NCBI GenBank assembly: GCA_903847905.1
Contig: CAINEZ010000217.1
Location: forward strand, 1 to 42,491
Length of the DNA stretch: 42,491 nucleotides
Source of the DNA: an uncultured Bacteroidota bacterium
GTDB taxonomy: Bacteria; Bacteroidota; Bacteroidia; Bacteroidales; CG2-30-32-10
Reading direction: 5' to 3'
Part shown: in pieces, positions 1-42,491 of the stretch
How positions within the stretch are numbered: the stretch's first letter is position 1
Layout: each line of letters opens with the position of its first letter
Position numbers and translations under genes: made by a program
The notes under the pieces: generated by a model
Seen by the model: only the letters and a program-made list of their open reading frames with translations
The model's database searches: none
Told to the model about the DNA's origin: nothing

Positions 1-2
1 TG

Positions 3-1211
3 TCATTTATTAATCCAAATTCAATGCTGGTAAACTCATCGTATAAAAAACTTCGTCATATTCTTTTTGGCAATTTGAAGAAAATAATAAAATTGCCTGA
101 TAATGTTTTTGCTGATGCAAAAGTAGAAACTATAATTTTTGAGGTTCAAAAAGGAATTAAACAAGATTACGTTAAGGCTATTGTATATTCTAAATCTGAT
201 ATCATTTCATTTATTGATGATCGTTTACAAATTAATTTTTCGAAAGTTGAATGGGAAAAACAATCAGATTTAAATTTCAATATTTATTCTACAAAGGATG
301 AAAGTGAAATTTTGAATAAAATTGAAAAGAATTGCCTATTGTTTGATTCCATTGCTGATTTTTCACTTGGTATAACTCCATATGATAAATACAAAGGTCA
401 TTCAGAAGATATAATAAAAAACAGATCATTTCATTCAATTACAAAAATTGACGAAAATTGTAAACCATTGATTACAGGTGAAAACATATTAAGATATTTT
501 ACTTTGCCCAAAATAGAAGAATTTATTAAATATGGTTCATGGCTTGGTGCAATGAGGGAGAAACGATTTTTTACTTCACCTCGTTTATTAGTCAGGCAAA
601 TAGTTTCTGGCAAACCACCGAGAATTTACGCATCATATACAGAAAATGAATATTATTTTACGCAAATTGGTTTTGGTATTATTTCAAAGGACAATGAGAT
701 ATTTAGCCCAAAATATTTATTGGCTATTATTAATTCAAGTATGATTAATTTTTATCATAAATATAAATTTCTTGATATTGAAAAAAATTTATTTCAAAAA
801 ATACTTATAGCAAATTGTAAAAGGTTTCCAATAAAGAATATTTCATTTCAAGAACAAAATAAATTTATTTCAAAGGTTGATTTAATTCTTTCAGTTAACA
901 AAGAGTTATTTGAATTAAAAACAAAATTCCTAAAACTCCTTACATCAAAATACAGTGATTTAAAAATCTCAAACAAACTTGAAGGTTGGACAGAGCTTGA
1001 TTTTAAAGGTTTTTCAAAAGAACTTGATAAACAAAAAATAAAATTATCATTATCGGAGCAATCAGAATGGCTCGAATACTTTGAAAAAGAAAAAGCCAAA
1101 GCACAGGAAATAAAAACAGTTATCGAAAAAACCGATAAGGAAATTGATAATATGGTTTATCAGCTTTATGAGCTTACACCGGAAGAGATAAAAATTGTGG
1201 AGGGAAAATAA
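3..1211 (+). CDS. Type IIG / Eco57I-like restriction-modification protein, C-terminal part (5' truncated by window edge)
   Basis: The frame is open from base 3, with a first in-frame ATG at 24, so the gene starts outside the window. The first visible stretch (a hydrophobic strand, then LRHIL, KLPDNVFADAKVET and IIFEVQ) matches the end of an N6-adenine methyltransferase fold of the Eco57I/TaqI class. A TaqI-like C-terminal specificity region follows at about residues 110-285 (GENILRYF, RLLVRQIVS, YLLAIINSSMINFY). The tail is a charged helical segment ending in a motif of the form VYQLYELTPEEIKIVE, typical of single-chain restriction-methyltransferases that modify adenine and cut DNA. The catalytic NPPY motif and any nuclease domain would lie upstream, so whether it cuts or only methylates cannot be seen. 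No partner gene follows; the next gene is convergent. Confidence 0.75.
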   Translation, partial: SFINPNSMLVNSSYKKLRHILFGNLKKIIKLPDNVFADAKVETIIFEVQKGIKQDYVKAIVYSKSDIISFIDDRLQINFSKVEWEKQSDLNFNIYSTKDESEILNKIEKNCLLFDSIADFSLGITPYDKYKGHSEDIIKNRSFHSITKIDENCKPLITGENILRYFTLPKIEEFIKYGSWLGAMREKRFFTSPRLLVRQIVSGKPPRIYASYTENEYYFTQIGFGIISKDNEIFSPKYLLAIINSSMINFYHKYKFLDIEKNLFQKILIANCKRFPIKNISFQEQNKFISKVDLILSVNKELFELKTKFLKLLTSKYSDLKISNKLEGWTELDFKGFSKELDKQKIKLSLSEQSEWLEYFEKEKAKAQEIKTVIEKTDKEIDNMVYQLYELTPEEIKIVEGK

Positions 1212-1374
1212 ATTATGGGATGAATGAAAAAATACTAATATAATGTCGCCTCGCTGAGGCTTTACATACAGATGGATTGGTTTCGTTACCATAATTTCGC
1301 GCATACTGCGCTACATATCTAATTCGCTCTTTCCTCTTGGGGCTTGGAAATTGGGGCTTCTATCTTGAGACTTA

Positions 1375-2064
1375 CTACTTCCCGTTACTTTTATTTTCAA
1401 CAAGTTTTTTTGTTCTGTGCTTTACTACTTTTGCTTCTATAAAAAAAATTATTTCTTCGGCGATATTTTTTGTCTGATCACCAACACGTTCAAGTTTTCT
1501 TATTATCGACAGTATATTCAGACTGTTTTCTATTTCATCCGGCTTCATTTTAATATATTCACTAATAGTTGAGTTCGCTTTCCTGTTTATCTTATCAAGC
1601 TTTTCGTCCCTGTTGAAAATGGTTAGTGCAAGTTGGTTATTTTCTTTATCGAAAGCTATAAACGTATCGCACAGCATGGCATTGCATTCTTCGTACATTT
1701 CTATCACGCCTGTTTTTGCAAAAAGTTCTTTATCAAATGATGCATCCATGTCTTTTATAATAAGTGCTATTCCCTGTGCGTAATCGCCTATTCTTTCAAG
1801 GTTGTAATTTATTTTTAAAACAGCAAGCACAAAGCGAAGGTCTATTGCTACTGGGTTATATAAAGCGAGAACATTTTCACAGTCTCGGTCTATCATCAAT
1901 TCGTAAACATTAACGCGCTTTTCGGTAATGTCAACTTCTGTGGCAAGATTTTTATCGAAGTGCAACAATGCGTTTTTTGCTTTGCTCATCTGTGCAACAA
2001 CGAGCATCCACATTTCAGAAAGTTCTGATCTGAGCGACTGGAGTTCTGTATCTAAGTGTGTCAT
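1375..2064 (-). CDS. phoU: Phosphate transport system regulator PhoU
   Basis: The 229-residue protein has the two three-helix PhoU repeats. The first has LALYNPVAIDLRFVLAVLKI followed by NLERIGDYA, and the second has LNILSIIRKLERVGDQTKNIAEE; both carry the E/DxxxD-type metal-binding pattern of the family. PhoU links the PstSCAB transporter to the sensor kinase PhoR and keeps the Pho regulon off when phosphate is plentiful. It is the last gene of the minus-strand run porin-pstS-pstC-pstA-pstB-phoU and lies 126 bp downstream of pstB. That gap holds a dispersed repeat. No phoB or phoR gene is in the window. Length and motifs are normal for the family. Confidence 0.95.
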   Translation of the reverse strand: MTHLDTELQSLRSELSEMWMLVVAQMSKAKNALLHFDKNLATEVDITEKRVNVYELMIDRDCENVLALYNPVAIDLRFVLAVLKINYNLERIGDYAQGIALIIKDMDASFDKELFAKTGVIEMYEECNAMLCDTFIAFDKENNQLALTIFNRDEKLDKINRKANSTISEYIKMKPDEIENSLNILSIIRKLERVGDQTKNIAEEIIFFIEAKVVKHRTKKLVENKSNGK

Positions 2065-2106
2065 TTTTGTGAATTTTAGATTTAATGATTTTAGATTTTA
2101 TTTTTG

Positions 2107-2165
2107 AAGGTTATAGGGGAATAGGGTATAAAAATTTCCCTTATGCCTTGTGCCTTTTAACTTGT
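2107..2165. repeat. Dispersed palindromic TATACC-type repeat between pstB and phoU
   Basis: A purine-rich half (GGTTATAGGGGAATAGGGTATA) is followed by a pyrimidine-rich half, so the RNA could fold. Its right end, CCTTTTAACTTGT, is the reverse complement of the left end of the repeat at 13110, which shows that the two belong to one dispersed family. It sits inside the pst operon transcript and could affect phoU expression, but this is inference. Confidence 0.55.
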
Positions 2166-2190
2166 ATCTTTTTTTGTATATATTGATCCA

Positions 2191-2949
2191 TCAACCAAAT
2201 CTTCCTGTAATATAATTTTGTGTTCGTTCATGTTTTGGGTTTGTGAAAATTTCTTTAGTATTATTATATTCTACCAATTCACCTATATAAAAAAATGCAG
2301 TTTTATCGCTTATCCTTCCAGCCTGGTGCATATTGTGCGTTACAATTATAATTGTATAATTTTTTTTCAGTTCATAAATTAGTTCTTCTATTTTGGAAGT
2401 TGAAACCGGATCAAGAGATGATGTAGGTTCATCAAGCAGAAGTATTTCAGGATTCATTGATAATGATCTTGCGATGCACAATCGCTGCTGCTGCCCGCCT
2501 GAAAGAAATGTCCCTTTCCTGTGAAGATTATCTTTCACTTCTTCCCACAATGCCGTTCTTTTCAATGAATTTTCTACAATCTCATCTTTACTTTCTTTGG
2601 AAAGCCTGATTCCGTTAAGGATATAACCGGCAATTACATTCTGGTATATGCTCATGGTAGGGAAGGGATTCGGGCGCTGGAATACCATACCTATTTTTCT
2701 TCGGAGTACAATAAGATTCATTTTGTAAACATCTTCATCATTGAATAATATTTCTCCCTGAGTTGTTGCATCAGGTGTAAGTTCGTGCATACGGTTTACG
2801 CATCGTATAAATGTTGTTTTCCCGCAACCCGAAGGTCCCATTACTGCAATAACATTATTTTTCGGAAATTCGATATTGATGTTTTTCAACACATGGTTTT
2901 TCCCGAAATAAGCATTAAAATTTACAGATCTTAAAATTGTACCTTCCAT
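2191..2949 (-). CDS. pstB: Phosphate ABC transporter ATP-binding protein PstB
   Basis: The 252-residue cytoplasmic ATPase energises phosphate import through PstC/PstA. Visible motifs are Walker A GPSGCGKT at about residues 38-45, the PstB-type Q-loop segment MVFQRPNPFPTMSIYQNV, the signature LSGGQQQR, Walker B ILLLDEPTSSLDP, and the switch histidine in IIIVTHNM. The PNPFP sequence after the Q-loop is characteristic of PstB rather than other ABC ATPases. Its start codon lies inside the end of pstA (19-bp overlap), so the two are probably translationally coupled. It is the fifth gene of the phosphate operon. Confidence 0.97.
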   Translation of the reverse strand: MEGTILRSVNFNAYFGKNHVLKNINIEFPKNNVIAVMGPSGCGKTTFIRCVNRMHELTPDATTQGEILFNDEDVYKMNLIVLRRKIGMVFQRPNPFPTMSIYQNVIAGYILNGIRLSKESKDEIVENSLKRTALWEEVKDNLHRKGTFLSGGQQQRLCIARSLSMNPEILLLDEPTSSLDPVSTSKIEELIYELKKNYTIIIVTHNMHQAGRISDKTAFFYIGELVEYNNTKEIFTNPKHERTQNYITGRFG

Positions 2950-3779
2950 CTTGCTTGAGCTATTTTAGTAATGATATTAAGTATCAGAATGATTATAATA
3001 AGTATAAATGATGCTCCCCAAGCCAGTTTATGCCAATCTTCGTAAGGGCTTATTGAATAGTTGAAAATAATTGCCGGCAAGCTGCTCATAGGCTTAAAAA
3101 TATTAGTATTCATAAAAGGATTTCCAAATGCGGTAAATAAAAGAGGAGCTGTTTCGCCTGCCACTCTTGCAATACTGAGTATTGTACCTGCCAAAATTCC
3201 AGTTATGCCTGACGGAAGAATTACTTTCAGCATTGTTCTGTAATATGGAACCCCAAGCGATAACGAAGCCTCCTTTAATGAATCGGGAATTAGTTTTAAT
3301 GTTTCTTCTGTTGATTTGATAATGGAAGGCAGCATAATTAGCGAAAGGGCAATACTACCTGAGAATGCTGAAAAACTTCCCATGGGTTTTACCACCCACA
3401 GGTAAATTAAAATACCTATGACTATTGAAGGGATACCCTGCAAAACATCAACAGAAAGAAGAGCCCAATATGTGAGTTTCGATTTCCTGTTTTCGCTTAA
3501 ATGAATGCCAATGGAAATGCCTAAAGGGATTGCAATTATTGATGAAACAAGTATCATTAAAATACTTCCTGATAATGCGTTGGCGATTCCGCCTCCCTGT
3601 TCGCCTACAGGTTTGGGAAGGTTAATAAAAAAATTCCAGTTGATTACTGAAATCCCTTCGCTGAAAATACGATAGAGTACCAGCAATAACGGTAATGTAC
3701 AAATTGCTGTAAGCAAAATAACTAATGCTTTGAAAACATCATTTTTAATATTACGATATTTAATATTCTTATCTTTCAT
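2931..3779 (-). CDS. pstA: Phosphate ABC transporter permease PstA
   Basis: The 282-residue inner-membrane permease has about six hydrophobic segments and an ABC transporter inner-membrane component domain. The EAA-type loop reads EASLSLGVPYYRTMLKVILPSGITGILAG, which docks on PstB. It pairs with PstC to form the phosphate channel. The start overlaps the pstC stop as ATGA (4 nt), and the end overlaps the pstB start by 19 nt, so pstC-pstA-pstB form one tightly coupled translational unit. Confidence 0.95.
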   Translation of the reverse strand: MKDKNIKYRNIKNDVFKALVILLTAICTLPLLLVLYRIFSEGISVINWNFFINLPKPVGEQGGGIANALSGSILMILVSSIIAIPLGISIGIHLSENRKSKLTYWALLSVDVLQGIPSIVIGILIYLWVVKPMGSFSAFSGSIALSLIMLPSIIKSTEETLKLIPDSLKEASLSLGVPYYRTMLKVILPSGITGILAGTILSIARVAGETAPLLFTAFGNPFMNTNIFKPMSSLPAIIFNYSISPYEDWHKLAWGASFILIIIILILNIITKIAQARWKVQF

Positions 3780-4678
3780 TTAACTGAAAAATGTTTAATA
3801 ACCTGCCTGCCTATTATATTTATAATTGAAGTTACAACGAATAGAAACAATCCCATTTCAATAAGTGCTGAAAGATAAACGTCGCCTGTTGCTTCGGTAA
3901 ATTCGTTGGCGATAACACTCGCCATAGTATTTCCTGGGCTGAATATACTAGTCGGTATGATATGTGAATTCCCTATAAGCATTGTAACAGCCATTGTTTC
4001 ACCAAGCGCCCGACCTAATGAAAGCATTATTCCTGCAAGAATTCCTGAACGTGTATAAGGGATTATTATTTTTTTAATAACTTCAAAACGTGTAGAACCA
4101 AGTGAGAATGCCGCTTCTTTTAAATTAGAGGGAACAAGTGAAATTACCTGTGTTATGAGTGATACTGAATAAGGAATGATCATTATGGATAAAATTACTG
4201 AAGCGGTAAATATCCCAACTCCATAAGGCGCAATTCCTATGCTTGTTTCGAATGAGCGTACTAAAGGCGCCAGGACAAATAATCCCCAGAAGCCGTAGAT
4301 AACAGATGGAATTGCAGCTAACAATTCAATTACATTTTTAAAAAACCCCGATAGAAAACCTTTCCTGAAATATTCACCAAGGAATAAACCGACTGCAAGC
4401 GAAAAAGGAATTGATATGATTAATGCAAGAAAAGATGTTAACAGAGTGCCGACAAGAAAAGGAAATCCGCCATATTGGTCAATAACAGGATTCCATGTTT
4501 TTCCATAAAAAAAGCTTATGCCAATTGCTTTAATTGAAGGTAGCGATGAAACCAGTAGAGTGAAAAATATGGCAATTAGAATAACAACTATAGTAATAGC
4601 CGAAAACAACAATGTTTTTCTGAAAACGGATTCAGCAATATTAATGCGGTTGATATGTTTTGCGGCTGTAAATATCAT
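3776..4678 (-). CDS. pstC: Phosphate ABC transporter permease PstC
   Basis: This inner-membrane permease partners with PstA. The EAA loop reads EAAFSLGSTRFEVIKKIIIPYTRSG, followed by the GRALGETMAVTMLIGN segment typical of PstC. The frame is open from 4780, but the extra 34 residues are unlike the family, contain two alternative starts, and are encoded partly by the repeat element at 4723-4881. I therefore chose the ATG at 4678 (MIFTAAKHINRI), giving 300 residues and a first membrane segment at about residues 20-45. The gene lies about 240 bp below pstS, the widest gap in the transporter part of the operon, because the repeat element fills it. Confidence 0.92.
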   Translation of the reverse strand: MIFTAAKHINRINIAESVFRKTLLFSAITIVVILIAIFFTLLVSSLPSIKAIGISFFYGKTWNPVIDQYGGFPFLVGTLLTSFLALIISIPFSLAVGLFLGEYFRKGFLSGFFKNVIELLAAIPSVIYGFWGLFVLAPLVRSFETSIGIAPYGVGIFTASVILSIMIIPYSVSLITQVISLVPSNLKEAAFSLGSTRFEVIKKIIIPYTRSGILAGIMLSLGRALGETMAVTMLIGNSHIIPTSIFSPGNTMASVIANEFTEATGDVYLSALIEMGLFLFVVTSIINIIGRQVIKHFSVK

Positions 4679-4722
4679 ATTCTTATTAATAAATCTTAAA
4701 AAAAAAATAAATACTTTATAAA

Positions 4723-4881
4723 CAGAGGTTGTCTCAAAAATCAAGAAATTGTCTATTCTTCGATTAACTCTGAATGACAATTTCTTGACCTCCAGATGTC
4801 AGGCTGAGTATGTCACACTGAGCTCGTCGAAGTGTATCGAAGCCTAAACGGTTAGAAAAAATACTTTTGAGACATCCTCTG
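4723..4881. mobile_element. MITE-like element with 17-bp terminal inverted repeats, between pstS and pstC
   Basis: The left end CAGAGGTTGTCTCAAAA (4723-4739) and the reverse complement of the right end (4865-4881) match at 16 of 17 positions. The 159-bp element has no gene. Inside are a perfect 13-bp inverted repeat (TCAAGAAATTGTC, 4741-4753 and 4776-4788) and a CTGAGCTCGTCGAAG-type motif at about 4820-4835, which is common in Bacteroidota intergenic repeats. No target-site duplication is obvious. The ends look like transposon termini, so it may be a non-autonomous derivative of an insertion sequence, but the family cannot be named from this window. Confidence 0.65.
4741..4788 (-). promoter_or_regulatory. 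Stem-loop in the pstS-pstC transcript (13-bp perfect arms, 22-nt loop)
   Basis: The arms 4741-4753 and 4776-4788 are perfectly complementary. In the minus-strand transcript the hairpin falls after the pstS stop and before pstC. It is not followed by a clean U-tract, so it is more likely an mRNA-stabilising or partial-attenuation structure than a full terminator. It would fit the usual need for more PstS than permease, but this is inference, and the hairpin may simply be part of the MITE-like element. Confidence 0.4.
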
Positions 4882-4920
4882 CTCTTCATATTTAACTCAA
4901 AAAAACACATTCGGTAATAA

Positions 4921-5985
4921 TTATTGCATTATAGGTTTGTTATCAAAAATAATTGACTTAATATTGGTTTCAGCGGCTTTTACTGCTGCATCGGGAAGTG
5001 GGGCATAATCCAAATCTTTGGCATATTGTTGTCCATCATGGATAACCCACCATGCAAGCTCAACAGAGGCTTTTGCCTGAGCTTCAGTACGTGTATCATA
5101 CTTCTGATCTTTATAAACAAGTAAATAGGTGAAACTGCAGATAGGGTAACCATTTGCTGCAGCAGTGTTTGTTAGCGAAACCCTTAAATCAGCAGGAAGC
5201 GTAACATTAGCTGCAGCAGAAGTAGATTCAAGAGATGCTTCAACAAATGCTCCTGATTTATTTTTCAGAGATGCTGCAGGCATTTTATTTTTTATTGCAT
5301 AGTTAAGTTCAACATAACCGATGCCGCCGGGAGTTTGTTTTACGAGTCCGCTTACACCTTCATTTCCTTTTGAGCCAAGACCAACAGGCCAGTCGAGAGA
5401 TTTACCTTTACCCGGCTTTGTTTTCCAGTCATCACTTACTTTTGAAAGATAATCCGAAAATATATAAGTAGTACCGCTGCCATCGGAACGGTGAATCACT
5501 GATATACTCATATCAGGAAGTTTTATATTTGGATTGGCGCTTGTAATACGGTTATCATTCCATTTGGTAATTTTACCGAGGAAAATGTCAGCTACTACAT
5601 CAGGAGTAAATTTTAATACAGGATCACCAGGAAGATTATAAGTAACAACCACAGCGCCAAGACAAGTTGGAATGTGCACGATTGCCGGTGATTTGGATAA
5701 CTCTTCATCGCTCATGGGAGCATCTGAGGCGCCAAAATCAACGGTTTTCGCCTGTAGCTGTTTAATGCCACCCCCTGAACCTATGGATTGATAATTTACC
5801 TTAATACCTTTCTCATTATTATACACATCGAAAAGCTTTGAATAATAAGGATAAGGAAAAGTTGCCCCTGCCCCTAATATTTCTTTAACGGAAGATTCAT
5901 TGTTCTTCTTGTTGCCTCCGCAGGAATAAAGAAGTAATCCCGTACCTGCTATGAGAAGTAAAATTGCTTTCATTTTTGTTTTCAT
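4921..5985 (-). CDS. pstS: Phosphate-binding lipoprotein PstS
   Basis: The 354-residue substrate-binding protein delivers phosphate to PstCAB. A lipoprotein signal ends at Cys22 (LLLYSC). The mature part starts with ILGAGATFPYPYYSKLF and has the phosphate-binding loops GSGGGIKQL, DFGASDAPM and HRSDGSGTTYIFSDYL. A later GIGYVELNYA segment is also family-typical. In a Gram-negative cell it would be anchored in a membrane facing the periplasm. It is second in the operon, 51 bp downstream of the porin gene, and probably uses the promoter with the TTAACA array at 7253-7313. Confidence 0.96.
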   Translation of the reverse strand: MKTKMKAILLLIAGTGLLLYSCGGNKKNNESSVKEILGAGATFPYPYYSKLFDVYNNEKGIKVNYQSIGSGGGIKQLQAKTVDFGASDAPMSDEELSKSPAIVHIPTCLGAVVVTYNLPGDPVLKFTPDVVADIFLGKITKWNDNRITSANPNIKLPDMSISVIHRSDGSGTTYIFSDYLSKVSDDWKTKPGKGKSLDWPVGLGSKGNEGVSGLVKQTPGGIGYVELNYAIKNKMPAASLKNKSGAFVEASLESTSAAANVTLPADLRVSLTNTAAANGYPICSFTYLLVYKDQKYDTRTEAQAKASVELAWWVIHDGQQYAKDLDYAPLPDAAVKAAETNIKSIIFDNKPIMQ

Positions 5986-6036
5986 TTTTTTTTGTTTAAA
6001 TTTTTAAATTATTTTCGTTTTTTATTAATCAATTTT

Positions 6037-7209
6037 TTATTTGAACAAGTAATAGAATGTTAACCTGGCAGCCATGTCATAATCGCTTTTCTTTTTTCCT
6101 CTGACATTTTTAGTGCGGTTGCTATAACTGTCGTACCAAATGTTTGGTATGATATGCACATTTTTATTAGGAGTAAAATCCAATCCTGCCGTTGCAAACA
6201 TTTCGGTGTTAGGCAAACTGCCGCTGGTATATGTGCGGTCAGCGCTAAATTTGGTATCGGGATCATAGGAATCGTAACGTGCAAAAAAGTTAAGCTTGTC
6301 CTTGATTATTATTCCTCTCACAAATATTGAATAACCAAGCGATGATGTATTAGCTGTGTCTTTTGTTAATACACCGGGTTCAGTATATATTGCACTGTTT
6401 TCGGATGGTTGCATAAATGCTTCTACTCCCGCTGTTATTTTGTTTCCCTGATATGCAACAAACACTTTCATAGTGTTGATCGATTTATGATATGGTGAAA
6501 GTTGTGATCTGTAATAATCGCCGTATAAATCAATAATTATTTTCTGATTCATAAATTTAGCATACACATCTCCATAAAATCTTTTAAACATATTTGCAGG
6601 TACTTTTTGTGAAGTTCCATCGGCTATCATCAGGTTGTAACCATAATCGCCTTTGTCGTTAAATTTACCCTGTAATGAAATGCCAACATCATTGGAGCTT
6701 GCAATTTTCCGCATATCGGCAATAGTTTTTTCGACAGAACGATAACTCCAGATTTTTTCCGACATCATAGGGAAGCTTGGAGTAGCCGATTGTCCGATAA
6801 CTAGATCATTATTCTTGAAAATATTTTTCCATCGTAAATTTGCTGCTTTAAGAAAAACTGTTCTGGTAACGCCATCACTTAAAGTAGTTCCCTGTTCGTA
6901 TGCAAGAAGAAATTCTGTTGAAAACTTTTCGCTTATATTATAATCGTAACCAAGGTAAACTCTTCTGAAATCAATTGCGTTCATGTTTTTTGAAGTGTTG
7001 GCATATTGAGTGTTACCGCGATTTAACGAATCGGAATGGGTTTTGTAATAGTAATCGCCGAAAACATAACCCCATACTTTACCTGATGGTTTAAATTCTT
7101 CATTATTTTCCTTTGGTTTGTCCTGTGCGAATATTAAACTTGTATTAGCACATAAAAACATTACAATTAATGTCTTTAATAATTTCTTCTTTGTGTTTGT
7201 TTTTTTCAT
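6037..7209 (-). CDS. Outer-membrane porin, probably phosphate-selective, first gene of the pst operon
   Basis: The 390-residue protein has a signal peptide (cleavage near ANTSLIFAQ, about residue 29) and then alternating beta-strands ending in an aromatic residue (DMAARLTFYYLFK), as in outer-membrane barrels. The pattern GYVFGDYYYKTHSD, FRRVYLGYDYNISEKFSTEFLLAYE and GISLQGKF resembles the OprP/OprO-like porin family of Bacteroidota. Phosphate selectivity is inferred from position: it is the first gene after a Pho-box-like array and is followed directly by pstS. No basic arginine ladder can be verified by eye. It would let phosphate cross the outer membrane for capture by PstS. Confidence 0.8.
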   Translation of the reverse strand: MKKTNTKKKLLKTLIVMFLCANTSLIFAQDKPKENNEEFKPSGKVWGYVFGDYYYKTHSDSLNRGNTQYANTSKNMNAIDFRRVYLGYDYNISEKFSTEFLLAYEQGTTLSDGVTRTVFLKAANLRWKNIFKNNDLVIGQSATPSFPMMSEKIWSYRSVEKTIADMRKIASSNDVGISLQGKFNDKGDYGYNLMIADGTSQKVPANMFKRFYGDVYAKFMNQKIIIDLYGDYYRSQLSPYHKSINTMKVFVAYQGNKITAGVEAFMQPSENSAIYTEPGVLTKDTANTSSLGYSIFVRGIIIKDKLNFFARYDSYDPDTKFSADRTYTSGSLPNTEMFATAGLDFTPNKNVHIIPNIWYDSYSNRTKNVRGKKKSDYDMAARLTFYYLFK

Positions 7210-7235
7210 GTGTCGTATTTTTTAGTTTTCTGGTA

Positions 7236-7313
7236 CAAAATAACAATACCTATGTTAAGTCAATGTTAAACCCGCATTAAGTTTATGTTAAGATAGTGTT
7301 AATGAATTATTAA
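7236..7313 (-). promoter_or_regulatory. Pho-box-like array: six TTAACA-type half-sites at an exact 11-bp period, upstream of the porin-pst operon
   Basis: On the plus strand the hexamers TGTTAA (7253), TGTTAA (7264), CATTAA (7275), TGTTAA (7286), TGTTAA (7297) and TATTAA (7308) are spaced exactly 11 bp apart. Read in the gene direction they are TTAACA-type direct repeats with 5-bp gaps. This is the layout of Bacillus PhoP boxes and has the same period as the E. coli PhoB box. A near-consensus -7 box (TTATTTTG, one change from TAnnTTTG) lies at 7236-7243, about 30 bp before the porin start. It strongly suggests activation of the operon by a PhoB/PhoP-type regulator at low phosphate. Confidence 0.8.
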
Positions 7314-7417
7314 GTGGAAGCGTAATGCGACAATTAAAATTCCGAAAATGAAAAGATTTTAATTTATAGAATTTGTTGGTGTTAATAGAAAAAAGAGAAT
7401 GTTTATAGATGAAAAAA

Positions 7418-8080
7418 TTATCTATCACCAAATATTGCTGTGCCTATTCTTACCATTGTACTTCCTTCTTCTATAGCAATCTGGTAATCGCCAGACATAC
7501 CCATCGATATTTCTTTAAAATAGGATTTATCAGTAAAATATTTTTCTTTGATTTGATTAAAATATAATTTAAGATTTTTAAATTCTTTTCTAACAATATC
7601 AGTATAGTCAGTATATGTTGCCATGCCCATCAGCCCGCATATTCTAATGTTGCGCATATCTTTGAATTCTGTAGAATCGAGTATTGCAAAAGCTTCGCTA
7701 AGATCAAGACCGAATTTGCTTTCTTCCGTTGCAATATACATTTCGAGCAGGCAATCAATAACCCTGTTGTTCTTTTCCGCCTCGCTGTTCACTTCTTTCA
7801 AAAGTTTTAAGCTGTCAATGCTTTCTATCATTGTTATAAAAGGAGCAATATATTTTACTTTGTTTGTTTGAAGATGCCCGATAAAGTGCCATTCAATATC
7901 TGCCGGAAGTTGTGGTTGTTTGTCTATTAATTCCTGAACACGGTTTTCTCCGAAAATTTTATATCCAGCATTATATATTTCCAGAATTTTATTAATGGGA
8001 TTAGTTTTGCTTACCGCAATAAGCTTAACATTTGCGGGTATCTGATCTTTTAGTTTTAAAAGATTTTCTTTAATACTCAT
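7418..8080 (-). CDS. YggS/PLPBP family pyridoxal-phosphate homeostasis protein
   Basis: The 220-residue single-domain protein is a PLP-binding TIM barrel related to alanine racemase. The PLP lysine lies in LIAVSKTNP. Other family landmarks are FGENRVQEL, WHFIGHLQTNKVKY, GLMGMATYT and the phosphate-binding segment SMGMSGDYQIAIEEGSTMVRIGTAIFG at the C-terminus. It buffers free PLP and affects amino-acid and keto-acid metabolism; it has no proven catalytic role. A perfect -7 box (8096-8103) lies 16 bp upstream, so the mRNA leader would be very short. Its stop is 208 bp from the porin start, and the Pho array lies between them. Confidence 0.93.
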   Translation of the reverse strand: MSIKENLLKLKDQIPANVKLIAVSKTNPINKILEIYNAGYKIFGENRVQELIDKQPQLPADIEWHFIGHLQTNKVKYIAPFITMIESIDSLKLLKEVNSEAEKNNRVIDCLLEMYIATEESKFGLDLSEAFAILDSTEFKDMRNIRICGLMGMATYTDYTDIVRKEFKNLKLYFNQIKEKYFTDKSYFKEISMGMSGDYQIAIEEGSTMVRIGTAIFGDR

Positions 8081-8095
8081 ATTATATTTTTAAAA

Positions 8096-8103
8096 CAAAT
8101 ATA
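8096..8103 (-). promoter_or_regulatory. Bacteroidota -7 promoter box (TATATTTG) for yggS
   Basis: On the minus strand the octamer fits TAnnTTTG exactly and ends 16 bp before the yggS start codon. Confidence 0.5.
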
Positions 8104-8138
8104 ATATATGTTTTATTGCCATTTCAATATACCTTTAT

Positions 8139-8492
8139 TTATGGTTGACCCGGAAAAGCATCTACATATTGAATTTTAATATCGGGGAAAGCGTCAACAA
8201 ATTGAACTTTAAAATCAGGGAAAGCATCAACAAACTGCCATTTTCCGCATTCTTCAGGGAAAGCATCCACTACTTGTACTTTCAGGTCAGGGAAAGCATC
8301 TACCACCTCTACCTTGATATCAGGGAAAGCATCTACCACCTGAACTTTTCCATAAAGTTTTATTCCGTTAAAAGTACAGTCACCACTTAGTTTTGATTTT
8401 TCTTTTGCAGCAAGATTTTCACTATGTATGGCAACTGACACTCCTGCAATCACAACAGCTAGGGTTAGGCATAATAAAAATTTCTTTTTCAT
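8139..8492 (-). CDS. Small secreted VDAFP-repeat protein, probable 7(1) septoil-knot domain
   Basis: The 117-residue protein has a signal peptide (residues 1 to about 24) and then six copies of VDAFP at residues 53, 64, 75, 88, 99 and 110. The period is 11 residues, broken once by a two-residue insertion around ECGKW (residues 81-85). Each unit reads roughly hKVQVVDAFPD, a short strand followed by a turn. I recall families with this repeat from Bacteroidota under the name 7(1) septoil knot domain, a small solenoid whose chain is deeply knotted. I cannot confirm the match here. Two cysteines (39 and 82) could form a disulfide across the domain. The gene starts 14 bp after DUF1015 ends and may be co-transcribed with it. 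No function is known to me. Confidence 0.7.
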   Translation of the reverse strand: MKKKFLLCLTLAVVIAGVSVAIHSENLAAKEKSKLSGDCTFNGIKLYGKVQVVDAFPDIKVEVVDAFPDLKVQVVDAFPEECGKWQFVDAFPDFKVQFVDAFPDIKIQYVDAFPGQP

Positions 8493-8506
8493 GGGTTTTT
8501 ATTTTA

Positions 8507-9748
8507 TTAATCTAATAAATGTACTACAAGCCCGCTTCTTAATTTTGGTTCAAACCAAGTAGTTTTGGGTGGCATAATATTTCCTGTGTCAGCAATGTTT
8601 ATCAATTGTTTCATTGAAACAGGATAAAGCGCAAATGCAACCTTAGTTTCACCGCTGTCAACTCTTTTCTTCAATTCGCCAAGTCCGCGAATACCGCCAA
8701 CAAAATCAATTCTTTTATCGGTTCTTAAATCTTTAATTCCAAAAATCTGATCAAGAATAAGTTTTGAAAGTATAGTTACATCAAGTACTCCGATAGGATC
8801 ATTGTCGTTATAGGTTCCTTGTTTTGCATTAAGAGAGAACCATTTGCCATCAATGTACATACTGAATTCATGCAGCTTTGAGGGTTTATATATTTCTTTT
8901 CCGCGTTCTGTAACTTCAAAACTTGTCTTTAATTTTTCAATAAGTTGAGCTGAAGTCATGCCGTTCAGATCCTTTACAAGACGGTTGTAATCAATTATCT
9001 TTAACTGGTTGTCAGGAAAAATTACAGCAAGAAAATAGTTGTATTCTTCTTTCCCGCTGTGATTCGGATTTTTTTGTCTTTTTTCATTTCCCACTAATGC
9101 AGCGGCGGCAGTTCTGTGATGCCCGTCGGCGACATAAAGATAAGGAACTTTTGTTGCAAAAATATTTGTTATCTTTTTTATGATTATATCATCGTCAATG
9201 AGCCAGAAATGATGACCGAAACCATCAACAGAAACAAAATCATAAACAGGGGGATTCTTAATAATATTATTTACAATTTCATCCATTTCCGCAACGGCAG
9301 GGTAGGAGAAGAACACAGGTTCAATATTAGCATTGTTGTTTCTTACATGCTTCATCCTGTCTTCTTCCTTATCTTTACGTGTAAGTTCGTGCTTCTTAAT
9401 AATGCCGTTCATATAATCATCCACGTTGGCGCAGGCAACAAGTCCATATTGTGTGCGACCATCCATGGTTTGTGCATAAACATAATACATTTCTTTTTTT
9501 TCCGGAATGAGCCATCCATTCTTCTGCCACTTTTTAAAATTTTCTACTGCTTTATCGTAAACTTCTTGTGTGTGTTCATCGGTTCCAGCAGCAAAATCAA
9601 TTTCAGGCTTTGTAATGTGCAGCAGTGATTTTTCGCCTGCTTCAGCTCTTGCCTCTTCCGAATTTAATACATCATAAGGACGTGAAGCGACTTCTTTCAC
9701 AATCTCTTTCGGCGGTCTTAATCCTTTAAATGGTTTTATTATTGACAT
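8507..9748 (-). CDS. DUF1015 family protein of the serine-synthesis cluster
   Basis: The 413-residue protein is recognised from its N-terminus (IKPFKGLRPPKEIV, SRPYDVLNSEEARA), the central YVADGHHRTAAAALV segment and the C-terminal ALYPVSMKQLINIAD and MPPKTTWFEPKLRSGLVVH. It is soluble, with no signal peptide. DUF1015 genes very often sit beside serA and serC in Bacteroidota and Firmicutes, as here. The DGHHRTAAA motif recalls the phosphate-binding loop of the ParB/Srx and serine-kinase SbnI/SerK fold, so a role in free-serine or phosphoserine metabolism is plausible but not shown. The gene is separated from DUF3795 upstream by a palindromic element. Confidence 0.88.
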   Translation of the reverse strand: MSIIKPFKGLRPPKEIVKEVASRPYDVLNSEEARAEAGEKSLLHITKPEIDFAAGTDEHTQEVYDKAVENFKKWQKNGWLIPEKKEMYYVYAQTMDGRTQYGLVACANVDDYMNGIIKKHELTRKDKEEDRMKHVRNNNANIEPVFFSYPAVAEMDEIVNNIIKNPPVYDFVSVDGFGHHFWLIDDDIIIKKITNIFATKVPYLYVADGHHRTAAAALVGNEKRQKNPNHSGKEEYNYFLAVIFPDNQLKIIDYNRLVKDLNGMTSAQLIEKLKTSFEVTERGKEIYKPSKLHEFSMYIDGKWFSLNAKQGTYNDNDPIGVLDVTILSKLILDQIFGIKDLRTDKRIDFVGGIRGLGELKKRVDSGETKVAFALYPVSMKQLINIADTGNIMPPKTTWFEPKLRSGLVVHLLD

Positions 9749-9787
9749 AGTTGAGTGAATTAGTTTTTAAATAAATTAATAAATTAG

Positions 9788-9912
9788 TGTCGTGTCAAAC
9801 CTAAAATATCATTTTGAGATTGTCTTCGATAAACTCAGACTGACTTTAGGGTAGTGTCAGTCTGAGTTTATCGAAGACAGAATCTATGCGTCATATTATT
9901 CTTGACATAACA
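9788..9912. repeat. Palindromic element with perfect 24-bp hairpin arms between DUF3795 and DUF1015
   Basis: The arms at 9821-9844 and 9856-9879 are perfectly complementary over 24 bp with an 11-nt loop. They contain the CTGAGTTTATCGAAGAC motif in both orientations. The outer ends TGTCGTGTCAA (9788-9798) and the reverse complement of 9902-9912 match at 9 of 11 positions, suggesting a small inverted-repeat element. The TCGAAG core is shared with the element at 4723-4881. In RNA it would form a very stable stem between the two genes. There is no U-tract. Confidence 0.6.
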
Positions 9913-9919
9913 TTAGTAA

Positions 9920-10267
9920 TTATTTTTTAATAGATTGTAGTTTATTATTTGCCATATATTCTGCAAAAGAATTGTATCCTTTTTCTTTTATTTGATTTAT
10001 GCATCCGGGACGGTCAGATTGGAAGATCAATGCAAATAATTTTGAAATTATATTATTGAATTTCTTACAATCCTTAACATTTGAATATGTATGACAATCA
10101 GCACAACTTGAATATTTATTCTCCATGCAACATGAACGAATCTTACACCAACTTGCTTTTTTGTTTTCTTTACAGCCCTGACATTTTTCCTGTAAATATT
10201 TTTTACAAGCGCCACAATATAAACCGCAATAGGCAATAAAATTTTTATCTGGTATTATATTTTTCAT
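9920..10267 (-). CDS. DUF3795 cysteine-rich small protein
   Basis: The 115-residue protein starts with IAYCGLYCGACKKYLQEKCQGC and has further CxxC/CC groups (WCKIRSCC, SSCADCHTY), about 13 cysteines in all, most in the first 70 residues. This is the DUF3795 pattern, thought to bind zinc or another metal. The C-terminal part includes NQIKEKGYNSFAEYM, also typical. It lies 10 bp after serA on the same strand and is thus inserted between serA and DUF1015 in an otherwise conserved cluster. Its function is not known to me. Confidence 0.85.
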   Translation of the reverse strand: MKNIIPDKNFIAYCGLYCGACKKYLQEKCQGCKENKKASWCKIRSCCMENKYSSCADCHTYSNVKDCKKFNNIISKLFALIFQSDRPGCINQIKEKGYNSFAEYMANNKLQSIKK

Positions 10268-10277
10268 TTTTGAAAAT

Positions 10278-11198
10278 TTATTTGTTAACCTGAAATGTTT
10301 TATCCCCGTTTTTAATAAAGTTCACGATCTGATTAGCTGCTGCAAGTCCTGCATTTACATTTGCTTCCGAGGTTTCAGCTCCTTGTTTTTTGGGAGTGCT
10401 AAAATAGCGGGCTTCATATTTTAATAAGTCTGCATGGCAGTCGGGAGCAATATCAGAAATATATTTAAAGTCCTGTCTTTCTTCTAATATTTTCTTAAGA
10501 TCATCTTCATTGATTATTTCTTTTCTTGCTGTATTTATAATTGTCCCGCCTTTAGGCATCTTCGACATAAGATTGTAATTAATAGATTTTTTTGTTTTTT
10601 CATTTGCAGGGATGTGCAGAGAAACATATTGACAGGTAGTGTAAAGTTCTTCAAGATTTTTCACAACTTTAATTCCGTCTTTTGTAATATTTGCTTCAGG
10701 AATAAAAGGATCATAAGCATATATTTCCATTCCGAAACCTTTTGCAATATGAGCAAGCATTCTGGGGACATATCCATAAGCGTGCAACCCGAGTTTTTTA
10801 CCTTTTAATTCAGAGCCTGAACCACCTTTGAATTGTGCACGTGCCATGAAAACCATCATTCCTGCTGCTAATTCTGCAACAGCATTTGAATTTTGTCCGG
10901 GAGTATTCATTGCAACAATTCCTTTTTCTGTTGCAGTTGCAAGGTCAATGTTATCGTATCCTGCACCGGCGCGTACAATAATTTTAAGTTTTTTCCCTGC
11001 GTTTATTACATCTTTAGTTGCTTTATCGCTTCTTATGATCAGCGCGTCCGCATCAGCTACCGCTTTCAACAAGTCGTTGGGGTCGGTGTATTTTTCAAGG
11101 AGCGCAAGTTCGTAACCTGCATTTTCAACTATCTTACGAATTCCATTCACTGCTGCTGCTGCAAATGGCTTTTCTGTTGCTACTAATACTTTTGTCAT
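10278..11198 (-). CDS. serA: D-3-phosphoglycerate dehydrogenase, short Lys-type, with atypical NAD loop
   Basis: The 306-residue protein oxidises 3-phosphoglycerate to 3-phosphohydroxypyruvate, the first step of serine synthesis. It has the two-lobed D-2-hydroxyacid dehydrogenase fold without a C-terminal ACT domain. Substrate loop: VRAGAGYDNID (75-85). Catalytic arginine: R225 in NTARKEII. Where most relatives have the catalytic histidine, the sequence is TPKKQGAET (268-276), the lysine variant I recall from Bacteroides and Entamoeba enzymes. The nucleotide loop reads GLHAYGYVPR (137-146), so two of the three GxGxxG glycines are Ala140 and Pro145. This is unusual and could weaken or alter NAD binding. 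The gene lies between serC and DUF3795. Confidence 0.9.
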   Translation of the reverse strand: MTKVLVATEKPFAAAAVNGIRKIVENAGYELALLEKYTDPNDLLKAVADADALIIRSDKATKDVINAGKKLKIIVRAGAGYDNIDLATATEKGIVAMNTPGQNSNAVAELAAGMMVFMARAQFKGGSGSELKGKKLGLHAYGYVPRMLAHIAKGFGMEIYAYDPFIPEANITKDGIKVVKNLEELYTTCQYVSLHIPANEKTKKSINYNLMSKMPKGGTIINTARKEIINEDDLKKILEERQDFKYISDIAPDCHADLLKYEARYFSTPKKQGAETSEANVNAGLAAANQIVNFIKNGDKTFQVNK

Positions 11199-11246
11199 TT
11201 TTTTAAGTTTATTGGTTAATTAAATTAATGTAGTCCATATTAAAAA

Positions 11247-11296
11247 CGCTAAGACGCAAAGTTTAAATATTATTTAACATTCTTTGCGACTTAGCG
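11247..11296. repeat. Inverted repeat (15-bp arms, one mismatch) between serC and serA
   Basis: CGCTAAGACGCAAAG (11247-11261) faces CTTTGCGACTTAGCG (11282-11296) across a 20-nt loop. This 'acgcaaag' type of intergenic palindrome is common in Bacteroidota. It sits in the serC-serA transcript and could act as an mRNA hairpin. Confidence 0.55.
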
Positions 11297-11328
11297 ACTT
11301 TGCGTGATTTTTTGACTTTATAGAATTT

Positions 11329-12402
11329 TTATGCTTTCTGTTTTTCAAATTCTTTCATGCAGTCAACAAGCGCCTGCACGCTTTCGATAGGTAATGCATT
11401 ATAAGTGGAAGCCCTGAATCCGCCAACGGAACGATGTCCTTTAATTCCAACCATCCCTTTTGACTTTGAGAAATTCATGAACTCTTCTTCAAGATTAGCA
11501 TAATCAGGTTTCATCACAAAACAGATGTTCATAAGCGAGCGGTCTTCTTTTGCTACAGTACCTACAAATATCTTACTGCTGTCAATAGCATCGTATAATA
11601 ACTTAGCTTTTTTCTTATCCATTTCTTCCATTACTTTCACTCCGCCTAAGGCTTTTAACCAGCGCAAAGTTTCCATAATTGTATAAATAGGTAAACAGGG
11701 AGGAGTGTTGAACATCGAACCTTCTTTTATATGCGTTCTGTAATCAAGCATGGTAGGAATATAGCGGCTTACTTTGCCAAGTATGTCTTCGCGGACAACT
11801 ACAAATGTAGCGCCGGCAGGACCTAGGTTTTTCTGAGCGCCACCGTATATCATTGCATATTTTGATACATCAACAGGACGGCTGAAAATATCGGACGACA
11901 TATCAGCGACTAAAGGAACAGGACTGTCAAAATCAGTTCTTATTTCAGATCCGTAAATTGTGTTATTTGTTGTAATGTGGAAATAATCAACATCAGTAGG
12001 AATCTTCCACCCTTTTGGAATATAGGTGAAGTTTTTATCTGCTGAAGAACCTACAATTACTACTTCCCCAAAGCCCTTAGCTTCTTTAATAGCTTTTTTT
12101 GCCCATACTCCTGTTTCTAAGTAAGCGGCTTTCTTTTCGAAAAGATTAAAAGGAACCATGCAGAACTGAAGACTTGCTCCACCTCCTAGTAAAAGCACCT
12201 GATAACCTGCAGGAACGCCCAGCAATTCTTTAAAAAGAGCAACAGCTTCGTCTATCACAGCCTGAAAATCTTTACTCCTGTGCGAAATTTCAAGTAAAGA
12301 CATTCCTGCCCCGTTCAGATCAAGTACTGCTTTTGCTGTGTTTTCAATAGCAATTCTGGGAAGAATTGAAGGACCTGCATTAAAATTGTGAACCTTTTTC
12401 AT
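11329..12402 (-). CDS. serC: Phosphoserine aminotransferase
   Basis: The 357-residue class V aminotransferase converts 3-phosphohydroxypyruvate and glutamate to phosphoserine. It also serves pyridoxal synthesis in many bacteria. The start [15 protein letters not shown] is the family signature. The PLP lysine is K191 in [13 protein letters not shown], with [10 protein letters not shown] upstream and GGFRAS near the C-terminus. It is first of the serC-serA-DUF3795-DUF1015 run on the minus strand, and its product is supplied with substrate by the SerA encoded 130 bp downstream. No SerB phosphatase is in the window. Confidence 0.96.
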
Positions 12403-12408
12403 TTTGAT

Positions 12409-12456
12409 ATAAGTTTTATATAGTTAATAAATATGAGTTTTATATGGTTAATAAAT
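12409..12456. repeat. 24-bp tandem duplication upstream of serC
   Basis: ATAAGTTTTATATAGTTAAT and the following AT-rich bases (12409-12432) are repeated at 12433-12456 with two changes. The duplication lies directly upstream of the serC start and may double a promoter or leader element, but no clear -7 box is seen in it. Confidence 0.6.
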
Positions 12457-12465
12457 TATTACTAT

Positions 12466-12503
12466 TTAGGTATAAAGGTATAAAAAAGTTATAAAGGTAT
12501 AGG
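12466..12503. repeat. TATACC-family repeat, left flank of the four-helix-bundle gene
   Basis: Two direct copies of a TATAAAGGTATA-type motif (about 12468-12482 and 12490-12503) overlap the 3' end of the next gene. The last residues PIPL and the stop of that gene are encoded by the repeat. The opposite orientation of the same motif lies on its other side at 12989-13026. Confidence 0.55.
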
Positions 12504-12959
12504 ATTAAATTTTTTTGTATCTTTTTGAGAGATTACAAATTTAATATAACCATTTAGAGTTACCTTAGCATCTTCTATCAAAGAAATGCCTTTTTCAAAA
12601 ATGTCTTTGCTTATATATTCAAAGTCATAACAAGAAATGAGGTGATCTTTCAATTCATAAATAGACCCTCTTGATATACGATAAAACTGTATTCCTTCCT
12701 GATAATGATAACGACCATACCCCTCTGAAATATTTGCCGTTCCACTCACTCCGGCTTTACGGATTTGCATATTGAGATTAAACTTTTCTTCTGCGGGAAG
12801 ATGCGGAATGACTTCTTTATAAAAAAATAATTTTACCAACCTTGCCTTTTTCCATGCGTCAAGTGTTGTAAAATCTTTTAGAGCATTATATTTCACAAAA
12901 ACATCTTCCACTTTAAAAGAATCTTTTTGATTAATGTTATATTGCTTTGCTTTTTTCAT
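12489..12959 (-). CDS. Four-helix-bundle protein (23S rRNA intervening-sequence protein family)
   Basis: The 156-residue protein contains the four-helix-bundle pattern FTTLDAWKKARLVKLFFYKEV (core at residues 31-51), then MQIRKAGVSGTANISEGYGR and a last helix reaching FEKGISLIEDAKVTLNGYI. This family was named from proteins encoded in 23S rRNA intervening sequences, and its members include the accessory Avd proteins of diversity-generating retroelements. No reverse transcriptase or template repeat is near. The first about 25 residues (KQYNINQKDSFKVEDVF) are an extra N-terminal extension. The gene lies between inverted TATACC-rich repeats, and its stop is made by one of them. Its function is unknown; a small DNA- or RNA-binding pentamer is the usual suggestion. 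Confidence 0.85.
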   Translation of the reverse strand: MKKAKQYNINQKDSFKVEDVFVKYNALKDFTTLDAWKKARLVKLFFYKEVIPHLPAEEKFNLNMQIRKAGVSGTANISEGYGRYHYQEGIQFYRISRGSIYELKDHLISCYDFEYISKDIFEKGISLIEDAKVTLNGYIKFVISQKDTKKFNPIPL

Positions 12960-12988
12960 AAAATATTCCTTTCCCTTCGCTGTGGATT

Positions 12989-13026
12989 CCCTTATACCTT
13001 TTACCTCTACCTCCCTATACCTATAT
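12989..13026. repeat. TATACC-family repeat, right flank of the four-helix-bundle gene
   Basis: The pyrimidine-rich run CCTTATACCTTTTACCTC and following bases is the inverse of the motif at 12466-12503, so the gene is bracketed by an imperfect inverted repeat. Confidence 0.55.
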
Positions 13027-13109
13027 AATTACACTAAATGATTGTTCTTATTCCTGTCAAAATTGCAATTTTTTTTTTAAATAATACAAACTTTGGAAAG
13101 ATTATTTTT

Positions 13110-13201
13110 ACAAGTTAAAAGGAAATAAGGCATAAGGTATATAGGAATAAAGTTATATGTGTTTTCCCTATACCCCTATACCATATACCTTTTTATCTTG
13201 T
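13110..13201. repeat. Dispersed palindromic repeat with ACAAGTTAAAAGG end
   Basis: The left end ACAAGTTAAAAGG (13110-13122) resembles the reverse complement of the right end (13188-13201) and is identical to the inverted end of the repeat at 2153-2165. The centre is AGGTATATAGG and CCCTATACCCCTATACC. It lies just downstream of the minus-strand hypothetical gene and could act as its terminator structure. Confidence 0.55.
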
Positions 13202-13209
13202 TCATTTAG

Positions 13210-14130
13210 CTAATGTTTTGTATGCTTTTCTTGATCCTTAATAATTTCCTTGCGATGTTCTTTTTCTTCTTTAGTTTCGTTATTACGGGCATCAACGTCT
13301 TTAAGGAAATTCCATTTTCCGTTTCTGAAAATAAATGCATCAAAAATATTGGTTTCAGGGTAATAGTATTGGTAAACTCCTTCCAACTGTGGATCAAGTG
13401 GCGAAATGCGGTCGAAAACAATCATCTTCCTTTTCTTTTTCCCATGAAGCATGAATTGCTTATCATATTTTAAAGACATACTTACCGTTCCATTGTATTC
13501 GAATATAATTCTTTTTTGAGTTTTTTTATTGTATTTAAAAATAGGGGCGCCGAAAACAGGTTTATCCTTTGAATTGAAAACTATAACATCAATGATCTTT
13601 TTCTTTGTAATATTATTATTTCCATCCCAGCCTAAAAGAGTGTAATATTTCTTTCCTCCAAATTTATTAAAAATAATTTTATAATAAAGAGCCCCGTACC
13701 AGTTAAGTGGTTCTAAAATTTGAGTCTCCGGATTTTTTATATTATCTGAATTGTCTTTGAGTGGATATATTACATATTTATTTTCGTCGCTGCTCCATGC
13801 TTGTATGAAGCCGAAATAATCATAAGTTCCATCTGATTTCCTGAGATTCCAGTCGAAAATTCGTAGTTTTTTATCTTCTGAAGTAAGCCTTGCAATGGTA
13901 ATTAGTGAATCAAAAGGATAATCAAAAGATTTGTCAGAAATAATGGCGCTTTCTAAAATAGTCAGGAATTTTTCGTTTGCGTTATATTTGATGAAATCCG
14001 TTTCGCCATTAAGAATAATCTTTCCCAAAACCTTTAAAGTATCTTCTGCCTTCAGAAAGTTCACTTTATTTTGTGGGAAAACTAAAACTGAAGTAATACT
14101 CAATAAAAAGGCAATTGTAACTTTTTTCAT
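13210..14130 (-). CDS. Secreted hypothetical protein, Bacteroidota type
   Basis: The 306-residue protein has a signal peptide (MKKVTIAFLLSITSVLVFPQ). The mature part has short beta-rich motifs (DWNLRKSDGTYDYFGFIQAW, YYTLLGWDGNNNITKKKIIDV, VFDRISPLDPQLEGVYQYY) and ends in a highly charged tail rich in Lys, Glu and His. I recall similar proteins of unknown function in Bacteroidota but no named domain. It is transcribed from a divergent promoter pair shared with the acyl-CoA reductase gene, with a perfect -7 box at 14148-14155. Confidence 0.8.
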   Translation of the reverse strand: MKKVTIAFLLSITSVLVFPQNKVNFLKAEDTLKVLGKIILNGETDFIKYNANEKFLTILESAIISDKSFDYPFDSLITIARLTSEDKKLRIFDWNLRKSDGTYDYFGFIQAWSSDENKYVIYPLKDNSDNIKNPETQILEPLNWYGALYYKIIFNKFGGKKYYTLLGWDGNNNITKKKIIDVIVFNSKDKPVFGAPIFKYNKKTQKRIIFEYNGTVSMSLKYDKQFMLHGKKKRKMIVFDRISPLDPQLEGVYQYYYPETNIFDAFIFRNGKWNFLKDVDARNNETKEEKEHRKEIIKDQEKHTKH

Positions 14131-14147
14131 TATATTTATATTAATGA

Positions 14148-14155
14148 CAAAATTA
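14148..14155 (-). promoter_or_regulatory. -7 promoter box (TAATTTTG) for the secreted hypothetical gene
   Basis: Read on the minus strand it fits TAnnTTTG and lies 17 bp before the start codon at 14130. It is one half of a divergent promoter region with 14188-14195. Confidence 0.5.
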
Positions 14156-14187
14156 AAATATTATTGCATAAAACTTAAAGGTTTCTT

Positions 14188-14195
14188 TATTTTTG
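14188..14195 (+). promoter_or_regulatory. -7 promoter box (TATTTTTG) for the acyl-CoA reductase gene
   Basis: It fits TAnnTTTG exactly and lies 18 bp before the ATG at 14214, so the leader is about 10-13 nt. Confidence 0.5.
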
Positions 14196-14213
14196 CTATA
14201 AATTCCTCCTGTT

Positions 14214-15257
14214 ATGAGAATAGAAAATATGATAGTTACTCTAACTAAACTTGGAGAAAAAATTTCCGTTTATCTGAAAAAAGGATTTCCTCCGGAAATG
14301 AAGGAAGCCATTAAACAAAGCAATCAACACAATCTTTGGTTTACAGAAGAAAATATTCTCTTTTCTTTAAATGCTATCAGCGAACTGCTGTGTGAAGAAA
14401 AACTCAATGAATGGTTATTCCCTTATAAAAATAAAATTCCTGTTAAGTATCCGAAAAAAATTGCTGTTATAATGGCGGGAAATATTCCTCTTGTGGGATT
14501 TCACGATTTTTTGTGCGTGCTTATTTCAGGAAATATTTTTATCGGTAAACTTTCATCACAGGATAAATTTCTTCTTCCTGCTGTCGCCTCGGAATTAATT
14601 AAAATAGAATCTTCATTTAAAGATCGCATTGTATTTACCGAAGAAATGCTGAAAGGTTTTGATGCTGTCATTGCAACCGGTTCGGATAATTCTTCACGGT
14701 ATTTTGATTATTATTTCGGTAAATATCCGCATATAATCCGGAAGAACAGGAACAGTGTTGCCATTCTTACCGGAGATGAAAACATAGAAGATTTGAAAAA
14801 GCTGGCTGATGATATATTTTTATATTTCGGGCTTGGATGCAGGAATGTTACCAAAATTTTTGTTCCTGAAAATTATAATTTTTCTATGCTGCTGGAAGCT
14901 CTTGAAAAATATAAACACGGCTTGTCCATGCATAGTAAGTATTTGAATAATTATGAGTACCAGAAATCCATATTATTGATCAACCAGGTTGTTCATACTG
15001 ACACAGGATTCTGTATCTTAAAAGAAGATGTTTTATTAGCTTCTCCCATTTCAGTATTGCATTATGAGTACTATTCAAATATTGAAAGCGTTCTGAAAAA
15101 TATTTCTGAAAACGCGGAAAAAATACAATGCCTTCTGGCAAAAGAAGCACATACCGAATCCATGGTATTATTCGGGAAAAGCCAGCAGCCTGAGTTGTGG
15201 GATTATGCGGATAGGGTTGATACTATGAAGTTTCTGCTGAACTTGCCTCAGGACTGA
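14214..15257 (+). CDS. LuxC-family acyl-CoA reductase
   Basis: The 347-residue protein belongs to the acyl-CoA reductase family related to LuxC, in the aldehyde dehydrogenase superfamily. The nucleotide region includes AVIMAGNIPLVGFHDFLCVL and AVIATGSDNSSRYFDYYF. The likely catalytic cysteine is in FGLGCRNVTKIFVP. It would reduce an acyl-CoA or acyl-phosphate-like substrate with NAD(P)H. The physiological substrate in Bacteroidota is not known to me. Relatives commonly neighbour serC, serA and DUF1015 in this phylum, often with a 4Fe-4S ferredoxin gene, which is absent here. The gene is divergent from that cluster, separated by the four-helix-bundle gene and a hypothetical gene. Confidence 0.88.
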   Translation: MRIENMIVTLTKLGEKISVYLKKGFPPEMKEAIKQSNQHNLWFTEENILFSLNAISELLCEEKLNEWLFPYKNKIPVKYPKKIAVIMAGNIPLVGFHDFLCVLISGNIFIGKLSSQDKFLLPAVASELIKIESSFKDRIVFTEEMLKGFDAVIATGSDNSSRYFDYYFGKYPHIIRKNRNSVAILTGDENIEDLKKLADDIFLYFGLGCRNVTKIFVPENYNFSMLLEALEKYKHGLSMHSKYLNNYEYQKSILLINQVVHTDTGFCILKEDVLLASPISVLHYEYYSNIESVLKNISENAEKIQCLLAKEAHTESMVLFGKSQQPELWDYADRVDTMKFLLNLPQD

Positions 15258-15297
15258 CAAATTTTGATAATTATTTGGTTATTTTAAATATAACTTT

Positions 15298-15305
15298 TAT
15301 CTTTG
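15298..15305 (+). promoter_or_regulatory. Promoter of rpmE2: -33 TTTG and -7 TATCTTTG
   Basis: The -7 box TATCTTTG (15298-15305) is preceded by TTTG at 15274-15277, a spacing typical of Bacteroidota promoters. The start codon is 20 bp downstream. Confidence 0.6.
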
Positions 15306-15324
15306 CACTCCAATTTATAGAAAA

Positions 15325-15618
15325 ATGAAAGCAGAGATTCATCCGAAAGAATACAGATTTGTGGTTTTTAAAGATATGTCAAATGAATATACATTCATGA
15401 CTAAATCTACCGCTCAAACAAAAGATACAATTGTTTGGGAAGATGGAAAAGAATATCCACTGATAAAACTAGAAATATCACATACGTCTCATCCATTTTA
15501 TACAGGAAAGATGAAACTTGTAGATACTGCAGGTCGTGTTGATAAATTCAGGAACCGTTATAAAAAACACCTCGAGAAGGATACTAAAGATACCAAAGAA
15601 ACACCGACTCAGGAATAA
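15325..15618 (+). CDS. rpmE2: 50S ribosomal protein L31 type B
   Basis: The 97-residue protein starts [19 protein letters not shown], the type B form that lacks the zinc-binding CxxC of type A. The family block [24 protein letters not shown] is complete, followed by an acidic and lysine-rich tail ([10 protein letters not shown]). It is part of the large ribosomal subunit and the bridge to the small subunit. The gene stands alone, with its own promoter and a strong terminator directly after it. Confidence 0.97.
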
Positions 15619-15643
15619 AATAAGTATAAGATGTTATTATTTG

Positions 15644-15674
15644 AAAATCCCCCGAACTTTTGGGGGTTTTTTTT
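15644..15674 (+). terminator. Rho-independent terminator after rpmE2
   Basis: A GC stem CCCCC/GGGGG (15649-15653, 15662-15666), extended by A/T pairs, with an 8-nt loop is followed by eight T residues. Confidence 0.9.
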
Positions 15675-15720
15675 CGTATAAGAAAAATTAAAATATTTTT
15701 TTTAATTAAAAATTACCGAA

Positions 15721-16905
15721 ATGAATTACATCCTTTTTGATAACCCGAACCGAAACAACCTTCTGCCGCTTACATTTACAAGACCAGTTGCTGATTTAAG
15801 AGTAGGAATTTTAACCATTCGTGAAAAATGGGAAAAATATCTAAATGTAAAAATTTCCACTTTAACGGAAGACTATCTTAGTGCTAAATATCCTGTTATT
15901 AAAGGGAAACAGAATATACTGATTAATGGATCAGTTTGTCCAAATAAAAAACTTGTCAGTCTTGTTACCAAGCTAAAGCCTGATCAGGCTCTTGTTCAAG
16001 ATGATAATCTTATTGCAATTTACTTGAATGAAAGCGATATTGACAACATTGAAAGCTCTGAAAATATTGAAGATATTGAAACGGATACTCCGTATATTAA
16101 GATCGACAATCTCTGGGATATTTTTCTTAAAAACGGCGACGCTATTGAGGAAGATTTTGCTTTAATAACAAAAGACAGGAAATCTGCAAAGGCATCAGAT
16201 ACTAATACTCTGATAAATCCTGAAAAGATATTTATTGAAAAAGGCGCTAAGCTGGAATGTGTGGTTTTAAATGCTGAAAACGGTTCTATTTATATAGGCG
16301 CTGATTCAGAAATAATGGAAGGTAGCGTTATTCGAGGACCTTTTGCTTTATGTGAACATTCTACAGTAAAAATGGCTGCAAAGATATACGGACCAACAAC
16401 TATCGGACCCAATTCCAAAGTTGGAGGCGAAGTCAGTAACTCTGTTTTTATTGCAAATTCAAATAAATCGCATGATGGTTTTCTAGGTAATTCGGTTATT
16501 GGCGAATGGTGCAATATAGGCGCAGACAGCAATAACTCCAATTTAAAAAATAATTATTCAGAAGTAAAATTATGGAATTATCCTGTAAAGAAATTTATCA
16601 ATACCGGTTTGCAATTCTGCGGCTTGATTATGGGCGACCACAGCAAATGCGGCATCAACACCATGTTTAATACAGGCACTGTTGTTGGAGTTAACTCTAA
16701 CATATACGGACATGGATTTCAGCGTAATTTTATTCCATCCTTTTCATGGGGCGGCTCATCAACTGGGTTAACAACTTTTGATATCGTTAAAGCTCTAGAA
16801 ATAGCTGAAAGAGTTTATGAACGCAGGGGGAAAGTACTTGATGAAACTGAAAAAAATATTTTAAAAAGCATATTCAAACTTACTCGCGAATACAGGTATT
16901 TATAG
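15721..16905 (+). CDS. GlmU-like sugar-phosphate nucleotidyltransferase with left-handed beta-helix
   Basis: The 394-residue protein starts MNYILFDNPNRNNLLPLTFTRP, the Bacteroidota-specific nucleotidyltransferase variant (NTP_transf_4 type) in which the usual LAAGxGTRM loop is replaced by a DNPxRxxLLPLTxTRP motif. The N-terminal half is this domain. From about residue 165 to 340 there are hexapeptide repeats of a left-handed beta-helix (VIRGPFALCEHSTVKMAAKI, GPTTIGPNSKVGG, GVNSNIYG). It ends with a helical tail (KALEIAERVYERRGK). A role in activating a sugar phosphate for the cell envelope is likely; the acceptor and the acyl/acetyl activity are not determined. Confidence 0.88.
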   Translation: MNYILFDNPNRNNLLPLTFTRPVADLRVGILTIREKWEKYLNVKISTLTEDYLSAKYPVIKGKQNILINGSVCPNKKLVSLVTKLKPDQALVQDDNLIAIYLNESDIDNIESSENIEDIETDTPYIKIDNLWDIFLKNGDAIEEDFALITKDRKSAKASDTNTLINPEKIFIEKGAKLECVVLNAENGSIYIGADSEIMEGSVIRGPFALCEHSTVKMAAKIYGPTTIGPNSKVGGEVSNSVFIANSNKSHDGFLGNSVIGEWCNIGADSNNSNLKNNYSEVKLWNYPVKKFINTGLQFCGLIMGDHSKCGINTMFNTGTVVGVNSNIYGHGFQRNFIPSFSWGGSSTGLTTFDIVKALEIAERVYERRGKVLDETEKNILKSIFKLTREYRYL

Positions 16906-16939
16906 TCTTTGATAATTAAAACTAAATAAAATTGTTCAA

Positions 16940-17050
16940 TTCAAACATGAGGAATAAAGGTATAAGTAGGGTATAGAGGTATAGGAATATATGGTATAGG
17001 AGTAATCCCTATTTCATTATACCTTTATACCATATTCCTTGTTGTTTGAA
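16940..17050. repeat. Dispersed TATACC-type palindromic element with TTCAAACA ends
   Basis: The ends TTCAAACA (16940-16947) and TGTTTGAA (17043-17050) are perfect inverted repeats. Inside are AAGGTATAA / TTATACCTT arms and several GGTATAG motifs. It belongs to the same loose family as the repeats at 2107, 12466, 12989 and 13110. It fills most of the 270-bp space before lon. Confidence 0.6.
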
Positions 17051-17089
17051 ACTTGGAGCTTGGGACTTGAGACTTGGGACTTGGAGCTT
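17051..17089. repeat. Low-complexity 'gggacttgagactt' direct repeats
   Basis: Short direct repeats of the ACTTGGAGCTTGGGACTTGA type, about 7 bp apart. A degenerate copy of the same motif lies at 1338-1373, between the restriction-methylation gene and phoU. Both copies sit in intergenic DNA; no function is visible. Confidence 0.5.
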
Positions 17090-17175
17090 ATAAAGTGTGG
17101 CATAATGCTTGACAATAGCTTGTTTTTATTAAAAATACCAGTTCTTCTGACAGATTGACACGAAAAGATATTATA

Positions 17176-18948
17176 ATGAAAGATTTTTTATTTGAGTTAC
17201 AAAAGTTTGATCTTCCTAATGCTTTAGACGAAGACACTGAATTCATCCCTTTACTTTCGCCTGAAGATGAAGAACAGATGAATGCAGAGGCATTGCCCGA
17301 AATACTGCCAATTCTGCCTTTACGAAATACAGTTCTTTTTCCGGGTGTTGTAATTCCAATTACTGTTAGCAGGGATAAATCAATAAACCTTGTAAGAGAT
17401 GCATATAAGGGAGACCGTGTGATAGGAGTGGTTTCTCAAAAAGATACTTCTGTTGAAGACCCTAAATTTACCGACCTGAATTCTATAGGCACAATTGCAA
17501 GGATATTCAAGGTGTTGCAGATGCCTGACGGAAGTTCCACTGTTATTATACAAGGTAAAAAACCTTTCGCTTTAGGAGAATGTTTACAGACAGATCCTTA
17601 TTTTAAAGCCAAGATACTGCCATACGAAAATGCTAAATTACCTGCAAAAGATGATAAGTTCGATGCGCTTATGTCTTCTATCCGTGATCTGGCAATTAAC
17701 ATAATTAAACTTTCGCCTAATATTCCTTCTGAAGCTGCATTTGCTATAAAGAATATCGAAAGCACAGCATTTCTCATTAATTTTGTATCTTCTAATCTGA
17801 ACATTCAAATTCTTGAAAAACAAAAACTGCTCGAAATTTCAAATCTTGTTGAAAGAGCGAATCTGGTTCTTACATACCTGACAAAAGAAATCCAGATATT
17901 GGAATTAAAAAACCAGATACAGTCGAAAGTAAAAGTTGACCTTGATAAACAACAGCGCGATTACCTGTTGAATCAGCAATTAAAGACCATTCAGGATGAA
18001 CTCGGCGGTAACCCTAACGAACAGCAAATAAATACACTCAAAGAAAAAGCAAAGCTTAAAAAATGGAAACCCGAAGTTGCCGAAGTTTTTGAAAGGGAAA
18101 TCAACAAACTCCAGCGCATGAATCATGCGGCAGCAGAGTATTCCATCCAGATGAATTACATTGAAGTTTTAGTTGAACTACCTTGGGATGAAAAAACACA
18201 GGATAATTTTGACCTGAAAAGAGCGCAGGAAATTCTTGATGAAGATCATTTCGGGCTTGATAAAGTTAAAGAAAGAATCATTGAACATCTTGCCGTATTA
18301 AAATTAAAAGGCGATATGAAATCGCCTATCCTTTGCCTGGTAGGTCCTCCGGGAGTTGGTAAAACATCTTTGGGGAAATCAATAGCAAGGGCAATTGGTA
18401 GAAATTATATAAGAATGTCACTTGGCGGTCTTAGAGATGAAGCAGAAGTTCGCGGGCACAGGAAAACATATATAGGCGCAATGCCTGGAAGAATTATTCA
18501 GAGTATTAAAAAAGCTAAATCTTCAAATCCGGTTTTCGTACTTGATGAAGTTGATAAAGTAAGTGGCAATACCGTTAACGGAGATCCTTCAGCAGCCTTG
18601 TTAGAGGTTTTAGATCCCGAACAGAATATTGCATTTTACGACAACTTTCTTGAAGTTGACTATGATCTTTCGAATGTAATGTTCATAGCCACTGCAAATA
18701 CTTTAAGTACGGTGCATCCCGCGTTGCGCGACAGGATGGAAGTTATCGACATCAGCGGGTATATCATTGAAGAAAAGCTTGAAATTGCTCAAAGGCACCT
18801 TGTCCCAAAACAATTTAAAGAACACGGACTGGATAAAACCCAGTTGACGTTTTCAAAAAAAATCTCTGGAAAAAATAATAGAAGATTATACCCGCGAATC
18901 TGGAGTGAGAACGCTGGAAAAGACCATTGCCAAAGTGATACGCAATAA
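17176..18948 (+). CDS. lon: Lon protease, N-terminal and ATPase part (frame broken near 18862)
   Basis: Lon is an ATP-driven cytoplasmic protease that removes misfolded and regulatory proteins. I chose the ATG at 17176 over a TTG at 17155. This part holds the N-terminal substrate domain (ILPLRNTVLFPGVVIPI), a coiled-coil linker (QQRDYLLNQQLKTIQDELGG) and the AAA+ domain with Walker A GPPGVGKTSLGKS near residue 390, VFVLDEVDKV (Walker B) and sensor ATANTLS. The reading frame is lost after LTFSKK, where eight A residues stand instead of the seven needed. The last about 29 residues of this open frame are therefore out of register, and the protease domain is in the next entry. If the extra A is a sequencing error, the gene is one intact lon (17176-19633). 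Confidence 0.93.
   Translation: MKDFLFELQKFDLPNALDEDTEFIPLLSPEDEEQMNAEALPEILPILPLRNTVLFPGVVIPITVSRDKSINLVRDAYKGDRVIGVVSQKDTSVEDPKFTDLNSIGTIARIFKVLQMPDGSSTVIIQGKKPFALGECLQTDPYFKAKILPYENAKLPAKDDKFDALMSSIRDLAINIIKLSPNIPSEAAFAIKNIESTAFLINFVSSNLNIQILEKQKLLEISNLVERANLVLTYLTKEIQILELKNQIQSKVKVDLDKQQRDYLLNQQLKTIQDELGGNPNEQQINTLKEKAKLKKWKPEVAEVFEREINKLQRMNHAAAEYSIQMNYIEVLVELPWDEKTQDNFDLKRAQEILDEDHFGLDKVKERIIEHLAVLKLKGDMKSPILCLVGPPGVGKTSLGKSIARAIGRNYIRMSLGGLRDEAEVRGHRKTYIGAMPGRIIQSIKKAKSSNPVFVLDEVDKVSGNTVNGDPSAALLEVLDPEQNIAFYDNFLEVDYDLSNVMFIATANTLSTVHPALRDRMEVIDISGYIIEEKLEIAQRHLVPKQFKEHGLDKTQLTFSKKISGKNNRRLYPRIWSENAGKDHCQSDTQ
18855..18862 (+). other. Frameshift site in lon: run of eight A residues (+1)
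   Basis: With seven A residues the frame would read FSKKSLEKIIEDYTRESGVRT across the junction, a normal Lon sequence. With eight it goes off-frame and stops at 18948. The rest of the gene looks intact, with no second lesion. A homopolymer error in sequencing or assembly, a recent mutation, a phase-variable tract, or transcriptional slippage that restores part of the product are all possible. Confidence 0.9.
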
Positions 18949-19633
18949 AGCAAAATTTATTGCCATGGGCGAAAAATATAATAAGTGCATTACCAAAGAA
19001 GACCTAAGGGAAATACTTGGTATTCCTCAATTTCAAAAGGACAGGGCATTGGTTGGCGACATTCCGGGAATTACTACAGGACTTGCATGGACATCGGTAG
19101 GAGGGGAGGTAATGTTTGTTGAAGCCAGTATAAGCCGTGGTAAAGGAAATCTTACGCTTACTGGAAACCTTGGCGACGTGATGAAAGAATCGGCATCGCT
19201 GGCTTTTGAATATTTAAAAGCTCATTCGCGAAAATTGGGAATTGATGATTCCGTTTTTGAAAAATGGAATGTTCACATTCATGTACCCGAAGGCGCAACG
19301 CCAAAAGACGGTCCTTCAGCCGGAATAACAATGTTTGCAGCCCTTGCTTCAATATTTACACAAAGGAAAGTTAAAAATGATGTTGCAATGACAGGCGAAA
19401 TTACTTTGCGCGGAAGAGTGCTGCCTGTAGGCGGAATAAAAGAAAAAATGCTTGCTGCCAAACGCGCAAATATTAAGAACATCATTCTTTCTGTTGAAAA
19501 CCAAAAAGACATAGAAGATATTAAACCTCTTTACCTGGAAGGGCTTACATTCCATTATATCAAAGAAATGATAGAAGTTATTGACCTTGCTTTGATAAAA
19601 AACAAAGTTAAAAATCCGGTGCTTTTTGAATAA
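18905..19633 (+). CDS. lon: Lon protease, C-terminal proteolytic part
   Basis: This frame continues the Lon protein. The true coding register begins just after the A-run at 18862; the ATG at 18905 given as start is only the first usable one in this frame. It holds the end of the AAA+ lid and the S16 protease domain. The catalytic serine is in PKDGPSAGITMF (S138 of this fragment) and the lysine in VGGIKEKMLAAKRA (K179), the Ser-Lys dyad of Lon. The domain is complete and conserved up to the C-terminus, which argues that the frameshift is recent or an artefact. Alone, without the ATPase, it would not be expected to degrade folded proteins. Confidence 0.92.
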   Translation: MRTLEKTIAKVIRNKAKFIAMGEKYNKCITKEDLREILGIPQFQKDRALVGDIPGITTGLAWTSVGGEVMFVEASISRGKGNLTLTGNLGDVMKESASLAFEYLKAHSRKLGIDDSVFEKWNVHIHVPEGATPKDGPSAGITMFAALASIFTQRKVKNDVAMTGEITLRGRVLPVGGIKEKMLAAKRANIKNIILSVENQKDIEDIKPLYLEGLTFHYIKEMIEVIDLALIKNKVKNPVLFE

Positions 19634-19755
19634 GTTATTTGAAAGTTTTAACGACCCTGTGCTGCTGTATAGTGTGATGTTTACCGACTTTTTTTTCTGA
19701 AGGACACAACTCGTTGTGATGTCACGCTCAACTGTAAATTATCCACTTCTTACTA

Positions 19756-22700
19756 CTAATTCTTCAACTTCAATTTTTTTTCATTTGTTTTCTTTTTTCT
19801 AAAGAGTTCGCTTAGTGAATCAAATTCCCTGCGATATAATAATCCTATACCCTGAGTGTAAGGTGAGTTTGTATTTAAAAGATCAACCGTATTCGATTTA
19901 TTATAACCTTTTAAACGAAAACGACCATCATCAGTTAATTTGTATTCCATATTTACATCGCCTACAATGTTGCTTGTTTTTCCTGAATTGTTTTGATTTG
20001 GCTGATTTCCCGACACGCCAACATTACCGTCAATTATTAGCTTGTCATTAAATAGCTGTGTTGATAAAGCAACTTCAAGTTCTTCACTCGAAATATCGTT
20101 ACCTGGCCTGTAGTTTACTCCAATGTCAACCTTCCTGCTGATCTGTGAAAGCCAATTGCTCAGCTGGTTTGAAAGCAATTCGGTAGAAGTATTTCCAAGC
20201 CCTGAAGAAGCATTCTGTAAGGGATCGCCAACAGTGAATCGGTTAAGAATAAGTAAAGAAAATACCTGGTGGTTCATCCCTTCTTCATTATTGGTTTTGC
20301 TTTTCAAAAATGTTTTTGCTTCATCATTACTGTTTGGAAGTTCAATATCGAATGTAATGGTTGGATTGAGTATCTTATCTTTCATGTGTAGCAGGCAATT
20401 CACGTCAGTCCTTTTTTTATAAACAGCTGAGTCAATATTACTACCTATTGGAAGACCTAAATCATATAAAGCAGTTTTAACAGGATAAACTGCTGTAATG
20501 TCAACATAAGCATCATAAGGGCTTCCATTCCATTTTAAAGACGAACCTTTTTGAATAATAAATTTTTTATTAATTACATTTTTCAATGTAAATAGGTAAT
20601 CACCCTCATCAATCACATAATCGCCATACATGTTAAAATCGCCAAGAGCCGTGATTTCCATTTTCAAATTTCCATTACCCTTTGCTTTAATAATATCACC
20701 TATTTTTGAATCAAAAATAATCTGAAGGTCGGCATCGGGTGTAACATCCAGATCGAAATTCAAAGTGATGCCGGAAAGGTCCACATTATAATCATCATTT
20801 TTTATAGTCCGGTTTTTCTTGCTTACAAAGTGTATGTAATCATTTTCAGAAATTTCGGATTCGCTTGTAATTGGTATAAATACTTTTGTGTTTTTCTCAG
20901 TTTTTGCAGAAACATCAATATTAATGTTGTTAACATCACCTGTAATCTTTACCAGTCCGGTAATATTGGCTTTGCCATAAAACTGGCTATTTTTAGAAGC
21001 ATTGGTATTAAGGCATTCAAAGTTATATGCCTTGATAGCAAGGTCAAAATTCAAATCATTGAAATTTTTGTGTGTAATTTTTCCGTCAAGAACAGCTGTA
21101 TCGCCATGTGAATCATTAATAATTATATGATCAAATGAGAATGAATTTTTCGTCACTAAAACACTATCGGTAAAAGAATAATTTTCATTAAGATAATCAA
21201 TTTTAAAGCCTTTAACTATCATGAATAAATGCCCGTAAAGATTAGGTTCCTCAGGCGTACCGCTTAATTTAAGTTTTCCTGAAGCAAATCCTTTAAAGTT
21301 TGAAGAAAAACCTGAAATATATTTTTCAAGTAACTTAAGTTTAAAATTCGCAAGACTTATATCAATGTCAAAATTTTCTTTTTTACGTTCAGGATAATAG
21401 TATCCCGCAATTGATATAGGCTTATTAGAACCGGATGAACCTTCGTAAAAAATATCCGCATTTATTGATGCAACTTTTCCCTTGTCATTCCATGAAGTAG
21501 ATAATAGAGCTTTTCCAAGTTTATCCTTGTTTACATAAAATTCATCAACTGAAAGATTCGACACTATATTAACAGATCTATAAATATCATAAATTTGAAC
21601 TTCTCCCGTCAGGTAACCATCAATATCAACATTCGAGGAAGTTGTAAGCATATCAAAATCGGAAATATTGAATTTTGTAAAACTCACATTCATCAGGTCA
21701 GATGGATTATGAGAAATAGTCCCTGAAATTTTCAGTTTCTGATTATTTGTAAAAAAAACAAGGTTTTCAATATTAACAGCTGTGCTATCAAATACAATAT
21801 CATTTCCATGTTCAATTGTCCATGTAGAGTCATTTATTACCAAACTGGCATCAGTAAATTTCATTTCCATTCGTGGCTTACTTAAGAATGATAAAAAGCC
21901 ATTGATGTTTCCACTGTTTTTTATTTTATCATTATTATTTTCCCATGCAAGTTTGTAATTAATAGTATCATTTTTCGTAACACTTTTAAGAGTTACATTA
22001 TCTAATCCAATACTATCGGACAGCTCTATTTGCTGCGCCCCCACATTTACATATATTTTCGAATCCTTTGTTTTACAACTTAAAAAGAAATCCTTGAATT
22101 TAGTATCCTGATATTTTGAAATTGCAGATGAAAAGTTCAGTTCAAGAATACTCTGCTTGGAGTTATAGCTTCCTTTAAGAACAGTATTAGGCGAAGCATA
22201 AATTTCGGGCATGAACAGCTTGCTTAAAGGTGTTGTATTTTTCAACCTTATAAAATAAACAAAATTCTGTTCGGGAATACTGTCAAGTTTTTCTTTGATC
22301 CATGAACTGTATGATGGAAGGTAATCTTTAATAAATTTAAGCGAGGAAAGATAAAGATCATTGAACATGAAATTACCAGAAAAGTTGGCATCAACGTAAT
22401 CCGATTTCAAATCTATGGTTTTGTTTCCATTCTTTTCAGCCGTGTTAATGAATTTAAAATCGTTCAGGAAATATTTATCACCTTTATAAGTATATGAGGT
22501 ATTCTTAGCATGAATGGTACCCTGAATATTATCAATGGCATTTCCTTCAAAATTCAACTCGAGGTTTGATGATAACGATGATACAGAATCTCCGGTAAGT
22601 TCGAGGAAGTGCAATTTTGAAAGCCGCAGGTTTTCAATTTTCGATTTCACATTATAAACAGGAAGATCTTTGCTGTAATCAATCATACCTGTCAAATCAA

Positions 22701-24183
22701 GTTTTACATTTTCATCGTCAACCCTAAGAAACCCGTTAAATTTCTTTTTTGCAAGATCACCTTCAATATTAATATTTTTATAATTATATTTGTTGAAATC
22801 AATAGCAGCAATATTTCCTTTAATATTAACTGCTACGTTTTCCGCATCCAGGCCGGAACCCGTTACATTAGCATCCATGCTAATATATCCAAGTTCATTC
22901 TGCATACCAAGTAAATCACCAATATTCAGGTTTGCGGTTGCCACTTTCCCATTGTACTCGATCTTGTTGGTTGAATGATTTTTTCTCAAGGTAAGGTCAG
23001 TTGATATATTTCCCATATCAGTAAAGAAATTGCCATATGCGACAAAGTCGTTATAGAAACCTGTAAAATTTCCTTTGAACCTGACATTGCCAAGTTTTGC
23101 AACTTCGTCGGGAAGCTCAAGATGCGTTAAGCCTGATGTTGAAGGAAGGATAAAAGTTTGCAGGTCGTACTGACAGGTAAAAAAATTACTGATGTTGAAA
23201 TGGATATATGTAGTTTCTATATCAGGCAACCCTGAAATATTGAAATTCCCAATAAAATAAGTTGATCTGCCGTATAAAAGCTGAAATTTTTTCCCTTTAA
23301 GGTTAGAAATTTTTCCTCTCACCTCTCCTGCAATATTAATTTTATCATTCATTCCCAATAAATCAGGAGCAAAAAATCCGATATCATTCAAATCTATCTT
23401 AGAAGGTTTGAATAAAGCGCTTATTTTAACCTTATCAATAAAACTATTGAAATCTTCATAGCTTTTATATTTAAATTCTAAATCCATAGATAGCCTTGTA
23501 GTGGCTGTTTCCAAATGAAGGTTTTTAAGATTTAACCCAAGAGTACTCACTTTAGCCAATGCAGAAAATTTCTTAAGATCAAAGCCACTTCTGTCTTTTA
23601 AAGAAAGTGATCTTATATCAGCAAAAATTGAATCACCAATAATTACAATATTGTTTATCCGTGTATTAATACCGGTAAGATCAAGGTTGTTAAAATCAAT
23701 GCCTTTGTCCTGCTTAGTTTCATCCTGATCCTGGTATTTGAATGAGGCATTAATAAGTTTAAATGTTGCTATCCATATTTTCCAATTCTTACCACCTTTG
23801 GCAGAAGTAGTATCTCCTGAACTGAAATAATCAGCAATGAACTGATAATTCAGCGATTTTTCACCCTTATATTTAATCAGATTAATAACAGGATTATCCA
23901 ACACCAAACTATGAACGCTGATTACATTTCTATCAATAAATAAATCGTTCATGTTAATGATCATAGCCTTCGATTCAAGCATAGTGTTATGATGAAGGTC
24001 ATTTATTTTAACATCTTTAAGAATGAAATCCAATAAAAAAGACACATTAACGCTACCGATAGTTATATCTGTATGCAATTCGTCAGAAAGTACAACAGCC
24101 AATCTCTGTGCAGCAAAAGTCTGTATAAAACCTATCTGAAGGAGAGAAATAATAAACGCGGGCAATACAAAGATTGCCAGCAA
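19756..24183 (-). CDS. tamB: TamB family translocation/assembly module protein (DUF490)
   Basis: The 1475-residue protein has an N-terminal membrane anchor (LAIFVLPAFIISLLQIGFIQ) and a very long periplasmic part made of repeated beta-strands, with the TamB/DUF490 C-terminal domain at about residues 1000-1450. TamB-type proteins bridge the inner and outer membranes and are linked to lipid transport and outer-membrane protein assembly. The start is uncertain. The only regular candidate is TTG at 24183, which omits a basic stretch (KGIKKIRKIVLYF) immediately upstream in frame that looks like a proper signal-anchor N-terminus. That stretch has no ATG, GTG or TTG before its in-frame stop at 24247-24249. 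The gene is divergent from tsaD. Confidence 0.88.
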   Translation of the reverse strand: MLAIFVLPAFIISLLQIGFIQTFAAQRLAVVLSDELHTDITIGSVNVSFLLDFILKDVKINDLHHNTMLESKAMIINMNDLFIDRNVISVHSLVLDNPVINLIKYKGEKSLNYQFIADYFSSGDTTSAKGGKNWKIWIATFKLINASFKYQDQDETKQDKGIDFNNLDLTGINTRINNIVIIGDSIFADIRSLSLKDRSGFDLKKFSALAKVSTLGLNLKNLHLETATTRLSMDLEFKYKSYEDFNSFIDKVKISALFKPSKIDLNDIGFFAPDLLGMNDKINIAGEVRGKISNLKGKKFQLLYGRSTYFIGNFNISGLPDIETTYIHFNISNFFTCQYDLQTFILPSTSGLTHLELPDEVAKLGNVRFKGNFTGFYNDFVAYGNFFTDMGNISTDLTLRKNHSTNKIEYNGKVATANLNIGDLLGMQNELGYISMDANVTGSGLDAENVAVNIKGNIAAIDFNKYNYKNINIEGDLAKKKFNGFLRVDDENVKLDLTGMIDYSKDLPVYNVKSKIENLRLSKLHFLELTGDSVSSLSSNLELNFEGNAIDNIQGTIHAKNTSYTYKGDKYFLNDFKFINTAEKNGNKTIDLKSDYVDANFSGNFMFNDLYLSSLKFIKDYLPSYSSWIKEKLDSIPEQNFVYFIRLKNTTPLSKLFMPEIYASPNTVLKGSYNSKQSILELNFSSAISKYQDTKFKDFFLSCKTKDSKIYVNVGAQQIELSDSIGLDNVTLKSVTKNDTINYKLAWENNNDKIKNSGNINGFLSFLSKPRMEMKFTDASLVINDSTWTIEHGNDIVFDSTAVNIENLVFFTNNQKLKISGTISHNPSDLMNVSFTKFNISDFDMLTTSSNVDIDGYLTGEVQIYDIYRSVNIVSNLSVDEFYVNKDKLGKALLSTSWNDKGKVASINADIFYEGSSGSNKPISIAGYYYPERKKENFDIDISLANFKLKLLEKYISGFSSNFKGFASGKLKLSGTPEEPNLYGHLFMIVKGFKIDYLNENYSFTDSVLVTKNSFSFDHIIINDSHGDTAVLDGKITHKNFNDLNFDLAIKAYNFECLNTNASKNSQFYGKANITGLVKITGDVNNINIDVSAKTEKNTKVFIPITSESEISENDYIHFVSKKNRTIKNDDYNVDLSGITLNFDLDVTPDADLQIIFDSKIGDIIKAKGNGNLKMEITALGDFNMYGDYVIDEGDYLFTLKNVINKKFIIQKGSSLKWNGSPYDAYVDITAVYPVKTALYDLGLPIGSNIDSAVYKKRTDVNCLLHMKDKILNPTITFDIELPNSNDEAKTFLKSKTNNEEGMNHQVFSLLILNRFTVGDPLQNASSGLGNTSTELLSNQLSNWLSQISRKVDIGVNYRPGNDISSEELEVALSTQLFNDKLIIDGNVGVSGNQPNQNNSGKTSNIVGDVNMEYKLTDDGRFRLKGYNKSNTVDLLNTNSPYTQGIGLLYRREFDSLSELFRKKKTNEKKLKLKN

Positions 24184-24215
24184 AAAGTATAATACTATTT
24201 TTCTTATTTTTTTGA

Positions 24216-24223
24216 TACCTTTG
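24216..24223 (+). promoter_or_regulatory. -7 promoter box (TACCTTTG) for tsaD
   Basis: It fits TAnnTTTG and lies 39 bp before the tsaD ATG. It overlaps the possible N-terminal extension of tamB on the other strand. Confidence 0.5.
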
Positions 24224-24262
24224 AAAATTAATTGTTCAGCACAATTCTATATTAACTGCAAT

Positions 24263-25300
24263 ATGAGCGTTTTTATTTTAGGGATAGAATCATCTTGCGA
24301 CGACACTTCAGCTTCTGTAATCAATGAAACTCGAATTCTATCCAATGTTATATCAAATCAAGATGTACACCTGAAATTCGGAGGTGTGGTTCCTGAGCTT
24401 GCTTGCCGCGCTCATCAACAAAAAATTATTCCAGTTATCGATCAAGCGCTTAAACTTGCAAATATAAATAAAAATCAGCTAAATGCCATTGCATTTACAA
24501 ACGGTCCCGGACTTCTAGGGTCGTTGCTTGTAGGTACATCTTTTGCCAAAGCATTTGCCATGGGGCTTGACATACCGCTTATTGAAGTTGATCATATCAA
24601 CGCGCATATTTTAGCGCATTTTATTCAGCCCGAAAAAGGTTCAAAGGAAGTCCCTGAATTTCCATTTTTATGTCTTCTTATTTCCGGCGGACATACACAA
24701 ATTGTTCTTGTGAATAATTATTTTGAAATGAAAGTCCTTGGAAGTACTTTGGATGATGCCGCAGGCGAAGCATTCGACAAATCGGCAAAAATTTTAGGGT
24801 TGCCCTATCCAGGCGGACCATTGATTGATGAATTTGCGAAAAAAGGTGATGATAAAAAATTCCCTTTTCCGCACCCGTCAGTTGCAGGACTGGATTTTAG
24901 TTTTAGCGGACTTAAAACTTCTATACTTTATTTCCTTCGCGACAAAATGAAAGAAGATAATTTATTTATCGAAAAAAATAAATACGATTTGTGCGCTTCT
25001 ATTCAATCTACAATTGTTGACATTCTTATGAAAAAACTTGAAAAAGCCGTTAAACAAACAGGAATCAACCAGGTTGCAATCGCCGGGGGTGTTTCTGCAA
25101 ATTCAGGATTAAGAGATGTTATGATTAAAAAACAGGTAAAAGATAAGTGGAAAGTTTTTATTCCTGATCATTTGTTTTGCACTGATAACGCTGCAATGAT
25201 AGCTGTTACAGGGTATTTCAAATATCTTAAAAAAGAATTTTCCGACCAGAGTATTTCTCCCTATTCAAGAAGCCGTAATGGGAAGTATACAGAATCTTAG
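24263..25300 (+). CDS. tsaD: tRNA N6-threonylcarbamoyladenosine synthase TsaD
   Basis: The ASKHA-fold enzyme (345 residues from the ATG at 24263) transfers the threonylcarbamoyl group to A37 of tRNAs reading ANN codons. Visible motifs are ILGIESSCDDTSASV at the N-terminus, the metal ligands in VDHINAH and ISGGHTQIVLV, the AFDKSAKILGLPYPGGP block, and AIAGGVSANSGLR near the C-terminus. An upstream TTG at 24212 would add 17 unlike residues and was rejected. It is divergent from tamB, with overlapping promoter regions. TsaB, TsaC and TsaE are not in the window. Confidence 0.97.
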   Translation: MSVFILGIESSCDDTSASVINETRILSNVISNQDVHLKFGGVVPELACRAHQQKIIPVIDQALKLANINKNQLNAIAFTNGPGLLGSLLVGTSFAKAFAMGLDIPLIEVDHINAHILAHFIQPEKGSKEVPEFPFLCLLISGGHTQIVLVNNYFEMKVLGSTLDDAAGEAFDKSAKILGLPYPGGPLIDEFAKKGDDKKFPFPHPSVAGLDFSFSGLKTSILYFLRDKMKEDNLFIEKNKYDLCASIQSTIVDILMKKLEKAVKQTGINQVAIAGGVSANSGLRDVMIKKQVKDKWKVFIPDHLFCTDNAAMIAVTGYFKYLKKEFSDQSISPYSRSRNGKYTES

Positions 25301-25374
25301 CAGATTTGCAAAGCAAAATGTGCTTAGATTCTGTTATGCCGATAGGAAATTTTTGCAAATCATTTCCGTATCGG
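25291..25374. terminator. Two consecutive hairpins between tsaD and the GNAT gene
   Basis: Hairpin 1: AGAATCTTAGCA (25291-25302) with TGCTTAGATTCT (25321-25332), one mismatch; it contains the tsaD stop codon. Hairpin 2: CCGATAGGAAAT (25339-25350) with ATTTCCGTATCGG (25362-25374), with a one-base bulge. They lie between two convergent genes and could end transcription from both sides. There is no long T-run. Confidence 0.45.
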
Positions 25375-25413
25375 TATAAAATATTACAGAACCATTGATT
25401 ATATAGTAAAACA

Positions 25414-26001
25414 TTAATTCCTTCTCTGAAAATAATCAATCTTTAACAAACTGTAACATTCTATATCTTCGAAATCATTTTTATATTTTACATGCTTTTT
25501 TAAATACCCTTCTTTAACAAATCCGTTTTTAATAAGAACTTTGCCTGATGCCTGATTGCGGGAAATGAAATTTGCAAAAATTTTATTAAGCAAAAGTTTT
25601 TCAAAAGCATATTTTATTATTCCGCTTACAGCTTCAGAACAATATCCTTCGCCCCAATAATCTTTTCCTATCCAATATCCAAGTTCAGCATGTTGATGCT
25701 TACTATTTATGTATAATCCTATAGAACCTATAAGCAACCCAGTATCTTTTAAAGAAATAGCGAGTATAAGTGAATTTCCATTCAGAAATTCATTTTCATG
25801 CGAAGATATCCATGATTCTGCAACTCCACTAAGATAAGGATGAGGAATATTTATTGCGCCGGATGCAATAGCTTCGTCACCGGCTAAAAGCTGAACCCTG
25901 TGTGAATCCTTTAAAATAAAAGGGCGCAGCCTAAGCTTTGCTGTTTCGATAACAGGAATGGGTGAAACCCTTATTTTTCGTTTAAAATATTTGTTGACCA
26001 A
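25414..26001 (-). CDS. GNAT-family N-acetyltransferase (RimJ/RimL type)
   Basis: The 195-residue protein starts with the RimL-type TAKLRLRPFILKDSHRVQLL. It has GLLIGSIGLYI, then HAELGYWIGKDYWGEGYCSEAVSGII, which holds the acetyl-CoA pyrophosphate loop (the G-x-G-Y pattern), and ends with NQASGKVLIKNGFVKEGYLKKHV. It would acetylate an amino group of a protein N-terminus or small molecule; the substrate is unknown. No ATG is available at the front, so the TTG at 26001 is used. A perfect -7 box sits 29 bp upstream. Confidence 0.9.
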   Translation of the reverse strand: MVNKYFKRKIRVSPIPVIETAKLRLRPFILKDSHRVQLLAGDEAIASGAINIPHPYLSGVAESWISSHENEFLNGNSLILAISLKDTGLLIGSIGLYINSKHQHAELGYWIGKDYWGEGYCSEAVSGIIKYAFEKLLLNKIFANFISRNQASGKVLIKNGFVKEGYLKKHVKYKNDFEDIECYSLLKIDYFQRRN

Positions 26002-26029
26002 CGTATTGATTCCTCTTAAAGATAATTAT

Positions 26030-26037
26030 CAAATTTA
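26030..26037 (-). promoter_or_regulatory. -7 promoter box (TAAATTTG) for the GNAT gene
   Basis: It fits TAnnTTTG on the minus strand and supports the TTG start at 26001. Confidence 0.45.
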
Positions 26038-26135
26038 ATAATTTTTTTAAATGCAAAATATATTCTATGAAATATAGGAAATTTATAAAACATTTTTTTA
26101 TTACTTTGACAAATATTTCAAAAGTTTTATAAGGA

Positions 26136-27032
26136 ATGTTTTCATTTCACATAGGCGAATTTGCCGCATTATTTACAGCTTTTTGCTGGACTGTAACTGC
26201 ACTCGCATTAGAATCGGCCAGTAACAAAGTTGGCTCTGTTGCTGTTAACCTGTTACGATTAGCGTTGGCATTAGTTTTCCTCAGTATTTTTTCATTGATT
26301 ACAAGAAATATGTTATTGCCATTTGATGCAAGCTGCCATGCATGGATATGGCTTTCCATATCAGGATTTGTAGGCTTTGTAATTGGCGACCTTTTTCTTT
26401 TCAAATCATTTACTATTGTTGGTTCCCGCATTTCAATGCTGATCATGACTTTGGTTCCTCCCATAACAGCCTTAATGAGCTGGCTGATGCTTGGAGAGAT
26501 ATTAAGCCTGTTTAATATAATTGGCATGATTTTAACCATTGGCGGTATTGCACTTGTTATTGTCAATCGCAAAATAGATGAAAAGAAGTTTTCAATATCA
26601 CATTCTCCGAAAGGGATATTATTCGCTTTTATAGGAGCAGTGGGACAAGCTGTAGGTTTAGTGTTTAGCAAAGTCGGGATGGGTAATTACAATGCTTTTG
26701 CAGCGACACAAATTCGAATTATCACAGGTGTTATAGGCTTTGCAATCGTTATAAGCATTTGGAAAAAATGGCGCAATGTAGTTAGCGCTGTAAAAAATAT
26801 TCCCGCAATGAAGCGAATTTTTGCAGGCTCTGTTTTTGGACCATTCCTTGGTGTTTCTTTTTCATTATATGCTGTACAGCACACAAATGCCGGTATTGCT
26901 TCCACTATTATGGCAATTGTGCCAATATTGATAATTCCACCGTCAATTATTTTCATGAAACAAAAAGTTACTGTCAAAGAAATTATTGGAGCAGTTATAA
27001 GCGTAGCAGGTGTTGCTTTATTTTTTATTTAG
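26136..27032 (+). CDS. EamA/DMT-family transporter
   Basis: The 298-residue inner-membrane protein has about ten hydrophobic segments arranged as two EamA repeats (residues about 6-142 and 155-296). Family landmarks are TAFCWTVTALALESASNKVG at the start, GDLFLFKSFTIVGSRISMLI and MTLVPPITALMSWLMLGE in the first repeat, and YAVQHTNAGIASTIMAIVPI in the second. Drug/metabolite exporters of this class move amino acids, nucleosides or other small solutes; the substrate cannot be told. The gene stands alone between tsaD/GNAT and the cache lipoprotein. Confidence 0.92.
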   Translation: MFSFHIGEFAALFTAFCWTVTALALESASNKVGSVAVNLLRLALALVFLSIFSLITRNMLLPFDASCHAWIWLSISGFVGFVIGDLFLFKSFTIVGSRISMLIMTLVPPITALMSWLMLGEILSLFNIIGMILTIGGIALVIVNRKIDEKKFSISHSPKGILFAFIGAVGQAVGLVFSKVGMGNYNAFAATQIRIITGVIGFAIVISIWKKWRNVVSAVKNIPAMKRIFAGSVFGPFLGVSFSLYAVQHTNAGIASTIMAIVPILIIPPSIIFMKQKVTVKEIIGAVISVAGVALFFI

Positions 27033-27170
27033 GGTTCATGATAATTTTATTAAAAAAAATCTAATAGTGTTTTGAGAGATTGCTAAGGTTTTTGTAATAA
27101 ATTCCAGTTTCAAAAAATATGCAGGACGTCAAAATAACTATGTGCATTATGTTCTTCGAAAGAAATTATT

Positions 27171-27178
27171 TATTTTTG
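27171..27178 (+). promoter_or_regulatory. -7 promoter box (TATTTTTG) for the cache lipoprotein gene
   Basis: It fits TAnnTTTG, 50 bp before the ATG at 27229. Confidence 0.45.
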
Positions 27179-27228
27179 TTGATTGATATTTTGTTATTAT
27201 TCCAATTCTATAAAAAAAATAAAATAAA

Positions 27229-27780
27229 ATGAAAAAATTAGTAAGAAGGGCATGGTTACTATTCCACATGTTTATCATAATAATTCTTCTGCTTTTTATT
27301 TCATGTAAAAAAAATGGAAATTCATCGGTGAATAATACTAACAATAATACTTCGGAGAGTAATCTTGAATGGAATAAGCAAATAGCGATTGCCTATGTCC
27401 ACTCTTATGCAGTTTCAATTGGTGAAGCGGTTCTTGAAATGAATGACGATTCCACTAAAATTAAATTTATCCGTCTTGCTATCGATTTGATAAGTTTTTA
27501 TCCCGATAGCTCTGGCTACTTTTATGTTTATGACTATAACTGCATAAATATTGCACATGCCCGTCAAAAAAACCTGCAGGGACAGAACTTATATGATTAC
27601 ACTGACACACATGGTAATTACGTGATCCGTGAACTTTCCGCTATGGCTCAAAGTGGAGGCGGCTATGTTGAATACTATTGGATAAAACCCGGCGATACCG
27701 GCGAGAAGAAGAAACTTGGTTATGTAGAACCAATTCCCCATACAAATTATTTTATCGGTTCGGGTGTTTACCTTGAATAA
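27229..27780 (+). CDS. Lipoprotein with a single cache sensor domain
   Basis: The 183-residue protein has a long hydrophobic signal ending in FISCKK, a lipobox (Cys at about residue 25), then an Asn/Ser/Thr-rich linker. The rest is a single-cache type 2 domain: GYFYVYDYNCINIAHARQKN, GQNLYDYTDTHGNYVIRELS, GGYVEYYWIKPGD and a closing YFIGSGVYLE. Such domains normally form the periplasmic ligand-binding part of chemoreceptors or kinases. Here the domain stands alone on a lipid anchor with no signalling part and no adjacent kinase, so it may be a ligand-binding subunit for a partner encoded elsewhere. Confidence 0.85.
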   Translation: MKKLVRRAWLLFHMFIIIILLLFISCKKNGNSSVNNTNNNTSESNLEWNKQIAIAYVHSYAVSIGEAVLEMNDDSTKIKFIRLAIDLISFYPDSSGYFYVYDYNCINIAHARQKNLQGQNLYDYTDTHGNYVIRELSAMAQSGGGYVEYYWIKPGDTGEKKKLGYVEPIPHTNYFIGSGVYLE

Positions 27781-27814
27781 ATAATTGAAATTTACACTGC
27801 AAACTGGATGGATA

Positions 27815-27858
27815 CCTTGCCTGCTTGCCTTCCTGTCCTTTAGGAAGAACTAGCAAGG
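27815..27858. repeat. Nested hairpin after the cache lipoprotein gene
   Basis: An outer CCTTGC/GCAAGG pair (27815-27820, 27853-27858) encloses CTTCCT/AGGAAG (27829-27834, 27842-27847). The GCCTGCTTGCCTTCCTGTCC core resembles the CCTGCCTG palindrome family at 28330. It may serve as a terminator, but the T-run is weak. Confidence 0.4.
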
Positions 27859-27992
27859 TTTGCTTGCTTTATGCCAACTTATGTATTGATGCGACATTTC
27901 CCAAAACTAACAGCAATGTTTATCATTAGTTTTCTGCAAATAATCACGTCATACTTTTACTGCACTTGTTTTTTATTTGTCTAATAATTTTT

Positions 27993-28000
27993 TAATTTTG
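27993..28000 (+). promoter_or_regulatory. -7 promoter box (TAATTTTG) for tRNA-Glu
   Basis: It fits TAnnTTTG, 37 bp before the 5' end of the tRNA-Glu gene. Confidence 0.5.
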
Positions 28001-28037
28001 CATACAATATATAAACAAGTTAAAATAAAAAAAATAC

Positions 28038-28109
28038 GTTCGGTTCCTCTAAGGGTTAGGAGTCTTGATTCTCAATCAAGTAATGCGAGTTCGAGTCTCG
28101 CACCGAATA
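28038..28109 (+). tRNA. tRNA-Glu(CTC)
   Basis: The cloverleaf is complete. Acceptor stem GTTCGGT/ACCGAAT (one G-T pair), D-stem CTCT/GGAG with an AAGGGTTA loop, anticodon stem CTTGA/TCAAG with loop TTCTCAA (anticodon CTC, 28071-28073), variable loop TAAT, T-stem GCGAG/CTCGC with loop TTCGAGT, discriminator A. CCA is not encoded. The CTC anticodon reads GAG. Confidence 0.9.
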
Positions 28110-28288
28110 CAAAAAATATTGAAAAAAATAAAGAAATTGCTTTCGGCGATCCGTAAGGTGGGGACAAAAGAAACTAATATTCTGCTTTTGCAAAATTTTT
28201 AATTATGACGAACAACTTTTCCAATTCCACAGAGTAGAAATAAAATTGGTAATAATGGATAAATGAGTGAATAATAAATTTTTTTCAT

Positions 28289-28296
28289 TAATTTTG
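28289..28296 (+). promoter_or_regulatory. -7 promoter box (TAATTTTG) facing the first tRNA-Arg half
   Basis: A perfect TAnnTTTG box ends 11 bp before the broken tRNA copy at 28308, the normal place for a tRNA promoter. No equivalent box precedes the intact tRNA at 28896, which is 588 bp further on. The array therefore appears to lie between the tRNA gene and its own promoter. Confidence 0.6.
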
Positions 28297-28307
28297 CATT
28301 ACAAATT

Positions 28308-28360
28308 GGCTCCTTAGCATAACTGAATACCTGCCTGCCGGCAGGCAGGGTGCATCTGAC
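28308..28360 (+). pseudogene. 5' half of tRNA-Arg(ACG), copy 1, broken in the anticodon loop
   Basis: It matches tRNA-Arg bases 1-33, with G7 changed to T and the palindrome 28330-28349 inserted after the D-loop AATA. The sequence leaves tRNA similarity exactly after the first anticodon-loop base (C32). It cannot form a tRNA. Confidence 0.85.
28330..28349. repeat. 20-bp perfect palindrome CCTGCCTGCCGGCAGGCAGG, copy 1
   Basis: A self-complementary 20-mer inserted in the D-loop of the broken tRNA. Related 21-bp versions lie at 31143-31163 and 31573-31593, so it is a dispersed family with GC content far above its surroundings. Confidence 0.85.
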
Positions 28361-28367
28361 AAGGAAT

Positions 28368-28616
28368 ATGTATAAAGTTTATGTAATAAAAAGTGAGATT
28401 GATAAAAGATTATATGTTGGTTTAACAGAGAATATTGAAAGAAGGTTAAAAGAACATAATAATGGAAAAACCAGATCAACAAAAGGATATATTCCTTGGG
28501 TTTTGGTCTATACAGAAGAAATTAATGATAGACCTGAAGCCCGAATCAGAGAAAAATATTTAAAATTTGGATCAGGTAAGGAATATTTAAAGAGAATAAT
28601 TGGCTCCGTAGCATAA
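28368..28616 (+). CDS. Small GIY-YIG nuclease-domain protein, copy 1
   Basis: The 82-residue protein is a lone GIY-YIG domain of the UPF0213/YhbQ type. The GIY part is YKVYVIKSE, the YIG part is LYVGLT, the conserved arginine lies in NIERRLKEHNNGKT, and the catalytic glutamate in ARIREKYLKFG. I used the ATG at 28368; an upstream in-frame GTG lies inside the tRNA fragment. The last residues GSVA and the stop TAA are encoded by the first 15 bases of the next tRNA-Arg copy. Such domains cut or nick DNA in homing endonucleases, UvrC and some transposases; the role of stand-alone bacterial copies is not established. Copy 2 differs at two residues. Confidence 0.9.
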   Translation: MYKVYVIKSEIDKRLYVGLTENIERRLKEHNNGKTRSTKGYIPWVLVYTEEINDRPEARIREKYLKFGSGKEYLKRIIGSVA

Positions 28617-28654
28617 CTGAATACCTGCCTGCCGGCAGGCAGGGTGCATCTGAC
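28602..28654 (+). pseudogene. 5' half of tRNA-Arg(ACG), copy 2, broken in the anticodon loop
   Basis: As copy 1, but with the correct G7, so apart from the palindrome it matches the intact tRNA at all 33 bases. Its first 15 bases also encode the end of the first GIY-YIG protein. Confidence 0.85.
28624..28643. repeat. 20-bp perfect palindrome CCTGCCTGCCGGCAGGCAGG, copy 2
   Basis: Identical to 28330-28349 and at the same D-loop position in the second broken tRNA. Confidence 0.85.
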
Positions 28655-28661
28655 AAGGAAT

Positions 28662-28910
28662 ATGTATAAAGTTTATGTAATAAAAAGTGAGATTAATAAA
28701 AGATTATATGTTGGTTTAACAGAGAATATTGAAAGAAGGTTAAAAGAACATAATAATGGAAAAACCAGATCAACAAAAGGATATATTCCTTGGGTTTTGG
28801 TCTGTACAGAAGAAATTAATGATAGACCTGAAGCCCGAATCAGAGAAAAATATTTAAAATTTGGATCAGGTAAGGAATATTTAAAGAGAATAATTGGCTC
28901 CGTAGCATAA
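28662..28910 (+). CDS. Small GIY-YIG nuclease-domain protein, copy 2
   Basis: This 82-residue copy is identical to the first except for Asn in place of Asp (KSEINKR) and Cys in place of Tyr (VLVCTEE). All catalytic-type residues are kept. The gene runs into the intact tRNA-Arg: its last four codons and stop are the first 15 bases (28896-28910) of the functional tRNA, so one DNA stretch serves as both coding sequence and tRNA acceptor/D-stem. The shared promoter would be the one at 28289. Confidence 0.9.
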   Translation: MYKVYVIKSEINKRLYVGLTENIERRLKEHNNGKTRSTKGYIPWVLVCTEEINDRPEARIREKYLKFGSGKEYLKRIIGSVA

Positions 28911-28972
28911 CTGAATAGTGCATCTGACTACGGATCAGAAGGTTGGGGGTTTGAATCCCTCCGGAGTCACCA
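28896..28972 (+). tRNA. tRNA-Arg(ACG), intact, CCA encoded
   Basis: The cloverleaf is complete. Acceptor GGCTCCG/CGGAGTC, D-stem GCAT/GTGC with loop AACTGAATA, anticodon stem TCTGA/TCAGA with loop CTACGGA (anticodon ACG), variable loop AGGTT, T-stem GGGGG/CCCTC with loop TTTGAAT, discriminator A, CCA. The usual G19 and C56 are A19 and U56, which would still pair. A terminator follows 8 bp later. Confidence 0.95.
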
Positions 28973-28980
28973 GAAAAATC

Positions 28981-29018
28981 AAGCCTTTTGGGATTTTTTA
29001 TCCCTAAAAGGCTTTTAC
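28981..29018 (+). terminator. Rho-independent terminator after tRNA-Arg
   Basis: The stem AAGCCTTTTGGGAT (28981-28994) pairs with ATCCCTAAAAGGCTT (29000-29014) with a one-base bulge and is followed by TTTACATTTTT. Confidence 0.85.
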
Positions 29019-29034
29019 ATTTTTATAGAAAGTT

Positions 29035-29042
29035 TATCTTTG
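29035..29042 (+). promoter_or_regulatory. -7 promoter box (TATCTTTG) for the beta-barrel gene
   Basis: It fits TAnnTTTG, 18 bp before the ATG at 29061, and supports that ATG over the TTG at 29040, which lies inside the box. Confidence 0.5.
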
Positions 29043-29060
29043 TGTTACCCATTGAAAATT

Positions 29061-29969
29061 ATGATATCAAAACTTTTCGTAAAATTATTTTCTCTTACAA
29101 CTCTTGTTGTGCTCTGCTTTTCGGCAAACTGCCAGTTTAGTTTGCAGGTTCCGCTCTTTAAATCAATAAACCCTTCTGAAAAAAATATTTTTCTTTTTGA
29201 TTCAACTAAACATAAGAAGAGCAATAATGGTTTTTATTTTGGCGTAAATATGGGATTTTATTTTGCAAATCGTTATACCGCTCAATATTATAACGGAAGC
29301 GAAGAAAACAAAACCGGAGTAAATAAAGTGGACTCTGTAATAAATTATCCATTAAATTATCAAAATATCAAGCAAGTTTTAATATATGATTTTTACTTAC
29401 CCAAAGGGGGACTGCCAATAGAAATGAAATACTCGCCAGCTTTTTTAATCGGATTTTTCACGAAATATAATTTTAAAAATTCAGGCATTTTTATGCAGTT
29501 TAATTTTTGCAAATTAAAAACAAATGATGTTTTCACTTTAGTAATTAAAGATCCAAATAATTTTTCTTCTGAACCCGAATATAAGCAGGAAGCCATTTCC
29601 GGATCGGAACAACGTGCCAACATTGACATAGGCTATAGTTATACATTTTACCCTAAAAAGAAAAACAGACCATATATTGAATTGGGATATAATATAAATT
29701 CAACTAAATTTATTGATAATAAAATTAAAATCGAAAATCTTGAATATAGTATAGCAAACTATTATTATACTTACTATAATATAAAACAAAGCGGTGTTGG
29801 GATGGGAGGATTTTTTGGCAGCGGCGTTGAGTTGAATTTTAGTGAATCTATTTCTGTAAACCCTGGATTTGATATATACTGGACAAAAATAAATCTTGGA
29901 AATTACAATGATAAATTAAAATTTAATTATAGTATTTTTATCAGAGCAATATTAAACGGGCTTCTTTAA
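29061..29969 (+). CDS. Predicted outer-membrane beta-barrel protein
   Basis: The 302-residue protein has a signal peptide (LFVKLFSLTTLVVLCFSANCQ). Alternating amphipathic strands follow, rich in Tyr, Phe and Asn (NGFYFGVNMGFYFANRYT, FLIGFFTKYNFKNSGIFMQF, RPYIELGYNIN, GVELNFSESISVNPGFDIYW). It closes with FNYSIFIRAILNGLL, consistent with an 8-10-strand barrel. I do not recognise a named family and no ligand can be proposed. It has its own promoter after the tRNA terminator, and the CDF gene starts 18 bp after it, so the two are probably co-transcribed. Confidence 0.75.
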   Translation: MISKLFVKLFSLTTLVVLCFSANCQFSLQVPLFKSINPSEKNIFLFDSTKHKKSNNGFYFGVNMGFYFANRYTAQYYNGSEENKTGVNKVDSVINYPLNYQNIKQVLIYDFYLPKGGLPIEMKYSPAFLIGFFTKYNFKNSGIFMQFNFCKLKTNDVFTLVIKDPNNFSSEPEYKQEAISGSEQRANIDIGYSYTFYPKKKNRPYIELGYNINSTKFIDNKIKIENLEYSIANYYYTYYNIKQSGVGMGGFFGSGVELNFSESISVNPGFDIYWTKINLGNYNDKLKFNYSIFIRAILNGLL

Positions 29970-29987
29970 TAAAACTATTCTAAAATA

Positions 29988-30866
29988 ATGATAAATAAAA
30001 AAGTAAGGACTGCAAGGCTTTCCATAATTTCTAACACATTCCTCATCATTATGAAAACGCTTGTAGGAATTTTAAGCGGGTCTGTTAGTATTATTTCAGA
30101 AGCTATACATTCCACAATGGATCTGCTTGCAGCCATCATTGCTTTTTTTTCAGTAAAGATTTCAGATAAAAAACCAGATGAAGAACACCCATACGGTCAT
30201 GGAAAGTTCGAGAACATTTCCGGTGTAATTGAAGCCTTATTGATATTTATTGCAGCAATCTGGATAATGTATGAGGCAGTGAATAAAATCCTCCATCAAA
30301 AAGAAATTGATAATCTTGATTGGGGATTTATTGTGATGTTTGTTTCGGCAGTAGTAAATATTGTCGTATCCCAAAGACTTTATAAAGTAGCAAAAGAAAC
30401 AGATTCCATTGCTTTGGAAGCAGATGCGCTGCACTTAAAAGTGGATGTTTATACTTCAATGGGAGTTGCTGTTGGGCTTGGATTGATATGGATTTCGGGC
30501 TTTATACTTAGATATCCTTTATACATACTCGACCCTATAGTCGCAATACTTGTAGCTATGCTTATTTTAAGAGAATCTTTCATTCTTTTAAAAACAGCAT
30601 ACTCTCCTTTGCTTGATGTAAAACTCCCTGATGATGAAATAGCAATTATTAAACAAGCTATTGAAAATAATAAAATCGGAAATATTTCTTTTCATCAACT
30701 GCGTACCAGAAAAGCCGGTAATTATAGATATGTAGATTTACACCTTGAAGTTCCAGCTTCATTCTCAGTAAAAGAATCGCACGACATTTGCGATGCCATT
30801 GAAAAAGAAATTGAAGCAAAGCTGAAAAAAGTAGAAGTAAATATTCATGTGGAACCTGTTCCATGA
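29988..30866 (+). CDS. Cation diffusion facilitator (CDF) metal transporter
   Basis: The 292-residue protein has six membrane segments and a C-terminal cytoplasmic domain. The metal site in segment 2 is H41STMD45 (HxxxD) and in segment 5 is H149LKVD153. After segment 2 comes the conserved DEEHPYGHGKFEN loop. Such carriers export divalent metals (Zn, Fe, Co, Cd or Mn) in exchange for protons. An HxxxD rather than DxxxD site in segment 2 is seen in Zn/Cd- and some Fe-selective members, so metal choice is only suggestive. The C-terminal part (YRYVDLHLEVPA, VNIHVEP) is the regulatory metallochaperone-like domain. Confidence 0.93.
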   Translation: MINKKVRTARLSIISNTFLIIMKTLVGILSGSVSIISEAIHSTMDLLAAIIAFFSVKISDKKPDEEHPYGHGKFENISGVIEALLIFIAAIWIMYEAVNKILHQKEIDNLDWGFIVMFVSAVVNIVVSQRLYKVAKETDSIALEADALHLKVDVYTSMGVAVGLGLIWISGFILRYPLYILDPIVAILVAMLILRESFILLKTAYSPLLDVKLPDDEIAIIKQAIENNKIGNISFHQLRTRKAGNYRYVDLHLEVPASFSVKESHDICDAIEKEIEAKLKKVEVNIHVEPVP

Positions 30867-31142
30867 TTAGCCGGACTTGAGTTTAAATAAAGATACAAAC
30901 AAATATAGATATTTGTGAATTAAAGATTGGTTAAATTTTGTTTCATTTGTTTATCATGATGTTCAACCCACACTGGGTTGTATCTGCATTTGGTTTAAAA
31001 ACCATGTGTTATACCCACGGTTATTAAAATTAAACACTATTCAGGGTTTCCAGGAAGATGAAGTCTGAAGGACTTTAAAATGAATAACCTCAAGTATAAC
31101 CTGATGTGTTAGCAAATAGGATGAATTAAGAACTCCGAAGTG

Positions 31143-31163
31143 CTTGCCTGTCCGGCAGGCAGG
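31143..31163. repeat. 21-bp CCTGCC-type palindrome, intergenic copy
   Basis: CTTGCCTGTCCGGCAGGCAG plus G differs from the 20-bp palindrome at 28330 by one base change and one inserted base. The same family is found within a gene at 31573. Confidence 0.7.
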
Positions 31164-31222
31164 GGGTTTAATGTACCTTTTAAAGAAATATAAACAGTTT
31201 CTTATTCATGCTAAATTAATTT

Positions 31223-31230
31223 TACTTTTG
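31223..31230 (+). promoter_or_regulatory. -7 promoter box (TACTTTTG) for the oligopeptide-binding gene
   Basis: It fits TAnnTTTG, 22 bp before the ATG at 31253. Confidence 0.5.
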
Positions 31231-31252
31231 AAAATTAATTTTTCCTGTTACG

Positions 31253-32926
31253 ATGAAGAATTACTTTATCATTTTTATTTTTTCAATATTTCTTATATCG
31301 TCATGTAGCAGGAATGCTGCGGATGATAAAGATAAAACTGTTTTCCGTTACAATGAATCTGTCGGCATCACTTCGTTAGACCCTGCTTTTGCCAAGGATC
31401 AGGCTTGTATCTGGGCGACCAATCAAATATATAACGGGCTTGTACAACTTGATGATAACCTTGAAATTTTGCCATGTATTGCAAGATCATGGAAAATTTC
31501 GGATGATGGTTTGATCTACACTTTTTATCTCAGGGATGATGTTTTTTTTCATGATAATGAACTTTTCAAAAACTTGCCTACCGGACAGGCAGGCGGGAAA
31601 GGGCGTAAAGTAATTGCCTCCGATTTTGTTTATAGTTTTAGCAGGATCATTGATCCCAAAATAGCATCACCAGGCGCCTGGATATTTAATAATGTGAACA
31701 ATTTGTTAAATGATAATAAATTTAATTTCAAAGCATTAAATGATACTACCTTATTAATTTGTTTAAAGAACCCTTCGCCACCTTTTTTAGGGCTTTTAAG
31801 CATGCAATATTGTTCTGTGGTACCAAAAGAAGTCGTTGAACATTACGGGAAAGATTTCAGGAAACATCCTGTGGGAACAGGTCCTTTTAAATTTAAAATG
31901 TGGAAAGAAGGAGTGAAGTTGGTCCTTGTAAAAAATGAAAATTATTTTGAATTTAACGGAACTAAGCGTTTGCCATACCTTGATGCTGTCGCTGTTACAT
32001 TCAATACCGACAAACAATCTGTTTTTCTTGAATTTCTCAAAGGCAGTATCGACTTTTTAAACAGCATAGATCCTGCGTACAAAGACGAATTGCTGACTAA
32101 AAAAGGCAGCTTAAATCCAAAGTACAAAAACAAATTTAATTTATTGACACAATCATATCTTAATACCGAATATCTTGGCTTCCTCGTTGATTCACTTTCT
32201 CCCTTGCATGAAAAAAATCCTTTGCTTGATAAGGCTGTCCGTAAAGCTATAAATTATGGTTTTGACAGGAAAAAGATGATGAAATATTTAAGGAACAATA
32301 TTGGTGTTCCGGGAATTTATGGTTTTATTCCGTTAGGAATGCCATCGTTTGATTCCACAAAAATGAAAGGATATGACTACGATCCCGAACTTTCAAAAAA
32401 ACTTCTTTCTAAAGCTGGATTTCCTGGCGGTGAAGGACTTCCGGAAATTACTTTAAGTACTACTTCTACTTATCTTGATCTGTGCGAATACATACAACAG
32501 CAATTATCTGATGTCGGAATTAAAATAAAAATTGATGTAAATCCTCCGGCAACCTTACGTGAAATGATCGCAAAATCGAAGATTGCTTTTTTCAGAGGTT
32601 CGTGGATAGCTGATTATCCTGATGCCGAAAATTATTTATCGCTTTTTTACAGCAAGAACTTTTGCCCTGCAGGACCTAATTATACTCATTTCAGTAACAA
32701 AGTATTTGATGAAAATTTTGAAAAAGCGCAGAATGAAACTAATGATACTGTAAGGTTTAAGTATTACAGGGAAATGGACAGTATTGTGATGGAAGAAGCC
32801 CCTGTTGTGGTTTTATATTACGACCAGGTGATAAGGTTTTGTCAGAAAAATATCACTGGTTTCACGAGTAACCCTATGAATCTGCTGAACCTGAAAAGAG
32901 TTAAGAAAAATAATATTGGGAAATAA
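31253..32926 (+). CDS. Oligopeptide-type ABC transporter substrate-binding lipoprotein with in-frame palindrome insertion
   Basis: The 557-residue SBP_bac_5 (DppA/OppA-type) protein has a lipobox at FLISSC (Cys18). It has the family segments GITSLDPAFAKDQACIWATNQIYNGLVQLD, GTGPFKFKMW, AVRKAINYGFDRKKMMKYL and SWIADYPDAENYLSLFYS. It would bind peptides or similar solutes outside the inner membrane; no permease genes are adjacent. Residues 108-115 (LPTGQAGG) are encoded by a copy of the CCTGCC palindrome at 31573-31593. They look like an extra piece between the conserved halves of the VFFHDNELFKN...GKGRKVIASDFVYSF segment. The frame is preserved and the rest of the protein is intact. Confidence 0.92.
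   Translation: MKNYFIIFIFSIFLISSCSRNAADDKDKTVFRYNESVGITSLDPAFAKDQACIWATNQIYNGLVQLDDNLEILPCIARSWKISDDGLIYTFYLRDDVFFHDNELFKNLPTGQAGGKGRKVIASDFVYSFSRIIDPKIASPGAWIFNNVNNLLNDNKFNFKALNDTTLLICLKNPSPPFLGLLSMQYCSVVPKEVVEHYGKDFRKHPVGTGPFKFKMWKEGVKLVLVKNENYFEFNGTKRLPYLDAVAVTFNTDKQSVFLEFLKGSIDFLNSIDPAYKDELLTKKGSLNPKYKNKFNLLTQSYLNTEYLGFLVDSLSPLHEKNPLLDKAVRKAINYGFDRKKMMKYLRNNIGVPGIYGFIPLGMPSFDSTKMKGYDYDPELSKKLLSKAGFPGGEGLPEITLSTTSTYLDLCEYIQQQLSDVGIKIKIDVNPPATLREMIAKSKIAFFRGSWIADYPDAENYLSLFYSKNFCPAGPNYTHFSNKVFDENFEKAQNETNDTVRFKYYREMDSIVMEEAPVVVLYYDQVIRFCQKNITGFTSNPMNLLNLKRVKKNNIGK
31573..31593. repeat. 21-bp CCTGCC-type palindrome inserted in frame in the oligopeptide-binding gene
   Basis: CTTGCCTACCGGACAGGCAG plus G codes LPTGQAG in the reading frame of the host gene. 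The reverse complement is close to the intergenic copy at 31143. It recalls Rickettsia palindromic elements, which also insert in frame. Confidence 0.75.
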
Positions 32927-32998
32927 TATCCTTATCAATCTTTAGTTTAAATAAGACGTCGTTTGAAATTAAATATCAAAACATTAATTCAATTAAAA

Positions 32999-33943
32999 AT
33001 GAAAAATACAACTTTAACATTTTGCTTTTATTTCCTGCTTTTTTCTTATAGCGCTAATGCTCAAAAGCAGGAGCATGTTTTTACTGACAACGGTTTAACT
33101 TGCGTTTATCATACTACACAAGGGATAATTGACGGGAAATACACTTCATATTATAAAAGCGGAAAAAAGAAAGCGGAAGGTAATTTCAAAAATAATTACC
33201 GTAGTGGAAAATGGACACTTTGGGATTCTACTGGAAAAATTTGTACAGAACGGGATTACAAAAATCCGTTTTCTTTTGAAAAAATATTTCCTGAAAAGCA
33301 ATCGGAAATTACGCTGTATAATTTAAAATATAATAAAGACGGTTATATCGAGTATTTTCCGCTAAAGGAAAAAATGATAGTAATGTCAAAGCGTGTGTGG
33401 CGATATATACCTGTTGAAAAAAATTCTTTGCTTTTTGAAAACGGTATGCTGCAAAAAATTATTTCAACAAACCTTAGCAAAGGTAGTATTACTGCTTACA
33501 GCACAAAAGACGATGAATTTCTGATTCCTTTAAAACCCAATGAGATCAATACAAATGGAATTAATATTATCGGCTACAAGATAAAGGAAGATTGGTTTTT
33601 TGATAATGAACGATTGGTTTCCGAATCACGAATAATAGGGCTTTGTCCTGTTTCTGTGGATACTTTAACGCACGATACCGTTGATCTGTACTGGCTTTAT
33701 TTTCCTGAGATCAGGAAATGCCTTGCTCATGAAAAATTAAATGGCAAAGACTTGCCAACTGAAATTAAAAATGTTGACGACCTTTTCTTTTTTCGTTGCT
33801 TCGCAAGCGCTATATACAAAGAGGGTAACTTTCGGGACCGAAAAATTTCTGATTATAAAAAAAGAGACGAAATTAACAAAGAAGCAGAAAGAATAGAGAT
33901 TGATATTATTGAGATGGAGCACGACATCTGGAAAAACTTGTAA
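32999..33943 (+). CDS. MORN/YwqK-repeat and GldN-domain fusion, secreted
   Basis: This 314-residue protein (start ATG at 32999) has a signal peptide ending near YSANAQ. Residues about 35-85 are MORN/YwqK-antitoxin-like repeats (GKYTSYYKSGKKKAEGNF, GKWTLWDSTGKICTERDY). From about 120 to the end it matches GldN, a periplasmic ring component of the type IX secretion system: VWRYIPVEKNSLLF, IIGYKIKEDWFFDNERLVSE, RIIGLCPVSVDT, LYWLYFPEIRKCLAHEKLNG, FFFRCFASAIYKEGNFRDR and a final IDIIEMEHDIWKNL. Classical GldN genes follow gldK, gldL and gldM and lack MORN repeats, whereas this gene stands alone. It may be an alternative ring subunit or an effector-like paralogue. Confidence 0.8.
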   Translation: MKNTTLTFCFYFLLFSYSANAQKQEHVFTDNGLTCVYHTTQGIIDGKYTSYYKSGKKKAEGNFKNNYRSGKWTLWDSTGKICTERDYKNPFSFEKIFPEKQSEITLYNLKYNKDGYIEYFPLKEKMIVMSKRVWRYIPVEKNSLLFENGMLQKIISTNLSKGSITAYSTKDDEFLIPLKPNEINTNGINIIGYKIKEDWFFDNERLVSESRIIGLCPVSVDTLTHDTVDLYWLYFPEIRKCLAHEKLNGKDLPTEIKNVDDLFFFRCFASAIYKEGNFRDRKISDYKKRDEINKEAERIEIDIIEMEHDIWKNL

Positions 33944-33952
33944 ATAATTAAA

Positions 33953-33986
33953 AAAAAACCGCATAAATAACAGATGCGGGTTTTAA
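33953..33986 (+). terminator. Terminator after the MORN-GldN gene
   Basis: AAACCGCAT pairs with ATGCGGGTTT around a short loop, with a T-run after it and an A-run before it, so it could also work in the other direction. Confidence 0.7.
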
Positions 33987-34048
33987 TATTTTAGATTGGT
34001 AAAAAAATCTTATTTCAAATCCACGCCAAACTATAAAATATTTATTAT

Positions 34049-34056
34049 TAATTTTG
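34049..34056 (+). promoter_or_regulatory. -7 promoter box (TAATTTTG) for clpS
   Basis: It fits TAnnTTTG, 28 bp before the clpS start. Confidence 0.5.
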
Positions 34057-34084
34057 AAAAAAGTTTATTTGAATTAAAATTATT

Positions 34085-34357
34085 ATGGTCAAGCAGAAAT
34101 CGTATCCTAAAGAAAATAACGAAGAATCGGTGTTATCCCCAAAAGAACTGATCCTTCACAATGATGATTTCAATACATTCGATTTTGTAATTCAATCTTT
34201 AATTGAAATATGTAAACATGAGCCTGAACAAGCCGAACAATGCGCTTTTATTGTTCATTACAAAGGTAAATGCACGGTTAAAACTGGACCTTTTGATGAA
34301 CTGGAACCTATGAATAAAGCGTTAATAAATCGCAACCTTACTACGACAATTGAATAA
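34085..34357 (+). CDS. clpS: ATP-dependent Clp protease adaptor ClpS
   Basis: The 90-residue protein has the ClpS core LILHNDDFNTFDFVIQSLIEIC, with the N-degron-binding acidic pair in HNDD, then CAFIVHYKGKCTVKTGPFDEL. It hands proteins with N-degron residues to ClpAP/ClpCP. The substrate pocket cannot be judged by eye. It lies 8 bp upstream of the M48 protease gene and is likely co-transcribed with it. Confidence 0.93.
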   Translation: MVKQKSYPKENNEESVLSPKELILHNDDFNTFDFVIQSLIEICKHEPEQAEQCAFIVHYKGKCTVKTGPFDELEPMNKALINRNLTTTIE

Positions 34358-34365
34358 ATTTTAAT

Positions 34366-35175
34366 ATGAAAAAGTCAAAATCCATTGTTAGCCTGTTGCT
34401 TGTAATTCTTATATTTTCATGTTCAAAAGTTCCTATTACAAATAGAAAGCAATTAAAACTACTTCCTGAAAGCCTGATGCTGAGTATGAGCCTCACAAGT
34501 TACCAGGAATTTCTTACTCAAAACCCGCCAGCATCTGCATCAGAAGCCAATACAATTATGGTTAGGAATGTTGGTAGTAAAATTAAAATGGGGGTTATTA
34601 AATTTATGAAAGACAAAGGCCTTTCCAAACGTATTAGTAACTACAAATGGGATTTCAACCTTGTGAACAGTCTAACAGTTAATGCATGGTGCATGCCCGG
34701 CGGGAAAGTTGTGGTGTATTCGGGTATTTTCGATTATACTAAAGACGAAACAGGGCTTGCAGTAGTAATGAGTCACGAAATTGCTCATGCAGTTGCCCGA
34801 CATGGTAATGAAAGAATGAGTCAGCAATTGGTAGTATTATTAGGTGGTGTCAGCCTAAGTGTTGCTTTATCTCAAAAACCAGAAGAAATAAAAAATATTT
34901 TTCTAATGAGTTATGGTGTTGGCTCCGTGCTTGGAATGCTTGCATATTCACGCCTCCATGAATATGAAGCCGATAAAATAGGATTGGTTTTTATGGCGCT
35001 TGCCGGATACGATCCTTCTAAAGCAGTTGATTTATGGGAGAGAATGGCGAAATCTTCAACAGGAACTAAAATTCCTCAGTTTTTAAGTACACACCCAAGT
35101 GATGAAAACAGGATCAAAGCTATTAAAGAATTTTTACCTAAAGCTCAGGCTTATTATACGCCTGTATCGCACTAA
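34366..35175 (+). CDS. M48 family metalloprotease lipoprotein (LoiP/BepA/Oma1 type)
   Basis: The 269-residue protein has a lipobox at IFSCSK (Cys19) and a zinc protease motif H137EIAH141, with the third ligand likely E201 in HEYEADKIG. NAWCMPGGKVVVYSGIFDY and ARHGNERMSQ are family-typical. It probably sits on the periplasmic side of the outer or inner membrane and removes faulty envelope proteins. The C-terminus (FLSTHPSDENRIKAI) is the usual M48 ending, with no TPR domain after it. It forms an operon with clpS and is followed by a terminator. Confidence 0.92.
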   Translation: MKKSKSIVSLLLVILIFSCSKVPITNRKQLKLLPESLMLSMSLTSYQEFLTQNPPASASEANTIMVRNVGSKIKMGVIKFMKDKGLSKRISNYKWDFNLVNSLTVNAWCMPGGKVVVYSGIFDYTKDETGLAVVMSHEIAHAVARHGNERMSQQLVVLLGGVSLSVALSQKPEEIKNIFLMSYGVGSVLGMLAYSRLHEYEADKIGLVFMALAGYDPSKAVDLWERMAKSSTGTKIPQFLSTHPSDENRIKAIKEFLPKAQAYYTPVSH

Positions 35176-35279
35176 AAAATGAATTTAGTAATCAGTGGAT
35201 TAAGACTGATTACCGAATACTGTTTACGGATTACCTATAAAAATATAAGTCATTCAAATTATACAGAAAAGGATTAAAG

Positions 35280-35316
35280 AAAAAGGAACTATGAACGGTT
35301 CATAATTCCTTTTTCG
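35280..35316 (+). terminator. Terminator after the M48 protease gene
   Basis: AAAAAGGAACTATGAAC and GTTCATAATTCCTTTTT form a long imperfect stem followed by a T-rich end. It is symmetrical and may also serve the minus-strand collagen-like gene. Confidence 0.75.
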
Positions 35317-35394
35317 TAAACAAAAATATTTCTTATAATAAAATGATTTTCAAGAACTATTTTAGTATCATTTTACGGGATATTTTTTTATTTA

Positions 35395-36753
<1,359 letters not shown>

Positions 36754-36838
36754 CTAATTTTTTTAATTTTTCTTAGATTATTTAGACATTAATATTACCA
36801 AATACCAAATAAATAATTATTTATTATCATTAATGATA

Positions 36839-36846
36839 CAAAATTA
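36839..36846 (-). promoter_or_regulatory. -7 promoter box (TAATTTTG) for the collagen-like gene
   Basis: It fits TAnnTTTG on the minus strand, 88 bp before the start codon, giving a leader of about 80 nt. Confidence 0.4.
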
Positions 36847-36927
36847 ACATATATTTTTCTAAAAAACTATTTTTTTAATTAATTTATCAAATATCAACTT
36901 TTCATTGACTTATTTGAAAGTATAAAA

Positions 36928-38958
36928 CTATTTTTCTAAGATTACAAATTCTGTTCTTCTGTTTTTTGCTCTGCCTTCTTCTGTGTCGTTCGATGCAATT
37001 GGTTTTGTAAGCCCATATCCTTTATATGTTAAGCGCCATGCATCAACCCCCTTATTAACTAGATAATTGTAAACCGCTTTAGCCCTATTTTCTGAAAGTG
37101 TCTGGTTAAATTCAGCGCCGCTAATATTATCGGTATGCCCGTCAATTGATACCTTCATTGTGTGATGGTCATTCAAAAAATCGAAAAACCCGTCAATGAT
37201 AAGTTTACTTTTATTAGTTAATTCATAGCTTCCATAAGCAAAATGAATATCGTTTAACCTGTATGATTCGCCAACTTCAATAGGTTTTACATCAAAATCA
37301 ATTTTAACCTGAGTAGGTTTATTAGTAATTGTTGTGTCTTCTTTGGAAATGTATTTTGAAGTATATGCATAATCTGCTTTCTTTACAGTAAGTATATAAT
37401 CATTACGAAATACAGTTGCAATAATGTACTTGCCGGTAACAGAATCAACAGGGATTTCTGTTACTTGTTTTGTTTTAACATTTTTCAATTCCACTTTTGC
37501 AGTGGTAGGTTCATTTTTTAATAAATCTTTAACATTTCCTTTAACTAATAGTACTGTATCAGGCCTTGCTTCAGGATAAAGGTCAAAATAATAAATATCC
37601 CATCCACCTGGTCCAGAATATTTATTTGAAGCAAAATACCCGTAATGTCCATCGGTACTAACTGTAAATCCAACGTCATCCGCTTCTGTATTTATAGGAT
37701 AGCCGATATTTTTAGGCTTACCGAATTTTCCGTCATCTCCTTTTTTTGCATAATAAATATCGTACCCACCAAGTCCAGGCCAACCTGTTGAAGAGAAATA
37801 TAAAGTAAGGTCATCAGTGTGGATATATGGAGTTTTCTCATTTCCCGCAGTATTAATGTTGGGACCAAGGTTCTCCGGCAAAGTCCATTCCCCGCTTGAA
37901 TCTTTTGTTGTTTTATAAATATCATACCCACCGTATCCGCCGCTCCTGTCGCTTATAAAATATAATGTTTTACCATCAGAAGATATTGATGGCTGCGATT
38001 CCCATGTTTTGGCTCCATTTACTTTTGCCCCGAGATTTTTAATTTCAGACCAGGAACCATTATATTTTAATTCCGACTGGCATATATCGCAGTTGTAATA
38101 AATACTACCTTTTGCATAATCACAATACACGAAATATAATATTTTATTTTCTTTAGTAATAGTCGCTGCTCCCTGGTTTTCTGTAGTATTAAAAGGATAA
38201 GGCATTTCCTGTCCTTCATCAAATTCGGCATCCTTGTTCCTTATACTAAACATAAATTTTTCCTTATACTTATCTTCCTGATTATAGAGCATGTCTTTAG
38301 ATTTAGACAATTTAATTTTTCTGACAAACAACGCCATTTCATTATCAGGAGAGATTAGCGGAAGGTATTCATCAAGCGGAGTAGAAATATTTTTTACAAC
38401 CATAGGGTTAAAGGGAACTGCTTTCGCTTTTAGTGTTTTCATAGTCTTTGTGAAAGTTACTACGCTGTCGGCATGATTATAATATGCTTCGTTTTTTATC
38501 TTATCAGGGTCTTTGATAAACTCACTCATATAATAAAAAGCTGAATCAAATTTTTCTTCACCTAGAAAAATATCACCTAAAATGTAGTAACAATTTATAT
38601 CATAAGTTGGACAAAGCTCTATCACTTTTTGATAATATTTTTTAACCGATGCAAGGTAATTAATATTTGATGTAGTAGTATTGGATGCAGATTGTTTTAA
38701 TAAATTAATTTTACCAAGCGCATAATAAGCATCAGTATATTCCGGTTCAATATCAATAACCTCCCTAAAAAGTCTTACCGCATCTGAATATTTTCTATCT
38801 TTCATTTCCGTAACGCCTTGTTTAAAAATTTTCTCTGCTTTTTTATTATTCACCTTGCAGGCATCATCTCCCTCCTGCTCCTGTGCAAATAATGAAGAGC
38901 ATAAATATAAAAGCACACAAAGAATAAATAAAAATCTTAAATGAAATATTTTTCTCAT
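36928..38958 (-). CDS. OmpA-family protein with TPR, PD40 and regulatory-like domains (PorE type)
   Basis: The 676-residue protein has a signal peptide (FLFILCVLLYLCSSLFAQ), then TPRs at about residues 35-160 (FKQGVTEMKDRKYSDAVRLF, YYALGKINLL). PD40/WD40-like beta-propeller repeats follow at about 200-470 (SISSDGKTLYFISDRSGGYG, LTLYFSSTGWPGLGG, GYFASNKYSGPGGWD). Next is a carboxypeptidase-regulatory-like fold at about 475-560, and an OmpA C-terminal peptidoglycan-binding domain at the end (DGHTDNISGAEFNQTLSENRA, YGLTKPIASNDTEEGRAKNRR). This order is that of PorE, the T9SS component that ties the outer-membrane machinery to peptidoglycan, but paralogues are common in the phylum, so the T9SS role is inferred. 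Confidence 0.9.
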   Translation of the reverse strand: MRKIFHLRFLFILCVLLYLCSSLFAQEQEGDDACKVNNKKAEKIFKQGVTEMKDRKYSDAVRLFREVIDIEPEYTDAYYALGKINLLKQSASNTTTSNINYLASVKKYYQKVIELCPTYDINCYYILGDIFLGEEKFDSAFYYMSEFIKDPDKIKNEAYYNHADSVVTFTKTMKTLKAKAVPFNPMVVKNISTPLDEYLPLISPDNEMALFVRKIKLSKSKDMLYNQEDKYKEKFMFSIRNKDAEFDEGQEMPYPFNTTENQGAATITKENKILYFVYCDYAKGSIYYNCDICQSELKYNGSWSEIKNLGAKVNGAKTWESQPSISSDGKTLYFISDRSGGYGGYDIYKTTKDSSGEWTLPENLGPNINTAGNEKTPYIHTDDLTLYFSSTGWPGLGGYDIYYAKKGDDGKFGKPKNIGYPINTEADDVGFTVSTDGHYGYFASNKYSGPGGWDIYYFDLYPEARPDTVLLVKGNVKDLLKNEPTTAKVELKNVKTKQVTEIPVDSVTGKYIIATVFRNDYILTVKKADYAYTSKYISKEDTTITNKPTQVKIDFDVKPIEVGESYRLNDIHFAYGSYELTNKSKLIIDGFFDFLNDHHTMKVSIDGHTDNISGAEFNQTLSENRAKAVYNYLVNKGVDAWRLTYKGYGLTKPIASNDTEEGRAKNRRTEFVILEK

Positions 38959-38981
38959 GAATTAATTTGTTGTGCTTAATA

Positions 38982-40055
38982 TTATTTCAGTGTTTTTAAT
39001 CTTAAGAGGTGATCCGTAATTACAAGCGCTGTCATAGCTTCTACTACAGGAACAGCGCGTGGAACAACACAAATGTCGTGCCTCCCTGTAACCGATATTT
39101 CTGTTTCATTTCCTTTTATATCAACAGTTTTTTGCTTTTTAGATATTGAGGAAACAGGTTTAAATGCCACATTAAAATAAATATCTTCACCGTTGCTTAT
39201 ACCGCCCTGCATGCCGCCTGAATGATTAGACGAAAAAACTATTTTACTTTTTTTATTTTCGAAAGAATCATTGTGTTCTGAACCTTTCATATCAATAGAG
39301 GCAAACCCTTCGCCATATTCAAATCCTTTTGAAGCAGGGATACTCATCATGGCTTTTGCAAGATCAGCAGAAAGTTTATCAAAAACAGGCTCTCCTAACC
39401 CTGCAGGACAGTTTCGGACAAAACAGGAAACAATTCCTCCCGTTGAATCACCTTCTTTCCGAAGTTGCTTTAATAGTTTTTGCATCTTTAAAGATACTAC
39501 TTTATCAGGGCAATACAGAGGGTCATTATATATTGCAGTAATATCAACTTTATAATTTGTTTTTAAAGAAATATCTCCGATACAAGAAGTGAAAGCATGA
39601 ATGTTGATTTTATATTTTGCCATGATTAATTTTGCAATTGCACCTGCAACAACTCTTGCGACAGTTTCGCGCGCAGATGCCCTGCCGCCACCCCTGTGAT
39701 CAAATATACCAAATTTTTGAATAGTTGTATAATCAGCATGAGAAGGGCGAAGCAAGTCTTTAAAATGATAATAATCTGAAGGTCTTTGATCTGTATTTTT
39801 AACAATGAAAGCCAAAGGCGCTCCTGTAGTTATGAAATCTACTGTTCCGGAAATGAATTCTACTTTATCATCTTCTTTACGTGTGCTTGAAAAAATAATA
39901 TGTCCGGGACTGCGGCGTTTCATTTCATCAGCAATAAATGTAGTATCTATTTTTATACCCGGAGGGCAACCATCAATAACACCTCCCACAGCAAAACCAT
40001 GAGATTCGCCAAATGTTGTAAGCCTGAATATTTGCCCGAAAGAATTTCCTGCCAT
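38982..40055 (-). CDS. aroC: Chorismate synthase
   Basis: The 357-residue enzyme turns 5-enolpyruvylshikimate-3-phosphate into chorismate, using reduced FMN, as the last common step of aromatic amino-acid synthesis. The start AGNSFGQIFRLTTFGESHG contains family signature 1, followed by GCPPGI and later FDHRGGGRASARETVARV and HSGGMQGGISNGEDI. A perfect -7 box lies 7 bp upstream of the start, so the mRNA may be nearly leaderless. Other aro genes are not in the window. Confidence 0.96.
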   Translation of the reverse strand: MAGNSFGQIFRLTTFGESHGFAVGGVIDGCPPGIKIDTTFIADEMKRRSPGHIIFSSTRKEDDKVEFISGTVDFITTGAPLAFIVKNTDQRPSDYYHFKDLLRPSHADYTTIQKFGIFDHRGGGRASARETVARVVAGAIAKLIMAKYKINIHAFTSCIGDISLKTNYKVDITAIYNDPLYCPDKVVSLKMQKLLKQLRKEGDSTGGIVSCFVRNCPAGLGEPVFDKLSADLAKAMMSIPASKGFEYGEGFASIDMKGSEHNDSFENKKSKIVFSSNHSGGMQGGISNGEDIYFNVAFKPVSSISKKQKTVDIKGNETEISVTGRHDICVVPRAVPVVEAMTALVITDHLLRLKTLK

Positions 40056-40061
40056 AGTTTA

Positions 40062-40069
40062 CAAAACTA
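40062..40069 (-). promoter_or_regulatory. -7 promoter box (TAGTTTTG) directly before aroC
   Basis: It fits TAnnTTTG on the minus strand and ends only 6 bp before the ATG, predicting transcription start at or very near the start codon. Confidence 0.45.
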
Positions 40070-40102
40070 TAAATAAATAATTAATTAAATTCATATAATA
40101 AA

Positions 40103-40135
40103 AAAAGTTCCTGAACAAGGAGAGCAGGAACTTTT
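40103..40135 (-). terminator. Rho-independent terminator of the streptopain-type gene
   Basis: AAAAGTTCCTG (40103-40113) pairs perfectly with CAGGAACTTTT (40125-40135). In the minus direction the stem is followed by T residues. Confidence 0.85.
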
Positions 40136-40156
40136 AATTTCACAAAATATTTAATA

Positions 40157-42259
40157 TTATTCAACTACTACTCTCTTATTAATTTTTTCTCCAGATGCAT
40201 CTATCCTGAGATTATAAATTCCTTTCGATAAATGTGAAACATCAATATCCTTGCTATATCTATCCATACTGCCCAATAATTCATCTGTATAAACCATTTG
40301 CTCTGTAATGTTATACATTTGAAGTTTGACATTTTTTCCTCCAGCTACATTAAAAGAAACATATAAATGATTATTAGCAGGATTAGGATATACAGAAAGT
40401 TTTTTAACAATATCGTAATTTTCAACTCCGGAAATTATTGAAGTATATGAAGCCGACCATCCGCTTGAAGTAATTGAACTATTGGAAGTAAACCTTACAA
40501 TCATTTTACCGCTGGGAGAAGTTACATCAGGTGGAAGAGAAGTGCCGGAGTATGTTGCCAATGTTGTAGAATTAACAAGATCAGTTATTATTACCCTATC
40601 ATTAACAGCTTCTGTATTAAAATCAAGGAAATGCAATGTTATTGAAACTGCATTGGGTGGCTGTATTTGCCATCTGCAGTTAGAACCGTTGTTATAATTG
40701 TTGGAACCGCTTCCGTCGCTAAAGGTATCACTAGGAGCTGTCAAAGTAACTAAACCGGAACAAAATATAGGATAAACAGAAGAATAATTGAGGCGCCATC
40801 CTGAAGATGTAACAGAACCATTTGTAATAAATCTTACTAAAACTGAAGGACTGGTAGAAGTTATCGTAGCAGGCAAGGTAGTGCCAGAGTATGTACCTAA
40901 TACAGTAGAAGAAGTATTTGGTCCGTTATAAATTATAACCTTATCGTTAGAAGCTTCAGTACTTATACTTTCAAAAGTGATTCTTAAATGATCAATAAGA
41001 ACAGTTGGCGATATTAACCAACTACAGTCGTTGTTATTCTGATAATCGTCAGGACCACTGCCGTCTTCAATTGTACCGGCTGGAGCGGTAATAGTAACCT
41101 GTCCGGAACAATTTGCAGGATAATCGCTTCCAGGATATATATTGTATATGGCTTCCTGAAATTGTGTAAAATCATACCCTGCAGGGTTAAGCGCTGTCAG
41201 ATAATAATAACCATTTCCAACCCCACTCCATCCCCAGTTAAAATGAAAATAATTTGTTCCCTGATAGCCGTCACAAACCCATGCATGCCCACCATCTGTA
41301 TTGTATCCGGCATACATCATTGGCCTTTTGTTGTCAAGTTCTGTTTTTAAAAGGTTTTCCCATTGAGTATCTGAGAAAGAATACTTGTAATCATGCTGAA
41401 TTGAAGATGAATATTTAAAATAAGATACAAGGGCGTTTGCCGCTAAACCCATATCGGCACCAGAACCATTAATACCATAATTCATATCAGCCGAAACACC
41501 GCAATGATAAAGTAATGTAGCAATATAATTATTAGATAATGTACAGGAATTGGTCATGCCATTCCAATTGTATGTTGTTGCTCCAAAATCTGCAGACAGA
41601 TATCCGTAATTTGGTGAGTAATAACCGTGAGAACCCTGACCGGTAGTCGGGTATCTGTAATAGTTCATCACCTGTCCCATAGCAGTAGCAACACAGCCAA
41701 CCCAAACATGTCCTCCTGATCCAGCTGTATCAACAGGGCAAAGATTATTGTAACAGGCACCCTGATCCCATGTAGTATTTAATAATGGGGTAACATCCAT
41801 AATTTCTTTTTCAGAGGAAAATTCGTCAGAACTAACATTCAAATGATCCCATGCAGCATCTATTTCTGCAGTAGATGGAACATTTGAAATTATTGCATAT
41901 TTTATCTGTTGTTTATATATTCCCATCCAATCTATAAACTCGGGCGACCGATCCTTGTCATTGTATTTTCCTTCGTATGAATAACCTAATACCGGTTGAA
42001 CTACATTATCAGCTGCAACAATAACGAAGCCATCATTGCTGAAATTGAAAACATAATATAATGTATTCTCATTTTCAGAGATACTGAAATTTTCAGTTAT
42101 AGAAAGTGATTTTGCAGAAATTGGAACCATGCTGTGCTCAACATAAAAGTTAAATGCTACTTGTTTTGCCATTATTATATCAACTTTTTTTGCAAAAACA
42201 TTGTTAGAACAAAAAATTACAACAACAATACAAATAAAAAAAAAGTTTCTGGTTTTCAT
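40157..42259 (-). CDS. C10 (streptopain-type) cysteine protease with two CUB domains and T9SS sorting domain
   Basis: The 700-residue secreted protein has a signal peptide (1 to about 23) and a propeptide (about 25-130, with FVIVAADNVVQPVLGYS). The peptidase domain has catalytic Cys189 in VGCVATAMGQVMNYY, His325 in GGHAWVCDGY, and the closing NWGWSGVGNGYY. Two CUB-like domains follow (about 380-490 and 495-605). Each begins with CSG and contains DGSG...NN...CSW/CRW and NDKVIIYNGP or NDRVIITD. The end is a type IX sorting domain (LSVYPNPANNHLYVSF through VVVE). It is probably exported in zymogen form, activated outside and displayed or released by T9SS. The sorting domain is very similar to that of the gene at the window edge. 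Confidence 0.93.
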   Translation of the reverse strand: MKTRNFFFICIVVVIFCSNNVFAKKVDIIMAKQVAFNFYVEHSMVPISAKSLSITENFSISENENTLYYVFNFSNDGFVIVAADNVVQPVLGYSYEGKYNDKDRSPEFIDWMGIYKQQIKYAIISNVPSTAEIDAAWDHLNVSSDEFSSEKEIMDVTPLLNTTWDQGACYNNLCPVDTAGSGGHVWVGCVATAMGQVMNYYRYPTTGQGSHGYYSPNYGYLSADFGATTYNWNGMTNSCTLSNNYIATLLYHCGVSADMNYGINGSGADMGLAANALVSYFKYSSSIQHDYKYSFSDTQWENLLKTELDNKRPMMYAGYNTDGGHAWVCDGYQGTNYFHFNWGWSGVGNGYYYLTALNPAGYDFTQFQEAIYNIYPGSDYPANCSGQVTITAPAGTIEDGSGPDDYQNNNDCSWLISPTVLIDHLRITFESISTEASNDKVIIYNGPNTSSTVLGTYSGTTLPATITSTSPSVLVRFITNGSVTSSGWRLNYSSVYPIFCSGLVTLTAPSDTFSDGSGSNNYNNGSNCRWQIQPPNAVSITLHFLDFNTEAVNDRVIITDLVNSTTLATYSGTSLPPDVTSPSGKMIVRFTSNSSITSSGWSASYTSIISGVENYDIVKKLSVYPNPANNHLYVSFNVAGGKNVKLQMYNITEQMVYTDELLGSMDRYSKDIDVSHLSKGIYNLRIDASGEKINKRVVVE

Positions 42260-42355
42260 AATAGCATACTTTTAAGTATTAAGGACGCCTTAAAAAAAGG
42301 TTTATGCTTGATTTATAATTTGACAAATATGCACTGATATTGATATTGTTTAATG

Positions 42356-42491
42356 TTATTCAACTACTACTTTTTTGTTAATTTTCTCACTTGATACAAT
42401 GACCCTGAGATTATAAATTCCTTTCGACAATTGTGAAATATCAATATCCTTGCTATACCTATCCATGTTGCCTTGTAATTCATCTGTATAA
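42356..42491 (-). CDS. 3' end of a second T9SS-sorted protein (truncated by window edge)
   Basis: Only the last 45 codons are present. They encode the end of a type IX sorting domain (MDRYSKDIDISQLSKGIYNL, ending in KKVVVE). It is close at DNA level to the end of the C10 protease gene just downstream, suggesting tandem paralogues or gene conversion. The rest of the protein is outside the window. Confidence 0.85.
   Translation of the reverse strand, partial: YTDELQGNMDRYSKDIDISQLSKGIYNLRVIVSSEKINKKVVVE

Follow-up and report, generated by a model that had tools for sequence, protein, structure and literature searches.

Tandem GIY-YIG nuclease units that restore a tRNA-Arg gene in an uncultured Bacteroidota bacterium, apparently part of a large family of tRNA-gene invaders

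The window analysed in our study is a stretch of 42,491 nucleotides (contig CAINEZ010000217.1, assembly GCA_903847905.1) from an uncultured Bacteroidota bacterium. It contains three tRNA-Arg starts exactly 294 nt apart, only the last of which is a complete tRNA (Rfam tRNA, 59.3 bits), and the first two are each followed by an intact ORF with a GIY-YIG match (Pfam PF01541, E ~5e-16), the final four codons and stop of which (GSVA and stop) lie inside the next tRNA start (Table 1). This spacing, the two complete genes running into the next tRNA copy, the single complete tRNA and the tRNA promoter box ahead of the first copy had all been described in a first-pass annotation of the sequence, and were borne out here. 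The two 294-nt units (28304–28597 and 28598–28891) differ at three positions (28314, 28401 and 28510) and are therefore two slightly diverged copies; at 28314 an acceptor base of the tRNA, G7, is mutated to T in copy 1. The 82-aa nuclease is the only coding content of a unit. The first two tRNA copies had been annotated as ending at base 33, and tRNA bases 1–33 are indeed matched by both, but these are not plain 5′ halves, as each contains a perfect 20-nt palindrome, CCTGCCTGCCGGCAGGCAGG, between bases 22 and 23, at the junction of the D-loop and D-stem.

Table 1. Features of the tRNA-Arg locus in the window
Feature	Position	Strand	Evidence or remark
Bacteroidota-type −7 promoter motif TAATTTTG, native tRNA-Arg promoter, before remnant 1	28289–28296	+	Only TAnnTTTG in 28000–29000
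tRNA-Arg remnant 1: bases 1–22 (28308–28329, base 7 mutated), palindrome, bases 23–33 (28350–28360)	28308–28360	+	
Palindrome CCTGCCTGCCGGCAGGCAGG, 3′ edge of the D-loop of remnant 1	28330–28349	.	
GIY-YIG nuclease gene copy 1, 82 aa	28368–28616	+	PF01541, E 5.4e-16; AF2 pLDDT 93
tRNA-Arg remnant 2: bases 1–22, palindrome, bases 23–33	28602–28654	+	
Palindrome in remnant 2, same as in remnant 1	28624–28643	.	
GIY-YIG nuclease gene copy 2, 82 aa	28662–28910	+	98 % identical to copy 1
Complete tRNA-Arg(ACG), only copy found in the genome	28896–28972	+	ARAGORN, Rfam, DNA search

A DNA search of the source genome, which is 99.3 % complete and has 35 tRNAs, found no second tRNA-Arg(ACG), and the gene appears to be single-copy. 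No second promoter motif was found between 28000 and 29000, and this only tRNA-Arg(ACG) is therefore probably cut from the mRNA of the nuclease. A group I intron or other RNA element was rejected, as the unit is too short and nothing except the tRNA matched Rfam at the gathering score; intron families gave no Rfam match in a scan of the locus at E up to 1, in agreement with the earlier view that the locus has no room for an intron. An element of the tRNA-integrase type was also rejected, there being no integrase or recombinase gene in the unit, as were a phage vector (a single weak, partial match in viral contigs) and a role in anti-phage defence (only weak and partial PADLOC matches).

The window protein consists of a single GIY-YIG domain and meets the criteria of the GIY-YIG superfamily for fold and catalytic residues. 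Residues Y5, Y16, G18, R26, H30, E62 and K66 are invariant in 42 diverse homologues, and the nuclease genes show a signature of purifying selection (dN/dS ~0.1–0.27 in unsaturated pairs). The fold predicted by AF2 matches UPF0213 protein BH0048, SLX1 and the catalytic domain of I-TevI, and the separate DNA-binding domain of I-TevI-type enzymes is absent. A role as a DNA nuclease is likely from knowledge of the family, with no activity data. We know of no tRNA-linked organisation for UPF0213 proteins. It is this family (PDB 1zg2 and 1ywl) that provides the nearest solved fold and sequence to the window protein.

An assembly artefact has to be considered for a metagenome genome fragmented into 704 contigs. 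We find this scarcely credible, since the two window units differ at three positions and tandem arrays of several units occur in genomes assembled as single contigs (G315, G373, G211 and G267), including G315, where five full units follow one another with a spacing of exactly 450 bp. Insertion is instead indicated by relatives with an uninterrupted tRNA-Arg, a comparison that the first-pass annotation had called for. Three genomes of the window's own family (G001–G003) carry intact tRNA-Arg(ACG) directly behind its promoter, and the region upstream of remnant 1 aligns with that promoter region. The window locus shares neighbour genes with G001 and G002, but these are in the opposite orientation relative to the tRNA, and the flanks at the window's own locus are therefore rearranged. 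A genome of another genus, G132, carries a three-unit array of 1,066 bp in tRNA-Arg(ACG), and its flanks are contiguous around one intact tRNA in congeners (G476, G480, G487, G434 and G477, among others), which we take as decisive empty-site evidence for insertion. Location outside introns and presence or absence between relatives at a fixed site meet one criterion for a homing endonuclease gene. The same congeners, which lack the nuclease at a contiguous empty site, already contradict ordinary local duplication, in which a resident nuclease gene beside a tRNA would have been duplicated with part of that tRNA and without mobility. Recombination between tRNA copies easily makes tandem direct repeats, but local duplication is also opposed by the independent occurrence of units with the same logic at many isotypes and in many phyla and by the target-tracking across genomes described below, and we consider it highly improbable.

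The extent of the arrangement was surveyed using the window GIY-YIG protein as the only query, so that loci were picked by protein similarity alone. Matches were found in 140 of 395 Bacteroidota genomes, and 121 loci were studied, comprising 56 on contigs of GTDB species and 65 from Bacteroidota genomes. A tRNA gene was observed within 250 bp on the same strand at 109 loci (52/56 and 57/65) and at none on the opposite strand; by our own arithmetic, chance proximity would be well under 1 % (~35 tRNA genes in a 4.6-Mb genome). A remnant of the adjoining tRNA was also present at 101 of the 121 loci (46 of 56 and 55 of 65), and the remnant held a clearly palindromic insert at 37 of the 56 and 35 of the 65. 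The exceptions to tRNA proximity include loci with tRNA remnants (L060, L157, L166 and L175) or inverted repeats (L090, L096, L173 and L184). Hosts include Bacteroidota, several Patescibacteria lineages, Nitrospirota, Neomarinimicrobiota and others, and the target tRNAs include Leu, Arg, Ser, Cys, Asn, Glu, Gln, Ala, Thr, Met, Phe and Tyr, with few loci behind those isotypes that were seen once or twice. The window unit belongs to a large family that invades tRNA genes across several bacterial phyla and has apparently gone undescribed.

Two layouts were observed among these loci, and the complete tRNA is present in both alike. Layout A consists of a 5′ remnant, the nuclease and the complete tRNA, whereas layout B consists of the complete tRNA, the nuclease and a 3′ remnant. 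Of 58 layout-A remnants, 56 start at the tRNA 5′ end and two reach the 3′ end; the 3′ end is reached by 23 of 28 remnants in layout B. One near-pristine locus (L070) has a complete tRNA-Leu with its terminator, a nuclease gene and a full-length second tRNA-Leu that differs from the first only in having its anticodon loop interrupted by a palindrome. At another locus (L044, G044:C51), tRNA-Arg(CCG) is preceded by a 5′ remnant and followed by a full-length copy that a palindrome interrupts, and the nuclease gene is absent; this is likely a relic of a lost unit. A unit at tRNA-Arg(CCU) (L043, G031:C67) was seen to have duplicated the tRNA promoter too, leaving the complete tRNA with a promoter of its own.

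The source genome itself has 12 GIY-YIG matches. One small GIY-YIG gene separates a complete tRNA-Leu(CAA) from a 3′ fragment of tRNA-Leu (L006), another separates tRNA-Thr(CGU) from a tRNA-Thr without its 5′ end (L007), and a third, broken by an in-frame TAA, follows tRNA-Met (L009). A further small gene (L001, contig C503) is situated within a cluster of another repeat family (TCAGTCTGAGTTTATCGAAGACTGA), a nuclease among palindromes. Two others (L002 on C322 and L005 on C400) lie between inverted repeats inside protein genes. Such GIY-YIG genes flanked by inverted repeats (for example CACCCCGTGAGATA ... TATCTCACGGGGTAAA) were also seen at L173, L184, L090 and L096, four of the six belonging to one related clade; these units are ~280 bp, resemble insertion sequences, encode only the nuclease and are found inside protein genes or beside genes. 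The protein genes that were hit are, by our own reading, HEPN-like, GxxExxY, tyrosine recombinase and four-helix-bundle genes.

Target isotype was strongly clustered among 118 nuclease proteins, with 34 label changes on the tree compared to 72 when labels were shuffled (0/200). The tree is based on 80 columns and its resolution is limited; the pairwise isotype test is independent of it. The nearest neighbour was of the same isotype in 89 of 111 cases (22.9 expected), and in all 27 within-genome contrasts the nuclease was closer to a same-isotype nuclease elsewhere than to a nuclease with another target in its own genome. A Leu clade (SH-aLRT 98) unites 31 Leu units, and three with Leu-type remnants, from Bacteroidota, Patescibacteria and Nitrospirota. 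The nuclease protein tracks its target isotype and not its host, and target specificity that is inherited with the protein is a second homing-endonuclease criterion that is met. The isotype-specific clades hold irrespective of anticodon and this, with the likely co-transcription of nuclease and tRNA in layout A, would also be expected if the nuclease acted on the tRNA as RNA, either as a processing enzyme or as an isotype-specific toxin kept beside the gene for its substrate. However, a patchy presence (140/395 Bacteroidota genomes) speaks against a needed processing role, DNA nucleases are among the closest solved folds, and action on RNA leaves the remnants, the palindromes and the logic of the layouts unexplained, making this an improbable explanation.

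The palindromes in the remnants are usually situated at D-, anticodon- or T-loops. Among 88 strongly palindromic inserts, 39 were in loops, 35 at loop/stem edges and 14 in stems, compared to 31, 15 and 41, respectively, expected from uniform placement over the same remnants. A strict palindrome was present in 35 of 45 remnants with at least 97 % identity to the intact tRNA, while imperfect palindromes are present in most of the remaining ten; since these remnants have hardly decayed, the palindrome arrives early. Within the Leu clade it may lie in the D-, anticodon- or T-loop, and the idea that the palindrome marks one fixed cut site per nuclease or nuclease clade was therefore not supported. 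The palindrome sequence goes with the host lineage more than with the nuclease clade; CCTGCCTGCCGGCAGGCAGG and near variants were found in many hosts, CCCGCCCG...CGGGCGGG in some Flavobacteriaceae and TCCGCC...GGCGGA in some Patescibacteria. In the source genome, the exact 20-mer CCTGCCTGCCGGCAGGCAGG occurs only in the two window remnants. A palindrome unique to this locus was nevertheless rejected, as the relaxed, dispersed form CTGYCT(N)AGRCAG has 91 sites there versus 1 for a reversed control, and related dispersed palindromes number 1–43 in each of 20 other host genomes from several phyla. Elsewhere in the window, an ORF (31253–32926) that we take to be a substrate-binding protein gene carries an insert resembling these palindromes, CTTGCCTACCGGACAGGCAGGCGGG, which begins or lies near codon 107 and is read in frame as LPTGQAGG; palindromes therefore enter coding sequence too.

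The main rival to a homing-like cassette, although the two are not exclusive, is that the nuclease mobilises the dispersed palindromes in a REP/RAYT-like pairing. Palindromes would enter hairpin loops, with tRNA genes as the best hairpin-rich sites and duplicate tRNAs making a hit copy tolerable. The placement of 74 of 88 palindromic inserts in loops or at loop edges (~46 expected), their early insertion (35/45 by the strict measure), the dispersed relatives in the source genome and 20 others, and the nucleases between inverted repeats in protein genes or beside genes (L002, L005, L090, L096, L173 and L184) are all consistent with this. However, the association of palindrome sequence with host lineage more than with nuclease clade speaks against it, the tracking of tRNA isotype is not required of a palindrome mobiliser and there is no evidence that the dispersed palindromes need the nuclease. 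We therefore regard palindrome mobilisation as possible but rather unlikely. Membership of the REP/RAYT system itself was rejected, there being no Y1/HUH transposase and only a GIY-YIG protein.

Taken together, we consider it probable that each unit is a compact GIY-YIG cassette of a homing-like kind, which is specific for one tRNA isotype and restores the tRNA gene that it targets. The window would contain two tandem copies of such a mobile cassette, each composed of a single-domain GIY-YIG gene and a duplicated part of the target tRNA, with the short palindrome inside the displaced tRNA remnant, and each nuclease lineage would be specialised for one tRNA isotype (Arg in this case). The cassette would interrupt the tRNA gene while its junction rebuilds a complete tRNA, the 5′ part being rebuilt downstream in layout A, as in the window, and the 3′ part upstream in layout B. 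The host would keep an essential tRNA and the cassette, driven in layout A by the tRNA's own promoter, would be a nearly harmless passenger. We infer that the nuclease cuts the tRNA gene and that recombinational repair from a cassette-bearing copy inserts the cassette, as in homing; tandem arrays may then arise if the rebuilt tRNA is cut a second time or if tRNA copies, the remnant included, recombine with one another. Resistance of the donor allele was also looked at: the remnant is broken by the palindrome, while the restored tRNA keeps its native sequence and should recreate the cut site. Self-cutting must therefore be limited, and strict homing would need weak or context-dependent cutting. 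The varying palindrome position within one clade, the lack of a separate DNA-binding domain and the rearranged flanks at the window locus likewise weigh against this reading.

The first-pass annotation had proposed a nuclease module that inserted in a tRNA gene, carried the 5′ part so that the tRNA was restored downstream, and then duplicated. This is supported by the empty sites, by the same arrangement at many tRNAs when other Bacteroidota were searched, and by the arrays in single-contig genomes; none of the outcomes named as refuting it (mere local duplication, no similar arrangement at other tRNAs, or an assembly artefact, the last judged from the divergence of the two units and from arrays in other genomes) was met. 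It was incomplete in missing the palindrome at the D-loop edge, the common mirror layout with 3′ restoration and the large isotype-specific family. Insertion in the tRNA gene is supported, but the anticodon loop as the exact point is uncertain because the palindrome marks a D-loop position and the remnant ends vary through decay. We only tentatively suggest, rating it plausible but somewhat short of an even chance, that the family is a new class of element, perhaps among the smallest that are autonomous, in which a GIY-YIG nuclease of ~80 residues, paired with a palindrome, would recognise tRNA genes by isotype, insert palindromes at tRNA loops and always rebuild the tRNA, as a natural cleave-and-rescue drive with an inverted-repeat sister form in protein genes.

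The family would connect nucleases of the homing type with essential tRNA genes and with dispersed palindromes, three subjects that were not linked before in the literature searched. It would explain the source of many stray tRNA fragments in these genomes, provide a case from nature in which an element disrupts an essential gene and brings the repair with it, and give orphan palindromic repeats a possible mobilising enzyme. Furthermore, its very small nucleases, which fall into many clades specific for their targets, would be suited to the study of target finding by an 80-residue enzyme.

A description of such tRNA/GIY-YIG units was not found in the open-licence literature, subscription papers and preprints being outside the scope of the search. 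The nearest analogues are the mobile ORFs (mORFs) of fungal mitochondria, known from Allomyces atp6, Rhizopus atp9 and Glomus atp6, atp9, cox2 and nad3, and the phage enzyme SegB (PMC3630166; PMC13096335; PMC2988022). Like the window unit, mORFs place an intron-less endonuclease gene (GIY-YIG in Glomus atp9) in an essential gene with a duplicate of the displaced end, so that the gene is made whole again and its original end persists as a remnant (PMC3630166); the mechanism inferred here for tRNA genes is thus the one by which mORFs work on protein genes. The window unit meets the mORF criterion of such a duplicate rebuilding a complete gene, but not that of location in a fungal mitochondrial protein gene, as it lies in bacterial tRNA genes; mORFs affect 3′ ends in the described cases and have no tRNA targets, palindromes or isotype-specific clades (PMC3630166). 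SegB is a free-standing GIY-YIG homing endonuclease beside tRNA genes in phage tRNA clusters, and is described as cutting within tRNA genes and driving tandem amplification of tRNA and its own gene (PMC13096335; PMC2988022), which makes it a precedent for such steps by a GIY-YIG enzyme. It differs in being phage-borne and located between tRNA genes, with no isotype preference reported and no remnants or palindromes known to us. T4 mobA with the gene 60 bypass insert similarly pairs a free-standing homing endonuclease with a small non-coding insert, which has a possible role in protection from cleavage, but the enzyme is of the HNH type and the insert lies in a protein gene and is bypassed by the ribosome (PMC5009743). 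Integrases and genomic islands that target tRNA genes also leave behind one complete and one partial copy of the tRNA, although they use an integrase and are kilobases in size, compared to 294 bp and a nuclease alone for the window unit (PMC9897764). REP/RAYT systems share dispersed palindromes tied to a single-gene nuclease, but RAYTs are tyrosine (Y1/HUH) transposases, whereas the window family has a GIY-YIG protein and a link to tRNA (PMC3116915, PMC2817692). The parts are therefore of known kinds, and it is their combination, isotype-specific, restoring tRNA in two directions, palindrome-bearing, chromosomal and spread across phyla, that appears new.
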